Under the pieces are notes generated by a model. It had not been told where the DNA came from. It saw only the letters and a list, made by a program, of their open reading frames with translations, and ran no database searches. Both the position numbers and the translations under genes were made by a program. This document shows, piece after piece, positions 1 to 64,000 of a DNA stretch of 64,000 bases. Every line of letters starts with the position of its first letter. Position 1 is the first letter of the stretch. This stretch comes from Microbispora hainanensis (GTDB lineage: Bacteria > Actinomycetota > Actinomycetes > Streptosporangiales > Streptosporangiaceae): assembly GCF_006874475.1 (NCBI RefSeq), contig NZ_VIRM01000033.1:1-64000 (forward strand). The letters are read 5' to 3'.

Positions 1-71
1 CCTATACCTCCCCACGCGCTGCCGGTGGCTTCACTATAGGCTCTTACCTCAGGCGTGACAGGAATCTTGCA

Positions 72-986
72 TTATTCCGCAGCTCGTCCTCGTTTTTCGG
101 ACAGCCACCTTTCTGCGAAGGCCACGGCCTTCGGCAGCGAGAAGAGCCTGCTGTCCGCTTTTCCGACCCGGCCCCGCCTGATCTTCTCGGTTCGCTCCAT
201 CTCGGCGCCGCACTCCGCGAAATCACGGTCGTCCAGCACCACGTCCTGGTAATAGGTCCAGGTCCGTCGCCCGTCCACCTGCACCACGCATCCGTACCGC
301 ACCTCCGGCGGGTCGGGCCGGTAGCGGTATTCCGCCAGGTGGAAGGCGCTGCACTTGTCGAAACCGACGCCGAGCAGCAGCACGACCGCCTCCGCCTTCG
401 CGAGCTTGGCCAGCGGCGACCGCTCTCCGAGATGGCACGTGAGATCGTGGCCGGCCATGAGCGACTCCGCGGTCGGTCCGACGGCGGCGAAGGAGGTCTG
501 CGGGTGCTCGCTGCGGACCGCGTTCTCCAGCAGGCGTACGTGCTCCGCAAGGCTGCCGCACTCGATCGCGGAACTCCGCCTCACGTCGAAGGCGGGCATG
601 CTGTCGCGGTACGCCCTGATCTCCTCGTCCGTCATCCCTCGGGTGACCGCGCGGTAGGCGTGGGACGTCTCCGAGTTGCCGGACGTGAAGGTGGGGACGA
701 CGAGCGTGCCCCCGGCGCCGAGAACGCGCATCAAGGCGCCGGCCAGCGTCGCGACTCCTCCGTCGATCGTGCCGATGCTGCGCAGCGAGGCGTGCACCAG
801 CGCGGTCTGGCCGGAGCGCAGCCCCAGCCGGCGCAGGGAGTGGACCAGCGCGTCCTGCCCGAAACCGTGCTTCAGCGGGCCGGGGAGGCGTTCCGGTGAC
901 GCGGGCGGCACAAGGGTCGTCGAGATCGTGGAAAGACGGCTGAGCAGCGAGACGAACGCGAGGGCGGACAGACGGAGGCCCCGCAT
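72..986 (-). CDS. AAC(3)-family N-acetyltransferase of the Fxs cassette
   Basis: A 304-residue protein of the aminoglycoside 3-N-acetyltransferase fold, which moves acetyl groups from acetyl-CoA to amines. Recognisable family blocks are LVHASLRSIG, VPTFTSGNS, HPQTSFAAVG (with the conserved His), SPLAKL and LLLGVGFDKCSAFHLAE. The first ~45 residues are not typical of the family, so the true start may lie further inside. The gene begins 3 nt after the fxsB stop and is the last gene of the minus-strand fxsA-fxsB unit, so co-transcription is very likely. As I recall, AAC(3)-like genes often neighbour fxsB, so the substrate may be the modified peptide and not an antibiotic; that is inference. It should not be read as an aminoglycoside-resistance gene from homology alone. 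Confidence 0.8.
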   Translation of the reverse strand: MRGLRLSALAFVSLLSRLSTISTTLVPPASPERLPGPLKHGFGQDALVHSLRRLGLRSGQTALVHASLRSIGTIDGGVATLAGALMRVLGAGGTLVVPTFTSGNSETSHAYRAVTRGMTDEEIRAYRDSMPAFDVRRSSAIECGSLAEHVRLLENAVRSEHPQTSFAAVGPTAESLMAGHDLTCHLGERSPLAKLAKAEAVVLLLGVGFDKCSAFHLAEYRYRPDPPEVRYGCVVQVDGRRTWTYYQDVVLDDRDFAECGAEMERTEKIRRGRVGKADSRLFSLPKAVAFAERWLSEKRGRAAE

Positions 987-989
987 GTG

Positions 990-3179
990 TCACTCCGGCC
1001 GGGAGCCCGCGGGCTGGGGCAGGCGGGTGACGGCTTCGGTCAGTTTCGCGGCGAACCGGTGTCCCGCCGCCGGGAGCGTGGCGTCGCTGATCCGGCCGAT
1101 CGTCGTCGCCAGCCGCGCGCGTTCCTCCTCACCGAGAAGAGCGGCGACGGAAAGGAGCCCGTACGCGTCGCACAGCAGCCGCTCGTGGTTCGCGTCGCCG
1201 CCGGCGAGGTCGAGCAGGTCGAGCAGCGCCCCGAGCTGGGCCCGGTGGAAATGCTCGACGAGCAGCCGGGCCGTCGTCTCAGGGCCGGCGCCGAGCGGGA
1301 GGGCGATCGCGCCGTACGCTGCGCGGCTCGTCGCGCCCGGCGCAGACGGAGCCAGGGGCGTCAGGACGCGCAGGCCGTCGCGCATGGCGGCCCGCTGATC
1401 GTCGGTCAGGAAGGTGAGAGCGGCAGGGACCACCTCGCCCCATTCGGTGGCCGTCTCGCCGGTGAGCCGGTCCTCGACCGGCAGGCCGTAGCAGTCGCGG
1501 TAGGGATCGACGTCGTCGAGGAGCAGACGGAGCCCGGCGCCGTCGACCAGGCGGACGGGCTCCCAGAGCCCGCTGTCCTCGGCATGCCATCGGCCGCCGA
1601 CCCTCACGGCGAACGACCCGTCGTGCACTTCGACATCGGCGCGGTCTTCTCCGGCTGCGCGCATGCGGCCGAGGGCGGGCAGATGCACGAAGCCATGGAC
1701 GACCGGCACCGTGACCTTCACGGCCAGACCGGTCCGTACGGCGGCGACCGCGGCGACGGCAGCGAGATGACCGGTGTCGGCGGCGGTGAGCGAGGCGGGA
1801 TCGACGGCCGCGCAGCGCGCCGCCCAGGCACGGACGTAGGGGTGGCTCAGCAGGTCGTCGATCGCGGCGCGGTCCGCCCGCTCCGCGTCCACGAGGACGG
1901 ACCAGGACTCCTCGTCGGCGGCGACCGTCGCCGCGCGGCGCGCCGCCAGGCGTGCTCTGCTGAGCTGCGGGGCTCGCAGACGGGCGATATCGTCCGGCGT
2001 GGCGCTTCCCGACGCCATGGCGTCCACGGTGGCGACCGGCAGCCGGTGGACGGCAGCCGCCGGGCGCCGCCGCTCGTGCGCGACCAGGTGGGAGATCAGC
2101 CGGAAGAGGTCCGCGCAGTAGACCGAGGGGTTGGCGAAGCCCGAGCCCGTCCGGTAGCGGTGCGCGTACAGGCCGCCGCCGCAGCTGGTCACGAGCGGGC
2201 AGCGGCGGCATTCCTCGGACAGGGAGTCCAGGCCTCCCTGACGTGCAGCGAAGCCGGGGTGCCGTGCGGCCTCGCTCAGCGAGTGATGGAAGACGTCGAA
2301 TCCGGTCGCGGGCGCGCCGTCGAAGGAGGTTTTGAGCGAATCTGCCTGCTCGTAGGCGCCGTCGGTCTCGAGGACGACGAGGTCGGAGGGCCGCAGGCCG
2401 AGCGACTCGGTCTGGCTGTCCCCGCCCGAGGCGGTCAGGATGATCGAGTCGAACATCCTGATCGGGACCGGCCTGCCGTCCGCGCGCCACCGGTCGTGCA
2501 CGGTGATCAGCCAGTCGGCGTAGGCGGTGTCCCGGCCGGCGGGCCGCAGTGGGGGGTTGTCCCACGTGGCGTGTGGCAGCAGGAAGTCGACGCGTGGAGG
2601 GCGCAGCGCGACGAGCGCCTCGTATACCGCGATGGGATCGTTGCGGACGTCGATGGTGCACAACAGCCCGGCGTAAAGATGCGGATAGTCGTCCCGCAGC
2701 AGGGTGATCGCCCGGATGACCTGCTCGTAACTGCTGCGGCCGTTGGCGTAGAGCCGATGGCGGTCGTTCGCCACGCGGTCGCCGTCGATCGACACGCCGA
2801 CCTTGACGCCCTCGTCCGCGAACATGTCGCAGAACGCCCGTGACAGGAGCACGCCGTTGGTGTGGATCCGCAGGTCGAGGTCGCAGACACCCTCGACCGC
2901 CCGGCGGAGCGTACGTGCGAAACGCCGGAGCCGCTCGATTCCGGCGAGGAGGGGCTCGCCTCCGTGGAAGACGACGTGCGTCGTCCGGATTCGATGCTCG
3001 GCGGCATGCTCTGCGATCCGGTCCGCCGCCCGGACGGCGGTCTCGTCGGACATCACCACCGGCCGTCCCCGCCAGCTGGTGTCGGCGTGTTCGTACACGT
3101 AGCAGTGATCGCAGGCCAGATCACACCTGCTCGCCACTTTGAGCACGAACTGCCGGAACGGCACGATGGGCGGACGCAT
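990..3179 (-). CDS. fxsB: Radical SAM/SPASM protein FxsB with inactivated HExxH-like extension
   Basis: A 729-residue peptide-modifying radical SAM enzyme. The [4Fe-4S]-SAM motif CxxxCxxC is C19, C23 and C26, inside the typical PFRQFVLKV...DLACDHCYVYEHAD start. A SPASM-type cysteine cluster (ECRRCPLVTSCGGG, later NPSVYCADLF) follows at roughly 330-375. The last ~340 residues match the HExxH-type domain found in FxSxx-COOH systems, but where a zinc site HEFQH would be expected the protein reads EHFHR (642-646), so the metallohydrolase motif is lost. The gene is in the same reading frame as fxsA upstream, separated only by the TGA of fxsA and five codons. There is no clear ribosome binding site, which suggests translational coupling. 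The expected role is post-translational modification of the FxsA peptide; the chemistry cannot be read from sequence. Confidence 0.9.
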   Translation of the reverse strand: MRPPIVPFRQFVLKVASRCDLACDHCYVYEHADTSWRGRPVVMSDETAVRAADRIAEHAAEHRIRTTHVVFHGGEPLLAGIERLRRFARTLRRAVEGVCDLDLRIHTNGVLLSRAFCDMFADEGVKVGVSIDGDRVANDRHRLYANGRSSYEQVIRAITLLRDDYPHLYAGLLCTIDVRNDPIAVYEALVALRPPRVDFLLPHATWDNPPLRPAGRDTAYADWLITVHDRWRADGRPVPIRMFDSIILTASGGDSQTESLGLRPSDLVVLETDGAYEQADSLKTSFDGAPATGFDVFHHSLSEAARHPGFAARQGGLDSLSEECRRCPLVTSCGGGLYAHRYRTGSGFANPSVYCADLFRLISHLVAHERRRPAAAVHRLPVATVDAMASGSATPDDIARLRAPQLSRARLAARRAATVAADEESWSVLVDAERADRAAIDDLLSHPYVRAWAARCAAVDPASLTAADTGHLAAVAAVAAVRTGLAVKVTVPVVHGFVHLPALGRMRAAGEDRADVEVHDGSFAVRVGGRWHAEDSGLWEPVRLVDGAGLRLLLDDVDPYRDCYGLPVEDRLTGETATEWGEVVPAALTFLTDDQRAAMRDGLRVLTPLAPSAPGATSRAAYGAIALPLGAGPETTARLLVEHFHRAQLGALLDLLDLAGGDANHERLLCDAYGLLSVAALLGEEERARLATTIGRISDATLPAAGHRFAAKLTEAVTRLPQPAGSRPE

Positions 3180-3194
3180 TACGAGCTGGTTGAA

Positions 3195-3311
3195 TCAGAT
3201 GGACGAATTGAACTCGCCTGACGTCTCCCCGGGCCGATCGTCCGACAGTCCGGACAGCGGAGAAGCGGTGACATCGGCGGCGTGTGTCGCATACGTCGCG
3301 TCGTTGTGCAT
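3195..3311 (-). CDS. fxsA: FxSxx-COOH precursor peptide (FxsA), 38 residues
   Basis: A small gene found by reading the minus strand upstream of fxsB. It starts ATG at 3311, preceded by CAGGTG 5 nt before the codon, and ends TGA at 3195-3197. The peptide starts MHNDATYATHAADV, is rich in Ser, Thr, Asp and Ala, has no Cys or signal peptide, and ends in GEFNSSI. The terminal F-N-S-S-I is exactly the F-x-S-x-x-carboxyl end that defines the FxsA substrate family, and the gene sits directly before a radical SAM enzyme of the matching family. It is shorter than the usual ~50-70 residue members. The Phe and Ser of the tail are the likely modification region. The context makes the call strong although the peptide is too short for most gene finders. 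Confidence 0.88.
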   Translation of the reverse strand: MHNDATYATHAADVTASPLSGLSDDRPGETSGEFNSSI

Positions 3312-3636
3312 AGCGGCACCTGTTTCTGGGCATGAGAGCAATCGATATTTGGACCCCGCTGTGCAGGGGACGCCTGCTTATGTATCCGCAGGTGAACGCG
3401 CCTACGCCCGACGGGGCCTAAAACCGGGAATCTTAACAGGAGAATATTAAGGAAGGGGTTACCTGCGGTATTGGCGCTACTGGAAACTTGCAATACTGGG
3501 CGTTTTATTCCTCGATGTGTCCGATTGTCTGCTAGAACAGGTATCAGCGCATAGTGAGCTTTTCGGGGTCTATGAGGTGATCGCGGGGCGCATCAGGGAA
3601 GCCGGCCGGCGCGTGCAGGCCCTCGGCGGGCGCGGA
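3312..3636. other. Intergenic region between the fxs cassette and the aminotransferase
   Basis: About 325 nt without a gene, more AT-rich than its surroundings and holding divergent promoters. A short palindrome CTTAA-N10-TTAAG lies at 3432-3451. On the minus strand a TAAGAT hexamer (complement of 3430-3435) could be a -10 element for fxsA with a leader of roughly 110 nt. No riboswitch or terminator was recognised. Confidence 0.35.
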
Positions 3637-3642
3637 TAGGGT
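3637..3642 (+). promoter_or_regulatory. Leaderless-type -10 element TAGGGT
   Basis: TAGGGT lies 7 nt before the GTG at 3650, so transcription would start at the start codon. This favours GTG 3650 over GTG 3641 for the aminotransferase. Confidence 0.5.
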
Positions 3643-3649
3643 GAGGGCC

Positions 3650-4825
3650 GTGAGGGAGCCGCTGGTGCGGCGGATGCGGGAGTTCGGGACGACCGTGTTC
3701 GCCACGATGACGAAGCTGGCCGTGGAGACGGGCTCGATCAACCTGGGCCAGGGTTTCCCCGACACCGACGGACCGGAGCGCATGCTGGAGCATGCGGTCG
3801 AGGCCGTGCGGAGCGGGCTCAACCAGTACCCGCCAGGACCGGGCCTCCCCGAGCTGAGGCAGGCGGTCGCCGAGCACCGCAAGCAGTGGTACGGCCTCGC
3901 CTACGACCCCGACGGGGAGGTCCTCGTCACCGTCGGCGCCACCGAGGCCATCGCCGCGACGATCCTCGCGCTCTGCGAACCGGGTGACGAAGTGGTGCTC
4001 TTCGAGCCCTACTACGACTCGTACGCCGCTGCCGTCGCGCTCGCGGGAGCCGTGCGCAGGGCGGTCACGCTGCGTGTCGACGCGGGGAGGTTCACCTTCG
4101 ACCCGGCCGAACTGGAGGCCGCGATCACGCCCCGCACCCGGGCGATCCTGGTCAACTCGCCGCACAACCCGACCGGCACCGTCTTCACCCGTGAGGAGCT
4201 GGAGTGCGTCGCCCGGGTCTGCCGGGAGCACGACCTGATCGCGGTGACCGACGAGGTCTACGAGCATCTCGCCTTCGACGGCGTCGAGCACGTGCCGCTC
4301 GCCACGCTGCCGGGCATGCGCGAGCGTACGGTCATGATCTCCTCCGCGGGCAAGACCTTCAGCGTCACCGGCTGGAAGACCGGCTGGGTGTGCGCTCCGG
4401 CGCCGCTCACCGGCGCCGTGCAGGCGGTCAAGCAGTTCCTCACCTTCACCGCGAACGCCCCCTGGCAGGTCGCGGTCGCGTACGCCCTCCGCGAGGAGAT
4501 GGAGTGGGTCGCGGCGCAGCGGGCGGCCCTGCAGGCCAAGCGGGACCGCCTCATCACGGGCCTGACGGAGGCCGGCTTCGACGTGCTGCGGCCGGCCGGC
4601 ACCTACTTCGTGCAGACCGACATACGGCCGCTCGGCTTCGAGGACGGCCTGGAGCTGGCCCGCCGGCTGCCCGAGCTGGCGGGAGTGGTGGCCATCCCGA
4701 CCCAGGTCTTCTACGACCACCCCGAACGGGGGCGTCACTACCTGCGGTTCGCCTTCTGCAAGCGGGACGAGGTCATCGACGAGGCGGTGACCCGCCTGCG
4801 CCGCCTTGGTAGCGATCACGTTTGA
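3650..4825 (+). CDS. PLP-dependent class I/II aminotransferase
   Basis: A 391-residue fold-type I aminotransferase (394 if the GTG at 3641 is used). Family blocks in order are LGQGFPDTDGP near the N-terminus, NQYPPGPGLPELR, TVGATEAI, NSPHNPTGTVF, TDEVYEHL and SSAGKTFSVTGWKTGW, whose Lys (about residue 235) should bind PLP. LRFAFCK near the end carries the Arg that holds the substrate carboxylate. The closest families I recognise are actinobacterial N-succinyldiaminopimelate aminotransferase (DapC) and kynurenine/glutamine aminotransferases, which cannot be separated by eye. It stands alone, with no lysine-pathway gene beside it. The TAGGGT 7 nt upstream of GTG 3650 suggests leaderless expression. 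Confidence 0.88.
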   Translation: MREPLVRRMREFGTTVFATMTKLAVETGSINLGQGFPDTDGPERMLEHAVEAVRSGLNQYPPGPGLPELRQAVAEHRKQWYGLAYDPDGEVLVTVGATEAIAATILALCEPGDEVVLFEPYYDSYAAAVALAGAVRRAVTLRVDAGRFTFDPAELEAAITPRTRAILVNSPHNPTGTVFTREELECVARVCREHDLIAVTDEVYEHLAFDGVEHVPLATLPGMRERTVMISSAGKTFSVTGWKTGWVCAPAPLTGAVQAVKQFLTFTANAPWQVAVAYALREEMEWVAAQRAALQAKRDRLITGLTEAGFDVLRPAGTYFVQTDIRPLGFEDGLELARRLPELAGVVAIPTQVFYDHPERGRHYLRFAFCKRDEVIDEAVTRLRRLGSDHV

Positions 4826-4861
4826 TTACCAAGCGTTACTGCTCAAATGCTATTGGTTGAT

Positions 4862-4878
4862 GGTATCAGTGTGATACC
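4862..4878. promoter_or_regulatory. Palindromic operator of the toxin-antitoxin pair
   Basis: GGTATCA-GTG-TGATACC is a perfect 7-bp inverted repeat with a 3-nt centre, 19 nt before the antitoxin start and just upstream of the -10 element TAGGAT. Its position fits autoregulation by the ribbon-helix-helix antitoxin. Confidence 0.65.
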
Positions 4879-4884
4879 GCGCCG

Positions 4885-4890
4885 TAGGAT
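4885..4890 (+). promoter_or_regulatory. Leaderless-type -10 element TAGGAT
   Basis: TAGGAT ends 6 nt before the ATG at 4897, so the toxin-antitoxin transcript would begin at or next to the start codon. Confidence 0.5.
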
Positions 4891-4896
4891 GGGGGC

Positions 4897-5100
4897 ATGG
4901 CCATGACGCTTCGCCTGACCGACGAGCAGACCGAGGCCCTCCGGCGGCGTGCCGAGAAGGAAGGCCGGAGCATGCAGCAGATCGTCGTTGCCGCGGTGGA
5001 GGAGTACCTCGCCCGGCACACCGCCGATGAGGAGGTACACCGCCTCGGTGTCGAGGCGGTGCGCCGCTGGAAGCCGGTGCTCGACCGCCTCGCCCAGTGA
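4897..5100 (+). CDS. Ribbon-helix-helix antitoxin (CopG/Arc-like)
   Basis: A 67-residue protein starting MAMTLRLTDEQTEALRRRA. A short beta strand (residues 2-7) followed by two helices up to EEYLARH matches the MetJ/Arc/CopG DNA-binding fold of antitoxins. The charged remainder ending in RRWKPVLDRLAQ would neutralise the toxin. The stop overlaps the toxin start by 4 nt (GTGA), the usual coupling in type II toxin-antitoxin operons. Doc toxins are often paired with Phd antitoxins; here the partner is a ribbon-helix-helix protein. A perfect palindrome at 4862-4878 lies in the promoter. ATG 4903 is an alternative start. Confidence 0.82.
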   Translation: MAMTLRLTDEQTEALRRRAEKEGRSMQQIVVAAVEEYLARHTADEEVHRLGVEAVRRWKPVLDRLAQ

Positions 5101-5477
5101 CCCGCTACCTCTCGGTCGAGCAGGTTCTGGATCTGGCCGAACTGGCCGTTGAGGGCACACCCCAGCTCCGAGATTTCGGTCTGCTCGACTCGGCCGTCCA
5201 CCGGCCGCAGGCGAGAATGTTCGACCAGGAGGCATACCCCGATCTTCTGGCAAAGGCCGCTGCGCTGCTGCACGCACTAGCGATCAACCACCCCTTTGTC
5301 GACGGGAACAAGCGGGTGGCCTGGGTCTCCACTGTGGTCTTCCTCGCCTACAACGGCATGGAGGTGGACACGGATGACGACTCGGCCTACGACCTGGTGA
5401 TCGCGGTGGCGTCGGGGAAGCTGACCGAGGTCGACGAGATCGCGGACGTCTTGCGCGGCTTCACCGCCTCATCCTGA
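5097..5477 (+). CDS. doc: Doc/Fic-family toxin
   Basis: A 126-residue Fic-fold protein of Doc size. The catalytic motif is HPFVDGNKR at residues 65-73, with His65, Asp69 and the GNKR anion-binding turn. Fic AMP-transferases have HPFxxGNGR, whereas Doc proteins, which phosphorylate elongation factor Tu, have HxFxDANKR. The Asp and the Lys at 72 place this protein with Doc. The GTG start overlaps the antitoxin stop. Its last 17 nt overlap the 3' end of the convergent TMEM175-like gene. Growth arrest through EF-Tu modification is expected from the family and was not observed. Confidence 0.88.
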   Translation: MTRYLSVEQVLDLAELAVEGTPQLRDFGLLDSAVHRPQARMFDQEAYPDLLAKAAALLHALAINHPFVDGNKRVAWVSTVVFLAYNGMEVDTDDDSAYDLVIAVASGKLTEVDEIADVLRGFTASS

Positions 5478-6102
5478 GCACCCGGACCGTGCCGGCGGCG
5501 ACGAGCGGGGTGGCCAGCCACAGGAAGGGCACCGCGTCGACCGCCCACGCGCTCGCCGCGGCGGTGAGCAGCCAGTAGATCCCGATGGCCCAATAGATGA
5601 AGGCGTTGGCGCGCAGGCGTTGCAGGTCGGTGTCCGGCCGGTGCAGGCGCTGTGCCAGCACCAGGGTGAACAGCGCGCCCTGGGCGAGCAGCAGGATCGC
5701 CTCGTTGCCGGCGAACAGGCCGGTCGCCAGGGCCCTGCCATCCGCCTCGGCCGGCAGATGGCTGGCGTTGGCCTCGCCGAAGAGCGACGTCGTGTACGGA
5801 AGGAAGACCACGAAGAACAGCAGCGGGATGTGCAACAGGAGGACCAGCTGGGACACCCGCTGGAGCTGGTCGAACAGCGTGTGATGGGCCCGCCACGTGA
5901 ACCAGAGCATGAGAAAGGCGATGGCGAAGGCCATGAAGGAGCCGAAGTGGTCGCCGAAGAACGATCCCAGCCGCCGGAAGTCCTCGCCCTCCGGGCGCGG
6001 GAGTTCCAGGGCGAGCAGCGTGATCGCGATCGCGAATATCGCGTCGGCGAAGATGCCGACACGTTCGTGCGTGAGCCCGGGACGCACCTGAGGCATGGCC
6101 AT
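5461..6102 (-). CDS. TMEM175-family (DUF1211) potassium channel-like membrane protein
   Basis: A 213-residue integral membrane protein with about six hydrophobic helices. The N-terminal RVGIFADAIFAIAITLL matches the signature of bacterial TMEM175 channels, whose first helix carries the FSD motif; here it reads FAD (18-20). The family conducts K+ without the usual TVGYG filter. The ATG at 6102 is chosen because GGAGAG precedes it by a proper distance; ATG 6096 is also possible. It converges on and overlaps the Doc toxin gene and is transcribed away from the carbamate kinase. Much longer in-frame extensions upstream look like read-through of the complementary strand. Confidence 0.85.
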   Translation of the reverse strand: MAMPQVRPGLTHERVGIFADAIFAIAITLLALELPRPEGEDFRRLGSFFGDHFGSFMAFAIAFLMLWFTWRAHHTLFDQLQRVSQLVLLLHIPLLFFVVFLPYTTSLFGEANASHLPAEADGRALATGLFAGNEAILLLAQGALFTLVLAQRLHRPDTDLQRLRANAFIYWAIGIYWLLTAAASAWAVDAVPFLWLATPLVAAGTVRVLRMRR

Positions 6103-6333
6103 GCGGCTCTCCAATAAAAGGGGGGCAGAGGCGAGCATTCTGGCAGAAGCCGCCTCGAACGGAAGGCGGAAGGCGACGGGACGGCCATGGGCCCGGGGCT
6201 CGATGGAAACGGCCTCACCGCGCACGTCACCGAGCTTGCGCAGCTGAGCCTGGTTGCTGAGCTTGGTGAAATCTGCCCATGGATGCGGCAGGGGTGGGCG
6301 AGACTCGCCAATGAAGGCCGGGATGGGGCTGGA

Positions 6334-6339
6334 TAGTTT
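6334..6339 (+). promoter_or_regulatory. Leaderless-type -10 element TAGTTT
   Basis: TAGTTT ends 6 nt before the GTG at 6346 of the carbamate kinase gene and supports that start. Confidence 0.5.
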
Positions 6340-6345
6340 CCGGAT

Positions 6346-7281
6346 GTGGGCGGACGCGTACTGATCGCACTGGGCGGCAACGCCATGACGGCTCCCGACG
6401 GGAGCGCGTCCCCGGCCGACCAGCAGCGGGCGATCGGCGAGGCGATGGCCCACGTGGCGGCGCTCAGCAGGGCCGGGCACGAGGTGGTGCTCACCCACGG
6501 CAACGGCCCGCAGGTCGGCAACCTCCTGCTGAAGAACCAGCTCGCCGCCCACGTCGTGCCGCCCGTGCCGCTCGACTGGTGTGTGGCACAGACGCAGGGC
6601 ACGATCGGCACGCTCATCATGAACGCCCTGCAGCGCGAGCTGGGGCACGCCCGGGTCGCGGCGATCGTCACCCGCACGCTCGTGGACCCGGCCGACCCGG
6701 CGTTCCAGGACCCGGTCAAGCCGATCGGGCGGTATTTCGGGGAGGAGGAGGCGCGCCGCTTCGAGGGGCACGGCCAGGTCTGGCGGCGGTTCGACCGCGG
6801 ATGGCGGCGGGTGGTCGCCTCGCCGCGGCCCGTGGAGATCCTGGACGCCTCCGCCGCCGTCGCGCTCATCGACGCCGGATTCACCGTGGTCGCCGCGGGA
6901 GGCGGGGGAGTGCCGGTCGTGCGGCAGGAGGACGGCGCGCTGACCGGGATCGAGGCCGTGATCGACAAGGACCTCGCCGCCGCCGCGCTCGCGGTCGCCG
7001 TGGGCGCCACCGACCTCGTGATCGCGACCGACGTGCCGAACGCCGCCGTGGACTTCGGCACGCCCCGCGCCCGCCCGATCGGGGAGATCGACGTGGCCGC
7101 CCTGCGCGAGTTGCAGGCGGCCGGTCACTTCGCCGGAGGCAGCATGGGACCCAAGGTCGAGGCCGCCCTGTGCTTCGCGGAGGAGACCGGCGGCCGGGCC
7201 GTGATCACCTCGCTGCACCACATCGGTGCCGCGCTGTCAGGAAATATCGGTACGAGGGTGTACAGAGGGGTGGAGAGATAG
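6346..7281 (+). CDS. arcC: Carbamate kinase
   Basis: A 311-residue amino-acid-kinase-fold enzyme that interconverts carbamate plus ATP with carbamoyl phosphate plus ADP. Signatures are ALGGNAM at the N-terminus, HGNGPQVGN, the substrate loop [52 protein letters not shown] and [11 protein letters not shown]. There is no arcA or arcB nearby, so this is not an arginine deiminase operon. The TAG stop overlaps the GTG of the next gene by 1 nt, so the two are translated together. The partner is a ring-opening amidohydrolase, so the kinase probably uses carbamate released from an N-heterocycle or ureide and yields ATP or carbamoyl phosphate. That role is inferred from context. Confidence 0.9.
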
Positions 7282-8387
7282 TGCCGGATCCGATCGAGGT
7301 ACGGAAGGTCCCCATTGAGAGTGTCACCGACGCCTCCGGGCTGGCGAGGCTGATCGACGACGGCGTGATCGAGGCCGACCGCGTGCTGGCCGTGATCGGC
7401 AAGACCGAGGGCAACGGCGGCGTGAACGACTACACGCGGATCCTGGCCGACCGGGCCTTCCGCGAGGTGCTCGTGACCAAGGGCACGCGCACCGCGGAGG
7501 AGGTCGCGCAGGTGCCCCTCGTGTGGTCCGGCGGCACCGACGGCGTGCTCAGCCCGCATGCGACGATCTTCGCGACCGTCGATCCGGCGACGGCCGTACG
7601 GACCGACGAGCCGCGGGTGAGCGTCGGCGTGGCGATGAGCGAGGTGATCCTCCCCGAGGACATCGGCAGGCCCGCCATGGTCGAGAAGGTGGCCGCCGGA
7701 GTGCGCGAGGCCATGAAGATCGCCGGCATCGACGACCCGGCGGACGTCCACTACGTGCAGACCAAGACGCCGTTGCTCACGCTGTCCACGATCACCGACG
7801 CCAAGGAGCGCGGCCAGACGGTCGTCACCGAGGACACGCTGAAGTCGATGGACATCTCCAACTCCACCACGGCGCTCGGCATCGCCGTCGCACTCGGGGA
7901 GATCGAGGCGCCCTCGGCCGAGCAGATCCACAAGGACCTGTCGCTCTACTCGTCGGTCGCCTCGTGCTCCAGCGGCGTCGAGCTCGACCGGGCCCAGATC
8001 GTCGTGGTGGGCAACGTACGCGGGATCGGCGGCCGCTATCGCGCCGGCCACTCCGTCATGAAGGACGCCCTGGACACCGACGGGATCTGGGAGGCCATCC
8101 GCGGCTCGGGCATCGAACTGCCCGAGCGGCCGCACCCGAGCGACCTCGGCGACCGCCTGGTCAACCTGTTCATCAAGTGCGAGGCCGACCCGTCGGGCCG
8201 CGTACGCGGGCGGCGCAACATCATGCTCGACGACTCCGACGTCCACTGGCACCGCCAGATCAAGGCGACCGTCGGCGGCGTGGCGGCGAGCGTGACCGGC
8301 GACCCGGCCGTGTTCGTCTCCGTGGCGGCGGTCCACCAGGGCCCGTCCGGCGGCGGCCCGGTGATCGCCATCGCCGACCTGGGCTGA
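7281..8387 (+). CDS. Ring-opening amidohydrolase (cyanuric acid amidohydrolase/barbiturase family)
   Basis: A 368-residue member of the AtzD/TrzD/barbiturase family, which opens cyanuric acid or barbituric acid rings with a three-repeat fold and Ser-Lys pairs. Recognisable blocks are [16 protein letters not shown] in repeat 1, [35 protein letters not shown] with the Ser-Ser-Gly of the active site, and [13 protein letters not shown] at the end. The GTG start at 7281 overlaps the carbamate kinase stop, and GGAG precedes it. Whether the substrate is cyanurate, barbiturate or another cyclic imide cannot be decided by eye. Coupling to carbamate kinase suggests recovery of a carbamate product. No biuret hydrolase or ureidomalonase gene is in view. 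Confidence 0.85.
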
Positions 8388-8441
8388 TCCGGCTCCCGGC
8401 CTGGCGGCTCCGGCTCTCCGGTCTCGCTGCTTCGCCTCCCC

Positions 8442-8468
8442 GTTCGGGCTGTTCGGGCTGTTCGGGCG
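8442..8468 (+). repeat. Short TTCGGGCTG tandem repeat
   Basis: Three near-identical 9-bp units (TTCGGGCTG, TTCGGGCTG, TTCGGGCGG) in the gap after the amidohydrolase. No function is evident. Confidence 0.6.
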
Positions 8469-8504
8469 GGGCCGAGCGCGTACGGCACCGCCAGGGGCGG
8501 ACGG

Positions 8505-8510
8505 TAAGGT
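8505..8510 (+). promoter_or_regulatory. Leaderless-type -10 element TAAGGT
   Basis: TAAGGT ends 7 nt before the ATG at 8518. Confidence 0.5.
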
Positions 8511-8517
8511 CGCAGAC

Positions 8518-9084
8518 ATGCCGGTCATTCCACAGCCGCTGCGCCCCGACGACGACGGCGCCGCCGACGCGCCCGTCGCGTCCGCGCTGTCGGCGTTCCA
8601 GGCCGGTACGGCGACGGCGGCGGACGTCCTGGCGGCTCTCGCCGGGGCGAGGCTGCTGGTGCCCGTGGTCGCGCTGCTCACCGAGTCGGAAGTGGGGGAG
8701 CACGGCCTGCGCCAGGAGAAGGAGAGCGAGATGGCCCTCCCGAAACTGGTCGGCAAGGACGGTCGTGAGGCCGTGCTCGCCTTCACCGGGACCGAGCCGA
8801 TGCGCAGGTGGCGCGCGGACGCCCGGCCGGTGCAGGCCACGGCCCCGCAGGTCTGCCAGGCGGCGCGGCACGAGAGCGCCGCGGCCGTGGTGGTGGACGT
8901 GGCCGGGCCGGTCCCGTTCGTGATCGAGGGCGGCATGCTGCAGGCCCTCGCCACGGTGGAGGAGGCCAAGAGGGACGCCTCCGCCGTGGAGCGCCTCGCC
9001 CGCGAGGTGCCGGGCGCCACGGTGGCCCGTCTGGGGACCGCGGAGGGCAAGCGCCGCGGCCGCTGGTGGAGCCGCCGCGCCTGA
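8518..9084 (+). CDS. SseB-domain protein
   Basis: A 188-residue soluble protein with an SseB N-terminal-type domain: the block ARLLVPVVALL, followed by MALPKLVGKDGREAVLAFTGTEPMRRW and VVVDVAGPVPFVIEGGML. The domain is named for a type III secretion protein, but actinobacterial copies are stand-alone proteins of unknown function, common in this phylum. Residues 1-45 are a variable Ala/Asp-rich tail, and the C-terminus is basic (GKRRGRWWSRRA). It lies between the amidohydrolase and a prepilin peptidase, with no secretion genes nearby. The leaderless-type promoter 7 nt before the ATG supports the start. Confidence 0.75.
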   Translation: MPVIPQPLRPDDDGAADAPVASALSAFQAGTATAADVLAALAGARLLVPVVALLTESEVGEHGLRQEKESEMALPKLVGKDGREAVLAFTGTEPMRRWRADARPVQATAPQVCQAARHESAAAVVVDVAGPVPFVIEGGMLQALATVEEAKRDASAVERLAREVPGATVARLGTAEGKRRGRWWSRRA

Positions 9085-9107
9085 GGCCCGCCTCGGCGGT
9101 GCGTGGG

Positions 9108-9139
9108 AACGCGGTTGTCCACAAACGCGGTTGTCCACA
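9108..9139 (+). repeat. Tandem 16-bp repeat carrying two DnaA boxes
   Basis: AACGCGGTTGTCCACA occurs twice head to tail (9108-9123 and 9124-9139) with no mismatch. Each copy ends in TTGTCCACA (9115-9123 and 9131-9139), the high-GC actinobacterial form of the DnaA box. The boxes are in direct orientation, 16 bp apart, about 40 bp upstream of the promoter of the prepilin peptidase gene. Confidence 0.7.
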
Positions 9140-9179
9140 GGGGAGCCCGCAGACCGGCCCTGGGCGGCATGGGGGGCGC

Positions 9180-9185
9180 TAGTGT
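9180..9185 (+). promoter_or_regulatory. Leaderless-type -10 element TAGTGT
   Basis: TAGTGT ends 7 nt before the GTG at 9193 and fixes that start for the prepilin peptidase. Confidence 0.5.
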
Positions 9186-9192
9186 CGGCCGC

Positions 9193-9915
9193 GTGCCCCT
9201 CGTCGTCCTCGCCGCCGCCGTCCTCGGCCTGATCGCCGGGGCGTACGCGCGTGCGGTCGCCGGCGGCTTCGGGCCTGAGCAGGACGCCCGGCGCGAGAGC
9301 CGCCGCGCGGAGGCACTGGCCGCCCTCGCGGCGGCGGCCCGGGCCGTGCCGCTGCCCCGCCCGCCGTACGCGGTCGAGGGCGCGACCGCGCTGGCCGCGG
9401 CGCTGGTGGCCTGGCGCGTCCACGACGGCTGGGTGCTCGCCGCGTGGCTGTACGCGGTGGCCGTGGGGGCCGCGCTCGCGGAGATCGACCGGAGGACGTG
9501 GCGGCTGCCCGACGCGATCACGCTGCCGTCCTACCCGATCGTGCTGGCGCTGCTCGTGCCGTCGGGCCGACTGCTGCCCGCGGTGGCGTCGGGCTGCGCG
9601 CTCGGCGCGGTCTACGCCGTGCTGTGGTTCGTCCGTCCCACGGGGCTCGGGCTCGGCGACGTGAAGCTGGCCGGGCTGATCGGCCTGCTCACCGGCGCGC
9701 TCGGCGTGCAGGCCACGGTCGTCGCCGGGATGGCGGGCCAGGTCCTCGGCGCGCTGTACGCCGTGGGGCTGCTCCTGGCCCGCAGGGCCACGCGTACGAC
9801 GGAATTCCCGTTCGGCCCGTTCATGCTGGCGGGGGCGCTCGTCGCGGTGGCTGTTCCCGGGGCCTTCCCCGGAGCCCTTCAGGGGGCCTTTCCGGGGGCT
9901 TTTCCCGGCGGATAG
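9193..9915 (+). CDS. A24-family prepilin peptidase
   Basis: A 240-residue polytopic membrane protein of the type IV prepilin peptidase family, aspartic proteases that cleave prepilin-like leaders at the cytoplasmic face. The two catalytic Asp lie in [12 protein letters not shown] and in [11 protein letters not shown] (the GxGD motif). It lacks the N-terminal cysteine-rich methyltransferase domain of bifunctional enzymes. The C-terminus is an odd run of GAFPG-like repeats ([18 protein letters not shown]), also visible as DNA repeats at 9858-9912. It stands upstream of aroC, as in other actinobacteria. No pilin genes are in the window. The leaderless promoter defines the GTG start. Confidence 0.85.
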
Positions 9916-10007
9916 CACGTGCGGTTCCCGGTCTGGGGGGATCCGCACACGGTCATGGGGGTGTCAGGGGGACGCCGCAGTCGGGTGCACATGGAAGACT
10001 TGTCCCC

Positions 10008-11186
10008 ATGCTGCGCTGGTTGACCGCCGGGGAGTCACACGGCCCCGAGCTTCTCGCGATCCTGGAAGGCCTGCCCGCCGGGGTGGAGGTGACCACCGCC
10101 GACCTCGCAGAGGCGCTGCGCCGCCGCCGTCTCGGATACGGCCGCGGGGCGCGGATGAAGTTCGAGCAGGACGAGGTGACGATCTCCGGCGGCGTACGGC
10201 ACGGTCGTACGCTCGGCTCGCCCGTCGCGATCCGCATCGGCAACACCGAGTGGCCGAAGTGGGAGACCGTGATGGCCGCCGACCCGGTGGACCCGGCGGT
10301 GCTGGAGGGCCAGGCGCGCAACGCGCCGCGCTCGCGCCCCCGCCCCGGCCACGCGGACCTCTCCGGCATGCAGAAGTACGGCTTCGACGACGCGCGGCCG
10401 GTGCTCGACCGGGCCAGCGCGCGGGAGACCGCCGCCCGGGTGGCGCTCGGGCAGGTCGCCCGCTCCTTCCTCAAGCAGGCCCTCGGCGTCGACATCGTCA
10501 GCCACGTGGTCGCGATCGGCGAGGCGAGCGCGCCCCGCGACGTGCTGCCCGGCCCCGGCGACATGGCGGTGGTGGACGCCGACCCGGTGCGCTGCGTCGA
10601 CCCGGCCGCGAGCGCGGCGATGGTCGCCGAGATCGACAAGGCGCACAAGGACGGCGACACCCTCGGCGGTGTGGTCGAGGTCGTCGCCTACGGCCTGCCG
10701 CCGGGCCTCGGCAGCTACACCCACTGGGACCGGCGCCTCGACGCCCGCCTCGCCGCGGCCCTCATGGGCATCCAGGCGATCAAGGGGGTCGCGGTCGGCG
10801 ACGGCTTCGAGACCGCCCGCCGCCCCGGATCACGGGCCCACGACGAGATCGAGAACACCCCCGAAGGCGTGCGCCGGATCACCAACCGAGCCGGCGGCGT
10901 CGAGGGCGGCATGACCAACGGCGAGCCGCTGCGGGTCAGCGCCGCGATGAAGCCGATCTCCACCGTCCCCCGCGCGCTCGCCACGGTCGACGTGCTGACC
11001 GGCGAGCCGGCCAAGGCGCACCACGAGCGCTCGGACGTCTGCGCGGTCCCGGCCGCCGCGATCGTCGCCGAGGCGATGGTGGCGCTGGTGCTCGCGGACG
11101 CGGCCGTCGAGAAGTTCGGCGGCGACTCCGTCGAAGAGGTCGCGCGCAACCTGTCGGGCTACCTGTCGTCCCTGGTCATCAAGTAA
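10008..11186 (+). CDS. aroC: Chorismate synthase
   Basis: A 392-residue FMN-dependent enzyme converting 5-enolpyruvylshikimate 3-phosphate to chorismate, the last shared step of aromatic amino acid synthesis. Signatures are [18 protein letters not shown] at residues 8-25, [49 protein letters not shown] and the C-terminal [14 protein letters not shown]. Length and order are canonical. aroK follows 14 nt later, then aroB and aroQ overlap in series, so this is one aromatic-pathway operon. The start is the ATG at 10008; there is no obvious TANNNT promoter at the usual distance, so a leadered mRNA is likely. Confidence 0.97.
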
Positions 11187-11192
11187 TAGGGT
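11187..11192 (+). promoter_or_regulatory. Possible internal leaderless -10 element TAGGGT
   Basis: TAGGGT lies 8 nt before the aroK ATG, overlapping the end of aroC. It could give extra aroKBQ transcription. The spacing is slightly long, so support is weaker than for similar sites. Confidence 0.35.
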
Positions 11193-11200
11193 TTGTGATC

Positions 11201-11713
11201 ATGCAATCGGCGTCCCAAGGACCCGCCGCGGTCCTCATCGGCCCGCCCGGCTCGGGCAAGTCCACGGTCGGGCGGCTCCTCGCGGACCGCCTCGGCCTGC
11301 CGTTCCGCGACACCGACGCCGACGTCGAGGCCGTCGCCGGCAAGACCGTCAGCGACGTGTTCGTGGACGACGGCGAGGAGCGGTTCCGCGAGCTGGAGGC
11401 GCAGGCCGTTCGCGACGCGCTGGAGACGCACTCCGGCGTGCTCGCGCTCGGCGGCGGCGCGATCCTGCACGAGCACACCCAGAAGCTGCTGTCCGGCCAC
11501 CGGGTCGTGTACCTCCAGGTCGGGCTCGACCAGGCGGTCAAGCGGGTCGGCCTCGCCTCGGCCCGCCCGCTGCTGGTGCTGAACCCGCGCAGCCGGCTCA
11601 GGCAGCTGATGGAGCAGCGCCGGCCGATCTACGAGGGCCTCGCCGCGATCACCGTCGCCACCGACGGCCGCGAGCCCGAGGACGTGGTGACCGAGATCGA
11701 GGCGGCGCTGTGA
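11201..11713 (+). CDS. aroK: Shikimate kinase
   Basis: A 170-residue P-loop kinase phosphorylating shikimate at the 3-hydroxyl. The Walker A is GPPGSGKS (14-21), DTDADVE is the substrate-binding Asp region, FRELEAQAV supplies the binding Arg, and LALGGGAI is the conserved Gly-rich block. LASARPLL and RRPIYEG form the lid and adenine-binding segments. Starts at 11201 (ATG) and 11195 (GTG) are both in frame; the ATG is preferred. The stop overlaps aroB by 4 nt (GTGA). Confidence 0.95.
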
Positions 11714-12786
11714 CCGCGACACACATCACCGTGGGGGGCGAGAGCCCGTACGACGTCGTCGTCGGCACCGATGTGCTGGGGGAGCTGCCCGGCCTGCTGG
11801 ACGCGAAGGTGCGCACGGTCGCCGTGATCCACCCCGCCGGGCTGCCCGAGATCGCCAGGCCCGTGCGCGAGACCCTGGAGGGCGCCGGGCTGGAGGTCGT
11901 CGCCCTGCCCGTGCCCGACGGCGAGGACGCCAAGTCCGTCCACGTCGCGGCCGAGCTGTGGTCGGCGTTCGGCCGCTATGGCATCACGCGTTCCGACGCG
12001 GTCGTCGGCGTGGGTGGCGGCGCGACCACCGACCTGGCCGGGTTCGCGGCCGCGACGTGGCTGCGCGGCGTCCAGGTCGTGCAGGTGCCGACCACGCTGC
12101 TGGCCATGGTGGACGCGGCCGTCGGCGGCAAGACCGGCATCAACACCCCCGAGGGCAAGAACCTGGTCGGGTCCTTCCACCCGCCGAAGGGCGTGCTGTG
12201 CGACCTGGCCACGCTGGCGAGCGTGCCGCGCGAGGACTACGTCGCCGGCCTCGCCGAGATCATCAAGGGCGGGTTCATCGCCGACCCCACGATCCTCATG
12301 CTGATCGAGGACGACCCCGCCGCCGCCCGCACCCCCGAAGGCGAGCACACCCGCGAGCTGGTCGAGCGCAAGATCCGGGTGAAGGCCGACGTCGTCGGGG
12401 CGGACCTGCGCGAGAGCGGCCTGCGGGAGATCCTCAACTACGGCCACACGCTCGCCCACGCGATCGAGCGGGTCGAGGACTACCGCATCAGGCACGGCGA
12501 GGCCGTGGCCATCGGGCTCGTCTACGCGGCGGAGCTGTCCCGGCTCGACGGCCGCGTCGGCCGCGACGTCGTCGACCGCACCCGCTCGATCCTGGAGTCG
12601 GTCGGGCTGCCCACCACCTATCGTGCGGACGCCTGGCCGCGGCTGCGCGACCACATGCGGGTGGACAAGAAGGCCAGGGGAGCGGTGCTCCGGTTCGTCG
12701 TGCTCGACGACATCGCCAGGCCGGCCCGGCTGGAGAACCCGTCCGAGGAACTGCTCGAAGCCGCGTACCGGGAGGTCGCCCGATGA
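11710..12786 (+). CDS. aroB: 3-dehydroquinate synthase
   Basis: A 358-residue NAD- and Zn-dependent enzyme that cyclises DAHP to 3-dehydroquinate, the second step of the shikimate pathway. Signatures are [29 protein letters not shown] (NAD-binding glycines), [20 protein letters not shown], the metal-binding His of [11 protein letters not shown], and [12 protein letters not shown]. Size is normal. The GTG start overlaps the aroK stop and the end overlaps the aroQ start by 4 nt (ATGA), so all three proteins are translationally coupled. Confidence 0.97.
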
Positions 12787-13217
12787 GGCAGGTGCTCGTG
12801 CTGAACGGGCCCAACCTGGGCCGTCTCGGCAGCCGGGAGCCCGACGTCTACGGCGCGCAGACCTTCGACGACCTGGCGGCCCTGTGCCGCGAGACCGGCC
12901 GCGAGCTGGGCCTGTCGGTCGAGGTCAGGCAGACCGACGACGAGGCCGAGCTGGTGAGCTGGATCCACGAGGCGGCCGACTGCAGGACCCCCGTGGTCCT
13001 CAACCCCGCCGCCTTCACCCACTATTCGTACGCGCTGCGCGACGCGATCGCGCAGCGTACGGCTCCGCTGGTCGAGGTGCACATCTCCAACCCCAACGCA
13101 CGGGAGGAGTTCCGCCACACCTCCGTCGTGGCGGCCGTGGCCACCGGGACGATCGCGGGGTTCGGCATGCGGTCGTACGAGCTCGCGCTGCGCGCGATCG
13201 CGGACATGGGCGAGTGA
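12783..13217 (+). CDS. aroQ: Type II 3-dehydroquinate dehydratase
   Basis: A 144-residue dodecamer-forming enzyme converting 3-dehydroquinate to 3-dehydroshikimate. Family motifs are [18 protein letters not shown] (the catalytic Tyr is in this loop), [50 protein letters not shown] with the catalytic His, and [11 protein letters not shown]. Typical genes read NPGAFTHYS at the third motif; the second base change here (NPAAF) is conservative. The ATG overlaps the aroB stop. No aroA or aroE is in this stretch. Confidence 0.96.
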
Positions 13218-13231
13218 CGAAAGAAGGGACC

Positions 13232-14032
13232 ATGGGCTACCGGTCGTATGTGGCGGTCGGAGACAGCTTCACCGAGGGGCTCAACGACCCCCTCCCGGGC
13301 GCGCCCCCTCCTGCGCCGGGGGAGGTGGTCCGCTACCGGGGCTGGGCCGACCGGGTCGCCGAGCGGCTCGCTCAGCTCGAACCGGACTTCCGCTACGCCA
13401 ACCTCGCGGTGCGGGGCAAGCTCATCGACCAGATCGTCGCCGACCAGGTGCCCGTGGCCGTCGAGATGAAGCCTGACCTGATCAGCTTCTGCGCGGGCGG
13501 CAACGACCTCATCCGCCCCGGCGCCGACCCCGACCAGATGGCCAAGAAGCTCGCCGCCGCCGTACGCGCCCTGCGGGCCGGCGGCGCCGACGTCGTGCTG
13601 TTCACCGGGACGGATCCACGGGACACCCCGATCATGCGGCAGCTGCGGGGCAAGTTCGCGGTCTTCTTCATGCACGTCCGCTCGATCGCCGACCTGTACG
13701 GCTGCCACCTGGTGGACATGTGGTCGATGCAGGGGCTGCGGGACTGGCGGGCCTGGAGCGACGACCGGCTGCACATGAACGCCGAGGGCCATCGCCTGGT
13801 CGCGGCCCGGGTCCTCCACGTGCTGGGCGTGTCCGGCGAGGACGACTGGCGCAAGACCTGGCCGCCCCGGCAGCGGGTGGACCCGAGGGCCAAGCGCCGC
13901 GAGGACGTGCAGTGGCTCAGGGAGCACTTCGGCCCCTGGATCGGACGGCGCCTGCGTGGCACGTCGTCCGGCGACGGCCTCGCTCCCAAGAGGCCCGAGC
14001 TCGGCCCGCTGCCCCCGGCCCCCACGTCCTGA
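13232..14032 (+). CDS. SGNH/GDSL-type hydrolase
   Basis: A 266-residue serine hydrolase of the SGNH fold without a signal peptide, so probably cytoplasmic. Block I is AVGDSFTEGLNDP with the nucleophile Ser, the Gly of block II is in NLAVRGKLID, block III is CAGGNDLIRP, and the catalytic Asp-x-x-His is in SDDRLHMNAEGHRL. The Pro-rich C-terminal ~55 residues are extra. AAGAAGGGA precedes the ATG by a proper distance. It follows aroQ by 14 nt and may be the last gene of the aro transcript. The natural ester substrate is unknown. Confidence 0.88.
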   Translation: MGYRSYVAVGDSFTEGLNDPLPGAPPPAPGEVVRYRGWADRVAERLAQLEPDFRYANLAVRGKLIDQIVADQVPVAVEMKPDLISFCAGGNDLIRPGADPDQMAKKLAAAVRALRAGGADVVLFTGTDPRDTPIMRQLRGKFAVFFMHVRSIADLYGCHLVDMWSMQGLRDWRAWSDDRLHMNAEGHRLVAARVLHVLGVSGEDDWRKTWPPRQRVDPRAKRREDVQWLREHFGPWIGRRLRGTSSGDGLAPKRPELGPLPPAPTS

Positions 14033-14236
14033 TTCCTCTCCCCGGCCTCTGACACACGCGCCCGATCGGCTCCCTGCCAAGCGCCCCGCTGCGTCTGGCC
14101 CGGCGCGTACGCCGCCTCGGATCGGCGGAGGTCCTACCACGGTCCGATGCGCGAGGGCGGACATCGCGCGAAGATCCTGCTTCACGGCCACCGGCGCAGG
14201 GGACGCCGATGCCGGCTTCGAGCAAGGGGAGTGACG

Positions 14237-14974
14237 ATGGCGTGGAAACGATGGCGCACGTGCCGGGGTGGACGGGTGTGGCTGCTCGCCGTGCTCGCGG
14301 CCCTGCCGGTCGTGGCGGCCGCCGTCGTGGCGGTCGCCTTTCCTTCGGTCGCCGCCACGACTTGTCCCGGCTGTTACGGACTGGAGCGGCTGGCTCCGGG
14401 CGTCTACGCGGAGTCGGGCCTGCCGCCGGACCGGAGGCGGCAGGTGGTCTCCGTCGTGGAGGAGGCGGAGCGGCGCGTCCGCGACTTCTACGGCGGCAGG
14501 CAGGCCTCTCCCCGGATCCTCGCCTGCCTCAGCGACCGCTGTTACCGCCGGATCGGCGGCGGAGGGGAACGCGGTATCGCGGTGCTGAACCGCGCGGTGA
14601 TGCTGTCGCCCAAGGGCGTGGATCCGGTCATCACCTCCCACGAGATGTCGCACGTCGAACTGCACGCCCGCCTGGCCGCAGATGATGCGGTGCCGCAGTG
14701 GTTCGACGAGGGCCTGGCTGTTCTCGTCTCCGGCGACCCGCGCTACCTCGCGCCGGAGACGGCGGCCGACCGTTGCCTGGTGAGCACGGACGCCATGCTG
14801 CCGGTGACGCTGGATGCCTGGTCGCGCGCGGCCGGCGCGGACGTGCGCACCTACGCGAAGGCGGCGTGCCGGGTGAGCCGATGGGTCACCGCGAACGGCG
14901 GGCCACACACCGTGCTCGACCTCGTACGGCGCCTGAACGCGGGGGAGACGTTCGGCGCGGTCACGAAGATGTGA
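14237..14974 (+). CDS. Membrane-anchored HExxH putative metallopeptidase
   Basis: A 245-residue protein with one N-terminal hydrophobic helix (about residues 14-35, VWLLAVLAALPVVAAAVVAV) and an extracytoplasmic domain. HEMSH at 135-139 followed by WFDEGLAVL with Glu158 is the gluzincin arrangement (HExxH plus downstream Glu), as in peptidase MA-like domains. Four Cys residues (CPGC near the membrane, CLSDRC around 97-102) could form disulfides. Substrate is unknown. The ATG at 14237 has AGGGGA 6 nt upstream; GTG 14231 is less well placed. The gene is followed by a strong hairpin shared with the convergent dinG gene. Confidence 0.72.
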   Translation: MAWKRWRTCRGGRVWLLAVLAALPVVAAAVVAVAFPSVAATTCPGCYGLERLAPGVYAESGLPPDRRRQVVSVVEEAERRVRDFYGGRQASPRILACLSDRCYRRIGGGGERGIAVLNRAVMLSPKGVDPVITSHEMSHVELHARLAADDAVPQWFDEGLAVLVSGDPRYLAPETAADRCLVSTDAMLPVTLDAWSRAAGADVRTYAKAACRVSRWVTANGGPHTVLDLVRRLNAGETFGAVTKM

Positions 14975-15188
14975 CCGGAGCCGGCGGGCAGCGATCCCCG
15001 CGTGCGTGAGCAGGGACGCCGGCGCGCGCCGCATGGGGAGGCGGGACGCCGGTGCGACTCGCGGGGCGTGCTCGGTGAGGCGCGTGGTGCGCGAGCCTCT
15101 CGTCCTCCGCGCCACGGGCATGATCCGTGTCGGGACCCCATTCTCCCCCGCACCACCGGCACGGTCCCCTCTCGGGGATCTCGTCGTC

Positions 15189-15230
15189 CCCCTGGCGGAG
15201 CTCCGCCGGTGGCCTGAGCTCCGCCAGGGG
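15189..15230. terminator. Bidirectional hairpin terminator
   Basis: A perfect 15-bp inverted repeat (15189-15203 and 15216-15230, arms CCCCTGGCGGAGCTC and complement) with a 12-nt loop. It lies between the convergent HExxH gene and dinG and has no T-run, as is common in high-GC actinobacteria. Confidence 0.75.
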
Positions 15231-15256
15231 CCCGAGCTTCGCCCGGCCGGCGCGGG

Positions 15257-17362
15257 TCAGGAGCCGGTGGTGAGGCGGCGCAGGGCGTCGCGGACCTTCG
15301 CGGGGTCGGTGGTGCGCCAGAAGGGCGGCAGCGAGTTGAGCAGGAACCCGCTGTAACGGGCGGTGGCGAGCCTCGGATCGAGAACGGCGACGACGCCGCG
15401 GTCGTCCATCGACCGCAGCAGCCGGCCCGCGCCCTGCGCCAGCAGCAGCGCGGCGTGGGTGGCCGCCACCGCCATGAAGCCGTTGCCCCCCGTGGCCGCC
15501 ACGTGCCGCTGCCGGGCGGAGGCGAGCGGGTCGTCGGGACGCGGGAACGGGATCCTGTCGATGATCACCAAGGTCAGCGACGGGCCCGGCACGTCGACGC
15601 CCTGCCACAGGGACAGCGTGCCGAACAGGCAGGTGGCGGGGTCTCCCGAGAACTGCTTGACGAGCTGCGAGGTCGAGTCGTCGCCCTGGCAGAGCAGCGG
15701 CACGTCGAGCCGCTCGCGCAGCGCCTCCGTGGCGGCCTTCGCGGCCCGCATGGAGGAGAACAGGCCGAGCGTCCGGCCGCCGGCCGCCTCGATCAGCTCG
15801 GCGATCTCGTCGACGTACGCCTCGGGCAGGCCGTCGCGGCCGGGCTGGGGGAGATGCGTGGCGACGTAGAGGATGCCCCGGCGCGGGTGGTCGAACGGCG
15901 AGCCGACGTCGAGGCCGGTCCACTCCCCGGCCCGCAGGCCCCACTGGCGGGACAGGCTGTCGAACGAGCCGCCGAGCGCGAGCGTGGCGCTGGTGAGGAC
16001 GACGGTGCGGTCGCCGAACAGCTTGTCGCGCAGCATGCCGCCGACCGACAGCGGCGCCACCCGCAGGGTGGGGGGAACGCGCCCGCGCCCCTCCTCCAGC
16101 CAGACGACCTCCGCCCGGTGGACCTCCTCGGACCGGGCGTCCGCGCCCCCGCCGGCCGTGCCGCCCCGGGAAGCCGCCGAATCCCGTGAGCTCCCCGAAT
16201 CCCCTGAGTCGCTCGACTCCCCGATGTCCTCCGCGTCGTCCCCGGCCCCGTCGCGGCCCGCCGCGGGGCCGAAGGCGTCGAGCATCCGCTGGGCGGTGTC
16301 GTGCACCTCGTCCAGCGCCGTGAACGCGCCCTTGCGGAGCCCGGCGTTCTCGGGGTCGTCCTTGTCCTTGTTGCGCGGCCCGAGGGCGGTGATGCAGGCG
16401 AAGGCGGCGTCGCGCACCAGCGCGAGCGTCATCCCGAGCGACTGCGGCAGTGTGTCGACGCGGCCGGGCGGGGCGACGGCCAGCAGGGCGCGCAGGTCCT
16501 CGCCCGCCTCCTGGAGCCGGTCGGCCACCCCCTGCTCGATGAGCCGTCCCGCCCGGCGGACGGCGAGGCTCACCGTGCTCTCCGACAGCTCTCCGGTGAC
16601 CACCGAGGTCACCCGGTCGACCAGCTCGTGCGCCTCGTCCACCACGACCACGTCGTGCTCGGGCAGGACCGCGAAGTCCTCCATGGCGTCGATCGCCAGC
16701 AGCGCGTGGTTGGTCACCACGACGTCGGCCGCGCCCGCGCGCTCGCGCGCGAGCTCGGCGAAGCAGTCGGCGCCGCTGGGGCACCGCTGGGCCCCCAGGC
16801 ACTCCCGGGCCGTCACGGAGAACTGCCGCCACGCCTGGTCGCTCACCCCGGGCACGATCTCGTCGCGGTCGCCGGTCTCGGTGTCGTTGGCCCACTCCTG
16901 GATGCGCTGGACCATCCGTCCGGTGGCGCTGACCTCGCGCGGGTCGAAGAGCTGGTCGTCCTCGTCGTCGGGCATCCCGGCGGCCATCTTGTGGCGGCAC
17001 AGGTAGTTGCGGCGGCCCTTGAGGATCGCGAACTCGGGGCGGTGCGGCAGCAGGCTCTCCAGCGCGTCCGCGAGCCGGGGCAGGTCGCGGTCGACAAGCT
17101 GGCGCTGCAGCGCGATCGTGGCGGTGGAGACCACAACGGCGTCGCCGCTTTCGGCCGCGTGCCTGATCGCGGGCACGAGATAGGCCAGGGACTTGCCGGT
17201 GCCGGTGCCGGCCTGCACCGCGAGGTGCTCCTCGCTCTCGACGGCGTCGCGCACCGCCTGCGCCATCTTGACCTGCCCAGGGCGCTCGACCCCGCCCAGC
17301 GCGGTCACCGCGGCGGTGAGGAGTTCTTCGACGGGCGGAAGATCGGCACGGTCCTTGGGCAC
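15257..17362 (-). CDS. dinG: DinG-family ATP-dependent helicase
   Basis: A 701-residue superfamily 2, XPD-like iron-sulfur helicase. Walker A is AGTGTGKS, the iron-sulfur Cys are in YLCRHK and ECLGAQRCPSGADC, the DEAH box is VVVDEAHEL, and motifs V/VI are LFGTLSLWQGVDVPG and AQGAGRLLRS. Such helicases unwind 5'-overhang DNA, R-loops and D-loops during repair. Between the DEAH box and motif III there is a Ser/Gly/Asp-rich stretch (GESSDSGDSGSSRDS) that looks disordered. The start is GTG 17362, with TAGCGT 6 nt upstream on the minus strand, a leaderless arrangement. Confidence 0.93.
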   Translation of the reverse strand: MPKDRADLPPVEELLTAAVTALGGVERPGQVKMAQAVRDAVESEEHLAVQAGTGTGKSLAYLVPAIRHAAESGDAVVVSTATIALQRQLVDRDLPRLADALESLLPHRPEFAILKGRRNYLCRHKMAAGMPDDEDDQLFDPREVSATGRMVQRIQEWANDTETGDRDEIVPGVSDQAWRQFSVTARECLGAQRCPSGADCFAELARERAGAADVVVTNHALLAIDAMEDFAVLPEHDVVVVDEAHELVDRVTSVVTGELSESTVSLAVRRAGRLIEQGVADRLQEAGEDLRALLAVAPPGRVDTLPQSLGMTLALVRDAAFACITALGPRNKDKDDPENAGLRKGAFTALDEVHDTAQRMLDAFGPAAGRDGAGDDAEDIGESSDSGDSGSSRDSAASRGGTAGGGADARSEEVHRAEVVWLEEGRGRVPPTLRVAPLSVGGMLRDKLFGDRTVVLTSATLALGGSFDSLSRQWGLRAGEWTGLDVGSPFDHPRRGILYVATHLPQPGRDGLPEAYVDEIAELIEAAGGRTLGLFSSMRAAKAATEALRERLDVPLLCQGDDSTSQLVKQFSGDPATCLFGTLSLWQGVDVPGPSLTLVIIDRIPFPRPDDPLASARQRHVAATGGNGFMAVAATHAALLLAQGAGRLLRSMDDRGVVAVLDPRLATARYSGFLLNSLPPFWRTTDPAKVRDALRRLTTGS

Positions 17363-17368
17363 GGAAGA

Positions 17369-17374
17369 ACGCTA
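17369..17374 (-). promoter_or_regulatory. Leaderless-type -10 element TAGCGT for dinG
   Basis: On the minus strand TAGCGT ends 6 nt before the GTG at 17362. Confidence 0.5.
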
Positions 17375-17578
17375 CCCGGTGTCACCGACATCCTGTGCGT
17401 GTCCGCCCCACCACATCCTGGCGTTCCAGGAACTCCCTCCCGGCGCGCGTGGCACACTGAGATGTCAGTGCTCTCAAGGTCAACAACGATCTACCCAGTG
17501 AGGTCGAAAAGGGAAGAAACGGAAGTTTCGCGAGGGTTCCCGAGATCGAGTGGACGGAAAAGGGCAGGTAAAGGCACT

Positions 17579-18877
17579 ATGTCTGCCATGTCGGAAGTTG
17601 TCCCATTGCCCTCGTTCGGCGAGGTGTTCTTCGACGCGCGAGGCCAGGACCGTGTGCTCCGGGTCACGTGGCACGACGGCACGCTGGTGCTGAGCCTGTG
17701 GCGGGGCGAGATGTGCACGGCCAGTTTCCGCATGCCCATGAACGACGTGGGACGGCTGATCGACACCCTCGACGAGGGTTTCGCCGAGGCCGGCGGCGAA
17801 GAACAGGACGCCGGGACGGGACCGTTCCCACGGCAGGGCGCGCCGGGCCAGGACGGCTACGCCCCCCAGGACGCGTCGTACCCCGCGCATCCCCAGGACC
17901 AGGGGCAGGACCCCTTCGCGACCCAGGTGCACGACCCGTACGCCACGCAGGTCCACGACCCGTACGCGGCCGAGGGCCCGGACGCGTTCGCGGCGCGTGG
18001 CCAGGACGCCTACGGCGCTCCCGGCGCGTACCCCGGGCAGCCCGGCGACGGATACGGGGGGCAGGACCTCTACGGCGCGCCCCAGACCGGGCCGCATGCC
18101 GTCTCCCGGGCCCCGCGCGGCCAGGCCCGGGACGGTTATGCCGCCGACGAGGGCCACGCCGCCGCACCCGACGGCTACGGTCAGGCCCCGGACGGGTACG
18201 GCAGGGCCCGCGACGGCTACGCGCAGGGCGAGGACGGCTACGCCGCACGGGGCCGCCGCGCGTCGCGTGACGCCGGGCGCGACGCCGGGTATCCCGAGCA
18301 GGCCGACCCGTCCGACTACGAGTACCCCGAGTATCCGGGCACAGGGCAGTACGCCCGTCCGCCGGTGCCGCCGCCGGCCCCGGCCCCCGAGGCCTACCCG
18401 GCGCCCGCCGCGCTCGGCCCCAACGACGTGCTCGTCGCCCGGGGCACCCCCACCCAGGACCGCCTCGTCGCGTCCTCGGCCCAGACCGGTCCGCAGCCGG
18501 CCTACCGCCCGGCCCCGCAGGCCCCGCAACCCCCGGCCCCGCAACCCCAGCCCCCGCAGCCCGGGGCGGTCGACCCGAGCGACCCCCTCGGCCTCGGCCC
18601 GGCCCGGCCGTACGTCAACGAGCAGTACGTCAACGACCAGTACGCGAACGAGCAGTACCCGAGCGACCAGTACCAGAACGACCAGTACGCGGGGGAACCG
18701 CCGCTCTACACCACGGGCGAGCGCCTGCGGCCGGAGCAGTGGCCGGCGGGTCAGGCTCCCGACCAGCATGCCGAGCGCGAGCGTCGCGGGCGGCGCGGCG
18801 GGCAGCCCTCCGGGGACTCCCCGATTCCTTGGTCGGACGAGGACGGAGAGGGCTGGGAGACGTCGCGCGGGTGGTGA
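17579..18877 (+). CDS. Actinobacterial protein with small N-terminal domain and long disordered repeat tail
   Basis: A 432-residue protein. Residues 1-70 form a small folded domain (GEVFFDARGQDRVLRVTW, then LSLWRGEMCTASFRM and NDVGRLIDTLDEGF) of a type found in many actinobacterial proteins of unknown function. The rest is low complexity, rich in Tyr, Gly, Gln, Asp and Pro: HDPYATQ repeats, DGYGQAPDGYGRARDGYAQG, a Pro-rich block, and five YxNEQ-like pentads at 18611-18685. No signal or membrane segment is present. Such Tyr/Gly/Gln-rich tails can drive phase separation, but that is inference. It is divergent from dinG with a 216-nt gap. AAAGG precedes the ATG. Confidence 0.65.
   Translation: MSAMSEVVPLPSFGEVFFDARGQDRVLRVTWHDGTLVLSLWRGEMCTASFRMPMNDVGRLIDTLDEGFAEAGGEEQDAGTGPFPRQGAPGQDGYAPQDASYPAHPQDQGQDPFATQVHDPYATQVHDPYAAEGPDAFAARGQDAYGAPGAYPGQPGDGYGGQDLYGAPQTGPHAVSRAPRGQARDGYAADEGHAAAPDGYGQAPDGYGRARDGYAQGEDGYAARGRRASRDAGRDAGYPEQADPSDYEYPEYPGTGQYARPPVPPPAPAPEAYPAPAALGPNDVLVARGTPTQDRLVASSAQTGPQPAYRPAPQAPQPPAPQPQPPQPGAVDPSDPLGLGPARPYVNEQYVNDQYANEQYPSDQYQNDQYAGEPPLYTTGERLRPEQWPAGQAPDQHAERERRGRRGGQPSGDSPIPWSDEDGEGWETSRGW
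18611..18685 (+). repeat. In-frame 15-bp repeat encoding Y-x-N/S-E/D-Q pentads
   Basis: Five consecutive 15-bp units translate to YVNEQ, YVNDQ, YANEQ, YPSDQ and YQNDQ. The units differ at the DNA level, so the array is older than the perfect repeat at 50160-50279. Confidence 0.8.
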
Positions 18878-18924
18878 GGGTCACGGTCGGCGGGAGTTCC
18901 AGCTGTAAGTAACCTCATCGGTTG

Positions 18925-20514
18925 ATGGACACAGCAACGGCACTGCAGTTCCTCCTGCTCCCGGCCGGCGCCCTCGGCGTCGCCGCCCTGGCACGACGGC
19001 GTGACTGGTCGGCCCCACTGCTCCTGGTGCTGGCCGGCCTGGCCGCCTCCTACGTGCCCGGGGTCCCCGACTACAGCCTCGACCCGCACATCGTCCTGGT
19101 GGTCTTCCTGCCGCCGATGCTCTACTCGGCGGCACTCGACAGCTCATACCTGCGGCTGCGCGACGCCGCCAGGCCCGTCGGCCTTCTGGCCGTCGGGCTC
19201 GTCCTGGCGACGACGGTGGTGGTCGGCTTCGTCGCGCACGCGATCGTCCCCGATCTCCCGCTCGCCGCGGCCTTCGCGCTCGGGGCGATCGTCGCCCCTC
19301 CCGACGCCGTGTCGGCGGTCGCGATCGGGCGCAGGCTCGGCCTGCCGCGACGCGCGCTGACCATCCTCGTGGGCGAGAGCCTGTTCAACGACGCCACCGC
19401 GCTGACCGCCTACCGGGCCGCGGTCGGCGCGCTGACCGGCGCCGCCGCCGGCCTGCTCGACATCGGCGGGCAGTTCCTCCTGGCCGCCGGGCTCGGCGTG
19501 GTGATCGGCCTCGCCATCGCCTACCTCTCCGGGTTCGTGCTGCGGCGGCTCGACGACCCGCTGATCGCCAACGGGGTCTCGCTGCTGGTGCCGTACGCCG
19601 CCTATCTCGCGGCCGAGGCCGTGCACGCCTCCGGTGTGATCGCCGTCGTGATCGTCGGCATCTACCTGGGCCACGAGCTCAGCCGGACGACGTACGGCAC
19701 GCGGCTGCTGTCGAACGCGGTCTGGAAGGTCGCCGACCTGGTGCTGGAGTCGATCGTGTTCGCCCTGATCGGCCTGCAGCTGCGCCCGATCATCGCCGGG
19801 CTGGACGGCGAGCGGCCCGGGGAGCTGGCGACGTACGCGATCGTGCTGTTCCTGGTGGTCGTCCTCGTGCGGTTCGTGTGGATGCCGGCCAGCACCTGCC
19901 TGCCGCGGATGCTGTCGAAGCGGGTGCGCGCCCAGGAGCCCAGGACACCGTCGTGGCAGAACATGGTGCTCACGAGCTGGGCGGGCATGCGCGGGGTGGT
20001 GTCGCTGGCCGCGGCCTTCGCCCTCCCGGAGCACTTCCCCCAGCGCAACCTGCTCCTGTTCCTGACGTTCGCGGTCGTCGTGGGCACGCTGATCGTCCAC
20101 GGGCTGTCGTTCCCCTGGCTGATCAGGCGGCTGGGCGTCTCCACCGCCCGCGAGCGGTACGGCGACGACCTCGCGGAGGCGGGCGCCCAGCAGGCCGCCG
20201 CGGCCGCGGCCCTGGCGCGGCTGGAGGAGCTCACCGCCGACGGCGTGCTGGACGTCCACCAGGAGGTCGTCGACCAGTTGCGCAGCCGCGCCGAGCGCCG
20301 GGCCCTGCACGCCTGGGAGCGGCTCGGCGGCGGCACCGGCCCCGAGGGCGAGGAGACGCCCGCCTCGCTCTACCGGCGGCTGCGCCGCGAGATGCTCGCC
20401 ACGGAACGTGAGGTGTTCGTGCGGCTGCGCGACGAGCGGCGCATCGACGACGAGGTCCTCCACCGGGTCATGCAGGAGCTCGACTTCGAGGAGGCGACGC
20501 TCGAACGCGGCTGA
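18925..20514 (+). CDS. Na+/H+ antiporter (CPA1 family)
   Basis: A 529-residue membrane transporter exchanging monovalent cations for protons. It has about 12 hydrophobic helices. Motifs are LPPMLYSAALDSS (helix IV region), GAIVAPPDAVSAVAIGR with the Asp pair of the ion site, GESLFNDATALTAY, and TSWAGMRGVVSLAAAFALP with the conserved Arg. The last ~120 residues are cytoplasmic, charged and helical (QQAAAAAALARLEELTADGV to the end), probably regulatory. The ATG at 18925 is chosen over the adjoining TTG. It follows the disordered-protein gene by 47 nt. Confidence 0.93.
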   Translation: MDTATALQFLLLPAGALGVAALARRRDWSAPLLLVLAGLAASYVPGVPDYSLDPHIVLVVFLPPMLYSAALDSSYLRLRDAARPVGLLAVGLVLATTVVVGFVAHAIVPDLPLAAAFALGAIVAPPDAVSAVAIGRRLGLPRRALTILVGESLFNDATALTAYRAAVGALTGAAAGLLDIGGQFLLAAGLGVVIGLAIAYLSGFVLRRLDDPLIANGVSLLVPYAAYLAAEAVHASGVIAVVIVGIYLGHELSRTTYGTRLLSNAVWKVADLVLESIVFALIGLQLRPIIAGLDGERPGELATYAIVLFLVVVLVRFVWMPASTCLPRMLSKRVRAQEPRTPSWQNMVLTSWAGMRGVVSLAAAFALPEHFPQRNLLLFLTFAVVVGTLIVHGLSFPWLIRRLGVSTARERYGDDLAEAGAQQAAAAAALARLEELTADGVLDVHQEVVDQLRSRAERRALHAWERLGGGTGPEGEETPASLYRRLRREMLATEREVFVRLRDERRIDDEVLHRVMQELDFEEATLERG

Positions 20515-20554
20515 GCGCGCCCGGCGGCGCGGTCCGAGCGCTCGGCGGCGTGAT

Positions 20555-20815
20555 CTACTGGCCCAGGCGCTGGTCGACGAAGCACCAGCGCCAGTCCTCT
20601 CCCGGCTCGAACGAGCGGATCACCGGGTGGCCGGTCTCCTTGAAGTGGGCCGTGGCGTGCTTGCCGGGAGAGGAGTCGCAGCAGCCGATGTGGCCGCACT
20701 CCAGGCACTTGCGCAGGTGGACCCATCGCATGCCGTGCTCCAGGCACTCCTGGCAGCCTCCGGGCGTGAGCGGCTCCGGGTCGGCCGTGACGAGCATATG
20801 TTCGCAGTTCCCCAT
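20555..20815 (-). CDS. UBP-type zinc finger protein
   Basis: An 86-residue protein that is little more than one UBP zinc finger: GGCQECLEHGMRWVHLRKC, then CGHIGCCDSS, HATAHFKETGHPVI and EPGEDWRWCFVD, with Cys and His ligands in the standard order. In eukaryotes the fold binds the C-terminus of ubiquitin. Bacteria lack ubiquitin, and the stand-alone actinobacterial proteins have no proven ligand. The start is ATG 20815 because TAGCAT lies 7 nt upstream on the minus strand; an upstream Pro-rich extension in the open frame looks non-coding. Confidence 0.85.
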   Translation of the reverse strand: MGNCEHMLVTADPEPLTPGGCQECLEHGMRWVHLRKCLECGHIGCCDSSPGKHATAHFKETGHPVIRSFEPGEDWRWCFVDQRLGQ

Positions 20816-20822
20816 GCCGCAG

Positions 20823-20828
20823 ATGCTA
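20823..20828 (-). promoter_or_regulatory. Leaderless-type -10 element TAGCAT
   Basis: On the minus strand TAGCAT ends 7 nt before the ATG at 20815. Confidence 0.5.
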
Positions 20829-20948
20829 CGGCGCTCGATCCCGTGCCCGGCGCACTCCCCGGGGTCGGGGACGGGGTCGGGGCCGGGGGCGGGGACGGGT
20901 GCGCCGAACCTCCACAAACTCCCCCTCGTGATCTGCACATCGTTTCCG

Positions 20949-20954
20949 TAGGTT
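20949..20954 (+). promoter_or_regulatory. Possible leaderless -10 element TAGGTT
   Basis: TAGGTT ends 8 nt before the ATG at 20963, one base beyond the commonest spacing here. Confidence 0.4.
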
Positions 20955-20962
20955 CGTGGGCC

Positions 20963-21679
20963 ATGACGACGACGGTCGACACGGGCGACTTCACCGCCTG
21001 GTTACGCGACTTCGAGGGCGCGGCGCTGCTGCGGCGCACCTGGGGCGACCCCGACTGGAGCGCGGGAGCACGGCTGGAGCCCGCCCTCGTACGGAGCCTG
21101 CAGCGGTTCCAGGTGGGCGAGGACGGCGACGGCGCCCGCCTCATGGACAAGGCCCGCCGGGCGGGCGACCACGTGTACGCGGAGGCGGTCCGCCTGTTCG
21201 TCGCCGAGGAGGGCGAGCACGCCCGCCTGCTGGGCCGGCTCCTGCAGGCGGCGGGCGCGGCGACGATCGCCGGCCACTGGACCGACACGGTCTTCGTACG
21301 GCTGCGGCGGCTCCTCGGTCTGCGCATGGAGCTGATGGTCCTGATGCTCGCCGAGGTGGTCGCGCTCGGTTACTACCGCGCGGTGCGCGACGGCGCCCGG
21401 GACCTGCTCGCCGCGGAGGTCGCGGGCCGGATCCTGGCCGACGAGCTGCGCCACGTGCCCTTCCACCGCGACCGGCTGCGGGTGTCCTTCCGGAGATCCT
21501 CCCGGCTGTCGCGGGCGATCGCCTCGGCCCTGTGGTGGTCGCTGCTGGCGGGAGTGCTGACCGTGGTCGCCTTCGATCACGGTGAGGCCCTGGGCGGGGC
21601 CGGAGTGTCCAGGACCGCCTTCGCCCGCGAGGTCGCGGGGTACTTCCGCGCGATCGTCGCCGAGGTGATGGCGGGGTGA
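20963..21679 (+). CDS. Ferritin-like protein with two ExxH motifs
   Basis: A 238-residue mostly helical protein. ExxH pairs E83-H86 (EGEHARLL) and E161-H164 (ELRHVPFH), plus Glu131 in the third helix (MLAEVVALGYY), fit a ferritin-like diiron carboxylate bundle. A hydrophobic helix near the C-terminus (AIASALWWSLLAGVLTVVAF) may be a membrane anchor or a packing helix. Family members include desaturase- and oxidase-like proteins, so an oxidoreductase role is possible but unproven. The last codons merge into a tandem repeat (21665 onward), suggesting that slippage may have altered the C-terminus. Confidence 0.65.
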   Translation: MTTTVDTGDFTAWLRDFEGAALLRRTWGDPDWSAGARLEPALVRSLQRFQVGEDGDGARLMDKARRAGDHVYAEAVRLFVAEEGEHARLLGRLLQAAGAATIAGHWTDTVFVRLRRLLGLRMELMVLMLAEVVALGYYRAVRDGARDLLAAEVAGRILADELRHVPFHRDRLRVSFRRSSRLSRAIASALWWSLLAGVLTVVAFDHGEALGGAGVSRTAFAREVAGYFRAIVAEVMAG

Positions 21680-21751
21680 TGGCGGGGTGATGGTGAGGCG
21701 ATGGCGGGGTGATGGCGGGGTGATGGTGAGGTGATGACGGGGGACGGCCGC
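21665..21751 (+). repeat. Degenerate 11-bp GTGATGGCGGG tandem repeat
   Basis: Head-to-tail copies of GTGATGGCGGG and a GTGATGGTGAG variant run from the last codons of the ferritin-like gene into the spacer, in a roughly 33-bp higher-order pattern repeated about twice. It is probably a slippage-prone minisatellite. Confidence 0.75.
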
Positions 21752-21834
21752 GTGACGGCGGGCCGATGACGGGTGAGCGCGGAGGGCCCCGGGGGGGCGG
21801 GATCCGGTGTCACGGCGGCCGGGCCGCCGTTGGG

Positions 21835-21840
21835 TAGGGT
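21835..21840 (+). promoter_or_regulatory. Leaderless-type -10 element TAGGGT
   Basis: TAGGGT ends 7 nt before the ATG at 21848. Confidence 0.5.
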
Positions 21841-21847
21841 GATCGGC

Positions 21848-22213
21848 ATGCGACTCCTCCCGTTCGCCGCCGCCTGCGCGGCTGCCGTCCTGTTCACCTC
21901 CGGCTGCGCGACCGCGGACAAGGCGCAGACGTGCGCCGAGGCGACGCAACTGGTCAGCCGGACCATCAGCGACATCGGCGCGGTCGTGAACGACCCCGAC
22001 GCCATGCGCAAGAAGATCGAGGACGGCGCGGCCAACCTGGAGGACATGGCGAACAAGGCCGCCGACACCACGCTCAGGGACGCCCTTCAGGGGCTGGCCG
22101 ACAGCCTCCAGAAGCTCGATGTCGACGACGCCAACGGGGCGGTGGACGCGGCGCAGAAGGTCGCCACCGACGGCGCGACCTACCTGCGCGAGGTCAGCCA
22201 GGCCTGCCTCTGA
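21848..22213 (+). CDS. Small lipoprotein with bacterial-type lipobox
   Basis: A 121-residue exported protein. MRLLPFAAACAAAVL is a signal peptide ending in the lipobox TSGC, so the Cys at about residue 20 should be lipidated. The mature part is a helical, amphipathic domain (DAMRKKIEDGAANLEDMA, then LADSLQKLDVDDANGAVDAA) and holds two further Cys, one near each end (TCAEATQ and QACL). No catalytic motif is visible. The leaderless promoter supports the start. It resembles many actinomycete lipoproteins of unknown function. Confidence 0.75.
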   Translation: MRLLPFAAACAAAVLFTSGCATADKAQTCAEATQLVSRTISDIGAVVNDPDAMRKKIEDGAANLEDMANKAADTTLRDALQGLADSLQKLDVDDANGAVDAAQKVATDGATYLREVSQACL

Positions 22214-22664
22214 CCCGGCCGCCTGCGCCGCTCCGTCCGCTCAGGCGGCCCACGGCGGCGACCAGGACGGCCGAGCGCAGGCCGTCCGCGGTGGCCGCGC
22301 CCAGGCCGAAGCCGGCCAGACCGGTCAGCAGGCCGAGGTAGGAGCCGCCGGCCGGCAGCCGCCACGCCGGCATCGCCGTTCCAGCGGCGCCCACGGCGAC
22401 GCCGAGGACCAGGTGCCGCGCAACCCGAGGCGCGGTGCGACTACGTCCTCGGCCACCCGGTCGTGGGCGAGCTGCGGCTGTCGGCCGAGCTCGTCGGCCT
22501 GCCCGGCGACCCCGAGCTGCAGGGGATGGACCTGTTCGCCGCCGAGCCCGGTTCGGAGCCGGAGGACAGGTTGCGGCACCTGGCCGCCACGACGACGCGG
22601 GTGGCGTCGTCCCACTCGCGGCAGAAGTGGCAACCCGGCAAATCTAGGGGAAAAGGGGCAGAAA
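22214..22664. other. Gene-poor stretch with decayed coding sequence
   Basis: About 450 nt without an intact gene. On the plus strand 22427-22606 encodes the tail of an MmyB-type regulator. On the minus strand 22200-22420 encodes a hydrophobic, Gly/Ala-rich stretch (including LGLLTGLAGFGLGAATADG) like a piece of a transporter, without a plausible start or family match. The region looks like the scar of a lost regulator-transporter pair. Confidence 0.4.
22427..22606 (+). pseudogene. Remnant of an XRE/MmyB-like regulator (C-terminal end only)
   Basis: One frame reads GHPVVGELRLSAELVGLPGD, then LFAAEPGSEPEDRLRHLAA. This matches the end of the MmyB-like ligand-binding domain of XRE-family regulators, where the typical text is HPVVG(E/D)LxL...LPxDPxxxLxxxxAEPGSxSxxxLRLLA. 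The helix-turn-helix and most of the domain are missing, there is no start, and the frame runs on into the next gene. It is best read as a decayed regulator. Confidence 0.55.
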
Positions 22665-22670
22665 TAGCGT
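22665..22670 (+). promoter_or_regulatory. Leaderless-type -10 element TAGCGT
   Basis: TAGCGT ends 6 nt before the ATG at 22677. Confidence 0.5.
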
Positions 22671-22676
22671 TATCGC

Positions 22677-23012
22677 ATGGAAGAGAACGAACCCGACCCC
22701 CGCTTCGTCCTCGCCAACGAGCGCACGTTCCTCACCTGGATCAGCACCTCCCTCGCGCTGAGCGCGGGCGGCATCGCCATCGCGGTCGTCCCCGGCGAGG
22801 TCTTCGTGCCGTGGGTGCGCACGCTGCTCGCGGTCGTGCTCGTGCTGCTGTCCGCCGTCGCGGCGGGCTCGGCCTATCCCCGCTGGCGGCACATCGATCG
22901 GGCGCTCCGGCAGGATCGCGCGCTCCCGCCGCCCGCTTTGGCCCCCATGTTCGGGTATGGCGTGGCCGGGGTGGCCGTACTGGCCCTCCTCCTCATCCTC
23001 CTGGAACGGTGA
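22677..23012 (+). CDS. YidH-like DUF202 membrane protein
   Basis: A 111-residue inner-membrane protein with three predicted helices. RFVLANERTFLTWISTSLAL is the conserved DUF202 start (an NERTFLxW motif). No biochemical role is established for the family. It is followed 7 nt later by a second, distantly related DUF202 gene, the usual pairing of these genes (YidH and YidG in enterobacteria). The leaderless promoter before the ATG would drive both. Confidence 0.85.
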   Translation: MEENEPDPRFVLANERTFLTWISTSLALSAGGIAIAVVPGEVFVPWVRTLLAVVLVLLSAVAAGSAYPRWRHIDRALRQDRALPPPALAPMFGYGVAGVAVLALLLILLER

Positions 23013-23019
23013 TCGGCGC

Positions 23020-23346
23020 GTGAGCGGCGAGCCGAGGCCGGGCCTGCACAGCGAGCGGACCCGCCTGGCCTGGGTCCGCACGGCCGTGACCATGGCGGGC
23101 TCGGGCATCGCGGCGGCCGGGATCGCGGTGCGCCAAGATCTGCCCGTCCTCGCCGTACCCTTCGCGGCGGCCGCGCTGGCCGGGGCGGTGCTGCTGCTGC
23201 GCACCGGGATCCGCCACCGCCGCCTGGAACGGGCGCTGCGGCAGGGGAGCCCGGTCGACGGCCGGAGGGACGCCCGCATCGCCTGGGCCGGCGCGCTCGC
23301 CGTCGCCGCCGCGGCGCTGATCATGGTGCTCGCCCTGGCCCTGTGA
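23020..23346 (+). CDS. DUF202 membrane protein (second of pair)
   Basis: A 108-residue protein with three hydrophobic helices. SERTRLAWVRTAVTMAGSG is the DUF202 motif region, here with RTRLAW in place of the ERTFLAW of its partner. The start is taken as GTG 23020, 7 nt after the partner's stop; a longer in-frame extension upstream overlaps the partner and is unlikely. The two products probably form a hetero-oligomer. Function unknown. Confidence 0.82.
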   Translation: MSGEPRPGLHSERTRLAWVRTAVTMAGSGIAAAGIAVRQDLPVLAVPFAAAALAGAVLLLRTGIRHRRLERALRQGSPVDGRRDARIAWAGALAVAAAALIMVLALAL

Positions 23347-23448
23347 ACACCGCACGTCCCGCGCAGGCAGGCGAAACCGTCCCGCGCCACGAGACGGGAG
23401 CGGCACGTCACCGCATCCGAGTCGTCACGGCGATCGTGAAGTGAGAGC

Positions 23449-24318
23449 TCAGATCGCCCGCACGGCCTCCATGGTGTGCGGGCGCACGGCGGTCTCCAGC
23501 CGGACGCCGCCGACGGACGTCACCGCCGCCTTGACCGCGTTCTTCTTCGCCCAGCTCTCCGCCTGCGCGCGCAGGGTCGGGTCGGGAGACAGCAGGGTGT
23601 CCGCCATCATGGCGAACAGGCTCGTGCACGCCTTCGATCCGACGCCGAGATCGCAACGGGCCTTCACCGAGAGCACCTTGTCCGGCCCGTCGTGCCAGAT
23701 CGAGACGGACATGCGGGAGGCGTCGCCCGGCCGGCAGATCGTGTTCATGGTGGCGCCGGTCACCGGATCGGTCGCCGTGGACCTCGCGCATCTCCAGGCA
23801 TTGGCCGCCTGCAGCCAGTTTCCCGCGACCATGTTGACGGTCACCTTGGGCAGGTAACGCTGCTTTTCCGAGGGGAACCTTCCGGGGAAGGACGGCGCGC
23901 GGTCGTCCGTCACCGGCTCGGTGGTCGCGAGTCCCACGGCGGCGCCCGCGACCCCGCCCAGCGCCAGCGCCGCGATCAGCACGCCGGCCGTGACCAGCGC
24001 GAACACCGCTGTTCCCCGGCGGCGCGGCGCGTCCGGTCCGGGCGGGACCGGGACGGAAGCCCCGGAACCGGGCGGCCCCGCAGGATGGTGCGCCGGTGTC
24101 CACGCCTGCCGCCCGGCGGCGTACGGCTGAGCCGCCTGCGGCCCCGGCGGCGGTGGCACGGCGAGGCCCGGCTGTGCTTGAGCGCCCGGAGGGGGTGGCA
24201 CGGCGAGGCCGGGCTGACCGGGGCCGCCCGGAGGCGCGGCCTGCACCGGCTGCCACGCGGCGCCGTCCCACCAGAACCTGCCGTCGGGAGAGTACGGCCA
24301 GCCGGGTGGAGCCGCCAT
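23449..24318 (-). CDS. Single-pass membrane protein with DUF2510-like N-terminus
   Basis: A 289-residue protein in three parts. Residues 1-25 (PPGWPYSPDGRFWWDGAAWQ) resemble the short Trp-rich DUF2510 module of actinobacterial membrane proteins. Residues 26-105 are a Pro/Gly-rich linker with two LAVPPPPG repeats. One transmembrane helix (TAVFALVTAGVLIAALALGG) then leads to an external domain with four Cys (WRCARST, TICRPG, ARCDLG, ACTSLF), probably disulfide-bonded. AGAGGAGAT precedes the ATG. The start overlaps the upstream gene's stop by 1 nt, so the two are co-expressed. Confidence 0.6.
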   Translation of the reverse strand: MAAPPGWPYSPDGRFWWDGAAWQPVQAAPPGGPGQPGLAVPPPPGAQAQPGLAVPPPPGPQAAQPYAAGRQAWTPAHHPAGPPGSGASVPVPPGPDAPRRRGTAVFALVTAGVLIAALALGGVAGAAVGLATTEPVTDDRAPSFPGRFPSEKQRYLPKVTVNMVAGNWLQAANAWRCARSTATDPVTGATMNTICRPGDASRMSVSIWHDGPDKVLSVKARCDLGVGSKACTSLFAMMADTLLSPDPTLRAQAESWAKKNAVKAAVTSVGGVRLETAVRPHTMEAVRAI

Positions 24319-24899
24319 CAATATCTCCTCTTCATCGTCAGTTCGACGGACCGGGTGTTCTGCTCCCGCTCCAGCGTGTACTCCCAGTCGAGGACGTAGG
24401 TCACGTCCCCGTCGCCCGTGATCTGCTCGGCCAGCCAGCCCCCGACCTTCTTGGCGGTCGAGGGGTCGTCGCGGTGCGGAAGCGTCGCGAACCACGACAT
24501 GTAGTCCAGCCCGGCCGCCGCCGTGGTGCTGTCGGGGTTGACGATCCGCGCCTCGACCTTGCCGATGTACTCGTAGAAGTCCGTCACATTGGCGACCCGG
24601 AAGAGGTCCGCTTCGAAGCGCACTTTGCCGATCTTCAGCTCGCAGGACCAGATCTGCCTCTTGTCGGCGCAGGTGTGCCCCTGGCCCTGCAGCGCCTCGA
24701 CCACGGTGCCGATCTTGAGCCCCGGAACGCACTCGTGGCCGCAGTATTTCGTGTCCTGTCCGCGATAGCCGGACGCGACGGCGAACCCGCCCGCCCCGGC
24801 GAGCAGGAAGAGGACCAGGCCGATCACCCCGACCACGACGTGGCGAGACCCGCGGCCACTCTGCGTCAGCTCTACAGTCACGAAGAGGGAGTATGGCAA
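24318..24899 (-). CDS. Single-pass membrane protein, partner of the preceding gene
   Basis: A 193-residue protein with one N-terminal helix (VVVGVIGLVLFLLAGAGGFAVAS) and an external domain with Cys pairs (YCGHEC, then TCADKRQIWSCELK). No family was recognised. The start is uncertain: TTG 24899 has an AGGGA just upstream, and GTG 24881 is an alternative six codons inside. Its stop overlaps the start of the DUF2510-like gene. The two anchored, Cys-containing proteins may act together at the cell surface. Confidence 0.5.
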   Translation of the reverse strand: MPYSLFVTVELTQSGRGSRHVVVGVIGLVLFLLAGAGGFAVASGYRGQDTKYCGHECVPGLKIGTVVEALQGQGHTCADKRQIWSCELKIGKVRFEADLFRVANVTDFYEYIGKVEARIVNPDSTTAAAGLDYMSWFATLPHRDDPSTAKKVGGWLAEQITGDGDVTYVLDWEYTLEREQNTRSVELTMKRRY

Positions 24900-24996
24900 G
24901 GATTCCCTACGCAGGTGGACAAAGCTCGCGAATCTCGCCGATCGACCGGCCGGCGTCCGCGGCCGTGAGGTTCACCAGCCGGTTCACCAGCCGTGG

Positions 24997-26109
24997 TCAG
25001 TCGTCCGCTGCGGCGATGGTCTCGGCGACCTCCTCCGCCCGTTCCTCCTCCTCGCGGGCGAAGCGCTCCGCGTCGAGCCGCTCGGCGATCTCCTCGTCCT
25101 GCCGCATCAGCGCGTCGAGGCTCTGCCCGGCCATGTCGAGCACGCCCATGTCCGCGTACGCCTTCTGGAGGCGGGGGCTCCACAGGCCGATGTCCTTCAC
25201 GCACGGCACGATCCGGCTGAACAGCAGCGCACGGAACAGCCGCAGATACTCCGACCTGTCCACGCACTCCATGGCCTCGGCGGACTCCTGCCGCGACAGG
25301 CCGATGGTCTCCCAGATCTCCGCGCCGCGCAGCCGGTCGCGCATGAGGTAGCAGCCCTCGATGACGAAGTCCTCGCGCTCGCGCAACTCGGCCTCGGACA
25401 GGTTCCGGTAGTGGTCGCGCAGCGCCATCCGGCCGAACGCCACGTGCCTGGCCTCGTCCTGCATCACGTACGCGAGGATCTGCTTGGGCAACGGTGTGGT
25501 GGCGATGTCGCGCATCACCCCGAACGCGGCCAGGGCCAGGCCCTCGATCAGCACCTGCATGCCGAGGTAGGGCATGTCCCACCGCGAGTCGTTCAGCGTG
25601 CTGTCGAGCAGCGCCTTGAGGTGCTGGTTGATGGGGTAGGCGAGCCCGACCTTCTCCTGGAGGAACCGCGCGTACGTCTCGGCGTGCCGCGCCTCGTCCA
25701 TCGTCTGGGTGGCGGCGTAGAACTTGGAGTCGAGGTCGGGCACCGACTCCACGATCCGGGCCGAGCAGATCATCGCGCCCTGCTCGCCGTGGAGGAACTG
25801 GGAGAACTGCCAGGCGGCGTTGTGCCTGCGCACCTCGTCACGCTGCCGGGCGTCCATGCGCTCCCACAGCGGGGAGCCGTAGATGGCGAGCGTGGTGTCG
25901 GGGACGCCGAGGACGTTGCAGGGATCGACCTCCAGATCCCAGTCGATCCGCTTGACGGAGTCCCACTGCTTGTCCTTGCCCTTCTGATAGAGGGCGAGCA
26001 TCCGGTCGCGGCCGTTGTCGTACTCCCAGGTGAACCGGGCCGCTCCGGTCATCTCCACGTCCCACGTGGACAGCTCGGCGGGGATGGTGTAGAGCTCGTG
26101 GGTCGACAC
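24997..26109 (-). CDS. Ferritin-like diiron oxygenase-type protein
   Basis: A 370-residue helical protein with four ligand helices in the diiron order E109 (HGEQGA), E139/H142 (DEARHAE), E189 (LIEGLAL) and E219/H222 (DEARHVAF). Duplicated EARH motifs are typical of ferritin-superfamily oxygenases and N-oxygenases; no subfamily could be assigned. The GTG at 26109 is preferred over the GTG at 26130 because AGGGAGGT precedes it and because the upstream start would put an operator inside the gene. It is divergent from a TetR gene, with two identical palindromes between them, so TetR-controlled expression in response to a small molecule is likely. Confidence 0.72.
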   Translation of the reverse strand: MSTHELYTIPAELSTWDVEMTGAARFTWEYDNGRDRMLALYQKGKDKQWDSVKRIDWDLEVDPCNVLGVPDTTLAIYGSPLWERMDARQRDEVRRHNAAWQFSQFLHGEQGAMICSARIVESVPDLDSKFYAATQTMDEARHAETYARFLQEKVGLAYPINQHLKALLDSTLNDSRWDMPYLGMQVLIEGLALAAFGVMRDIATTPLPKQILAYVMQDEARHVAFGRMALRDHYRNLSEAELREREDFVIEGCYLMRDRLRGAEIWETIGLSRQESAEAMECVDRSEYLRLFRALLFSRIVPCVKDIGLWSPRLQKAYADMGVLDMAGQSLDALMRQDEEIAERLDAERFAREEEERAEEVAETIAAADD

Positions 26110-26122
26110 GGGACCTCCCTCG

Positions 26123-26137
26123 ACGTACACCGTACGT
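26123..26137. promoter_or_regulatory. Palindromic operator copy 1 (ACGTAC-ACC-GTACGT)
   Basis: A perfect 6-bp inverted repeat with a 3-nt centre, 14 nt upstream of the GTG at 26109. The same palindrome recurs 32 bp away. It is probably the TetR binding site. Confidence 0.7.
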
Positions 26138-26154
26138 ATCCCTGCGAGCGTGTC

Positions 26155-26169
26155 ACGTACGCTGTACGT
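26155..26169. promoter_or_regulatory. Palindromic operator copy 2 (ACGTAC-GCT-GTACGT)
   Basis: Arms identical to copy 1, centre-to-centre 32 bp (about three helical turns), on the TetR-gene side of the divergent promoter region. Confidence 0.7.
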
Positions 26170-26212
26170 ACGTCAATGGACGGAGAACGCGCGGCGGCGA
26201 GAGGATTCGGTC

Positions 26213-26905
26213 ATGCTCAACCGCACCCGCATCGTGACCGCCGCCGTGGAGCTCATCGAGAGAGAGGGCGCCGACGCCGTCTCGATGCGCAGGATCGCCG
26301 CCGAGCTGGGCGTCGGCGTCATGTCGCTGTACAACCACGTGCCGAGCAAGGCCGCGCTGCTCGACGCGGTCGCCGAGGACGTGCTGTCGCGGATCGGCTT
26401 CACCGACGACCCGTCCGCACACTGGACCGAGCGGGTGCGCATCCAGGCGCGGGCCTTCCGGCGCATCGCCCATCACTATCCCCGTTCCACGATGGTCGTG
26501 GTGAGCAGGCAGCTGAACTCGACGGCGGGGCTTCTCCCGGTGGAGCGCGCCCTGGCGACCCTGCGCGAGGCGGGCTTCGACGGCGGAGAGGCCGTCCGGA
26601 TGCTGCGGATGTTCATCGCCTATGTCGTCGGCTCGCTGCTGCGGGAGGTGGGGGTGACCCCCACGTTCGCCCCCGTACGGGCCGGCGCGGCCGTCGCCGA
26701 GGTCGATCCGGCGCTGTTTCCGCTGGTGAGCGAGCTGCGGCCGCAGCTGGACTCCTGCGACCACGACGAGGAGTTCGAGTTCGGCCTGGAGCTGCTGGTC
26801 CAGGCGATGGCCGTACGGGCCGCGGCGCGGGCGGGCGCCAGGACCGGCGGCGGGGAGGGCGAGCGCGGCGGCGAGCGGGCCGGTCGTGGAGGCGCCCGGC
26901 AGTAG
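26213..26905 (+). CDS. TetR/AcrR-family transcriptional regulator
   Basis: A 230-residue repressor. The helix-turn-helix is in residues 1-50 (RTRIVTAAVELIEREGADAV, then MRRIAAELGVGVMSLYNHV), a classic TetR N-terminus. The C-terminal domain is the ligand-binding part, and a loose Arg/Gly-rich tail ends the protein. The ATG at 26213 has GAGAGGA 8 nt upstream; a farther start in the same frame would run through the operator. It probably represses itself and the divergent diiron protein. The stop codon sits inside the loop of a strong terminator hairpin. Confidence 0.9.
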   Translation: MLNRTRIVTAAVELIEREGADAVSMRRIAAELGVGVMSLYNHVPSKAALLDAVAEDVLSRIGFTDDPSAHWTERVRIQARAFRRIAHHYPRSTMVVVSRQLNSTAGLLPVERALATLREAGFDGGEAVRMLRMFIAYVVGSLLREVGVTPTFAPVRAGAAVAEVDPALFPLVSELRPQLDSCDHDEEFEFGLELLVQAMAVRAAARAGARTGGGEGERGGERAGRGGARQ

Positions 26906-26921
26906 GCCGCCGGGCGCCTCC
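26888..26921. terminator. Bidirectional hairpin terminator
   Basis: A perfect 13-bp inverted repeat (26888-26900 and 26909-26921) with an 8-nt loop that contains the TAG of the TetR gene. It separates the convergent TetR and transglycosylase genes. Confidence 0.8.
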
Positions 26922-26928
26922 GCCCGGG

Positions 26929-27468
26929 TCAGTACCAGTTGTGGGACCGGAAGTGGCCCCATGCGCCGCACGGCGAGCCGTATCGGCCCTTGATGTATCG
27001 CAGCCCCCACTTGATCTGGGTCTGCGGGTTGAACCGCCAGTCGTTGCCGGCGTAGCCCATCTTGTGACCGGGCAGCGCCTGCGGGATGCCGTAGGCGCCC
27101 GAGCCCGGGTTGTAGGCCCGGTGATCCCAGTTGCTCTCCCTGGTCCAGAGGCTGTCGAGACACTGGAACTGCTCGCCCGACCACGTGTTGCGGGTGACGA
27201 GCCGGAAGGCGTACGCCTTGCTGCGGAGCTTCGCCGGCGCCCGGCGGAACCGGGGCGGCTGTGCCGTCACCGGTGTCGTCCACATTCCGACGTGGGTGAC
27301 GGGCCGCACGCTCTCTCCGGTGCGTGCCGTCTCCCCGGTCTGCGCCGTCTCTCCGGTCCCTGCCTGGGCGGCCCACTCGCCGGCCCAGGCCACTCCGCTC
27401 CCGCCACCCGCCACGGTGGCCGCGATGACGGCGGCGACTGTGCTGCGTAGAACGCTGTTGCTGTCCAA
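26929..27468 (-). CDS. Secreted lytic transglycosylase-like protein
   Basis: A 179-residue exported cell-wall enzyme. A signal peptide (VLRSTVAAVIAATVAGG...GVAWA) leads to a TGE-repeat linker and a C-terminal transglycosylase-like domain: SLWTRESNWDHRAYNPGSG with the likely catalytic Glu, AYGIPQALPG, and WGLRYIKGRYGSPCGAWGHF. Two Cys probably form a disulfide. Such domains cleave the glycan strands of peptidoglycan. No ATG fits; TTG 27468 is taken as the start because AAGGA lies about 5 nt before it. I looked for the ydaO-type riboswitch that controls some actinomycete wall lysins and could not recognise one. Confidence 0.8.
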   Translation of the reverse strand: MDSNSVLRSTVAAVIAATVAGGGSGVAWAGEWAAQAGTGETAQTGETARTGESVRPVTHVGMWTTPVTAQPPRFRRAPAKLRSKAYAFRLVTRNTWSGEQFQCLDSLWTRESNWDHRAYNPGSGAYGIPQALPGHKMGYAGNDWRFNPQTQIKWGLRYIKGRYGSPCGAWGHFRSHNWY

Positions 27469-27774
27469 ATCGGTCCTTGTCGTCGGGTCGCGTGCGGAAG
27501 GCGGGCGCGCGTGCGCCCGCCGCGCGGTCGCGCGCCCATGGCGTGGGCGCCGCCGTCCGCTCGGCCCGCACCGGATCATCAAGAGCTTCCGGCGGGCACC
27601 GCGACGGGTCCTCACGCGGATTGAAATACGGCCGCCCGCCTTTCCGGCGGCATCTGCGGCACGCCGCGGACGGTTCTTTGCCGATCCGCCCCCCAACGCC
27701 GACCCTTCTACAAGCCCCGGCTTACCGTGCGCGGCGCGGCCCGCCCTGCGGCGAGATCCCACGCGACGCTCGTT
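27469..27774. other. Intergenic region, divergent promoters
   Basis: About 300 nt between the transglycosylase gene and glutathione peroxidase. It contains GC-rich short inverted repeats (such as GCGGGCGCGCGTGCGCCCGC at 27503-27522) but no gene, riboswitch or tRNA that I recognise. Confidence 0.4.
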
Positions 27775-27780
27775 TAGGGT
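27775..27780 (+). promoter_or_regulatory. Leaderless-type -10 element TAGGGT
   Basis: TAGGGT ends 6 nt before the ATG at 27787. Confidence 0.55.
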
Positions 27781-27786
27781 GCGGAC

Positions 27787-28275
27787 ATGAGCGTTCTCAA
27801 GATTCCGGTGACCACGATCGACGGCGAGAGCACGACCCTCGGCGACCTGCTCGGCGGAGGGGCCGCCCTGGTGGTCAACGTGGCGTCCAGGTGCGGGCTG
27901 ACCCCCCAGTACGAGGGCCTGGTCGCCCTCCAGCGGGCGTACGCCGGCAGGGGGTTCACGGTCGTCGGCGTGCCCTGCAACCAGTTCATGGGCCAGGAGC
28001 CCGGCTCTGCGGAGGAGATCAAGGAGTTCTGCTCCACGACCTACGGCGTGGACTTCCCGCTTCTGGAGAAGACCGAGGTCAACGGCGCGGAGCGGCACCC
28101 CCTCTACGCCGAGCTGACCGAGACCCCCGACGCGGAGGGCGAGGCGGGCGACATCCAGTGGAACTTCGAGAAGTTCCTCGTCGCCGCCGACGGCCGGGTG
28201 GCCGCGCGGTTCCGCCCCCGTGTGGTCCCCGAGGCCCCGGAGATCGCCGAGGCGATCGAGAAGGTCATCTCCTAG
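27787..28275 (+). CDS. Glutathione peroxidase-family thiol peroxidase
   Basis: A 162-residue thioredoxin-fold peroxidase. The peroxidatic Cys is C36 in NVASRCGLTPQY, with the Gln of PCNQFMGQEPG and the Trp/Asn of IQWNFEKFLV completing the catalytic set. It has Cys and not selenocysteine. Actinobacteria lack glutathione, so reduction by thioredoxin (or possibly mycothiol) is expected. Cytoplasmic, no signal. The leaderless promoter is 6 nt before the ATG. Its 3' end overlaps the convergent LacI gene by 11 nt. Confidence 0.93.
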   Translation: MSVLKIPVTTIDGESTTLGDLLGGGAALVVNVASRCGLTPQYEGLVALQRAYAGRGFTVVGVPCNQFMGQEPGSAEEIKEFCSTTYGVDFPLLEKTEVNGAERHPLYAELTETPDAEGEAGDIQWNFEKFLVAADGRVAARFRPRVVPEAPEIAEAIEKVIS

Positions 28276-29269
28276 GCGCCGAGACCTTCGGCCCGCAGCT
28301 CGCCCGCACGACGAGCTGGGTGGGCAGCGTGACGGCCGGAGGGCGCCTGCCGTGCCGCAGCACCAGCTCGGCGGCGCGGTAGCCGATGTCCTGGGCCGGC
28401 TGGGCGATGACCGTCAGCGGCGGGGAGCACAGCTCGGCCCAGGGCACGTCGTCGAACATGATGAGCGACACGTCCTTGGGGATGCGCACGTCCAGCTCGC
28501 GGGCGGCCAGCACGGCCGCCTCGCCCAGCACGTTGCCGCCCGCGATGACCGCCGTGACGTCGGCGCGGTGCTGCAGCAGGCCCGCGGCGGCCGCGTACGC
28601 GGAGTCGCGGCTCGACCGGGCGTGCACGACCAGATCGCGGTCGGCGGGCAGGCCCAGCGAGGCGATCGCCGAGGTGAACGCGGCCACCCGCTGCGACTGG
28701 CCGTGCCGGCCGAGGTAGGCGATCTTCCGGTGGCCGAGCCCGGCCAGGTATTCCACGGCCGTCAGCACCCCGGCCCGGTCGTCGGGCACCACGCTGGGCA
28801 CGTCCGCGCGCACCCGCCGGTCGGCGAACACGACGTTCAGCCCGGCGCGCAGCGCGAGCCCCCACGTCTCGCCGTCCCCGGACGGCACCGCGATGAGCCG
28901 GTCCATGCTCTGCTCGATGAGCGTGCCGATCAGCTCGGCCTCCCGCTCAGGGTCGTCGCCGGTGACCCCCACCGTGACGGGCTCGCCGTACGAGCGGGCG
29001 CAGGACAGCACGCCGTCGGCCAGCCGCGCGTAGAAGCTGTCGGTGATGTCGGGGACCAGCAGTCCGATGCCGCCCGTCCGCTGGCGCCTCAGGTTGCGTC
29101 CCAGCGCGCTCGGCCGGTAGTCGAGCCGCGCCGCCGCGGCGAGCACCTTCTCGCGCGTCTCCGCGCTCGCCGAGCCGCCCGACAGGACCCGGGACACCGT
29201 GGCCACCCCGACCCCGGCCGCCTCCGCCACTTCCTTGATGGTTATCCGCCGCTGCGCTGGACCGCTCAT
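28265..29269 (-). CDS. LacI-family transcriptional regulator
   Basis: A 334-residue repressor. The helix-turn-helix ITIKEVAEAAGVGVATVSRV (residues 9-28) and hinge (RPSALGRNLRRQRTGGIGLL) are typical, followed by a periplasmic-binding-protein-like sugar domain. A LacI-type palindrome overlaps the start codon. The gene is divergent from an msiK-like ATPase gene with 124 nt between starts, so it probably controls itself and perhaps the ATPase. An upstream in-frame extension through the promoter is rejected. The effector is unknown. It overlaps glutathione peroxidase at the 3' end. Confidence 0.92.
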   Translation of the reverse strand: MSGPAQRRITIKEVAEAAGVGVATVSRVLSGGSASAETREKVLAAAARLDYRPSALGRNLRRQRTGGIGLLVPDITDSFYARLADGVLSCARSYGEPVTVGVTGDDPEREAELIGTLIEQSMDRLIAVPSGDGETWGLALRAGLNVVFADRRVRADVPSVVPDDRAGVLTAVEYLAGLGHRKIAYLGRHGQSQRVAAFTSAIASLGLPADRDLVVHARSSRDSAYAAAAGLLQHRADVTAVIAGGNVLGEAAVLAARELDVRIPKDVSLIMFDDVPWAELCSPPLTVIAQPAQDIGYRAAELVLRHGRRPPAVTLPTQLVVRASCGPKVSAPRR

Positions 29270-29294
29270 GGAAACGATTCCATCATGGTTCCAT
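29268..29294. promoter_or_regulatory. LacI-type operator cluster
   Basis: ATGGAA-ACGA-TTCCAT (29268-29283) is a perfect inverted repeat with the CG centre usual for LacI-family sites, and it includes the lacI ATG. Next to it is ATGG-TT-CCAT (29285-29294). Confidence 0.65.
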
Positions 29295-29313
29295 GGGCCT
29301 TGCCACCGAAATC

Positions 29314-29319
29314 TTGACA
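29314..29319 (+). promoter_or_regulatory. Candidate -35 element TTGACA for the msiK-like gene
   Basis: A perfect TTGACA; a weak -10 (GAGAGT) lies 18 nt downstream at 29338-29343. The leader would be about 45 nt with an AAGGA site before the ATG. Confidence 0.4.
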
Positions 29320-29393
29320 ATAGGCGGTATTTCACGGGAGAGTCATGAAAACGTATCCACATCATCTTGGCTCGGGAACGCGAAGGACTGGGG

Positions 29394-30614
<1,221 letters not shown>

Positions 30615-30620
30615 TCCCGG

Positions 30621-31715
30621 TCACCCCCGCCGCACGACGCGCGGCGGGGGATTTCCGGCTGCGGAGCGCGGGCGCGGCACGGGCCCGCGCGGCCGATCCT
30701 CGCCGGCCGTCATCCGCGACGACGTCCACCTCGCACGCTCCGAGTGGTCGCGCCGGAGGCGCGCCGAATTCGATCCGCGCCGGAGGCGCCCCGAGTCGGA
30801 CCCGTGCTGGAGGCGCGTGAGCAGGCCGTGCCTGAGGGGCGTGCAGCAGAGCACCGCGGCGGCGGTCGCGGCGGTGGCCGTGGCCGCGGCGCCCGCGGGC
30901 ACCCAGCCGAGCGCGACCGCGAGCCCGGCCGTCCCGGTGCCGGCCGAGACGCCGCACAGCGCGGGCGCCGCCTTGCGTGCCGGTCCGGTAGGCCGGCTCG
31001 CGCGCCGGGGCCGGCGGGCGGCGTACGCCCCGGCCCCCACGATGGCGGCCAGCGCCGGCAGCAGCAGCCCGGCCGCGATCACGGCCGTGCCGCGCCCGGC
31101 CGTCAGCCCGGCGGCCGTGCAGGTCAGGACGAACCCGGCGAACAGCGAGCCGGACGGCCCGAGCCGGACCCTGCCCCGCGCCCTGCCGTACGGGAGGGCG
31201 CCGAGGCACGCCCCGGCCAGGGCGGCCGGGAGCACCGCGAGGGCCGGGTCGCCCAGCACGAGCGCCGTCACGGCGAGAAACGCGCCGGTGACGGCGGCGA
31301 CCGCGGCGAGCGCGCCGCCGAGCCGGTCGAGCAGCCCGTACGCGTTGGTCATCGCGACGATCCACATCACGCTGACCGGTCCGTCGAGCCAGTCGCCCGT
31401 CAGCGTCACCTGGACGCCGCACAGCACGACCCCGCCCGCCGCCAGCGACTCCACGATGAGCCGCGTGACGAGCGGCAGCGCGCCCACGTTCGCGATGAGC
31501 CCGAGCAGCGCCACGGCGGCGGCGGCCAGCAGGATCGCGCTCACCCACCGGTCGGGCGCGCCGTAGGCCGTCATCAGGGCGCCCGCCGTGGCCGCCGCCA
31601 GCGTCATCCCGGTCAGGTAGGGCACCGCGCGCCGCACCGGGCGCAGGCACACGGCGGCGAGCAGGCAGGCGACCGCTCCCGCGAGCGCGGGCGCCAGCGC
31701 CGGAAGGGGCGTCAT
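30621..31715 (-). CDS. WecA/MraY-fold membrane protein lacking catalytic aspartates
   Basis: A 364-residue polytopic protein aligning with bacterial polyprenyl-phosphate N-acetylhexosamine-1-phosphate transferases: TRLIVESLAAGGVV, VMWIVAMTNAYGLLDRLGG and GPSGSLFAGFVL sit where active enzymes have their conserved blocks. Key residues are changed: the LGLxDD pair reads LGLIAN (A75, N76), NLxDxxDGL reads GLLDRLGG (second Asp lost), and MGDSGS reads LGPSGS (P187). Magnesium-dependent transfer is therefore unlikely. A basic, Ser/Arg-rich C-terminal tail is extra. ATG 31715 overlaps the glycosyltransferase stop (ATGA). It may be a scaffold or a decayed enzyme. Confidence 0.65.
   Translation of the reverse strand: MTPLPALAPALAGAVACLLAAVCLRPVRRAVPYLTGMTLAAATAGALMTAYGAPDRWVSAILLAAAAVALLGLIANVGALPLVTRLIVESLAAGGVVLCGVQVTLTGDWLDGPVSVMWIVAMTNAYGLLDRLGGALAAVAAVTGAFLAVTALVLGDPALAVLPAALAGACLGALPYGRARGRVRLGPSGSLFAGFVLTCTAAGLTAGRGTAVIAAGLLLPALAAIVGAGAYAARRPRRASRPTGPARKAAPALCGVSAGTGTAGLAVALGWVPAGAAATATAATAAAVLCCTPLRHGLLTRLQHGSDSGRLRRGSNSARLRRDHSERARWTSSRMTAGEDRPRGPVPRPRSAAGNPPPRVVRRG
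30624..30650. terminator. Hairpin terminator after the msiK-like gene
   Basis: CCCCCGCCGC (30624-30633) and GCGGCGGGGG (30641-30650) form a perfect 10-bp stem with a 7-nt loop, then ATTTCC. It overlaps the end of the convergent WecA-fold gene and can serve both strands. Confidence 0.8.
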
Positions 31716-32881
31716 CGGCTGCCCACCTCCGACCGCGTCGCGCCGCGCAGCGTCCGATAGAGGGCCTCGGTGTCGGCCACCAGCCGGTCCACGCAGAACG
31801 CCCGCCCGGTCCACGTCCGGGCCGACTCGCCCATCCGCCGCGCCAGGCCGGGGTCCACCAGCAGCCGTACGACGCGGTCGGCCATCTCGTCCGGGTCGGG
31901 CTCGGTCAGGAACCCCGTGCGGTGGTCCATGACGACCTCGGGAACGCTGCCGACACGCGTGGCCACCACCGGCAGGCCCGCCATTCCGGCCTCCACGAGC
32001 GCAAGCGGCGTGCCCTCGCTGTCGGAGGTGAGCAGCACCACGTCGGCCGCGGCGTACACGGTCTCGACGTCGCGCCGCCAGCCGAGCAGCCGGAACGACT
32101 CCCACATCGGCATGACGGCCCGCTCCACCTCCTCCTTCAGCTCGCCGCTGCCGCAGATGAGGAACCGGGCGCCGGGCAGCCGGGCCAGGACCGCCTTGGC
32201 GACCTCCGCGAGCCGGTCGGGCCGTTTGGCCTTCTTCAGCCTGCCGACGTACGCCACGATCGGCGCGTCCAGCGGGACGCCCAGCGCGGCGCGGGCCTGG
32301 GCACGCTCGGGCGGCGGGGCGAGCTCGACGCCGGGCGGGATGACGACGTACTGCTCGGGCCGGCCGATCCCGGCCGCGAGGAGGTCGTCGCGCACCCGGG
32401 CGCCGACCGTGACGAGGCGGTCGGTCATCTTCGCCAGCCGCCGCTCCGTGCGCACGTAGACGGCCCGCCGGAGGCGGGAGAGCTGTCCGTCGAGGAGGTG
32501 GCCGTGGTAGCTGTGCACCCGGGCGGCCCCGACCCCCGACAGCCGCACCGCGAGGCGGCCGAGCGCGCCCGCCTTGGTGGTCCTGGTGTGCACGATATGT
32601 GGCTTGAACTCGCGCATCGCGTTCGTCAGCCGGAACAGGGCCCGGTAGTCGTCGGCCGGTTTGATCGCGCGGCCGAGGCCCGGCACCCGGTGGACCGGGA
32701 TCGTCGCGTCGCGAAGCTGCAGGTGGTCGCCTTCGCCGCCGTCGACGTATCCGGTGTAAAGGCGGTGGTCGAACTCCACCGGGCTGAGCCGCTCGCACAA
32801 CCCCGTGACCTGGGTGGCGGGACCGCTCACGTTCATCCGGGCGATTATTTCCATGACACGAATCCGGTCGTCCGGTTTCAT
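31712..32881 (-). CDS. GT4-family glycosyltransferase
   Basis: A 389-residue GT-B glycosyltransferase. The N-terminal domain has MNVSGPATQVTGLCERL and PHIVHTRTTKAGALGRLAVR, and the C-terminal donor site has VAYVGRLKKAKRPDRL and SEGTPLALVEAGMAGLPVVA (the EX7E motif intact). It would transfer a sugar from a nucleotide donor at the cytoplasmic face. AGGGAGGAG precedes the ATG at 32881. The stop overlaps the WecA-fold gene by 4 nt. It is divergent from the UDP-sugar dehydrogenase homologue at 33048, so the three genes look like one surface-glycan group. Confidence 0.88.
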   Translation of the reverse strand: MKPDDRIRVMEIIARMNVSGPATQVTGLCERLSPVEFDHRLYTGYVDGGEGDHLQLRDATIPVHRVPGLGRAIKPADDYRALFRLTNAMREFKPHIVHTRTTKAGALGRLAVRLSGVGAARVHSYHGHLLDGQLSRLRRAVYVRTERRLAKMTDRLVTVGARVRDDLLAAGIGRPEQYVVIPPGVELAPPPERAQARAALGVPLDAPIVAYVGRLKKAKRPDRLAEVAKAVLARLPGARFLICGSGELKEEVERAVMPMWESFRLLGWRRDVETVYAAADVVLLTSDSEGTPLALVEAGMAGLPVVATRVGSVPEVVMDHRTGFLTEPDPDEMADRVVRLLVDPGLARRMGESARTWTGRAFCVDRLVADTEALYRTLRGATRSEVGSR

Positions 32882-33035
32882 GCTGGCTCCTCCCTGATCA
32901 TGTCGGAGAAGCTAGTCCGCGGTCCCACTCCCGATTGGGCTCCCGGACGCCGCCGGAAGAGACTTTTCCCTATCCGTACCCAAGCCTTACAGCCGTCGCG
33001 TCCGCCAATCCCGGGGGCGGCGGAGGGATCACTCC

Positions 33036-33041
33036 TACAGT
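33036..33041 (+). promoter_or_regulatory. Leaderless-type -10 element TACAGT
   Basis: TACAGT ends 6 nt before the GTG at 33048. Confidence 0.5.
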
Positions 33042-33047
33042 CGTAGC

Positions 33048-34286
33048 GTGGCGGAGAAGCTGGTGGTCGTGGGCCAGGGCCCGGCCGGGCTGCCCCTGGC
33101 GATGCGCGCCGTGGAGGCGGGATTCCGCGTCGTCGGCCTCGACGAGGACGGGTGGCGGGTCAAGCGGCTCAACGCGGGGGAGCCGTGTGCCGAGGGCGTC
33201 GGCGCGGGCGCGCTCGCCGCCGCGCACGCCTCCGGCAGGTACGCGGCCAGCGCCGACGCGGCCGACGCCACCGGGTTCGACGTCTGCGTGCTCACCTCGC
33301 CCGTACGGATGCGGGGCGGTGCGCCCGACCTCGGTCCGCTCGGCTCGGCGGTCCGCCGGATCGCCCCGTTCCTGCGGCCGGGGGCGACCGTGGTGCTGGA
33401 GGGCACCGCCTATCCCGGCACCACCGAGGAGTTCGCACGGCCGCTGCTCGAACAGGGGTCGGGACTGCGCGCGGGGGAGGACTTCCACCTCGGCCACAGC
33501 CCGCACCGGGCCGACCCGGGCAACCCGCGCTGGCGGCTCGGCAACACGCCCAAGGTCGTCTCGGGCCTCGACGCGGCCTCGCTCCGGGCGGTGACGGACT
33601 TCTACGGCAGGCTGGTGCGGGAGACCGTCCCGGTCTCCTCGCTCCGGGTGTCGGAGCTGTGCGCGCTGGTGGAGAGCGCCCGCGCGCACGTCGGCGCCGC
33701 CCTGGCGAACGAGCTGTCGATCTTCGCGGCGCATCTCGGCGTGGACGTGTGGGAGGCGGTCGAGGCCGCCGCCACGACGCCCTTCGGGCACGCCGCCGCG
33801 GCGCCCTGCCCGGGGATCGAGGATCCCTGCCTGCCGCTCGACGTGACGTACCTGCCGTGGGGGATGCGGCGCGGCGTGGGGCGGGGCTTCCGTCTGGTCG
33901 AGGCGGCCAACGACGTCAACGCGCACATGCCCGCCCAGGTGGTCGACCGGCTCGGCCTCGCGCTGAACCGGAGGTGCCGCTCGATCAGGGGCAGCAGGAT
34001 CCTGCTGCTGGGGCTTTCGCCGGTCGAGGTGGCCAAGACGCTGTGCCGGCTCGGCGCCCGGGTGCGGGCCGCGGACCCCCGTGCCGGCGACTGCTGTGCC
34101 GACGATTTCGTCGTACCCGCGGGGGTCGAGGTGGTCGAGCCGGACGCCGCCGAGCTGGCCAGGGCCGACGCGGTCGTCGTGCTCGGCGGGCAGGACTGCT
34201 ACGACTACGACCTGGTGCAGCGGGCCAGCCGGTTCGTCTTCGACACCCGGGGCCGCTGCCGCGGCCCGAACGTCGAACGGCTGTGA
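33048..34286 (+). CDS. UDP-glucose/ManNAc dehydrogenase-family protein with altered active site
   Basis: A 412-residue member of the nucleotide-sugar dehydrogenase family, which oxidises UDP-hexoses to uronic acids with NAD. Family landmarks are present: a Rossmann start (VVVGQGPAGLPLAM instead of GLGYVGLPLA), EGTAYPGTTEEF, GNTPKVVSG, NELSIFAAHLGVDVWE and the nucleophile Cys261 in DPCLPLD. However, the SPERxxPG block reads SPHRADPG (H153 for the usual Glu), and the Lys of AExxKLxEN is A206. Loss of two catalytic positions suggests altered or lost activity. It sits divergent to GT4 and WecA-fold genes. Confidence 0.75.
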   Translation: MAEKLVVVGQGPAGLPLAMRAVEAGFRVVGLDEDGWRVKRLNAGEPCAEGVGAGALAAAHASGRYAASADAADATGFDVCVLTSPVRMRGGAPDLGPLGSAVRRIAPFLRPGATVVLEGTAYPGTTEEFARPLLEQGSGLRAGEDFHLGHSPHRADPGNPRWRLGNTPKVVSGLDAASLRAVTDFYGRLVRETVPVSSLRVSELCALVESARAHVGAALANELSIFAAHLGVDVWEAVEAAATTPFGHAAAAPCPGIEDPCLPLDVTYLPWGMRRGVGRGFRLVEAANDVNAHMPAQVVDRLGLALNRRCRSIRGSRILLLGLSPVEVAKTLCRLGARVRAADPRAGDCCADDFVVPAGVEVVEPDAAELARADAVVVLGGQDCYDYDLVQRASRFVFDTRGRCRGPNVERL

Positions 34287-34287
34287 C

Positions 34288-35037
34288 TCAGCGGTAGCGC
34301 AGCCTCGCCACGCGGCCGACCAGGTTGAGCGGCAGGAGCCTGGCGATCGCCACGATCGCCTTGTAACGGGCCGACGGGACGCTCACCCACACCCCGCGGG
34401 CGAGGTCGCGCATCGCGTCGGCGGCGACGCGGTCGGCCGACAGCCACGCGAAGGGCGGCAGTCCGGACATGTCGAGCCTGGCCCGGTCGTGCAACTCGGT
34501 CCGAACGAACCCCGGGCACAGCGCCATCACCCGCACGCCGTGCCGGTTGACCATGTTGGCCGCCGAGGCGCTGTAGTTCACCACCCACGCCTTGGTGGCG
34601 CTGTAGGTGCCGCCGGGGAGGAACGCCGCGACCGAGGCCACGTTGATCACCCCGCCCCGCCTCTTCGAGATCATGTACGGCAGGGCCGCCCGGGTCAGCC
34701 GCAGCACCGCCTCGCAGTGCAGCCGCAGCATGCGGATCTCGTCCTCCACGGGGGTGTCGAGGAATCCGCCGTGGTGCCCGAACCCGGCGTTGTTGACCAG
34801 GAGGTCGACGCCGGAGCCCAGCCGCTCCTCGGCCGCCGCCGTCCCCTCCTCGGTGGTCAGGTCGGCGCACAGCGGCTCGACCGGCACGCCGTACCGCTTG
34901 TGCAGGGCCTCGGCGGAGGCGGCGAGCCGCCCCTGGTCGCGGGCCACCAGGACCAGGGAGAACCCGTCGGCGGCCAGGCGGCGCGCGAAGGCGGCGCCGA
35001 TCCCGGCGGTCGCGCCGGTGATGAGTGCGGTGGGCAT
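34288..35037 (-). CDS. Short-chain dehydrogenase/reductase
   Basis: A 249-residue classical SDR. The cofactor motif is TGATAGIGAAFARRL, NNAGFGHHGGF is the structural motif, and Ser-Tyr-Lys catalysis is given by VASVAAF and YSATK. Residues such as ARD after strand 2 suggest NADP(H) preference. The substrate is unknown; it resembles the ketoreductase-like SDR group in actinomycetes. Convergent with the dehydrogenase homologue (1-nt gap). TACGCT lies 6 nt before the ATG on the minus strand, a leaderless arrangement. Confidence 0.9.
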   Translation of the reverse strand: MPTALITGATAGIGAAFARRLAADGFSLVLVARDQGRLAASAEALHKRYGVPVEPLCADLTTEEGTAAAEERLGSGVDLLVNNAGFGHHGGFLDTPVEDEIRMLRLHCEAVLRLTRAALPYMISKRRGGVINVASVAAFLPGGTYSATKAWVVNYSASAANMVNRHGVRVMALCPGFVRTELHDRARLDMSGLPPFAWLSADRVAADAMRDLARGVWVSVPSARYKAIVAIARLLPLNLVGRVARLRYR

Positions 35038-35043
35038 GACGGC

Positions 35044-35049
35044 AGCGTA
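35044..35049 (-). promoter_or_regulatory. Leaderless-type -10 element TACGCT
   Basis: On the minus strand TACGCT ends 6 nt before the ATG at 35037. Confidence 0.5.
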
Positions 35050-35089
35050 CCCACCGCGGGGGTCTCCTCGTCCGGCGCCGGAACGGCGC

Positions 35090-35416
35090 TCACGCCTCGG
35101 TGGTGCGGCTGATGAGCTCCTCCACCTTCGCGCTGAGCCGGGCGGCCCGGGGCCACCCGGCGTACAGGGTGAGGAACACGACCGTCTCGCGGAGTTCGGC
35201 AGGGCTCAGCTCGCCCGAGCGCAGGGCGGTCTCGAGGTGCAGTTCGAGCATGTCGTCCATGTCCTGGCCGACGAGCAGGCCGAGCAGCAGCAACCGCCGT
35301 TCCCTGACCGTGAGGACCTGCCGGGACCACACCTCGGAGAACATGCGCTCCGCCGTCACCCCGAAGAAGCCGTCCGGCCCCTCGCCGGTGCCGTCCTCTT
35401 CGTAGACCTGCTTCAT
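35090..35416 (-). CDS. Carboxymuconolactone decarboxylase-like protein
   Basis: A 108-residue all-helical protein of the CMD/AhpD superfamily: TVRERRLLLLGLLVGQDMDD, HLETALRSGELSPAELRETV and LTLYAGWPRAARL are the typical blocks. It lacks the CxxC that makes AhpD a peroxidase partner, so it is closer to the decarboxylase-type members, whose roles are mostly unknown. It sits upstream of the SDR gene on the same strand with a 52-nt gap that contains the SDR's own promoter. Confidence 0.8.
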   Translation of the reverse strand: MKQVYEEDGTGEGPDGFFGVTAERMFSEVWSRQVLTVRERRLLLLGLLVGQDMDDMLELHLETALRSGELSPAELRETVVFLTLYAGWPRAARLSAKVEELISRTTEA

Positions 35417-35767
35417 GTGCGCCAGCCCTCCCCACGGTGATTCCTGACGTCATGCATCCAGATGTCGTGTTCGGGGCAGTCGGGTGTTACACGATCTCGT
35501 CATCCGGCTTCCGGTCGATCTCACAGCGCGGGTCTTCCGTGTGTCATGTCCCGGGTGAACAAAACGGATCACTCGGGGCGGCCGGGGCCCTCGGATGTGC
35601 CGGAACCCGCTTTCGCCGGTCGTCCTTCGGGGTACGGCATCAGAGGTGAGTCCGCGGCGGTCGGAGCCGGTGAGGCAATAGGTTCCGGGTAACAAGAGGA
35701 GCCAAGATCCGGGCAAGATTCGGTCTAGTTTTCCGGCGCGTCGCAGACTTACCGTTGGGAAGGACAG
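35417..35767. other. Intergenic region, divergent promoters
   Basis: About 350 nt of mixed composition between the CMD-like gene and the lipoprotein gene. A TCTAGTTTTC stretch near 35723-35732 could hold a promoter for the downstream operon. No gene or RNA structure was recognised. Confidence 0.35.
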
Positions 35768-35821
35768 TTGGAAAACGGGCACTACTACCTCGTAGACCCG
35801 CAAAGCGGAGGTTGGGCCCTG

Positions 35822-36520
35822 GTGGAAAAACCACGGGTAAGGACCGGGGTGGTGGGAACGGTCGTGGGGGCGGCGATGGCCGCCTCTGTGCTGTCCGGCT
35901 GTGCCGGCCCCGAGTACACCTACGTACGCGACGATACGGGCGGCACCTACTTCAAGGTCCCGGCGTCATGGCGCCAGATCGACCAGAAGACGCTCGACAA
36001 GGAACTCTTCGGCGATGCCGACTCCGCCACCGCGCAGCTCGCGAAGCAGGCGGTGTGGACGGCGGCGTTCGACGCCTACGACGAACCGTCCCTCATGCAC
36101 CTTGTCCTGGGCTCCGCGGGCACCGACGACAAGCCTTTCGTGTTCGCGAAGGTGCAGAAGCTCAGCGAGGCCGAGCAGAACGCGGCCTCGCTCAATCTGC
36201 TGCGTGTCTCCCCTCCGATGCCGGTGCCGCTGACGGAGGAGCAGCAGAAGGAGTTCGAGGCGAGCGGCCTGACGGGGTTCGAGCTGCTGGCCGACGAGGT
36301 GCTGCCCATCACGGACGGCGTCCGCGGCGTCCACACCGTCTACAACTACCGGGTGGGGGACACGGTGCAGACGTTCGACAGGACGGCCTACCTGTCGGCC
36401 GACGGGACGACGGCATCCACTCTGCTGATCCGCTGCTCGCCCGCGTGCTACCGCCAGCGGGCCGCGGAGATCGCCACCGTCGTCAAGTCCTTCAAGGTCA
36501 AGCACCTCATCAACCCGTGA
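35822..36520 (+). CDS. Lipoprotein encoded with the FtsH-like protease
   Basis: A 232-residue exported lipoprotein. From GTG 35822 the protein starts with a short basic n-region (EKPRVR), a hydrophobic stretch (TGVVGTVVGAAMAASV) and the lipobox LSGC, a textbook signal. GGAGG lies 10 nt upstream. An 18-codon longer version from TTG 35768, with its own AAGGA, is possible but would bury the signal. The mature domain starts with TYFKVPASWRQ and has a Cys pair in RCSPACYRQR near the end; no enzyme motif is visible. The next gene begins 13 nt later, so it probably partners or regulates the membrane protease. Confidence 0.7.
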   Translation: MEKPRVRTGVVGTVVGAAMAASVLSGCAGPEYTYVRDDTGGTYFKVPASWRQIDQKTLDKELFGDADSATAQLAKQAVWTAAFDAYDEPSLMHLVLGSAGTDDKPFVFAKVQKLSEAEQNAASLNLLRVSPPMPVPLTEEQQKEFEASGLTGFELLADEVLPITDGVRGVHTVYNYRVGDTVQTFDRTAYLSADGTTASTLLIRCSPACYRQRAAEIATVVKSFKVKHLINP

Positions 36521-36533
36521 AGGAGCCCCTCAT

Positions 36534-39476
36534 ATGAGCACGGCCCTCCCACCGAAGCACCACGAGGGGCTTCGCGAGCCGGGGTCGGGTCCCGTGGACC
36601 GCGACCCCCTCACCAGGAAACGTATGCCGCTGTGGGACCGGACGAAGTTCCTGATCCTGCTCGCCGTCGCGTTCGGCGTGCTGTACTGGAACGAGATCGC
36701 GACGTACGAGGGCATCATCTCCCCCTATGACGCCGCGGTGATGACCGTACGGAACGCGTCGTGGGTGCTGTGGCTGGCGGGCATCGAGGTGGTCCGGCAG
36801 ATCCACTTCCTCATCAGCGAGCGCTCGGCCGGCTATCACCGGTTCTGGACCCAGAAGGTCTTCGGCGGCTGGAACCGCTGGTCGCACCGCAGGTTCAACG
36901 ACTGGAACCGCTACCGCATCTCGCGCGCGGTCAAGTGGGCCGTCTGGATCGCGATCATCGCGCTGGTGCTGGGCAAGGTGCAGCAGGTCTCCCCGCTCGA
37001 GGCGCTGTACAGCGTGCCGGCCACGGTGTGGGGCTTCCTTCCCATGGTCCTGCAGCTCATGCTGATCATGGTGGTCGCCGTCGGCCAGTTCGTCGCCATC
37101 TTCTGGTTCCTGTCGCGGGGCGGCGTCGACGTCTACTACCCCGACGACATCAAGACGCGCTTCTCCGACGTCTGGGGCCAGGACCACGTGGTCGAGCGGG
37201 TCAAGGAGAACATCGTCTTCCTGGAGAAGCCGGACGAGATCGAGGCCAGGGGCGGCTACGTGCCCAGCGGCATCCTGCTGTGGGGCCCGCCCGGCACCGG
37301 CAAGACGCTGATGGCCGAGGCGGTCGCCGGATCGACCGGCAAGCCGTACGTGTTCGTCGACCCGGGCGCGTTCATCAACATGTTCTTCGGCGTCGGCGTC
37401 CTCAAGGTCAAGTCGCTGTTCCGCAAGCTGCGCAAGCTGGCCCTGCGGTACGGCGGCGTCATCGTGTTCTTCGACGAGGCCGACTCGCTCGGCAACCGGG
37501 GCGCGCTGGCGCAGGGCGGACCCGGCGGCTGGGGCAGGTCGGTCCCGGCGCCGTTCGCCGACTCCGGCTGCAACGGCTTCGCCTACCTCGACCCGAACAC
37601 CCGCACCGTGCTCGGCCGTCACGCCGCGGGCCCGGCCGCCGAGGCCGCGCCGCCGCGGATGCCGCGCACCGGCGCCTTCGTCAACCGCCTGATGTACGGC
37701 GGGGGCATGGGCGGCGGCGGTGGCGGCATGGGCACGCTGGAGGCGTTGCTCACCGAGATCTCCGGCCTCAAGAAGCCGCGCGGCTTCGTCAACCGCTACG
37801 TGCGCAGGCTGCTCGGCATGCGGCCCAAGCCGCCGCCGAAATACCGCATCCTCATCATGATGGCCACCAACCTGCCCGAGGCTCTGGACGACGCCCTGCT
37901 GCGGCCCGGCCGCATCGACCGCATCTACAAGGTCGGCTATCCCTCGAAGGCGGGCCGGATCCGCACCTACAAGGGCTACTTCGACAAGGTCAGCCACCAG
38001 CTCACCGACGAGCAGATCGACAAGCTCGCCACGATCACGCCGTACGCCACCGGTGCGACCATCAAGGACCTGGTCAACGAGTCGCTGATCACCGCGATCC
38101 GGGACGGCCGGGAGACCATCACCTGGTCGGACGTCATGCGGGCCAAGCGGCTCAAGCAGCTCGGGCCGCCCGAGGACGTCGAGTACATCGAGCGTGAGCG
38201 GCACGCGGTCGCGGTGCACGAGGCGTGCCACGCGGTCGCCGCCTACCGCACCCGCCACCACCTGGAGATCGACCTGGCGACGATCGAGAAGGGCGCCGAC
38301 TACCTCGGCATGGTGGCCAGCATCAAGCCGGAGGACCAGTTCACCCGGTGGAAGTCGGAGTATGAGGCCGACATCATGGTGTCGCTCGCCTCGCTGGCGG
38401 GGGAGCGGATGTTCTTCGGCGAGGACAACTCCTCCGGCGTCTCCGGCGACCTGCAGAGCGCGACCGCGATCACCGGGCTGATGGAGGCCCACTGGGGCAT
38501 GGGCATCGGGGTGGCCTCGCTGCCGGCGCTGCAGGAGCTCGGCCTGCGCGAGGGCAAGGCGGCCCAGCCGCAGCCGGGAGGCGGTGGCATCGGCTTCACC
38601 GGCACTCCGGCGAGCCGTCGCGACGAGATGGTGCCCGACATGCTCCCCGAGCGGATCGAGTTCAACCTCAGCCGGCTGCTGGAGAAGACGGCCGAGCTGC
38701 TGCGCGAGAACCGCCGCGAGGTGTTGTCGGTCGCGCACGCGCTGGAGCAGCACAAGACGCTGAACGGCGACGACGTGGTCGCTGTCATCGAGGGCAGGAT
38801 GGGCCCGCTGATCGACGGCACCGTCTACACCTCGGACGAGTTCTACGAGGAGATCGAGACCTACCACATGGCCGCGGCGGCGGCCCACAAGGCGCACAGC
38901 GAGGTCCCGGTCGAGCTTCCGCTGCCCCGGAGCCGGGTCATCGAGGCGTCGGTCGTGCCGGCGTCCTCGGGCGGCGCCGCGCCGGTGCTGGTCGCGCCGC
39001 CGCCGAACGGCCTGGCCGGCGGAAACGGGCACACCCCGGTGACGCAGCCGGACTTCGTGCCGTGGAGCGGCTCGCCGTCGCCGGTTCCCCCGGCTCCGCC
39101 GCTCGCCCGGTCGCCCGCGGAGCCGTCCCGCACGTCGTACGGCGCGCTGTGGGCGGTCGTCGGCGTCGTCGTGGCGGTGGTGCTGCTCACGCTCCTGGGC
39201 GTGCTGCTGTTCGCCTCGCCGCGGGGCGCGGCGGGTGCCTCTGTCGCAGGCGTGCCCGCGGGCACGGCGGTCCTGCTGGCCGTCGCCCTGGTGGCGGTGA
39301 TCGGCGGCATCGCGGTCGCGTTCCTGGTGGTCCGCTCCCACCAGGCGGGGCGGCGGCGGGCCGAGGAGGCCAGAGACCGGGCGGCCGAACGAGCGCAGTT
39401 GCTCGCGGCGGCCATGGACCCCGAGGTCGCGATGCGGCTGCTCGGCTACGACGGCAGGCGGGGCCCGGAGGCCTGA
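36534..39476 (+). CDS. FtsH-like membrane AAA ATPase/M41 metalloprotease with large insertion
   Basis: A 980-residue protein. The N-terminal ~210 residues hold about three to four membrane helices, unlike the two of FtsH. The AAA core has Walker A GPPGTGKT (about 250-258), Walker B VFFDEADSL (Asp near 313), sensor MMATNLPEAL (near 442) and the arginine fingers RPGRIDR. Walker B and the sensor are ~128 residues apart versus ~50 in FtsH, because of a Gly/Pro-rich insert containing YGGGMGGGGGGMG. The M41 protease site is HEACH (562-566) with third ligand Asp639 in SGDLQSAT. A Pro-rich linker and two C-terminal helices follow. AAGGAG precedes the ATG. It likely degrades membrane or envelope proteins together with the lipoprotein upstream. 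Confidence 0.85.
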   Translation: MSTALPPKHHEGLREPGSGPVDRDPLTRKRMPLWDRTKFLILLAVAFGVLYWNEIATYEGIISPYDAAVMTVRNASWVLWLAGIEVVRQIHFLISERSAGYHRFWTQKVFGGWNRWSHRRFNDWNRYRISRAVKWAVWIAIIALVLGKVQQVSPLEALYSVPATVWGFLPMVLQLMLIMVVAVGQFVAIFWFLSRGGVDVYYPDDIKTRFSDVWGQDHVVERVKENIVFLEKPDEIEARGGYVPSGILLWGPPGTGKTLMAEAVAGSTGKPYVFVDPGAFINMFFGVGVLKVKSLFRKLRKLALRYGGVIVFFDEADSLGNRGALAQGGPGGWGRSVPAPFADSGCNGFAYLDPNTRTVLGRHAAGPAAEAAPPRMPRTGAFVNRLMYGGGMGGGGGGMGTLEALLTEISGLKKPRGFVNRYVRRLLGMRPKPPPKYRILIMMATNLPEALDDALLRPGRIDRIYKVGYPSKAGRIRTYKGYFDKVSHQLTDEQIDKLATITPYATGATIKDLVNESLITAIRDGRETITWSDVMRAKRLKQLGPPEDVEYIERERHAVAVHEACHAVAAYRTRHHLEIDLATIEKGADYLGMVASIKPEDQFTRWKSEYEADIMVSLASLAGERMFFGEDNSSGVSGDLQSATAITGLMEAHWGMGIGVASLPALQELGLREGKAAQPQPGGGGIGFTGTPASRRDEMVPDMLPERIEFNLSRLLEKTAELLRENRREVLSVAHALEQHKTLNGDDVVAVIEGRMGPLIDGTVYTSDEFYEEIETYHMAAAAAHKAHSEVPVELPLPRSRVIEASVVPASSGGAAPVLVAPPPNGLAGGNGHTPVTQPDFVPWSGSPSPVPPAPPLARSPAEPSRTSYGALWAVVGVVVAVVLLTLLGVLLFASPRGAAGASVAGVPAGTAVLLAVALVAVIGGIAVAFLVVRSHQAGRRRAEEARDRAAERAQLLAAAMDPEVAMRLLGYDGRRGPEA

Positions 39477-39503
39477 GACGTCCTGGCCGTCCGGCCCTGC
39501 GAT

Positions 39504-39544
39504 CCGATCCCCGGTGGGCGGTGCCCGCCGGGGATCGGCGTTTT
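39504..39544 (+). terminator. Rho-independent terminator
   Basis: CCGATCCCCGG (39504-39514) pairs with CCGGGGATCGG (39528-39538), with a further GGGC/GCCC inside, followed by CGTTTT. It ends the lipoprotein-protease operon. Confidence 0.88.
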
Positions 39545-39779
39545 CCGGGCTGGGCGGCAGTAACTCCGATCCGACCATGACTTTGTCCTACCGCAAACGA
39601 AAGTCATTGAAACTTGGATTTAACTTCTTCCAAATCGTGACCAAAGAAGGTAACTTGGCGCCCACTTGAGGCCGTCCCCACTGTGCGGCGGGCGGCCCCG
39701 CCTTCGTCACCGGACCCATGGCCCCCGCCGTGGGGTGGGCCCATGGCGTCCAGGGCGTACGAGATGGAGGACTGTCACC

Positions 39780-40568
39780 ATGTCACGTAAGCGACTGCTC
39801 GCTCTGGCGGCGCTGTCCGCGATCATCGCGCCGGCCTTCTCCGCCGGCAGCGCGCTCGCGGCCCCCGCGGACCCCGAGTTCCGTGTGCTCGTCTTCGGCA
39901 AGACCACCGCTTTCCGGCACGACTCGATCCCCGCGGGTGAGGCGGCGATCCAGAAGCTCGGCCAGGAGAACGGCTTCGCGGTGGACGTGACGGAGGACGC
40001 GGCCCAGTTCACCGACGAGAACCTCGCCAAGTATCAGACGGTCGTCTTCATCTCCACGACCGGCGACCCGCTCGGTCAGCCCGAGCAGAAGGCGGCGTTC
40101 GAGCGCTACATCCGGAACGGCGGAGGCTTCGCCGGCGTTCACGCCGCCGGCGACTCGGGCTACAACTGGGCCTGGTACGGCGGCCTCGTCGGCGCCTACT
40201 TCCGCAACCATCCGGCGCAGCAGAACGCCACGGTGAAGATGGTGGGCCAGGGCGCGGCGTCCAACCGCGGACTGCCGAACCGCTGGACCCGCTGGGACGA
40301 GTGGTACAACTACCGCACGAACCCGCGTGACGCCGGGGTGCGCGTGCTCGCCGAACTCGACGAGAAGTCCTACAACCCCGGCTCCGGCGCCATGGGCGAC
40401 CACCCGATCGCCTGGTGCCACAACTACGACGGCGGGCGCTCCTGGTACACGGGCATGGGCCACACCAAGGAGGCCTACAGCGACCCGCTGTTCCTGAAGC
40501 ACCTGCTCGGCGGCATCCGGATGACGGCCGGAGTCACGAACTTCCCCTGCGACCCCCACGGCGACTGA
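39780..40568 (+). CDS. Secreted ThuA-like domain protein
   Basis: A 262-residue exported protein. The signal peptide RKRLLALAALSAIIAPAFSA...ALA is cleaved near residue 28. The mature part is a ThuA-like, glutamine-amidotransferase-fold domain: VLVFGKTTAFRHDSIPAG, FISTTGDPL, NGGGFAGVHAAGDS, and DHPIAWCHNYDGGRSWYTGMGHTKEAY. ThuA-like domains are linked to sugar metabolism and occur in secreted carbohydrate-related proteins, but activity is unproven. GGAGG lies 9 nt before the ATG. A spacer more AT-rich than its surroundings (39580-39660) upstream probably holds its promoter. Confidence 0.88.
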   Translation: MSRKRLLALAALSAIIAPAFSAGSALAAPADPEFRVLVFGKTTAFRHDSIPAGEAAIQKLGQENGFAVDVTEDAAQFTDENLAKYQTVVFISTTGDPLGQPEQKAAFERYIRNGGGFAGVHAAGDSGYNWAWYGGLVGAYFRNHPAQQNATVKMVGQGAASNRGLPNRWTRWDEWYNYRTNPRDAGVRVLAELDEKSYNPGSGAMGDHPIAWCHNYDGGRSWYTGMGHTKEAYSDPLFLKHLLGGIRMTAGVTNFPCDPHGD

Positions 40569-40653
40569 CCCTCCGCGAGGGACGTCACCTCGCGTGGCGG
40601 GCGCCCGGAGAGCCGATCAGCCGAGGCGCCCGGGCGAGGCAGATGACGGGTGC

Positions 40654-40679
40654 GCCGTCCGGTGCGGGCACCGGACGGC
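40654..40679. terminator. Bidirectional hairpin terminator
   Basis: GCCGTCCGGTG (40654-40664) and CACCGGACGGC (40669-40679) form a perfect 11-bp stem with a 4-nt loop between the convergent ThuA-like and aldehyde dehydrogenase genes. Confidence 0.8.
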
Positions 40680-40708
40680 CCACCCGGCCGAGTGGTCTTC
40701 CGTCAGGG

Positions 40709-42214
40709 TCAGAGCCGGAAGCCCAGATCGGGCGTGATCTCCGCCACGTCCATCTGGGCCTTCTGCAGGCGGCCCGAGTAGTCCCAGTTCATCGCCTGCC
40801 AGCGGGTGAACTGGTCGAGCACCCACATGCCGCTCTGCCTGCTGCCGTTGCCCGACTTGCCGTTCCCGCCGAACGGCAGGTGCGCCTCCGCGCCGGAGGT
40901 GGAGTTGTTGACGCTGACCATGCCGGCCGACACGCCCTCGCGGAACCGGAACACGGCCTTCGGGTCGGAGGTGTAGATGGACGACGACAGGCCGTATCCG
41001 GGCCGGTTGGCCAGGTCGATCGCCTCGTCGAGGGTGGAGAACGTCGTCACGCCCACGATCGGGCCGAACGTCTCCTCCAGGAACAGCCGGTCATCGGGAC
41101 GGACGCCGTCCACCACCACAGGGTGGTAGTAGAGGCCCTCGCCGTCCATCCGGCCGACCGGGCCCGGCAGCACGGTGTGGTGCGGCCGGATCCAGCCCAG
41201 GTATTCCTCGTAACGCCCGGCGAACTTGTGGTCGAGCAGCGGGCCGTACAGCACGTCGCCGTTCGGGTCGCCGATCTTCGCGTCGCGCACGAGGGCGGTG
41301 AACCGGCGCAGGAACTCGTCGTGGACGTCCTCGTGGACGATGACCGTGCCGAGGGAGGTGCAGCGCTGACCGGCGGTGCCGAAGCCGGAGAACAGCGCGC
41401 CCTCGGCGGCGAGGTCGAGATCGGCGTCCGGCATCACGACCATCGGGTTCTTGCCGCCGAGCTCCAGGCAGGGCGACTGCAGGTGCCGCCCGCACAACTC
41501 GCCGACGGCCCGGCCGACCGCGCTCGGCCCGGTGAAGCCGACCTTCTGCACGGTGCCCTCGCCGAGCGCGCGGTCGAGGCCCGCGTACGTCTGCTCGCCG
41601 TCGGCGAAGACGATGTTGAGCACGCCGCCGGGCAGTCCGGCCGCCGCGAACAGCCGGTAGAGCGCGTGCGCGGAGGCCGCGGCATACTCGGCCGGCTTCC
41701 ACACCACCGCGTTGCCGCAGAGCAGGGCCGGGACCAGGTACCACGAGGGCACGGCCACCGGGAAGTTGCCGGCCGTCACGACCGCCGCCACGCCGACGGG
41801 CACCCGGAACGTGAACAGGCTCTTGTCGGGCATCTCCGACGGCACGGTCTGCCCATAGAGGCGGCGGCCCTCGCCGAGGAAGAAGTCGCAGGTGTCCACG
41901 ATCTCGCGGACCTCGCCCAGCGCCTCGGCGTACGGCTTGCCGATCTCCTCGGTCACCAGCCGGGCCAGCGCCTCGGTGTTGGCCTCGACCAGGCGGCCGA
42001 TCGAGGCGATCACCCGGCCGCGCACCGGAGCGGGGACGCGCGCCCACTCCCGCTGGGCCGCCGCCGCGGCGCGGCAGGCGCCGGCGAAGTCGTCCGCGCC
42101 GGCGAGCAGGACGGTCGCCACCGTCTCCGCGGGCCGCGCCGGGTTGACGGACTCGTACGGCGTGCCCGAAGCGAGCTCCTCACCCGCGACGACGGAAACG
42201 ATCTGCACAGCCAC
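40709..42214 (-). CDS. NAD(P)-dependent aldehyde dehydrogenase
   Basis: A 501-residue ALDH. The general base Glu is in LELGGKNPM, the catalytic Cys in FGTAGQRCTS, VTAGNFPVAVPSW and VWKPAEYA form the cofactor site, and LEETFGPIVGV is also present. The C-terminal SGAEAHLPFGGNGKSGNGSR resembles ALDH7-like (alpha-aminoadipic semialdehyde) enzymes, so a role in lysine or amine catabolism is possible, though other aldehydes cannot be excluded. GTG 42214 has GGAGG 6 nt upstream. It lies upstream of nothing obviously linked; the LAL regulator gene is on the same strand 38 nt before it and could be co-transcribed. Confidence 0.92.
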   Translation of the reverse strand: MAVQIVSVVAGEELASGTPYESVNPARPAETVATVLLAGADDFAGACRAAAAAQREWARVPAPVRGRVIASIGRLVEANTEALARLVTEEIGKPYAEALGEVREIVDTCDFFLGEGRRLYGQTVPSEMPDKSLFTFRVPVGVAAVVTAGNFPVAVPSWYLVPALLCGNAVVWKPAEYAAASAHALYRLFAAAGLPGGVLNIVFADGEQTYAGLDRALGEGTVQKVGFTGPSAVGRAVGELCGRHLQSPCLELGGKNPMVVMPDADLDLAAEGALFSGFGTAGQRCTSLGTVIVHEDVHDEFLRRFTALVRDAKIGDPNGDVLYGPLLDHKFAGRYEEYLGWIRPHHTVLPGPVGRMDGEGLYYHPVVVDGVRPDDRLFLEETFGPIVGVTTFSTLDEAIDLANRPGYGLSSSIYTSDPKAVFRFREGVSAGMVSVNNSTSGAEAHLPFGGNGKSGNGSRQSGMWVLDQFTRWQAMNWDYSGRLQKAQMDVAEITPDLGFRL

Positions 42215-42252
42215 CGCTGACCTCCGGAATTGTTGCTGCTGCCGAGCCTCGA

Positions 42253-45200
42253 TTACACAGTATTTCCGTCCGCGGCGCCCGGCGACAGCCCTTCCTGGTG
42301 GGCGACCGCGGCGGCCTGGGTGCGGCTGGTCACGCCGAGCTTGGCGAGGATGTTCGAGACGTGCACGCTCACCGTCTTCTGCGAGATGAACAGCCGCTCG
42401 CCGATCTCCCGGTTGGCCAGGCCGGCCGCGACGTGGGCCAGCACCTCCCGCTCGCGCGCGGTGAGCGCGGCCAGCCGCCCCGGCTCCCGTGCCGCTTCCG
42501 GCGGCTCACCGGCGGCGATCTCCTGCGCGTCGCCGCTGTGGGCGGCCGGAGAGGTGCCTGCGGGGGTGACCGGAGAGGTCGCCGTGGGGGTCGCCGCGGG
42601 GGCGGTCGCCGTCGGGTCGGAGAATCCGGCCCGCGCCCCGACCTCCCTGAGCGTCTCGAGGAAGGGCCGGGCTCCCAGTGCGGAGGCGACGCGCACCGCG
42701 CGCTCCCATTCGGCGCGGGCCGCCGCGCGGTCACCCGCCCGTAGCAGGCACTCGGCCAGCCGCCACCGCGACCGCGCCTCCTCGTAGACGAAGCCGAAGC
42801 CGAAGGCCTCGGTGGCGCGCCGCCAGACCTCCGGATCCGCCGTGCCGTTGGCGCGGTGCCACTCGGCCTCCGCCCGTGCCAGCCAGGCGACCCCTTCCGG
42901 CCCCAGCCGGCTCCGCGGGCCGTTCGGCCCGTTCTCCGCCGCCCACCGCGCCCGGCGCAGCAGGTCGTCGCAGGCCTCGCCGGTCAGGCCGAGGTCGGCC
43001 AGCGCCCACAGACCGGTGGCCGCGATGCGGATCAGACTGGGATCGAACGGTTCGAGCACCGCGACGATCGCGTTGACGTGGTCGAGCGCGGCGTGCGGGT
43101 CGCCGCGCCACAGCGCCTGCTCGGCCGCCATGCCGCGGGCCATATAGCTGATCAGGTCGTCCGACCAGAAGCGGGACAGCCACCGCAGTCTCTCGTCGGC
43201 GCCCGGGCGCCCCCGGCCCACCTCGACGAAGAGGGCGAACGACGACAACTGGGCCTCGGCCCTGGTGCCGACCCGGACGCCGAACCCTCCCGCCAGCCGT
43301 TCCGCCGCGTTCCAGTCGCCGTCCGCGTAGTGCACGAGGTAGTTCAGGAAGCGCAGGTCCGTGCCGAACGTGCTCCAGGTGAGCCCGGTCTCCCCGGCCA
43401 GCCGTACGCCGTCCTCGGTGATGCGGGCGGCCACCGCGAGGGCGCCGTTCTCGTAATGGATGCGGGCGAGGTTGAAGCGTGCCCGCAGGTCGATGGACAG
43501 GTCGCCGGAGGGGCGCCGGGTGGCGCGCGCGAGCAGGTCGACGGCGTGCTCGACGCTGGTCCCGAACTCCTCCTCGAGCAGGGCGAGCGAGACGAGGGCG
43601 CTGGCCTCCGCGTCGCGGGCGCCGGTGGCCTCCGCGACCTCCAGCGCCTTGGCCGCCGTCGCCGCCGCCTCCTTGTCGTGGTACTGCCGGAAGAGCGCGC
43701 GGGCGTAGGTGGCCAGGGCCCTGGCCAGCAGCGGGCTGTGCGGCGCGACGTCCACCGCCTCCCGGGCGGCCTCGATCGCCTCGGCCTCGTCGCCGCCCGC
43801 GTCCGCCAGGTAGTAGGACAGGCGTTCGCCGGTCTCCGCGATCAGGGCCGGGTCGTCGGTCTCGTGGCGCAGCCGCCGCACCTGTTCCGCCGCCCGGTGG
43901 TAGTCGCCGGCCGCGGCCGCCGCCGCGGCGCCGGCCAGCGCGATCCTCGCCCGGCTCTCCCCGGCCAGCCGTTCGGCCTCCGGCACCTGGTCCCAGACCT
44001 CCAGCGCCCGCCCGAAGTGCCGGTGCGCCTCCGCCGGCGCGCCGAGCCCGGCGGCCATCCGCCCGGCCTCCACCGACGCCCGCAGCGCGCCCGGCAGGTC
44101 GTGCCCGGCGAGGTGGTGATGGGCCAGCTCGGCGGGGGCGCCGCCGCGTTCGGCGAGCAGCGCGGCGAACGCGGTGTGCAGGCGGGTGCGCTCGCCCGGC
44201 AGCAGGTCGTCGTAGACGGCCTCCTGGAGGAGCGCGTGCCGGAAGGTGTAGCCGTCGCTGCCCGCCGTGAGCAGCCGCTGCGAGACGATCTCGCGCAGCG
44301 CGTCCTCCAGCGGCAGGTCGCCGAGCCCGGTCGCGTCGCGCAGCAGGTCGTGCCCGACCCGGCGGCCGGCCACCGCGGCGACCCGCAGCACCTGGCGGGC
44401 GGTGTCCGACAGGGTCTCCACCCGGGCGAGCAGCAGGTCCGCCAGCGTTCCGGGCAGCCGCGCCCGTTCCGCGCCGGCCGCCAGGAGCTCCTCGGCGAAG
44501 AACGGGTTGCCGCCGGCGCGCTCGATCACGGTCGTCAGGCCGCGTTCCGCCATCGGCCCCGCGGGGCCCTCGCCGTACCGGTCGAGAACGGCGAGATACT
44601 CCGCCATGTCGTCGTCGCCGAGCGGCGGCAGCTCGACGGAGGTGACCAGCGGCAGCCGCCGCAGCTCGGCCAGGACCGGGCGCAGCGGGTGGCGGCGGTG
44701 GAGGTCGTCGGTGCGGTAGGTGCCGACGAGGCACACCCGCTCGCGCTGCAGCATGCGGGTGAGGAAGACCAGCAGGTCGCGGGTCGAGCGGTCGGCCCAG
44801 TGGAGGTCCTCGAACACGAACAGGACCGGCTGCCGCCCGGCCACCTCCGACAGCATGTCGAGCACCGACCCGAAGAGGCGCTGCTGGGCGAGCCCTCCGG
44901 TCGTCGCCTCCGCCGGGCCCGCCTCGTCGCCGGGCAGCAGCCGCCGCAGCGCGGGACGGGCCGTGACGGCCGGGCCGACCGGCCCGTCGTCGTCGGCGGC
45001 GGCGCCGCGCAGGGCGTCGGCGAGCGGCAGATAGGGCAGGGCGTCGCCGAGCTCGGCGCACTGGCCGGTGAGCGTCACGAAGCCCCGCCGCTGCGCGAGG
45101 TCGCACAGCTCGGTCACGATCCGCGTCTTGCCGATCCCCGCGTCGCCGCCGACGAGGGCGACCCCCGCGAGCCCGGCCGCTGCGGAGTCGAGCACGCCCA

Positions 45201-45261
45201 GGAGCCGATCGAGCTCGGCAGAACGCCCGATCAGCACTCTTTGCGGCGTACGCGCAACCAC
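42253..45261 (-). CDS. LAL-type LuxR-family transcriptional regulator
   Basis: A 1002-residue large ATP-binding regulator. An N-terminal STAND-like ATPase has Walker [10 protein letters not shown] (38-46) and Walker [13 protein letters not shown]. The middle is a long helical TPR-like region, and the C-terminus is a LuxR helix-turn-helix: [20 protein letters not shown], then [19 protein letters not shown] Pro/Ala/Thr-rich linker (about 900-930) precedes the helix-turn-helix. GTG 45261 is preferred to an upstream start because CATACT lies 7 nt before it, close to the leaderless pattern seen elsewhere. LAL proteins sense small molecules and often control sugar use or secondary metabolism; the target is unknown. 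Confidence 0.92.
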
Positions 45262-45341
45262 GCAGGCGAGTATGACACGCGGCCCCGACAGAACCGTGAC
45301 CCCGGCGTCGGCCGCCGCCCGGGCGGCGTTCCAGCGGCTCC

Positions 45342-45935
45342 TCAATAACCGGTGGCGCCGTCGATCCGCTCGCGGAGCAAGTCGGCGTGCCCGTTGTGGC
45401 GCCCGTAAATGCCGATCATGTCCACCAGGATGCGGCGCAGCGAGATCGGCTGCCCGGTGGCGCGGTGGACGCCGGTCTCGTCCAGCGAGTGGGCGGCGAC
45501 GATCTCACGGGAACGCTCGCATTCCGCCCGCCACACGGCGAACGCCTCCTCGACGTCCCCGCCCAGATCCTCGAAGTCCTGATCGGGGTCGTCGTCGGAG
45601 TAGTAGAGGAGCGGGACGTCCTCACCGGCGAACTGGATGCGGAACCACCACCGCTCCACGGCCGCGACGTGCCGGAGGATGCCGTGGAGACTGAGCCCGG
45701 ACGGCGGCACCCCCTTGTCCGACAGCCGATCGTCAGGGACTCCCGCGCACTTCAGCGCGAACGTCTCGCGGTGCCATTCGAGGAAGGCCGTGAGGATCTC
45801 CCGCTCGTCGCCGACGAGGGGCGGAGTGGACCGGGTATCGGCGTCCCACTTCTTCGAGTGGTTCGCCTCGGGTATCTCGTTCACGGACCCGACCCTGCCA
45901 GACGGCTCCGACACTTCCGCCCGGCGCAGGTCCAT
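45342..45935 (-). CDS. DinB/DUF664-family protein
   Basis: A 197-residue four-helix protein of the DinB superfamily, which includes mycothiol-dependent enzymes. Three candidate metal His lie in [16 protein letters not shown] and [18 protein letters not shown]. Typical DUF664 proteins begin near [20 protein letters not shown], so the ~40 residues before this may be wrongly included; ATG 45935 is used, ATG 45965 and a GTG near NEIPEA are alternatives. It is divergent from the MoxR-VWA operon with a gap under 100 nt. Confidence 0.8.
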
Positions 45936-46001
45936 CCCCCTTTCACCCGGCCCCGAAGGGGCCACGCTTCACGAGCGAGGCTAAATGTCGGAGCCCGCGG
46001 C

Positions 46002-46007
46002 TACTGT
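46002..46007 (+). promoter_or_regulatory. Leaderless-type -10 element TACTGT of the MoxR-VWA operon
   Basis: TACTGT ends 7 nt before the GTG at 46015, an in-frame codon ten residues into the longest open frame. It favours GTG 46015 as the start and would drive the whole five-gene operon. Confidence 0.5.
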
Positions 46008-46014
46008 GCGGCGG

Positions 46015-47052
46015 GTGATGAGACGGTGGGGCCAGGCCGCGACCCCGGACACGGGCGACGCCGGGGTGGACGGCGCCCGAGCCGACGCCCGAGCCGACGC
46101 CCGAGCCGACGCCGGCGCCGGGGCAGGTGGCCGGGTGGCGGCCAGGCGCACCCAGGCCGAGCAGCGGGAGAGCAGGGTCGCCGCGGGCCTGTCGGAGCTG
46201 GAGCGGTGGCTGGCCGACCAGATCGGGCAGGGGATCGCGCAGGCACGCCAGACCGGGCCGGCCGACTGGGACGACCTCGCCAGACGGCTGGTCGACGCGC
46301 AGGCGCCGGGTGTGGCGGGGAGCGTCACCCGGCTCCCGCGGGTGCTCGGCGCCGAAGACTGGCCGGGCCTGCTGCTCGGGGAGTACGCGCTGCTTCGCCT
46401 GCTCGCGGTCGCCCATCGCCGCGCGGCCGCGCTGCCCGAGCCGTTGCGGCAGACCGTGCGGGCGCGGGTGGGCTTCCCCGTCACGAGGGAGTCCGTCCTG
46501 GCCGCCGCGGCGGTGCGGGACCACTGGGATGTCGTCGGCTGCCGCGACGAGGAGCAGGACCGGCTGGTCGCCCGGCGCGTGTGGCTGGCCGGGCGCACGA
46601 CGGGCCGCCTGGCGATGGTGCTGTCGTTCGCGCCGGCCGGGCAGCCGCTCGACGCGTTTCCGCCGCCCGGCACGACGATCGACGCCGACCTGGCCTTCTA
46701 CCCGGGAGCCTCGCCGCTGCGCGCCCTGGTGGCCGGGCGGCGGGGCCTCGTCGACGCCGGGCCGCCCCCGGGCACGAAGGTCTCCCAGGTGCCCGCGCTG
46801 ATCGCCGAGGTGCTCGCGGCCGATCCCTGGACCGACTCCTGGCCGCTGGTGCTCGACGGGGCCGTTCCCTGCCTGGACGGCCTCGCGGACGACGAGGGGA
46901 ACGCGCTGCCGCTGCATCCGTCCGCGGGCGTCCCGTGGCGCCTGCTGGCCGTCTCCGGCGGGCGGCCGGTGACGGTCGCCGCCGAGTGGACGCCGCGCGG
47001 GCTGGTCCCGCTGACGGTGTGGAACGAGGACGGCCGGGCGGTGCCGTTATGA
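46015..47052 (+). CDS. SWIM-family protein of a MoxR-VWA system, lacking the SWIM zinc-finger half
   Basis: A 345-residue protein matching the C-terminal half of the SWIM zinc-finger proteins that accompany MoxR-VWA systems: RESRVAAGLSELERWLADQI, WDDLARRLVDAQAPG, QDRLVARRVWLAG and MVLSFAPAGQPLD. In full-length members this follows a CxCxnCxH SWIM motif and a basic stretch. Here the N-terminus has no such Cys/His cluster and is a low-complexity run (DARADARADARADAG). The upstream frame closes within ~30 nt and the next gene is divergent DinB, so the zinc finger is truly absent. The stop overlaps DUF5691 (ATGA). Confidence 0.65.
   Translation: MMRRWGQAATPDTGDAGVDGARADARADARADAGAGAGGRVAARRTQAEQRESRVAAGLSELERWLADQIGQGIAQARQTGPADWDDLARRLVDAQAPGVAGSVTRLPRVLGAEDWPGLLLGEYALLRLLAVAHRRAAALPEPLRQTVRARVGFPVTRESVLAAAAVRDHWDVVGCRDEEQDRLVARRVWLAGRTTGRLAMVLSFAPAGQPLDAFPPPGTTIDADLAFYPGASPLRALVAGRRGLVDAGPPPGTKVSQVPALIAEVLAADPWTDSWPLVLDGAVPCLDGLADDEGNALPLHPSAGVPWRLLAVSGGRPVTVAAEWTPRGLVPLTVWNEDGRAVPL
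46068..46115 (+). repeat. 12-bp GCCCGAGCCGAC in-frame repeat
   Basis: About four copies of GCCCGAGCCGAC encode the Ala-Arg-Ala-Asp run at the start of the SWIM-derived protein. The repeat lies exactly where the zinc-finger region should join. Confidence 0.75.
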
Positions 47053-48434
47053 CGAAAGCCGTTTCCGGAGGACGAGAGGCCGGACGGGTCTCGTGGGAGG
47101 AGCTGGTCTCCACCGCGCTGGTGGGCGCCGACCGCCGAGCCGTCCCGCCGGAGAGCCTGTTGGAGCGGGCCGCCGAGCAGGTGGTGCGGATGCGTGCGGG
47201 ACGGCGGCCGGGCAGGGGCAGGCCGCCGGCCCCCGCGGCGGCGGAGACGATGCCCCTCGTGCCCGGCGCCGCCGCGGACCGGCTGGCCCGCATGCTCGCG
47301 GGGGAGCAGAGCAGGCTGCTGACCGAGTGGCTGGAGACGGCCGCGGCGCGGCGGGTGCGGGTCCCGGCCGAGATGATCCCCGGGCTGCTCGACCTCGGGG
47401 CGCGCGACCGGTCGATCCGCGCCTGCCTGGGGGCGGTCACCGGAGCACGGGGCCGCTGGCTCGCCGGACTCAACCCGGCCTGGGCCTATCTGCTGGCGGA
47501 GCCGGCGCACGTGCCGCCCGACGAGGTGTGGGAGCTCGGCACGAGCGGCGACAGACGTGCCTTCCTGGCCGCCTTGCGGCACCGTGACCCGGCCGCCGCG
47601 CGGGAGCTGCTCGAACGCGGCTGGAGTGCCGAGACCCCGGAGGACCGGTCCGTGTTCGTGCCGATCCTCGCCGACGGCCTCGGCATGGCCGACGAACCGT
47701 TCCTGGAGTCGGTGCTCGACGACCGGCGCCGCGAGGTGCGGCAGGCCGCCGCCGATCTCCTCACCCGCCTGCCGCGGTCGCGGCTGGCCCTGCGCATGAC
47801 CGCGCGGGCGCGCCGTCTCGTGACCGGGAACGGCTCGCGTCTCCGGGCCGAGCCGCCGCAGGAGTGCGACGGCGCGATGGAGCGCGACGGCGTCAGGGCG
47901 CGGCCGCCCGCCGGGATGGAGACGCGGGGCTGGTGGCTCCAGCAGGTGGTGGCGCACACACCGCTGTCGTTCTGGCCGGATCACCTCGGCATGCCGCCGC
48001 ACGAGATCGCGGCGGCCCGGATCGGCGACTGGCAGCGAGAGGTCCGCATGGGCTGGACCAGGGCCGCCATCCTGCAGCGGGACGCGGCGTGGGCGCGTGC
48101 CCTGTTCGAGGCCGAGCCGCTGACCGATCTGCTGGCCGTGCTCCCGCCGGAGGAGCGGTCGCGCCGTGCGGCCGAGCTCGTGGCGGGCCATCCGGTGGAC
48201 GGCCAGATGGTCATGATGCTGGGCGGCGTGCCGCGGCCGTGGGGGCACCGGCTGGCGAGGGCCGTGCTCAAGAAGATCGTCGAGACCACGCGGACGCAGC
48301 CGTGGAACGCCGGCGAGCTGATCCGGCTGGCGGGTGAGCGGTTCGACCCCGCGATGCACGAGCACGCCGGGGAGGTCCCCGAACTGGCCGCGACCCTGCG
48401 CTTCCGTTCCGAGATGCTGAAGGAGCTTGAGTGA
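47049..48434 (+). CDS. DUF5691-family protein
   Basis: A 461-residue soluble, helical protein with repeat-like helices (RREVRQAAADLLTRLPRSRL and similar). The blocks WEELVSTALVGADRR, LLDLGARDRSIR, NPAWAYLLAEP, ERSVFVPILADGL-like text and the late block PFxxWPDHLG (here LSFWPDHLG) match the family encoded next to MoxR and VWA genes. No enzymatic motif is visible; it may be a scaffold or substrate adaptor. It overlaps its neighbours by 4 nt at both ends. Confidence 0.75.
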   Translation: MTKAVSGGREAGRVSWEELVSTALVGADRRAVPPESLLERAAEQVVRMRAGRRPGRGRPPAPAAAETMPLVPGAAADRLARMLAGEQSRLLTEWLETAAARRVRVPAEMIPGLLDLGARDRSIRACLGAVTGARGRWLAGLNPAWAYLLAEPAHVPPDEVWELGTSGDRRAFLAALRHRDPAAARELLERGWSAETPEDRSVFVPILADGLGMADEPFLESVLDDRRREVRQAAADLLTRLPRSRLALRMTARARRLVTGNGSRLRAEPPQECDGAMERDGVRARPPAGMETRGWWLQQVVAHTPLSFWPDHLGMPPHEIAAARIGDWQREVRMGWTRAAILQRDAAWARALFEAEPLTDLLAVLPPEERSRRAAELVAGHPVDGQMVMMLGGVPRPWGHRLARAVLKKIVETTRTQPWNAGELIRLAGERFDPAMHEHAGEVPELAATLRFRSEMLKELE

Positions 48435-49498
48435 CCGGCATTCTGCGCCCGCACGCGGAGGACCAGTTCGCCGACGAGCTGGCGATCCTCGCGAAGACCG
48501 ACGACCGGCCACGCCCGCCCGGCTGGCGGCTGTCGCCCTGGGCGGTGACGACCTACGTGCTGGGGGACGGCGGCCAGATCACGCCGAAGTACATCGGCCC
48601 GCGCAGGATCGTCGAGGTCGCGGTCGCGACGCTCGCCACCGACAGGGCGCTGCTGCTGCTCGGCGTGCCCGGCACGGCCAAGACCTGGCTGTCCGAGCAC
48701 CTCGCCACGGCGATCAGCGGCGACTCGACCCTGCTCGTGCAGGGCACGGCCGGCACGGCGGAGGAGGCCGTCCGCTACGGATGGAACTACGCACGGCTGC
48801 TGTCGGAGGGCCCGTCCCGAGGAGCGCTGACGCCGAGCCCGGTCATGCGGGCCATGGCGGAGGGACGGCTGGCCAGGGTCGAGGAGCTGACCCGCATGCC
48901 GTCCGACGTCCAGGACGCGCTGATCACCGTGCTGTCCGAGAAGACGCTGCCGATCCCCGAGCTGGGGGAGGAGGTGCAGGCGACCAAGGGCTTCAACGTC
49001 ATCGCCACGGCCAACGACCGCGACCGCGGGGTCAACGAGCTGTCGAGCGCGCTGCGCAGGCGGTTCAACACCGTCGTGCTGCCGGTCCCCGCCAGCACGG
49101 AGGAGGAGGTCGACATCGTGGCCCGGCGCGTGGCGCAGCTCGGCCGAGCCCTGGAGCTGCCGGAGACCGTGACCGGGCTGGAGGAGATCCGCCGCGTGGT
49201 GACGGTCTTCCGGGAGCTGCGCGCGGGCGTGACCTCCGACGGGCGGACCAAGGTGAAGTCGCCCAGCGGCACGCTCAGCACGGCGGAGGCCATCTCGGTC
49301 GTCACCAACGGGATCGTGCTCGCCGCCCACTTCGGGGACGGCGTGCTGCGCCCGGCCGACGTCGCGGGCGGCATCGTGGGGGCGGTGGTCCAGGACCCGG
49401 TCTCCGACCGGGTGGTCTGGCAGGAGTACCTGGAGACGGTCGTCCGCGACCGCGACGACTGGCGGGACTTCTACCGGGCCTGCCGCGATGCCGGCTGA
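48431..49498 (+). CDS. MoxR-type AAA+ ATPase
   Basis: A 355-residue MoxR-clade AAA+ protein. Walker A is GVPGTAKT (78-85), Walker B reads RLARVEELTRM (with Glu-Glu in place of Asp-Glu), and the sensor and Arg finger regions are VIATANDRDRGVNELSSALR and RRRFNT. MoxR ATPases remodel VWA-domain partners, acting as chaperones for metal-centre insertion or complex assembly. The partner is encoded two genes downstream. GTG 48431 overlaps the DUF5691 stop; the end overlaps DUF5682 by 11 nt. Confidence 0.9.
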   Translation: MTGILRPHAEDQFADELAILAKTDDRPRPPGWRLSPWAVTTYVLGDGGQITPKYIGPRRIVEVAVATLATDRALLLLGVPGTAKTWLSEHLATAISGDSTLLVQGTAGTAEEAVRYGWNYARLLSEGPSRGALTPSPVMRAMAEGRLARVEELTRMPSDVQDALITVLSEKTLPIPELGEEVQATKGFNVIATANDRDRGVNELSSALRRRFNTVVLPVPASTEEEVDIVARRVAQLGRALELPETVTGLEEIRRVVTVFRELRAGVTSDGRTKVKSPSGTLSTAEAISVVTNGIVLAAHFGDGVLRPADVAGGIVGAVVQDPVSDRVVWQEYLETVVRDRDDWRDFYRACRDAG

Positions 49499-51818
49499 GC
49501 AGGTGCCGGTGCCGGTTCTGGGGGTGCCGGTTTTGGGGGTGCCGGTGCCGGGGGTGTCGGTATTGGGGGTGCGGCACCACGGGCCGGGATCGGCCAGGGC
49601 CGTGCGCGACGAGCTGAACCGGATCCGGCCCGATCTGGTGCTCGTCGAGGGCCCGCCCGAGGCCGACGGCCTGGTGGCGCTCGCCGCCGATCCCGGCATG
49701 CGCCCGCCCGTCGCGCTGCTGGCGTACGTGCCGGGGGAGCCGTCGCGGGCCGCCTTCTGGCCGTTCGCGGAGTTCTCCCCCGAGTGGCAGGCGATCGCCT
49801 ACGCCGCCGGGGCGGGCGTCGAGGTGCGGTTCTGCGACCTGCCCGCCGCGCACAGCCTCGCGCTCGACGCCGACCCCGTACGCCGCGATCCGATCGGCGA
49901 GCTCGCCCGTGCGGCGGGATACGACGACCCGGAGCGGTGGTGGGAGGACCTCGTCGAGCACCGGGGCGAGGCCGGGACGCTCGACGTGGTCGCCGAGGCG
50001 ATGCGGGCCGTGCGCGAGGGGCACGTCGCGGAGGGCGTCGAGGCCCGGCGTGAGGCGTACATGCGCAGGACGCTGCGGAAGGCGACGCGGGAGGGCTTCG
50101 CCCGGATCGCGGTGGTCTGCGGGGCCTGGCACCTGCCCGCACTGACCCTGCCCACGCCGACCCTGCCCACGCCGGCTCCGCCCGCGCCGACCCTGCCCAC
50201 GCCGGCTCCGCCCGCGCCGACCCTGCCCACGCCGGCTCCGCCCGCGCCGACCCTGCCCACGCCGGCTCCGCCCGCGCCGGCGCCCTCCGCGGGCGAGGAC
50301 GAGCGGCTGCTGCGCGGCCTGCCGAAGGTCAGGGTCGAGATGACGTGGGTGCCGTGGACCCACGGACGGCTCGCGGCGGGCGCGGGCTACGGCGCGGGCG
50401 TCGCCGCGCCCGGGTGGTACGAGCACCTCTTCACGGCGCCCGACCGCCCGGTGGAGCGCTGGCTCGCCCGCGCCGCCGCGATCCTGCGGGAGGAGGGCCT
50501 GCCCGTCTCCTCCGCGCACGTCATCGAGGCCGTACGGCTGGCCGAGTGCCTGGCGGCGCTGCGCGGCAGGCCGCTCGCCGGTCTGTCGGAGGTCACCGAG
50601 GCGGTCAGGGCGGTGCTGTGCGGCGGCGACGAGCTGCCGGTCGAGCTGGTCCGGCGGCGGATGGTCGTGGGGGAGCGGCTCGGGCGGGTGCCGGACGCCA
50701 CGCCGATGGTGCCGCTGCGGCGGGACCTGCGCGACGAGCAGCGGCGGCTGCGCATGAAGCCCGAGGTCATGGCCGGGGAGCACGACCTCGACCTGCGCAG
50801 GCCGCTCGACCTCGGCCGCAGCCGTCTGCTGCACCGGCTCGCCCTGCTGGGCGTGCCCTGGGGGACGCCGCGGCGGGCCCGGAGCAAGGGAACGTTCAAG
50901 GAGTCGTGGTCGCTGGAGTGGCGTCCGGAGCTCGACGTGGCCCTCATCGAGGCGGCCGTGTGGGGGATCACGGTCGAGGCGGCGGCGACGGCCCGCGTCC
51001 GCGACCTCGCGGGCGGCGCGGGCCTGACCGAGCTGGCCGGGCTGGTCGAGCGCTGCCTGCTCGCCCACCTGCCGGACGCGCTGCCGTACGTCCTGGGGTG
51101 CATAGAGGACCGGGCGGCGCTCGACGGCGAGGTGCGCCACCTTATGGGGGCGCTGCCCGCGCTCGTGCGGGCCCGCCGCTATGGAGACGTGCGCGGCACC
51201 GAGGGCCTCGCGGGCGTCACCGAGTCGATGCTCGCGCGGATCTGCGCCGGGCTGTCGCCCGCCCTCACGGGGCTGGACGAGGACGCGGCCCGGGAGATGG
51301 CGGCGCTGATGGACGGCGTCCACACGGCCGCCGGCTTGATGGGCGGCGGCCGGTGGCTCGCGACGCTGGCGGGGCTCGCCCGGCGCGACGACCTGCCGGG
51401 GCTGCTCGACGGCCGGATCGTGCGGATCCTGTTCGACGCCGGGGCGCTGGAGGACGACGTGGCCGCCCGCATGGCGCGGGCGATGTCGCCCGGCAACCCC
51501 CCGGCCCGGTCGGCGGCCTGGATGGAGGGCTTCCTGTCCGGGGGCGGCCTCCTGCTCGTCCACGACCCGCGCCTCCTGGCCGCCGTGGACGCCTGGCTCG
51601 CCGGCCTGTCGCCTGAGGCGTTCGTGGACGTGCTGCCGTTGCTGCGGCGCACATTCGGGGCGTTTCCGGCGCCGGAGCGGCGGATGATCGGCCGCAGGGT
51701 CCGCTCAGGCGCGGCGCCCGGGGGCGAGGAAGCGGCCGGTTACGACGACGGGCTGGCGGCGGCGGCCGTCCGCACCGTGCGCGACATCCTGGGGCACGAG
51801 ACGGGCGGGAGGTTGTGA
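49488..51818 (+). CDS. DUF5682-family protein with two internal repeat expansions
   Basis: A 776-residue protein. After a repetitive N-terminus (VPVLGVPVLGVPVPG) the family begins at VLGVRHHGPGSARAV, then LVLVEGPPEADGLVALAA, FAEFSPEWQAI and VVCGAWHLPAL. This part resembles ChaN/TraB-like folds that bind small ligands, but that is tentative. A proline-rich linker of four TLPTPAPPAP units splits the protein before EMTWVPWTHGRL. The rest (WSLEWRPELDVALIEAAVWG onward) is helical. No catalytic residues can be assigned. The true start may lie after the N-terminal repeats. The stop overlaps the VWA start by one base. Confidence 0.75.
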   Translation: MPAEQVPVPVLGVPVLGVPVPGVSVLGVRHHGPGSARAVRDELNRIRPDLVLVEGPPEADGLVALAADPGMRPPVALLAYVPGEPSRAAFWPFAEFSPEWQAIAYAAGAGVEVRFCDLPAAHSLALDADPVRRDPIGELARAAGYDDPERWWEDLVEHRGEAGTLDVVAEAMRAVREGHVAEGVEARREAYMRRTLRKATREGFARIAVVCGAWHLPALTLPTPTLPTPAPPAPTLPTPAPPAPTLPTPAPPAPTLPTPAPPAPAPSAGEDERLLRGLPKVRVEMTWVPWTHGRLAAGAGYGAGVAAPGWYEHLFTAPDRPVERWLARAAAILREEGLPVSSAHVIEAVRLAECLAALRGRPLAGLSEVTEAVRAVLCGGDELPVELVRRRMVVGERLGRVPDATPMVPLRRDLRDEQRRLRMKPEVMAGEHDLDLRRPLDLGRSRLLHRLALLGVPWGTPRRARSKGTFKESWSLEWRPELDVALIEAAVWGITVEAAATARVRDLAGGAGLTELAGLVERCLLAHLPDALPYVLGCIEDRAALDGEVRHLMGALPALVRARRYGDVRGTEGLAGVTESMLARICAGLSPALTGLDEDAAREMAALMDGVHTAAGLMGGGRWLATLAGLARRDDLPGLLDGRIVRILFDAGALEDDVAARMARAMSPGNPPARSAAWMEGFLSGGGLLLVHDPRLLAAVDAWLAGLSPEAFVDVLPLLRRTFGAFPAPERRMIGRRVRSGAAPGGEEAAGYDDGLAAAAVRTVRDILGHETGGRL
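49500..49570 (+). repeat. In-frame VPVLG-type repeat at the DUF5682 N-terminus
   Basis: Imperfect 12-21 bp units of the form GGTGCCGGT(TCT/TTT)GGGG encode a VPVLG run ahead of the conserved VLGVRHHGPGS start. Confidence 0.7.
50145..50279 (+). repeat. Perfect 30-bp tandem repeat, four and a half copies, in-frame
   Basis: Four identical 30-bp units (50160-50189, 50190-50219, 50220-50249, 50250-50279) encode TLPTPAPPAP each; a half unit precedes at 50145-50159. The absence of any mismatch points to recent expansion by slippage. It forms a Pro-rich linker in the DUF5682 protein. Confidence 0.95.
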
Positions 51819-52951
51819 TGGACGGCGAGGAGGAGCGGCTGCGCCGCTGGCGGCTGGTGCTGGGCGGCGCGGCGGAGGGGACGCTCGAAGGCGCGGACGC
51901 CCGGATGGACGTCGCCCTCACCGCCCTCTACGACGCGCAGGAGCAACGCGGCGCCGGCCTCGGCGCGTCCGCGCCCCGGGTGGCCCGCTGGCTGGGGGAC
52001 ATCAGGGAGTGCTTCCCCACCGGTGTCGTGCAGGTCATGCAGAAGGACGCCATCGAGCGGCTCGACCTGACCCGGCTCCTGCTGGAGCCCGAGATGCTGG
52101 AGGCCGTCGAGCCCGACGTGCACCTGGTGGGCACGCTGCTGTCGCTGAGCCGGCTGATGCCGGAGCGGGCCCGCGAGTCGGCCAGGGCCGTCGTCCGCAC
52201 GGTCGTGCGGGAGCTGGAGGCCCGGCTGACGCGGCGCACGCTGACGGCCGTCAGCGGCGCGCTCGACCGCTCGGCGAGGACCCATCGCCCCAGGAGGACG
52301 GCCGAGGTCGACTGGAACCGTACGATCCGGGCGAACCTGCGCAACTACCTCCCCGAGCGGAGGACCGTCGTGCCGTCCCGGCTGGTCGGGTACGCCCGAG
52401 GGCAGCGGGCCGTCCGGCGGGAGGTCGTGCTCGCGGTCGACCAGAGCGGCTCGATGGCCGCCTCAGTGGTGTACGCGGGCGTCTTCGCCGCGGTGCTCGC
52501 CTCGATGCGTTCGCTCAAGACCTCGTTCGTGGCCTTCGACACGGCCGTGGCCGATCTGACCGATCGGCTGCACGACCCCGTAGAGGTGTTGTTCGGCACC
52601 CAGCTCGGCGGCGGCACCGACATCAACCGGGCGGTGGCCTACTGCGAGCGGCTCGTCACCCGGCCGGCCGACACGATCTTCCTGCTGATCAGCGACCTGT
52701 ACGAGGGCGGGCCGCGCGAGGAGATGCTGCGCCGGATGGCCGCCATGTCCGCCGCCGGGGTCCAGGTGATCGTGCTGCTCGCGCTGTCGGACGAGGGCAC
52801 GCCGCAGTACGACCACGACAACGCGGCGGCGCTGGCCGCGATGGGCGTGCCGGTCTTCGCCTGCACGCCGGACGCCTTTCCCGGCCTCATGGCGGCCGCC
52901 ATAGAGCGCCGGTCGTACGACCAAGGTCGCATTCCCGCGCCAGGACGGTGA
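51818..52951 (+). CDS. VWA-domain protein (MoxR partner, CoxE-like)
   Basis: A 377-residue protein whose C-terminal half is a von Willebrand A domain with a complete MIDAS: D208-Q-S210-G-S212, T267 in GGGTDIN and D293 in SDLYEGG. The N-terminal helical part includes FPTGVVQVMQKDAIERLDLT and WNRTIRANLRNYLPERRTVV, features of VWA proteins paired with MoxR ATPases. It is the last gene of the five-gene operon. ATG 51818 is chosen because GGGAGG lies 5 nt upstream; GTG 51815 is adjacent. Confidence 0.9.
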   Translation: MDGEEERLRRWRLVLGGAAEGTLEGADARMDVALTALYDAQEQRGAGLGASAPRVARWLGDIRECFPTGVVQVMQKDAIERLDLTRLLLEPEMLEAVEPDVHLVGTLLSLSRLMPERARESARAVVRTVVRELEARLTRRTLTAVSGALDRSARTHRPRRTAEVDWNRTIRANLRNYLPERRTVVPSRLVGYARGQRAVRREVVLAVDQSGSMAASVVYAGVFAAVLASMRSLKTSFVAFDTAVADLTDRLHDPVEVLFGTQLGGGTDINRAVAYCERLVTRPADTIFLLISDLYEGGPREEMLRRMAAMSAAGVQVIVLLALSDEGTPQYDHDNAAALAAMGVPVFACTPDAFPGLMAAAIERRSYDQGRIPAPGR

Positions 52952-52955
52952 TTTG

Positions 52956-52961
52956 TAATGT
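52956..52961 (+). promoter_or_regulatory. Leaderless-type -10 element TAATGT
   Basis: TAATGT ends 7 nt before the ATG at 52969 and separates the MFS gene from the MoxR-VWA operon as its own unit. Confidence 0.5.
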
Positions 52962-52968
52962 CCGTATC

Positions 52969-54336
52969 ATGTCTTCGGTAATGACCGCTCCCGCCACCGT
53001 CTTCAGCCGGCACTACCGTTCCCTGAGCGTCGGGATCGTGGCCCTGGTGATGCTCGTCGCGTTCGAATATCTGGCGGTGGCCACCGCGATGCCCCTGATC
53101 GGCCGGGAGCTGAACGGCTACCACCTCTACGGCCTGGCGTTCAGCGGCGGCATGGCGGCCAACGTCATCGCCACGGTGGTGGGGGGACGCTGGAGCGACG
53201 CCCGGGGGCCGTACCCCGCCCTGTGGACGGGAGTGGCGGGATTCGTCGCCGGGCTGGCCGTCTCCGGGTTCGCGCCCGCCATGGAGGTCTTCCTCGTCGG
53301 GCGCTTCCTCCAGGGACTCGGCGGCGGCCTGTTCAACGTGGCGCTGTACGTCCTCGTCGCCCAGGCGTACCCCTCGGCCATGCACCCGCGGGTGTTCTCC
53401 GCGCTGGCCGCGGCGTGGGTGCTGCCGTCCGTGATCGGCCCGGCCGTCACCGGCTTCGTGGCGGAGACCTGGAGCTGGCGCCTGATCTTCCTGGGCGTGG
53501 CGGTGCTGTCGCTCCCGGCCGCGCTGATCATGTATCGCGGGCTGCCCGCCGGGGACGGGCAGCCCAGGGAGGCGATGGGCCGGGCCTTCCTGCCCCGGTT
53601 CGCCTGGGGCGTCTGCGCCGCGATCGGCGCGGCGCTGCTGCAGTACGGCAGCGGCGCGGCGGGCGCGGGGATCGTCCTGGCGGTCGCCGGGCTCGCGGTC
53701 CTCGCACTGGCGCTGCCGAAGCTGCTGCCGAACGGGACGCTGCGCGCCGCCCGCGGGCTGCCAACCGTGATCGCGCTGCGCGGTCTGGCCGCCGGATCGT
53801 TCTTCGCCGCCGAGGTGTTCGTCCCGCTGATGCTGGTGCAGGAGCGGCACCTGAACACCGCCGAGGCCGGGCTCGCGCTCACCGGCGGGGCCCTCGCCTG
53901 GTCGCTCGGCTCGTGGATCCAGGGCCGCAGGCCCCACGCGCGGGCGATGACCATCCGCCTCGGCGCGACCCTGATCGCCGCCGGCATCTGCGTCACCGCT
54001 CTGATCGTCATCCCCGCCACGCCGTCCCTCGTGGTCTTCGCGGGCTGGATGGTGGCGGGCCTGGGCATCGGCATGGTCTTCCCGACGCTGTCGGTGCTGG
54101 TGCTGGAGCTGTCCGCGCCGGGGGAGGAGGGCCGCAACAGCGCGTCGCTGAGCATCGGAGAGTCGGTCTTCTCCGTCGTCGCCGTCGCGGTCACCGGGGC
54201 CCTTTTCGCCGCGTACGGGGGCCGTCCGTGGGTCTACGTGACATGCCTCGGCCTGCTGGTCGTCATGGCGGGAACGGCCACTCTCGTGGGCGGCCGTTTC
54301 GAGCACCGCCGCGAACCGGGCACCATGGAGGTCTAG
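52969..54336 (+). CDS. MFS transporter
   Basis: A 455-residue major facilitator with about 12-14 helices. VGIVALVMLVAFEYLAVATA is helix 1, GRWSDARGPYP fits motif A between helices 2 and 3, and VFLVGRFLQGLGGGLFNVAL and WVLPSVIGPAVTGFVAETWS form the motif C region of drug/H+ antiporters. The substrate is unknown. The start is chosen from the leaderless promoter (ATG 52969); the open frame upstream overlaps the VWA gene and is out of phase with it. Confidence 0.9.
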   Translation: MSSVMTAPATVFSRHYRSLSVGIVALVMLVAFEYLAVATAMPLIGRELNGYHLYGLAFSGGMAANVIATVVGGRWSDARGPYPALWTGVAGFVAGLAVSGFAPAMEVFLVGRFLQGLGGGLFNVALYVLVAQAYPSAMHPRVFSALAAAWVLPSVIGPAVTGFVAETWSWRLIFLGVAVLSLPAALIMYRGLPAGDGQPREAMGRAFLPRFAWGVCAAIGAALLQYGSGAAGAGIVLAVAGLAVLALALPKLLPNGTLRAARGLPTVIALRGLAAGSFFAAEVFVPLMLVQERHLNTAEAGLALTGGALAWSLGSWIQGRRPHARAMTIRLGATLIAAGICVTALIVIPATPSLVVFAGWMVAGLGIGMVFPTLSVLVLELSAPGEEGRNSASLSIGESVFSVVAVAVTGALFAAYGGRPWVYVTCLGLLVVMAGTATLVGGRFEHRREPGTMEV

Positions 54337-54443
54337 GGAATCCCGGAAATGCCGCCGTGGAGCAAGCCGGCCGGACGTAGCGCCACCGAGGCGCATCCGG
54401 GGCGGCTTTCGGCGGGTCCGGGGAGAGAAGTGAGGGGATCCGA

Positions 54444-55439
54444 GTGCCGCGTGTCCGGGAGCTGGAGGTCTTCAGGATGACCCTGCCGTACGGCAGGCGT
54501 CCGGAGACCGTCCTGGTGAAGATCACGGACTACGGCGGCATGGTCGGCTGGGGCGAGGCCGTCGATCCCGCCGAGGCCGGCCCGCTCGAGCGGGCCCTGC
54601 CCGCGCTCATCGGCATCGACTGGGAGCACCCGTCGGAGCTGGGGGAGATCCCCGGCGGCGCGGCCGGCGACATGGCCTGCTGGGACCTGTGGGGCCGCAT
54701 GAACGGCGTCCCGCTCTCCCACGCCCTCGGCGGCAGCCGCACGTCGCTGATCGCGACCGTCAGGCTGACGGCCGACCGCTCACTGGAGAGCATGGTCGCC
54801 CGGGTGAACCGGCACGTCTGCGCGGGCTACGGGCACGTGACGCTCGACGTCCATCCCGGCTGGGACGTCGAGCCGCTGCGCGCCGTGCGCGCCGCCTATC
54901 CCGGCCTGGCCATCGCGGTGGACGGGCGCGGCGCCTACACGGAGATCGCGCAGCTGGAGGCGCTGGACGCCTACGGGGTGGTGGCCATCGAACGCCCCTT
55001 CAAGGACCTGCTGACCAGCGCCGACCTGCAAGACCGGGTGTCCGCCCAGGTCGCGGTCGAGGTGGCCTCGGTGTCCGAGCTCGACGAGGCGGTGAGCCTC
55101 AACGCGGGCCGGGCGCTGCTGCTGCGTCCCGCGAAGTTCGGCTCGCTCGGCGCCGTACGGCTCGCGCACGACCGCGCGGTGGAGGCCGGGTGGGACATCG
55201 TCTGCGCCGGCGGCCTCGGCGCGGGGCTGGCCCGGGCCGCGACGGTCGCCGTCGCCAGCCTGCCCGGCTGCTCCCTGCCCAGCGACGTCGCCGAGCCGCC
55301 CAAGAGCGCGCAGGTGGTGCTCCCGCCGGTCGGCGCGTCCGGCGGGGTCGTCGCGGTGCCGCTCACCCAGCCCGGTCTCGGGCACACGGTGGACGAGGAC
55401 CGGGTTCGCCGCATGGCCCGCGCGTCGTTCCGCGTCTGA
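54444..55439 (+). CDS. Enolase-superfamily (MLE/OSBS-like) protein lacking catalytic lysines
   Basis: A 331-residue enolase-superfamily protein, close in layout to o-succinylbenzoate synthase/amino-acid racemase members. The barrel keeps VDGRGAYT (D160) and IERPF (E183), two metal ligands, and SLPGCSLPSD near the end. However, the KxK motif on strand 2 reads T133-L-D135, and the second lysine in NIKPGR reads LLRPAK (R228). The third ligand region is VEVAS instead of LDES. Acid/base catalysis of the usual kind is therefore unlikely. The GTG start has a GAGGGG upstream. No menaquinone genes surround it. Confidence 0.75.
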   Translation: MPRVRELEVFRMTLPYGRRPETVLVKITDYGGMVGWGEAVDPAEAGPLERALPALIGIDWEHPSELGEIPGGAAGDMACWDLWGRMNGVPLSHALGGSRTSLIATVRLTADRSLESMVARVNRHVCAGYGHVTLDVHPGWDVEPLRAVRAAYPGLAIAVDGRGAYTEIAQLEALDAYGVVAIERPFKDLLTSADLQDRVSAQVAVEVASVSELDEAVSLNAGRALLLRPAKFGSLGAVRLAHDRAVEAGWDIVCAGGLGAGLARAATVAVASLPGCSLPSDVAEPPKSAQVVLPPVGASGGVVAVPLTQPGLGHTVDEDRVRRMARASFRV

Positions 55440-55507
55440 CCCGCGCTCCCGCCTACGGCACGCCTCTGCCTACGGCGGGCGCCGGCCCGGGCGGGAACCG
55501 GCTCGGC

Positions 55508-57034
55508 TCAGCTCGCCATCGCCGCGCTCGGCGCCCCGCAGCCGTCGTCGATCGGGCTGGGCGTCCCCGGAGACGGGAGCACGGGCGTGGGAGAGGGCGG
55601 CGGGGAGTTCCGGTGCCGATGCCGGTGCCGTCCCGGAGCGGACGGGGCGCCGGACGGAGTGGCGGAAGCACCGGCCCGGGCGTGCTCCGAGGCCCGGATC
55701 GCCTTGGCCGTGAGCAGCCGGATCCGGTCCCAGTCGGGATAGGCGGTGTTGATCAGGGGCGGCACGAACTGCAGGCCGGTGATCGCGGCGTGCTTGACCT
55801 TCCAGGCCAGCGGCACCAGGTGTTCCAGCATGGGCCGGGGCACGTCGGTGCTGAGCATCCTGCGGGTGGCCGCCGCGATCTCGGTGAACCGCGTCAGCAC
55901 CGTGGCCGGGTCGGCCTGGGAGAGCAGGGCCCCGAGGACGCACCGCTGCCGGTGCATCCGGTCGAAGTCATCACTGAAGGTGCGGGAGCGGGCATACCAC
56001 AGCGCCTCGGTGCCGTTCAGCCGCCGGGTGCCCGCCCTGACGACGCCCTCGTCGTGCAGGCCGTACACGATGTCGCGGTCCACCGACACCACGAGCCCGC
56101 CGAGGGCGTCGATCATCTTCGCGAAGCCCCAGATGTTGACCAGGGCGTACCAGTCGATCCGCAGGCCGAGGGTGTAGCCGACCGTCTCCTTGAGGACCTC
56201 GGCGCCCATGTTCCGCCGCCCGCCGAACAGCTCGGGATGGTCGTCGGCGTACTGCCACACCGAGAACAGCAGGTCCTCGCGCCAGCCGGGGCGATACTCC
56301 GGGAGCTGGAAGCCGAAGGGGAAGCGGGCGGCCATGGCGCTGCCCGGGGGGAAGCGGACGTGTTCCAGGTTGCGCGGCAGGCCGAGCAGCACGGTGTTGC
56401 CGGTCCGCACGTCCACGCTCGCGACGTTGAGGCTGTCGGTGCGCATCCCGATCCGGTTGTCGCCCCAGTCGCCGCCGAGCAGGAGCACGTTGACCCGGTC
56501 GCGGCCCGCCCACGGGTCCTCCTGGCGTACGACACCGGCCGCCTGACCGGTCCCGGCGGGAGCGGCGAACAGCGAGTCGAGGGTCTGCTCGGACACGCGG
56601 GCATATCGGGCGGCGATCGCGAACGGCACCGCGACGGTGACCGCGAGCACGCCCGCGACCAGCCCGGTGAGGACCTGCCCCCTGCGGGGCAGCCGGCCGG
56701 GCCGCAGGACGACGTACGAACGGATGACCAGCCAGAACCAGGCGACGGCACAGGCCCCGAACACCAGCGAGATCTGGCCCAGCCATCCCAGCGCGCGTCC
56801 GGCGAGGCCGGCGTCCGCGCCGAGGGCCACGCACACGACGGCGACGACCACGGTCAGGTAGCCGCCGAGCAGGAGCAGCCCACTGCGCCACCGGCCCGCG
56901 CGCAGGTGCGCCGCCCCGGGCAGCACCGCCGACAGCGCCACCCAGCCGATGAGCGCGGTGGCGTCGAACGCCGGCCCGCCGCGACGCGTCGCCGGCGGGG
57001 CGCCGTTCCGGGGTGCGAGATCAGGGGTGACCAC
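55508..57034 (-). CDS. LytR-CpsA-Psr family ligase
   Basis: A 508-residue membrane-anchored LCP protein, the class that attaches secondary glycopolymers to peptidoglycan. Three to four N-terminal helices are followed by the LCP domain: VNVLLLGGDWGDNRIGMRTDS, LGLPRNLEHVRFP with the polyprenyl-phosphate Arg, DALGGLVVSVDRDI and WYARSRTFSDDFDRMHRQR. The C-terminus is a low-complexity His/Pro/Ser-rich tail (APGRHRHRHRNSPPPS). The start is GTG 57034. It is downstream of the alpha/beta hydrolase gene on the same strand (99-nt gap), so both may be wall-related. Confidence 0.92.
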   Translation of the reverse strand: MVTPDLAPRNGAPPATRRGGPAFDATALIGWVALSAVLPGAAHLRAGRWRSGLLLLGGYLTVVVAVVCVALGADAGLAGRALGWLGQISLVFGACAVAWFWLVIRSYVVLRPGRLPRRGQVLTGLVAGVLAVTVAVPFAIAARYARVSEQTLDSLFAAPAGTGQAAGVVRQEDPWAGRDRVNVLLLGGDWGDNRIGMRTDSLNVASVDVRTGNTVLLGLPRNLEHVRFPPGSAMAARFPFGFQLPEYRPGWREDLLFSVWQYADDHPELFGGRRNMGAEVLKETVGYTLGLRIDWYALVNIWGFAKMIDALGGLVVSVDRDIVYGLHDEGVVRAGTRRLNGTEALWYARSRTFSDDFDRMHRQRCVLGALLSQADPATVLTRFTEIAAATRRMLSTDVPRPMLEHLVPLAWKVKHAAITGLQFVPPLINTAYPDWDRIRLLTAKAIRASEHARAGASATPSGAPSAPGRHRHRHRNSPPPSPTPVLPSPGTPSPIDDGCGAPSAAMAS

Positions 57035-57133
57035 GCGTCAATTGAAGCGACACCGGCCGCGGAAAACCCGTCGGCGGCACCAGCCGGAACAGTCCATACC
57101 GGCATTTGACCGGGACTCGACCTTGGCCTCGGC

Positions 57134-58639
57134 CTACCAGGGGAAAGCGAACAGCCCGTAGTAGGCGGCGGTCAGCAGCAGCAGCGCGGTCCCGCCGAGC
57201 ACACCGGCGAGGACGCTCTTCTGCCAGGGCGTCGGCTCCCAGCCGTCCCGCAGGCCGCCGGTCACCGCCGCGAACGTCGTGACCGTCTGCACGAGCATCA
57301 GGAGGGCGAGCAGGCGCACGACCAGCCACCCGGCCTGTACGGCGGGCCAGGCGCCGGCCTGGTTGACCGAGAACAGCACGATGAGCGTGATGAACGCCAG
57401 GACCGCGGCGAGCTCGCCGAGGCCGGTCCAGGCCATCCTGCGCAGCCGCCGCCGGAGGGCCGGCCACAGTTGCACGGTGGCCTCCAACCTGGCCTGCAGC
57501 CGCAGGTCGCGCCCGCGCAGCCGGACGACCATCTCGGTGACCGGCGCCGCGACGTAACCCACCGCGGCCAGGCAGAGCGTCAGCCACAGGATCGTGCTGT
57601 TGCCCCACCACGGCGCGGCCGGCACGTCGGCGGCCTCGAAGCGCTGCACCGGCGTCGCCCCCGCGATCGCCACCGAGGGCCTGGCCGTACGCGGCAGGTC
57701 GTTCATCCAGTTGGCCAGCGTGGGCAGGTAGTCCGGGACGTACGGCCCGCCGTGGATCCGCATGGCGTGGTCGGCCCCGGCGAGGAAGCGGATCGTGTAG
57801 TCGGTGTTGCCGCCCTCGGCCAGGGCCGTGGTGAGCGTCACGGTGCTCTCCACGAAGGGGATGGACGGGTCGTCGGTGCCGTACAGCGCCAGGACGGGCT
57901 GGGTGATCCCGCGCAGGGCGGGCACACCGTCGTAGCGCAGGAAGTCGAAGCCGACCCCGCCCATCGCCCGCGTGAGCAGGTCGCGTACGCCGGTCGGGGC
58001 GTGCAGGCGCAGCAGTTGCTCGTTCAGCGCCCAGGCGACCTGGCGCAGCGGGGAGACGTTCGGGGAGGAGACCAGCACCACGAACGCGGCCTGCGGATCA
58101 CGCGCGGCGGCGATCGGGACGACCCAGCCGCCCTCGCTGACGCCCCACAGGCCGGCTCGCGCCGGGTCGACGTCGGGCCGTCCGCGCAGCACCCGCAGCA
58201 TGCGCAGGGCGTCGTCGGCGAGCAGGCCGAAGTCGCGGCTGCGGAAGGAGTAGCCCACCGTCCGCTTGTCGTACGCCAGCGTGACGATGCCCGCGCCGGC
58301 CAGCCACTCGGCCTGCTGGGTGAACTCGCCACCGTCGCCCGACCCCGAGCCCTGCACGAACACCATCGCGGGATGGCGTCCGGGGGACAGGGGCGCCCTG
58401 ATCGTCGCCTTCAGCGTCTCGTTCTTGGCCGGCACGAGGAGCGTCTCGGTGCGGAACCTGTCGGTGCGGGCGACGGGCCGCACTTCGGCGGCGGGCTGAG
58501 GAGGTAAGTCGCGGAACTGGGGCGAAGCGGATAGAGGCGGGGGATCGAAGGCCGGCGGGGAGAGCAAGTGACCGACGGCGGCGAGTGCCACCATCAGCAC
58601 ACCGGCGATCACTCCGAGAGTGCCCCGGCCGACGTTCAT
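57134..58639 (-). CDS. Membrane alpha/beta hydrolase with four C-terminal helices
   Basis: A 501-residue protein: an N-terminal signal anchor (GTLGVIAGVLMVALAAVGHLL), an extracytoplasmic alpha/beta-hydrolase domain with VFVQGSGSGDGGEF as oxyanion region, the nucleophile elbow GVSEGGW, LYGTDDPSIPF (Asp) and AGADHAMRI (His), then about four C-terminal transmembrane helices (STILWLTLCLAAVGYVAAP, LAAVLAFITLIVLF and two more). The hydrolase-plus-membrane-domain fusion is uncommon. GGGGAG lies 9 nt before the ATG. The substrate could be a lipid or wall-ester; that is inference. Confidence 0.82.
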   Translation of the reverse strand: MNVGRGTLGVIAGVLMVALAAVGHLLSPPAFDPPPLSASPQFRDLPPQPAAEVRPVARTDRFRTETLLVPAKNETLKATIRAPLSPGRHPAMVFVQGSGSGDGGEFTQQAEWLAGAGIVTLAYDKRTVGYSFRSRDFGLLADDALRMLRVLRGRPDVDPARAGLWGVSEGGWVVPIAAARDPQAAFVVLVSSPNVSPLRQVAWALNEQLLRLHAPTGVRDLLTRAMGGVGFDFLRYDGVPALRGITQPVLALYGTDDPSIPFVESTVTLTTALAEGGNTDYTIRFLAGADHAMRIHGGPYVPDYLPTLANWMNDLPRTARPSVAIAGATPVQRFEAADVPAAPWWGNSTILWLTLCLAAVGYVAAPVTEMVVRLRGRDLRLQARLEATVQLWPALRRRLRRMAWTGLGELAAVLAFITLIVLFSVNQAGAWPAVQAGWLVVRLLALLMLVQTVTTFAAVTGGLRDGWEPTPWQKSVLAGVLGGTALLLLTAAYYGLFAFPW

Positions 58640-58752
58640 GAGGCCGCTCCCCCATGCGTACTCGCGATACCGAACCCAGGCTAAGTCATTACCCTTTCTT
58701 TGCGTCATGCACCAGAGGGGCCGTTGGGGCCGCGTTTGTCGGAGGGACCTGT

Positions 58753-58758
58753 TAGCTT
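58753..58758 (+). promoter_or_regulatory. Possible leaderless -10 element TAGCTT
   Basis: TAGCTT ends 8 nt before the ATG at 58767 of sbcD. Confidence 0.4.
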
Positions 58759-58766
58759 CCTGCGAC

Positions 58767-59867
58767 ATGCGTGTCCTGCACAGCTCCGACTGGCACCTCG
58801 GCCGGTCGTTCCACCGGGAGAGCCTGCTCGGCGCCCAGGCGGCGTTCGTCGACCACCTGGTCGAGACCGTCCGGGCCGAGCAGGTGGACGTCGTCGTGGT
58901 CTCCGGCGACGTCTACGACCGCGCCCTTCCTCCCGTCGACGCGGTCGCGCTGTGCAACGAGGCGCTGGCCAGGCTCAAGGCGCTCGGCGTGCACACCGTG
59001 CTGATCAGCGGCAACCACGACTCCGCCGTACGGCTGGGCTTCGGCGCCGACCTCATGGAGCGGGTGCACCTGCGCACCGACCCCGCCAGGGCCTGGGAGC
59101 CGGTGATGATCGGCGACGTGGCGTTCTTCGGCATCCCCTACCTTGAGCCCGAGCTGGTCAGGGGGCCGTGGGAGCTGGCCGAGCGCAGCCACACGGCCGC
59201 GATCACGTACGCGATGGATCGGGTGCGGGCGCATCCGGCGGCACGCAAGGTCGTGCTCGCCCACGCGTTCGTCACCGGGGGAGAGGCCAGCGACAGCGAG
59301 CGGGACATCAGCGTCGGCGGGGTCGCGCACGTGCCGGTGAGCGCGTTCTCGGGGGTCGCCTACGCGGCGCTGGGGCACCTGCACGGCCGTCAGGTGATGA
59401 GCGAGACGGTCCGCTACAGCGGCTCGCCGATCGTCTACTCCTTCTCCGAGGCCGGCCACACCAAGGGCTCCTGGCTGGCCGACCTCGATTCGGGTGTGAC
59501 GGAGTTCGTCCCGGCGCCCGTGCCCCGGCCGGTGAGCACGGTGCGGGGCCGCATCGACGACCTGCTGACCGACCCCCGTTTCGAGCGGTACGAGGACCAC
59601 TGGCTGCAGGTCACGCTCACCGATCCGGTGCGTCCGCGCGAGGCGATGGAGCGCCTGCGCCGGCGCTTCCCGCACACGCTGGCGCTCGTCTTCCAGCCGG
59701 ACGGCGTTGTCGAGGGACCCGCGGCCCGGGCGAGGATCACCGGCCGGGCCGAGATCGACGTGGCGCTCGACTTCGTCCGAGAGGTCCGCGGTGAGCCCGC
59801 GGACGACGACGAACGGCGCCTGCTGCAGGAGGCGGTCGAGGCGTGCCGCATCAAGGAGAGCACGTGA
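58767..59867 (+). CDS. sbcD: SbcD exonuclease subunit
   Basis: A 366-residue Mre11-type calcineurin-like nuclease. Metal-binding motifs in order are SSDWHLG (8-14 region), VVSGDVYDRA, ISGNHDSAVR, LAHAF and YAALGHLHGRQ. The C-terminal capping domain ends with DERRLLQEAVEACRIKES. With SbcC it processes hairpins and protein-blocked DNA ends. sbcC follows after 115 nt, an unusually wide gap because many bacteria overlap the two genes. Confidence 0.94.
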   Translation: MRVLHSSDWHLGRSFHRESLLGAQAAFVDHLVETVRAEQVDVVVVSGDVYDRALPPVDAVALCNEALARLKALGVHTVLISGNHDSAVRLGFGADLMERVHLRTDPARAWEPVMIGDVAFFGIPYLEPELVRGPWELAERSHTAAITYAMDRVRAHPAARKVVLAHAFVTGGEASDSERDISVGGVAHVPVSAFSGVAYAALGHLHGRQVMSETVRYSGSPIVYSFSEAGHTKGSWLADLDSGVTEFVPAPVPRPVSTVRGRIDDLLTDPRFERYEDHWLQVTLTDPVRPREAMERLRRRFPHTLALVFQPDGVVEGPAARARITGRAEIDVALDFVREVRGEPADDDERRLLQEAVEACRIKEST

Positions 59868-59982
59868 ACGGCCGCCCGGTCGTGCGGGACGGCACGACGG
59901 CCGGGCGGGCGAGGCCGTCGTCCGCCGGGCGGCCTGAGGTCCGGGAGCGCGGGGTCGTCCCGCGGGCGAGCGAGGAGGTCCG

Positions 59983-62900
59983 GTGAGGCTGCATCGGCTG
60001 CGCATGGTCGCGTTCGGGTCGTTCCCCGGCACCGAGGAGGTCGACTTCGACGCGCTCGGCGAGGCGGGCCTGTTCCTGATCCACGGTCCGACCGGCGCCG
60101 GGAAGACGACCGTGCTCGACGCCGTCTGCTACGCCCTGTACGGCAGGGTGCCCGGTCAGCGGGAGAGCGCCCGGAGCCTGCGCTGCGACCACGCGCCGCC
60201 CGACCGCGGGCCGTCGGTCATGCTGGAGCTGACGATCCGGGGCAGGCGTCTGCGCATCACCCGTTCGCCCGCCTGGATGCGGCCGAAGCTGCGGGGTTCC
60301 GGCCTGGTCGAGGAGAAGGCCAAGGCCCGCGTCGAGGAGCTGACCGAGCCCGGCGGGCAGTGGGTCGTGCGCAGCACCCGCAGCGACGAGGCCGGCGACT
60401 TCGTGAACACGCTGACGGGCATGACCGCGGCCCAGTTCTGCCAGGTCGCGATGCTGCCGCAGGGCGAGTTCGCGAAGTTCCTGCGGGCCGGCGGCGAGGA
60501 GCGGCGGGAACTGCTGGAACGGCTCTTCTCCGTGCGGGTGTTCAGCGACGTCGAGCGGTGGCTGGCCGACCACCGCACGCGCACGTGGCGGGAGGAGCAG
60601 GAGCTTCGCCAGCGGGTCGAGTCGGTGCTCGACCGAATGCGCGGCGCGGCGGGCGACGACCTGCCGTTGCCGGAGGAGGCCGACGATCCCGCGGCCTGGG
60701 CGGGGGGGCTGCTCGACCTCGCCCGCGGTGTGCTCGCCGACGCGGTCGCGGCGCGCGCGGGGAGCCAGGAGACGCTGCTGTCGGCCCGCGCCCGGCTGGA
60801 GGAGGGCCGCGCCCTGGCCGACCGGCAGCGCAGGCACGCCACCGCCCTCGCCCGGCGGCAGGAGCTCGACGCGGCGGCGGACGAGCGGTCGGACCTGGAG
60901 GCGATGCTCGACGAGGCCGCCCGCGCCGACCGGGTGGCGCCGCTGATCCGGCAGGCCGTCCAGCGGGCGGAGACCGCCGCCAAGGCGCGGTGGGTGGCCG
61001 CCGACGCCGTGCTCCGCGTGCTCCCCGGCCTCGGCCCGGAGCCCGACGGGGAACCGGACGTGGACCGGCCGGAGAGCACGCGGCAACGTGTCGTGCGGCA
61101 GGGTGTCATGCGGCTGCATACGGAGCGGATCGACACCGAGCTGCCGGATCCGGAGCGGCTGGCCGGGCTGGAGCGGCAGCGGCGCGACGAGATCGCCCGG
61201 GTAAGCCAGATCCTCCCGGAGGAGGCGCGCCTGCGGCAGGTGCGAGGCGAGCGCGCCGACGCCGAGCGCGCGCTGGCGGAGCTGACCGAGGAGGAGGCGG
61301 AGCTGACGCGGCGGCTGGCGGCGCTGCCGGCCGAGCGGCTCGACGTCGAGGAACGGCTCGCCGGGGCGCGTACGGCGGCGGCGAGCCTGCCGGGCCTGAC
61401 CGCCGTCAGGGACGCCGCGCTGCGCCTGCGGGAGGTCACCGGACAGGCCGAGCGGCTGGACGCCGACCTGGCACGGCTCGCCGAGGACGAGGCACGGGCC
61501 AGGGCCGCGCAGGCGGAGCTGCCGGAGCTGCTGGCCGGGGCCGAGGAGCGGCTCAGAGGCCTGCGCGACATGGCCGCGCGCGTCCCCGCGCTGGAGGCCG
61601 CCGCGCAGATGGCGGGCGACCGGCTGGAGGCCGCGCGGTTGCGCGACGCCCTGACCACCGAGCTGGAGGAGGCCGAGCACGACCGGCGCGCCGCCGTCGA
61701 CCTGGCCCAGGAGCGTCGCGACCGGCTGCAGGAGGTCCGCCAGGCCAGGATCGACGGGATGGCCGCCGAGCTGGCGGCCGGGCTCGTGCCCGGGACGCCC
61801 TGCGCCGTCTGCGGCGCCACCGAACACCCCAGCCCCGCCGCGTCCGCCGCACGGGCCGCGACCGCGGACGACGAACAGGCGGCGCAGGAGGCGTTCGAGG
61901 CCGCCCAGCGAGCACGCGAGGAGGCGGAGACGACCGTCGCCGCGCTCTCGTCGCGGCTCGGCGACGCGGCGGCGCGCGCCGGGGACCTGTCCCAGGACGA
62001 CGCGTCCGCCGCCCTCGCCGACGCCCGTGAGGAGCTGGCGCGGCTGCGCGCCGCGGAGACGGCGGTCGCGGCGGCCGAGGCGGAGGCCGGGCGGCTCGCG
62101 GCGGAGCTGGAGTCGGCCCGCGAGCGGGCGGCGGAGCTGACCGGGCTGCTGACCGAGACCAGGACCAGGCGGGACGCCCTGCTCGCGGAGGGCGAGCGGC
62201 TCGCCGCCGGTCTGGAGGGCGACCTCGTGACGGCGGAGGCGGAGCTGGAACGCGCCCGCTCCCTGGCGGCTGCCGAAGAGGACCTGGCCGCCCGCGCCGC
62301 ACGGCTCGCGGCCGAGCTGGAGGAGCTGGGCGCGCGGGCCGCGCGCACCGGTGCGGCGCTCGCCGAGGCCCGCGCGCAGCGGGACGGGCTGGAGGCCGGC
62401 GAGCGCAGGCTGGCCGAGGTGATCGACGCCGCCCGGGGTGAGGATCCCTCGCTCGCCGCCCGCCTCGATCGGCTGCGTGAGGAGGCGGATCTGCTCAGGG
62501 AGGCCGCCGAGACGGCGGCCACGGCGGCCGCCGCCGATCGCGAGAGCGAGACCGCGCTGGCCGAGGCGGCCAGGGCCGCCGGCACGGAAGGGTTCGCGAG
62601 CGTGGAGCACGCCTCGGCCGCCGTGCGCACGCCGGAGGAACGGGAGGCGATGTCCGAGCGGCTGGGACACCTGGACGCAGAACGGGCCACGGTCGAAGGG
62701 CTGCTCGCCGATCCCGAACTGGTCGCGGCGGCGGCCGAGCCCCCCGCGGACCTGCGGGAGCTGGAAGCCGGTCACGAGCGCGCCGAGCGGGACCACACCG
62801 CCCGCACCTCCGCCCACGACCGGGCGAAGGCCAGGCTCGACCAGCTCACGGGGCTCGCCGCCGAACTGGACGCCGCGCTGCGCGCCTACCGGCCCGCCGA

Positions 62901-63459
62901 GGAACGGCACCGCCTGGCGCGCCGGCTCGCCGAGCTGGCGACCGGCACGTCCGGCGACAACCGGTGGCACATGAGGCTGTCGGCGTACGTGCTGGGCGAG
63001 CGCCTCCGCCAGGTCGTCGACGCGGCGAACGATCGGCTCGATCACATGTCGAGTGGGCGCTATCTGCTGCGGCACGACCTGAACCGGTCGGCGGGCGACC
63101 GGGGCCGGTCGGGCGGCGGCCTGGGCCTGCGCGTGCTCGACGCCTGGACCGGCGTGGAACGCGACCCGGCCACGCTCTCCGGTGGCGAGAGCTTCATCAC
63201 CTCGCTCGCCCTGGCGCTGGGCCTGGCCGACGTGGTGACCGACGAGGCGGGCGGGGCGGAGATCGGCACCCTCTTCGTGGACGAGGGCTTCGGCACCCTC
63301 GACGACGAGACGCTCGACGACGTGCTCGACATCCTCGACGGCCTGCGTGAGGGCGGCCGGGCCGTCGGCGTGGTCAGCCACGTGGCCGAGCTCCGGGTGC
63401 GCATCCCCGCGCAGCTCCGTGTGGTCAAGGGCCGCTCCGGCTCCACCCTCCACCACTGA
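59983..63459 (+). CDS. sbcC: SbcC ATPase subunit
   Basis: A 1158-residue Rad50-type SMC ATPase. Walker A is GPTGAGKTT (about 35-43), the zinc hook is CAVCG at 607-610 between two long coiled-coil arms, and the C-terminal lobe has LSGGESFITSLALALGLADV and LFVDEGFGTLDDETLDDVLD (signature and Walker B). The arms are extremely Ala/Glu/Arg-rich. GTG 59983 has GAGGAGG upstream. Around 61050-61140 (about residues 356-386, VDRPESTRQRVVRQGVMRLH) the arm loses heptad character and uses rarer codons, possibly a small insertion. Confidence 0.94.
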   Translation: MRLHRLRMVAFGSFPGTEEVDFDALGEAGLFLIHGPTGAGKTTVLDAVCYALYGRVPGQRESARSLRCDHAPPDRGPSVMLELTIRGRRLRITRSPAWMRPKLRGSGLVEEKAKARVEELTEPGGQWVVRSTRSDEAGDFVNTLTGMTAAQFCQVAMLPQGEFAKFLRAGGEERRELLERLFSVRVFSDVERWLADHRTRTWREEQELRQRVESVLDRMRGAAGDDLPLPEEADDPAAWAGGLLDLARGVLADAVAARAGSQETLLSARARLEEGRALADRQRRHATALARRQELDAAADERSDLEAMLDEAARADRVAPLIRQAVQRAETAAKARWVAADAVLRVLPGLGPEPDGEPDVDRPESTRQRVVRQGVMRLHTERIDTELPDPERLAGLERQRRDEIARVSQILPEEARLRQVRGERADAERALAELTEEEAELTRRLAALPAERLDVEERLAGARTAAASLPGLTAVRDAALRLREVTGQAERLDADLARLAEDEARARAAQAELPELLAGAEERLRGLRDMAARVPALEAAAQMAGDRLEAARLRDALTTELEEAEHDRRAAVDLAQERRDRLQEVRQARIDGMAAELAAGLVPGTPCAVCGATEHPSPAASAARAATADDEQAAQEAFEAAQRAREEAETTVAALSSRLGDAAARAGDLSQDDASAALADAREELARLRAAETAVAAAEAEAGRLAAELESARERAAELTGLLTETRTRRDALLAEGERLAAGLEGDLVTAEAELERARSLAAAEEDLAARAARLAAELEELGARAARTGAALAEARAQRDGLEAGERRLAEVIDAARGEDPSLAARLDRLREEADLLREAAETAATAAAADRESETALAEAARAAGTEGFASVEHASAAVRTPEEREAMSERLGHLDAERATVEGLLADPELVAAAAEPPADLRELEAGHERAERDHTARTSAHDRAKARLDQLTGLAAELDAALRAYRPAEERHRLARRLAELATGTSGDNRWHMRLSAYVLGERLRQVVDAANDRLDHMSSGRYLLRHDLNRSAGDRGRSGGGLGLRVLDAWTGVERDPATLSGGESFITSLALALGLADVVTDEAGGAEIGTLFVDEGFGTLDDETLDDVLDILDGLREGGRAVGVVSHVAELRVRIPAQLRVVKGRSGSTLHH

Positions 63460-63492
63460 GCCCTGCCGGAGAAGCCCGCCCCCGAAGTCCTG

Positions 63493-63526
63493 CCGCCGCA
63501 GCCCGCCCCCGAAGCCCGTGCGGCGG
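63493..63526. terminator. Possible bidirectional hairpin terminator
   Basis: CCGCCGCA (63493-63500) and TGCGGCGG (63519-63526) form an 8-bp stem with an 18-nt loop between the convergent sbcC and dehydrogenase genes. The loop is large, so support is moderate. Confidence 0.4.
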
Positions 63527-63542
63527 GGGTGGCCGCGAGGCC

Positions 63543-64000
63543 TCACCAGAGAGCGAGCGAGCGGGTGAGGATGCGGGCGAGGTCCTCCTCTCGCACGGGC
63601 CTGGGGGAGGTGGTGAGCAGCCGCTGCTGCTTCATCGCTCCCTCGACCAGCGCCGGCACGTCGGCCTCCGTGTATCCCACGCCGCCGATGCCGTTCGGGA
63701 TGCCGACGTCGCGCATGAGCGCGGTCAGCACGCCGGGCAGGAACTCCGACGGCTCGTCCGGCTTCGCCGCCGAGGGATCGAGCAGCTCGGCCACGCGCAG
63801 GTGCCGCGCGGGGTCCGCGTCGAAGGTGAACCGGAACGCCTCCGGAGCGGTCAGCGCCACGGCCATGCCGTGCGGCACCATCGGCTCGCCGCCGGGATAG
63901 CCGCGTGGGCGGAAGTCCTTCACCCGGCCCGCGATCGGATAGGCGGTGGCGTGCGGGATGTGCACGCCCGCGTTGCCGAACCCGAGCCCGGCGAACGTCG
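63543..64000 (-). CDS. Iron-containing alcohol dehydrogenase, C-terminal part (gene continues past the window)
   Basis: The last ~152 residues of a group III dehydrogenase. From the window edge the frame reads FAGLGFGNAGVHIPHATAYP, then PMVPHGMAVALTAPEAF and AMKQQRLLTTSPRPVREEDL, matching hydroxyacid-oxoacid transhydrogenase (ADHFE1-like) enzymes. The His residues in HIPHA and VPHGM are metal-site ligands. The N-terminal cofactor domain is outside the window. Confidence 0.85.
   Translation of the reverse strand, partial: TFAGLGFGNAGVHIPHATAYPIAGRVKDFRPRGYPGGEPMVPHGMAVALTAPEAFRFTFDADPARHLRVAELLDPSAAKPDEPSEFLPGVLTALMRDVGIPNGIGGVGYTEADVPALVEGAMKQQRLLTTSPRPVREEDLARILTRSLALW

What the first reader, a model, noticed from the sequence alone, without database searches (positions are those of the whole stretch)
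3195..3311. Hidden 38-residue FxSxx-COOH precursor gene in front of fxsB
Reading the minus strand before the radical SAM gene reveals a short gene with a good ribosome binding site, ending exactly in F-N-S-S-I at a TGA. This is the substrate that defines FxsA/FxsB systems. It is shorter than family members I recall, so the core may be unusual.
Basis: partly seen in the sequence, partly recalled or inferred. Interest (0 to 1): 0.8.

Follow-up and report, generated by a model that had tools for sequence, protein, structure and literature searches.

The report
Short FxSxx peptide gene, confirmed variant
A tiny 38-residue gene next to a peptide-crosslinking enzyme is very likely a real precursor of a known kind of ring-bearing bacterial peptide, in a variant where a second modifying domain has lost its active site and the peptide lacks the residues that usually go with it.

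Summary
Minus strand 3195-3311 encodes a 38-residue peptide ending FNSSI, 15 nt before fxsB (990-3179). It is hardly chance: 75 of 80 fxsB loci have an FxSxx-ending ORF there (the other five a near variant; 0.0009 expected per locus), and the three closest FxsB relatives have similar 39-40 residue peptides. It is a divergent precursor of the known FxSxx/triceptide kind: TIGR04268 misses it, the leader motif is worn, and the gene evolves at dN/dS about 1 beside a conserved enzyme. The core is ordinary. The unusual part lies next to it: the fused hydroxylase domain of this FxsB has lost HExxH (EHFHR), and the peptide lacks the Val-Ala-Ala-like segment before the Phe. Among 153 fused FxsBs that segment stands in 87 of 95 with HExxH and 3 of 58 without, with at least five changes of HExxH state on the tree. 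I infer that the HExxH domain acts there; this is correlational, and the kinship-corrected test cannot reach 0.05. The cluster very probably continues on another contig with FxsC and an ATPase/FxsT fusion. Most likely FxsB makes one Phe-Ser cyclophane and no hydroxylation follows. Nothing was tested at the bench.

The parts
3195..3311 (-). fxsA-like precursor gene, 38 aa, tail FNSSI-COOH
   Evidence: translation; similar short peptides in G008, G014, G009; 75 of 80 fxsB loci have an FxSxx ORF here
3195..3212 (-). codons for F-N-S-S-I and stop: presumed core, Phe34-Ser36 cyclophane site
   Evidence: 1 of 18 nt differs from G008 while the rest of the ORF differs at 34 of 99; against G009 4 of 18
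3246..3275 (-). worn leader motif DVTASPLSGL (residues 13-22), compare DLRDVPLSLV
   Evidence: PSSM score 5.9, P = 0.01 by shuffling; G009 DYADITLEEL P = 0.004; G008 and G014 not significant. The PSSM rests on 33 of 73 intact precursors that fit a pattern I wrote
3317..3321 (-). Shine-Dalgarno-like AGGTG, 5 nt before the ATG
   Evidence: kept in G008 and G014; one occurrence in window, 0.62 expected
990..3179 (-). fxsB: radical SAM/SPASM domain (residues about 8-365) fused to a HExxH-type domain without HExxH
   Evidence: TIGR04269 573 bits, cut-off 370; CxxxCxxC at residues 19-26 invariant in 31 sequences; model matches ChlB and SjiH structures
1242..1256 (-). site of the lost HExxH motif (residues 642-646, EHFHR in place of HEFQH)
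   Evidence: alignments; position; same residues in G008, G009 and G014
72..986 (-). AAC(3)-fold acetyltransferase, adjacent cluster gene of unknown substrate
   Evidence: Pfam Antibiotic_NAT 252 bits; NCBIfam AAC_3 174 bits, below its cut-off of 270; adjacent downstream in 9 of 12 lost and 30 of 65 intact loci of the 80 (3 too short)

Best explanation
Window 3195-3311 encodes the precursor of a one-ring triceptide-type RiPP. FxsB next door most likely joins Phe34 (the F of FNSSI) to the beta carbon of Ser36, giving a three-residue cyclophane two residues from the C-terminus. In this lineage the fused alpha-ketoglutarate HExxH domain has lost its metal-binding motif and is probably kept as a folded, non-catalytic module, and the precursor lacks the Val-Ala-Ala-like segment that most HExxH-bearing systems keep before the Phe, so the product is probably not hydroxylated or cut there. 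The rest of the cluster (AAC(3)-fold protein, and very probably TIR-like FxsC and a KGGVGR-ATPase/FxsT fusion on another contig) fits the published description of stand-alone FxSxx peptide systems coupled to an AP-ATPase, where the peptide was proposed as a toxin or signal. Shown here by sequence: the gene, its conservation, the lost motif. Inferred: translation, the crosslink, the absence of hydroxylation, the join of the two contigs, the biological role.
For: Position and tail: 75 of 80 fxsB loci, control 0.0009, and a near variant in the other 5. Relatives G008 and G014 keep start, Shine-Dalgarno and an FxS tail while the leader diverges. G009 and G014 have no TIGR04268 match at E <= 0.01 (in which 150 of 676 and 150 of 610 first-look candidates were scored), yet the radical SAM domain of FxsB is under purifying selection (dN/dS against the window 0.15-0.17), so the short peptide is the only candidate substrate found there. 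FxsB scores 573 bits against TIGR04269; C19, C23, C26, C324, C327, C333 invariant and C355 nearly so in 31 sequences. MscB, of IPR026335, makes a Phe C4 to Ser C-beta bond (review PMC11002830, passages); that IPR026335 corresponds to TIGR04269 is recalled. Lost HExxH. Segment before Phe: 87 of 95 intact, 3 of 58 lost. Cluster continuation: contig C205 begins with FxsC and the ATPase-FxsT fusion, 89% identical to the region just after the AAC gene in L015. Published kind: PMC7159879, section 24 read.
Against: No expression or mass data. The curated precursor model does not hit. fxsA differs from G008 with dN/dS about 1.06 and codon-position differences 13/13/9, as in unconstrained DNA; only start, frame and tail are kept. 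G014 ends FNSAIG and G009 FNSTS, so the exact end is loose here. No AAC was found in the 19 kb of G009 or the 18 kb of G008 held, nor FxsT in that of G008, and the FxsC part of C205 has no blastn match in either, so the cluster may be decaying in the genus. The characterised enzymes were read about only in passages or by title.
Confidence: 0.78

Rival explanations
1. The window FxsB works mainly in trans on the second, textbook FxSxx precursor of the same genome (contig C187, FQSAI), whose own cluster lacks fxsB; the cis peptide is a decaying remnant.
For: C187 carries a TIGR04268 peptide (43.8 bits), FxsT and an intact HExxH protein but no FxsB; the window FxsB is the only FxsB over cut-off in the genome. 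G008 has the same gap, while G001 has FxsB there; G003 has FxsB beside HExxH. The cis gene evolves at dN/dS about 1.
Against: G009 and G014 keep a conserved FxsB and gave no TIGR04268 precursor (only part of the candidates scored). The cis tail is kept and the gene sits in the usual place. Only two genomes show the gap, and G008 has two fused FxsBs to fill it.
Confidence: 0.15
2. The peptide is used whole, without further processing: loss of HExxH and of the V-A-A segment means no cut next to the ring, and the short precursor itself is the product.
For: Short precursors (38-40 aa) in four Microbispora genomes, lost HExxH in all four, no protease family named among the window cluster genes scanned.
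Against: Many HExxH-lost Streptomyces precursors seem longer (their starts were not determined). Whether HExxH domains cut FxSxx precursors at all is unproven, and a protease encoded elsewhere was not looked for.
Confidence: 0.25
3. The ORF is a chance frame and the FNSSI end is coincidence.
For: No family hit; codon-position pattern like non-coding DNA.
Against: Expected 0.0009 per locus against 75 of 80 observed; similar short ORFs in three relatives, two of them with the same start and Shine-Dalgarno arrangement.
Confidence: 0.02

Closest known systems
FxsA / FxSxx-COOH cyclophane-containing RiPP peptide (TIGR04268)
   Same: C-terminal FxSxx, small ORF directly before fxsB, FxsB-C-T type cluster
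   Different: Not detected by the model; 38 aa; worn leader motif; no V-A-A-like segment before the Phe
FxsB family cyclophane-forming radical SAM/SPASM maturase (TIGR04269); MscB
   Same: 573 bits, CxxxCxxC and SPASM-region cysteines conserved, fused C-terminal domain
   Different: Own product unknown; HExxH lost
FxsBH, inactivated beta-hydroxylase extension form (NF040587)
   Same: C-terminal domain aligns over model positions 22-362 of 364; HExxH replaced
   Different: 144 bits, below the 225-bit cut-off; stands apart from the large HExxH-lost Streptomyces clade on the tree
alphaKG-HExxH enzymes ChlBH and SjiH and radical SAM ChlB (structures 8s5f, 22ob, 9gm3/9gmc)
   Same: Fold match of each domain (9gmc E 3e-28, 22ob E 4e-19, 8s5f E 2e-5)
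   Different: SjiH keeps HExxH (alignment) and ChlBH hydroxylates Asp and His (PMC12636437 passage); this one lacks HExxH. That SjiH is also a hydroxylase fused to a cyclophane maturase is recalled
Stand-alone FxSxx peptide-processing systems with AP-ATPase (eLife 2020, PMC7159879, section 24)
   Same: Peptide, radical SAM, AP-ATPase/TPR with an added MinD/ParA-like domain
   Different: That account has a zincin peptidase cut the peptide; here the HExxH is lost

Membership tests
FxsA, TIGR04268 | score over the 28-bit curated cut-off | tested here: not met
   no hit at E <= 1 for the peptide; not listed at its place in the genome search, which scored 150 of 634 candidates
FxsA, TIGR04268 | ends F-x-S-x-x at the stop codon | tested here: met
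   FNSSI*
FxsA, TIGR04268 | encoded beside an FxsB radical SAM gene | tested here: met
   15 nt upstream of fxsB
FxsA, TIGR04268 | leader motif of the type DLRDVPLSLV | tested here: inconclusive
   DVTASPLSGL, P = 0.01 for the window; two relatives not significant; only 33 of 73 intact precursors fitted the pattern used
FxsB, TIGR04269 | score over 370 bits; CxxxCxxC; SPASM-region cysteines | tested here: met
   572.9 bits; C19, C23, C26, C324, C327, C333 invariant, C355 nearly
FxsBH inactivated form, NF040587 | score over 225 bits | tested here: not met
   144.3 bits
FxsBH inactivated form, NF040587 | HExxH lost in the fused domain | tested here: met
   EHFHR at the site
alphaKG-HExxH peptide beta-hydroxylase, TIGR04267 | HExxH metal ligands | tested here: not met
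   no TIGR04267 match on contig C179 at E <= 0.001, motif lost
Triceptides | aromatic-to-C-beta crosslink over three residues | not testable with these tools
   needs mass spectrometry and NMR

The most novel reading that the evidence does not exclude
In FxSxx systems the HExxH enzyme acts on the small-residue segment directly before the cyclophane (Val-Ala-Ala, or x-Ala-Gly where HExxH is a separate protein), perhaps by alpha-hydroxylating Ala or Gly and so cutting the backbone oxidatively to free the ring-bearing tail, as PflC is reported to do at its ARMD motif. Lineages such as this window that lost HExxH lost the segment too, and make an uncut or otherwise released product. This would reconcile the 2020 peptidase proposal with the newer hydroxylase finding.
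Probability: 0.2. Interest if true: 0.72.

Novelty: new variant of a known kind. Interest (0 to 1): 0.45.

Why it matters
The gene adds a member of a known peptide class that the current family model does not see; how the public record annotates it was not checked. The wider pattern gives a cheap, direct test of a point I could not find settled in the papers held: what the HExxH domain of FxsBH enzymes does to its peptide. These domains are widespread: 100 of 392 Streptomyces-group genomes searched match NF040587 at E <= 1e-60. Natural neighbours with and without HExxH, such as L075 (VAVAAFQSSV) and L060 (APEGSFQSCL), are ready-made comparisons.

Tried and rejected
Chance ORF: rejected. An inverted repeat CCTGCGG-N5-CCGCAGG upstream of the gene in G008 looked regulatory, but the repeat finder shows none of this kind in the window stretch (one unrelated pair) or in G009 and a different, overlapping palindrome in G014; dropped. 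PADLOC: FxsB hits viperin models (35 bits, a radical SAM cross-match), the ATPase-FxsT fusion hits PDC-M28B (82 bits), the C187 SIR2-like protein hits ThsA (61 bits), the Doc-like gene hits PDC-S23; no defence assignment was made or tested. Plasmid search with the peptide: no match. The AlphaFold model has pTM 0.53, so the placing of the two domains to each other is unsure.

Limits of the motif result. The Fisher values are not corrected for kinship. On the tree only 5 independent pairs lie on starred branches and the sign test cannot reach 0.05: V-[AS] goes the same way in 4.5, never the other way (p 0.0625); Val at -3: 3.8 same, 0.0 other; the full motif: 3.0 same, 0.0 other, 2.0 no difference; Ala at -2: 2.8 same, 0.4 the other way. 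The tree gives changes of state, not their direction; that they are losses is inferred. The first form [VITA][AS][ARS] fitted 68 of 68 intact and 0 of 14 lost in the set it came from, and 17 of 27 and 3 of 44 outside it; Lys at -1 was added later, giving 19 of 27 and 3 of 44. Against the reading: intact systems without the motif are L176, L179, L242, L248, L262, L271, L272, L273; lost ones with it are L206, L215, L217; lost ones with Ala at -2 are L174 (PAP), L177 (SAG), L180 (MAA), L267 and L274 (TAV). Rows dropped: 41 with an identical 250-residue stretch, and five stand-alone FxsBs (L181-L185) shorter than 600 residues (lengths); L209, for which no peptide was found, was left out; tails of six rows were read by a looser pattern. 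From only the loci returned were used, not all matches; one search was aimed at lost forms, so the ratio of lost to intact is not a frequency.

Literature. The library holds only open-licence papers. Morishita 2024 (Nat Chem) and Ruel 2025 were seen only as references, so the hydroxylation site of FxsBH substrates may already be in print. Searches: (listings); none listed a paper whose title or abstract start links the residues before the Phe to HExxH. Passages seen: PMC7159879 (section 24 read), PMC11002830, PMC12636437, PMC12707348.

Full report
What is there. Window 3195-3311 on the minus strand translates to MHNDATYATHAADVTASPLSGLSDDRPGETSGEFNSSI and a stop. Fifteen bases later fxsB begins (ATG at 3179). 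FxsB (990-3179, 729 aa) scores 572.9 bits against TIGR04269 with a cut-off of 370. An AAC(3)-fold gene follows at 72-986. The window is the start of contig C179 of an 8.7 Mb genome. Two of the three nearest FxsB loci with a named source are Microbispora, and 15 genomes of the genus were searched. G008 and G014 are the same records as L013 (Microbispora siamensis) and L015 (M. triticiradicis), judged by contig positions.

Is the gene real? The curated models do not see it: no NCBIfam or Pfam hit at E <= 1; the TIGR04268 search of the whole genome lists another peptide but not this one, though it scored only 150 of 634 candidates. The comparative evidence is nevertheless strong. Of 80 fxsB loci from species genomes (the best 80 of 342), 75 have an ORF of 30 or more residues ending F-x-S-x-x within -250 to +20 of fxsB; the control rate is 9 in 2.68 million strand-bases, or 0.0009 per such interval; the five misses end FNSAIG, FSSSIG, FSSSVG or FQASI at the same place. 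The three closest relatives of this FxsB have peptides of the same size, taking the ATG as start: G008 MHDDAAIRTHVTGVTASSPSTPPGGRHTRTPGSSFDSSI, G014 MPNESRVQTSVVDSSSQSLEELPDGYRPGVSNLSFNSAIG, G009 (L124) MNDTPTLHTSVADYADITLEELPDRQAIEASTVTFNSTS. AGGTG-N5-ATG is common to the window, G008 and G014, not G009.

How it evolves. Between the window and G008 the 18 nt of core plus stop differ at 1 position, the rest of the ORF at 34 of 99, the 60 nt before the ATG at 14 of 59, and fxsB at 12%. Against G009 the tail differs at 4 of 18 and the leader at 52.5%. NG86 gives dN/dS of about 1.06 for fxsA (window against G008), and over three comparisons 0.15-0.17 for the radical SAM domain and 0.40-0.56 for the C-terminal domain. 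Against G009 the aminotransferase side and fxsB are both about 93.5% identical, while blastn at E 1e-10 finds no match over the promoter and fxsA between them. So the precursor looks like a hypervariable island with a more constant tail. That fits the eLife 2020 description of a small, rapidly diverging protein with a more conserved C-terminal peptide (PMC7159879 section 24). The leader DLRDVPLSLV is only faintly kept: DVTASPLSGL in the window scores P = 0.01 by shuffling, G009 P = 0.004, G008 and G014 not significant; the scoring block was built from the 33 of 73 intact precursors that fitted a pattern I wrote.

What FxsB does. The radical SAM domain is nearest in the PDB to ChlB (284 bits; Foldseek E 3e-28). 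A review states that MscB (IPR026335) forms a Phe C4 to Ser C-beta bond (PMC11002830, passages). I infer the same bond between Phe34 and Ser36 here. The C-terminal domain is modelled with high confidence (blocks of pLDDT 84-96 from residue 381 but for the last; overall pTM 0.53) and matches SjiH (22ob, E 4e-19) and ChlBH (8s5f, E 2e-5), but the HExxH site, residues 642-646, reads EHFHR in place of HEFQH, alike in all four Microbispora enzymes compared. It scores 144 bits against NF040587, the inactivated form, under its cut-off of 225. The PW[RK]x[DE]P motif is also mostly absent from lost forms (3 of 54 against 61 of 75 intact). The domain still has dN/dS under 1, so it is probably kept for something.

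A wider pattern. In the first 82 fused FxsBs, 68 of 68 with HExxH have [VITA][AS][ARS] before the Phe and 0 of 14 without (residues; tabulated). I then looked at further loci. Over 153 fused FxsBs (41 near-identical ones dropped and L209 left out), the slightly widened motif [VITA][AS][ARSK] stands in 87 of 95 intact and 3 of 58 lost; outside the first set 19 of 27 and 3 of 44; V-[AS] 82 of 95 and 1 of 58. The eight intact exceptions read VAG three times, VAT, VAM, VMS, AVN and GIS; the three lost ones with the motif read TSS, ASS and VSS; and five lost ones keep Ala at -2 (PAP, SAG, MAA, TAV twice). On a tree of the radical SAM domain alone the HExxH state changes 8 times, at least 5 by supported branches; in the 5 independent supported pairs the V-[AS] trait goes the same way in 4.5 on average and never the other way (p 0.0625; with 5 pairs 0.05 cannot be reached), the full motif in 3.0 with 2.0 showing no difference, and Ala at -2 in 2.8 with 0.4 the other way. 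A near pair is L060 (lost, APEGSFQSCL) beside L075 (intact, RVAVAAFQSSV). Of 23 loci looked at for stand-alone HExxH (20 fetched and L122, L125, L126), nine list a candidate peptide. Seven of the eight that also have an HExxH gene show x-A-G before the Phe; three of these seven (L122, L125, L126) are orthologues within the genus. The eighth, L291, lists only an ORF on the other strand far from FxsB, which I judge a chance frame. The ninth, L288, in which no HExxH was found, has KGNFNSFI, with GNFNSFI twice in tandem. The other 14 gave no candidate peptide. Three further stand-alone FxsB loci also read I/V-A-G (L182-L184); their HExxH was not checked.

Reading of the pattern. The simplest inference is that the segment before the ring is the target or docking site of the HExxH enzyme. 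The 2020 account took the zincin-like protein for a peptidase that frees the C-terminal peptide; the ChlB-fused HExxH enzyme is now reported as a hydroxylase of Asp and His, and PflC both hydroxylates Gln and cuts the backbone oxidatively, with Ala and Gly favouring the cut (PMC12636437, passages). Ala and Gly are what most FxSxx precursors with HExxH keep next to the ring. An oxidative cut there is possible but unproven; beta-hydroxylation, for instance of the Val, fits as well. I did not read the ChlBH or SjiH papers.

The cluster. Contig C205 begins with FxsC (205 and 158 bits to its two models) and a 1317-residue fusion of a KGGVGR-motif ATPase with FxsT (1053 bits); this stretch is 89% identical to what follows the AAC gene in L015. 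So the window cluster very probably reads fxsA-fxsB-aac-fxsC-fxsT; the link between contigs is inferred, not assembled. In the 80 loci FxsT lies downstream within 8 kb in 61 of 61 intact and 11 of 12 lost loci with enough sequence, and an AAC gene is adjacent in 30 of 65 and 9 of 12. In G009 no AAC was found, FxsB is followed at once by the ATPase-FxsT fusion, and an extra FxsT-like gene stands between fxsA and fxsB. In G008 neither AAC nor FxsT was found in the 18 kb held, and the next gene is DUF418-like (52.6 bits, below its cut-off).

A second system in the same genome. Contig C187 has a textbook FxSxx peptide (FQSAI), FxsT and a stand-alone HExxH enzyme, a SIR2-like protein (named from ThsA hits, and recall), but no FxsB. 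G008 shows the same gap; G001 has FxsB in place. The window FxsB may serve that peptide in trans. Since G009 and G014 have an FxsB but gave no TIGR04268 match (part of the candidates scored), the cis peptide remains the likelier main substrate.

Verdict. The core is ordinary; the interest lies in the lost HExxH of the enzyme and the matching change in the peptide.

Noticed in passing
window 3169-3632: Promoter and fxsA form a hypervariable island between flanks that are about 93.5% identical to G009.
   Followed up: partly
L122 8206-12592 (G000 contig C187): FxSxx cluster with FxsT, SIR2-like protein and intact HExxH enzyme but no FxsB; same gap in G008 (L125).
   Followed up: partly
L288 about 6248 (-): FxSxx-type precursor with a tandem core, GNFNSFI twice, beside a stand-alone FxsB; no HExxH gene found in the 11 kb held.
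   Followed up: no
L071, L082, L258, L260, L271: Precursors with Ala or Asn in place of the Ser of FxS (FQASI, FSNFV, FQNSI, FNNSL) before FxsB enzymes with intact HExxH.
   Followed up: no
window 4897-5477 (+): Ribbon-helix-helix antitoxin-like gene and Doc/Fic-type toxin-like gene near the cluster.
   Followed up: no
L124 6556-8862 (G009): Extra 768-residue FxsT-like ORF between fxsA and fxsB (388 bits to NF040586).
   Followed up: no
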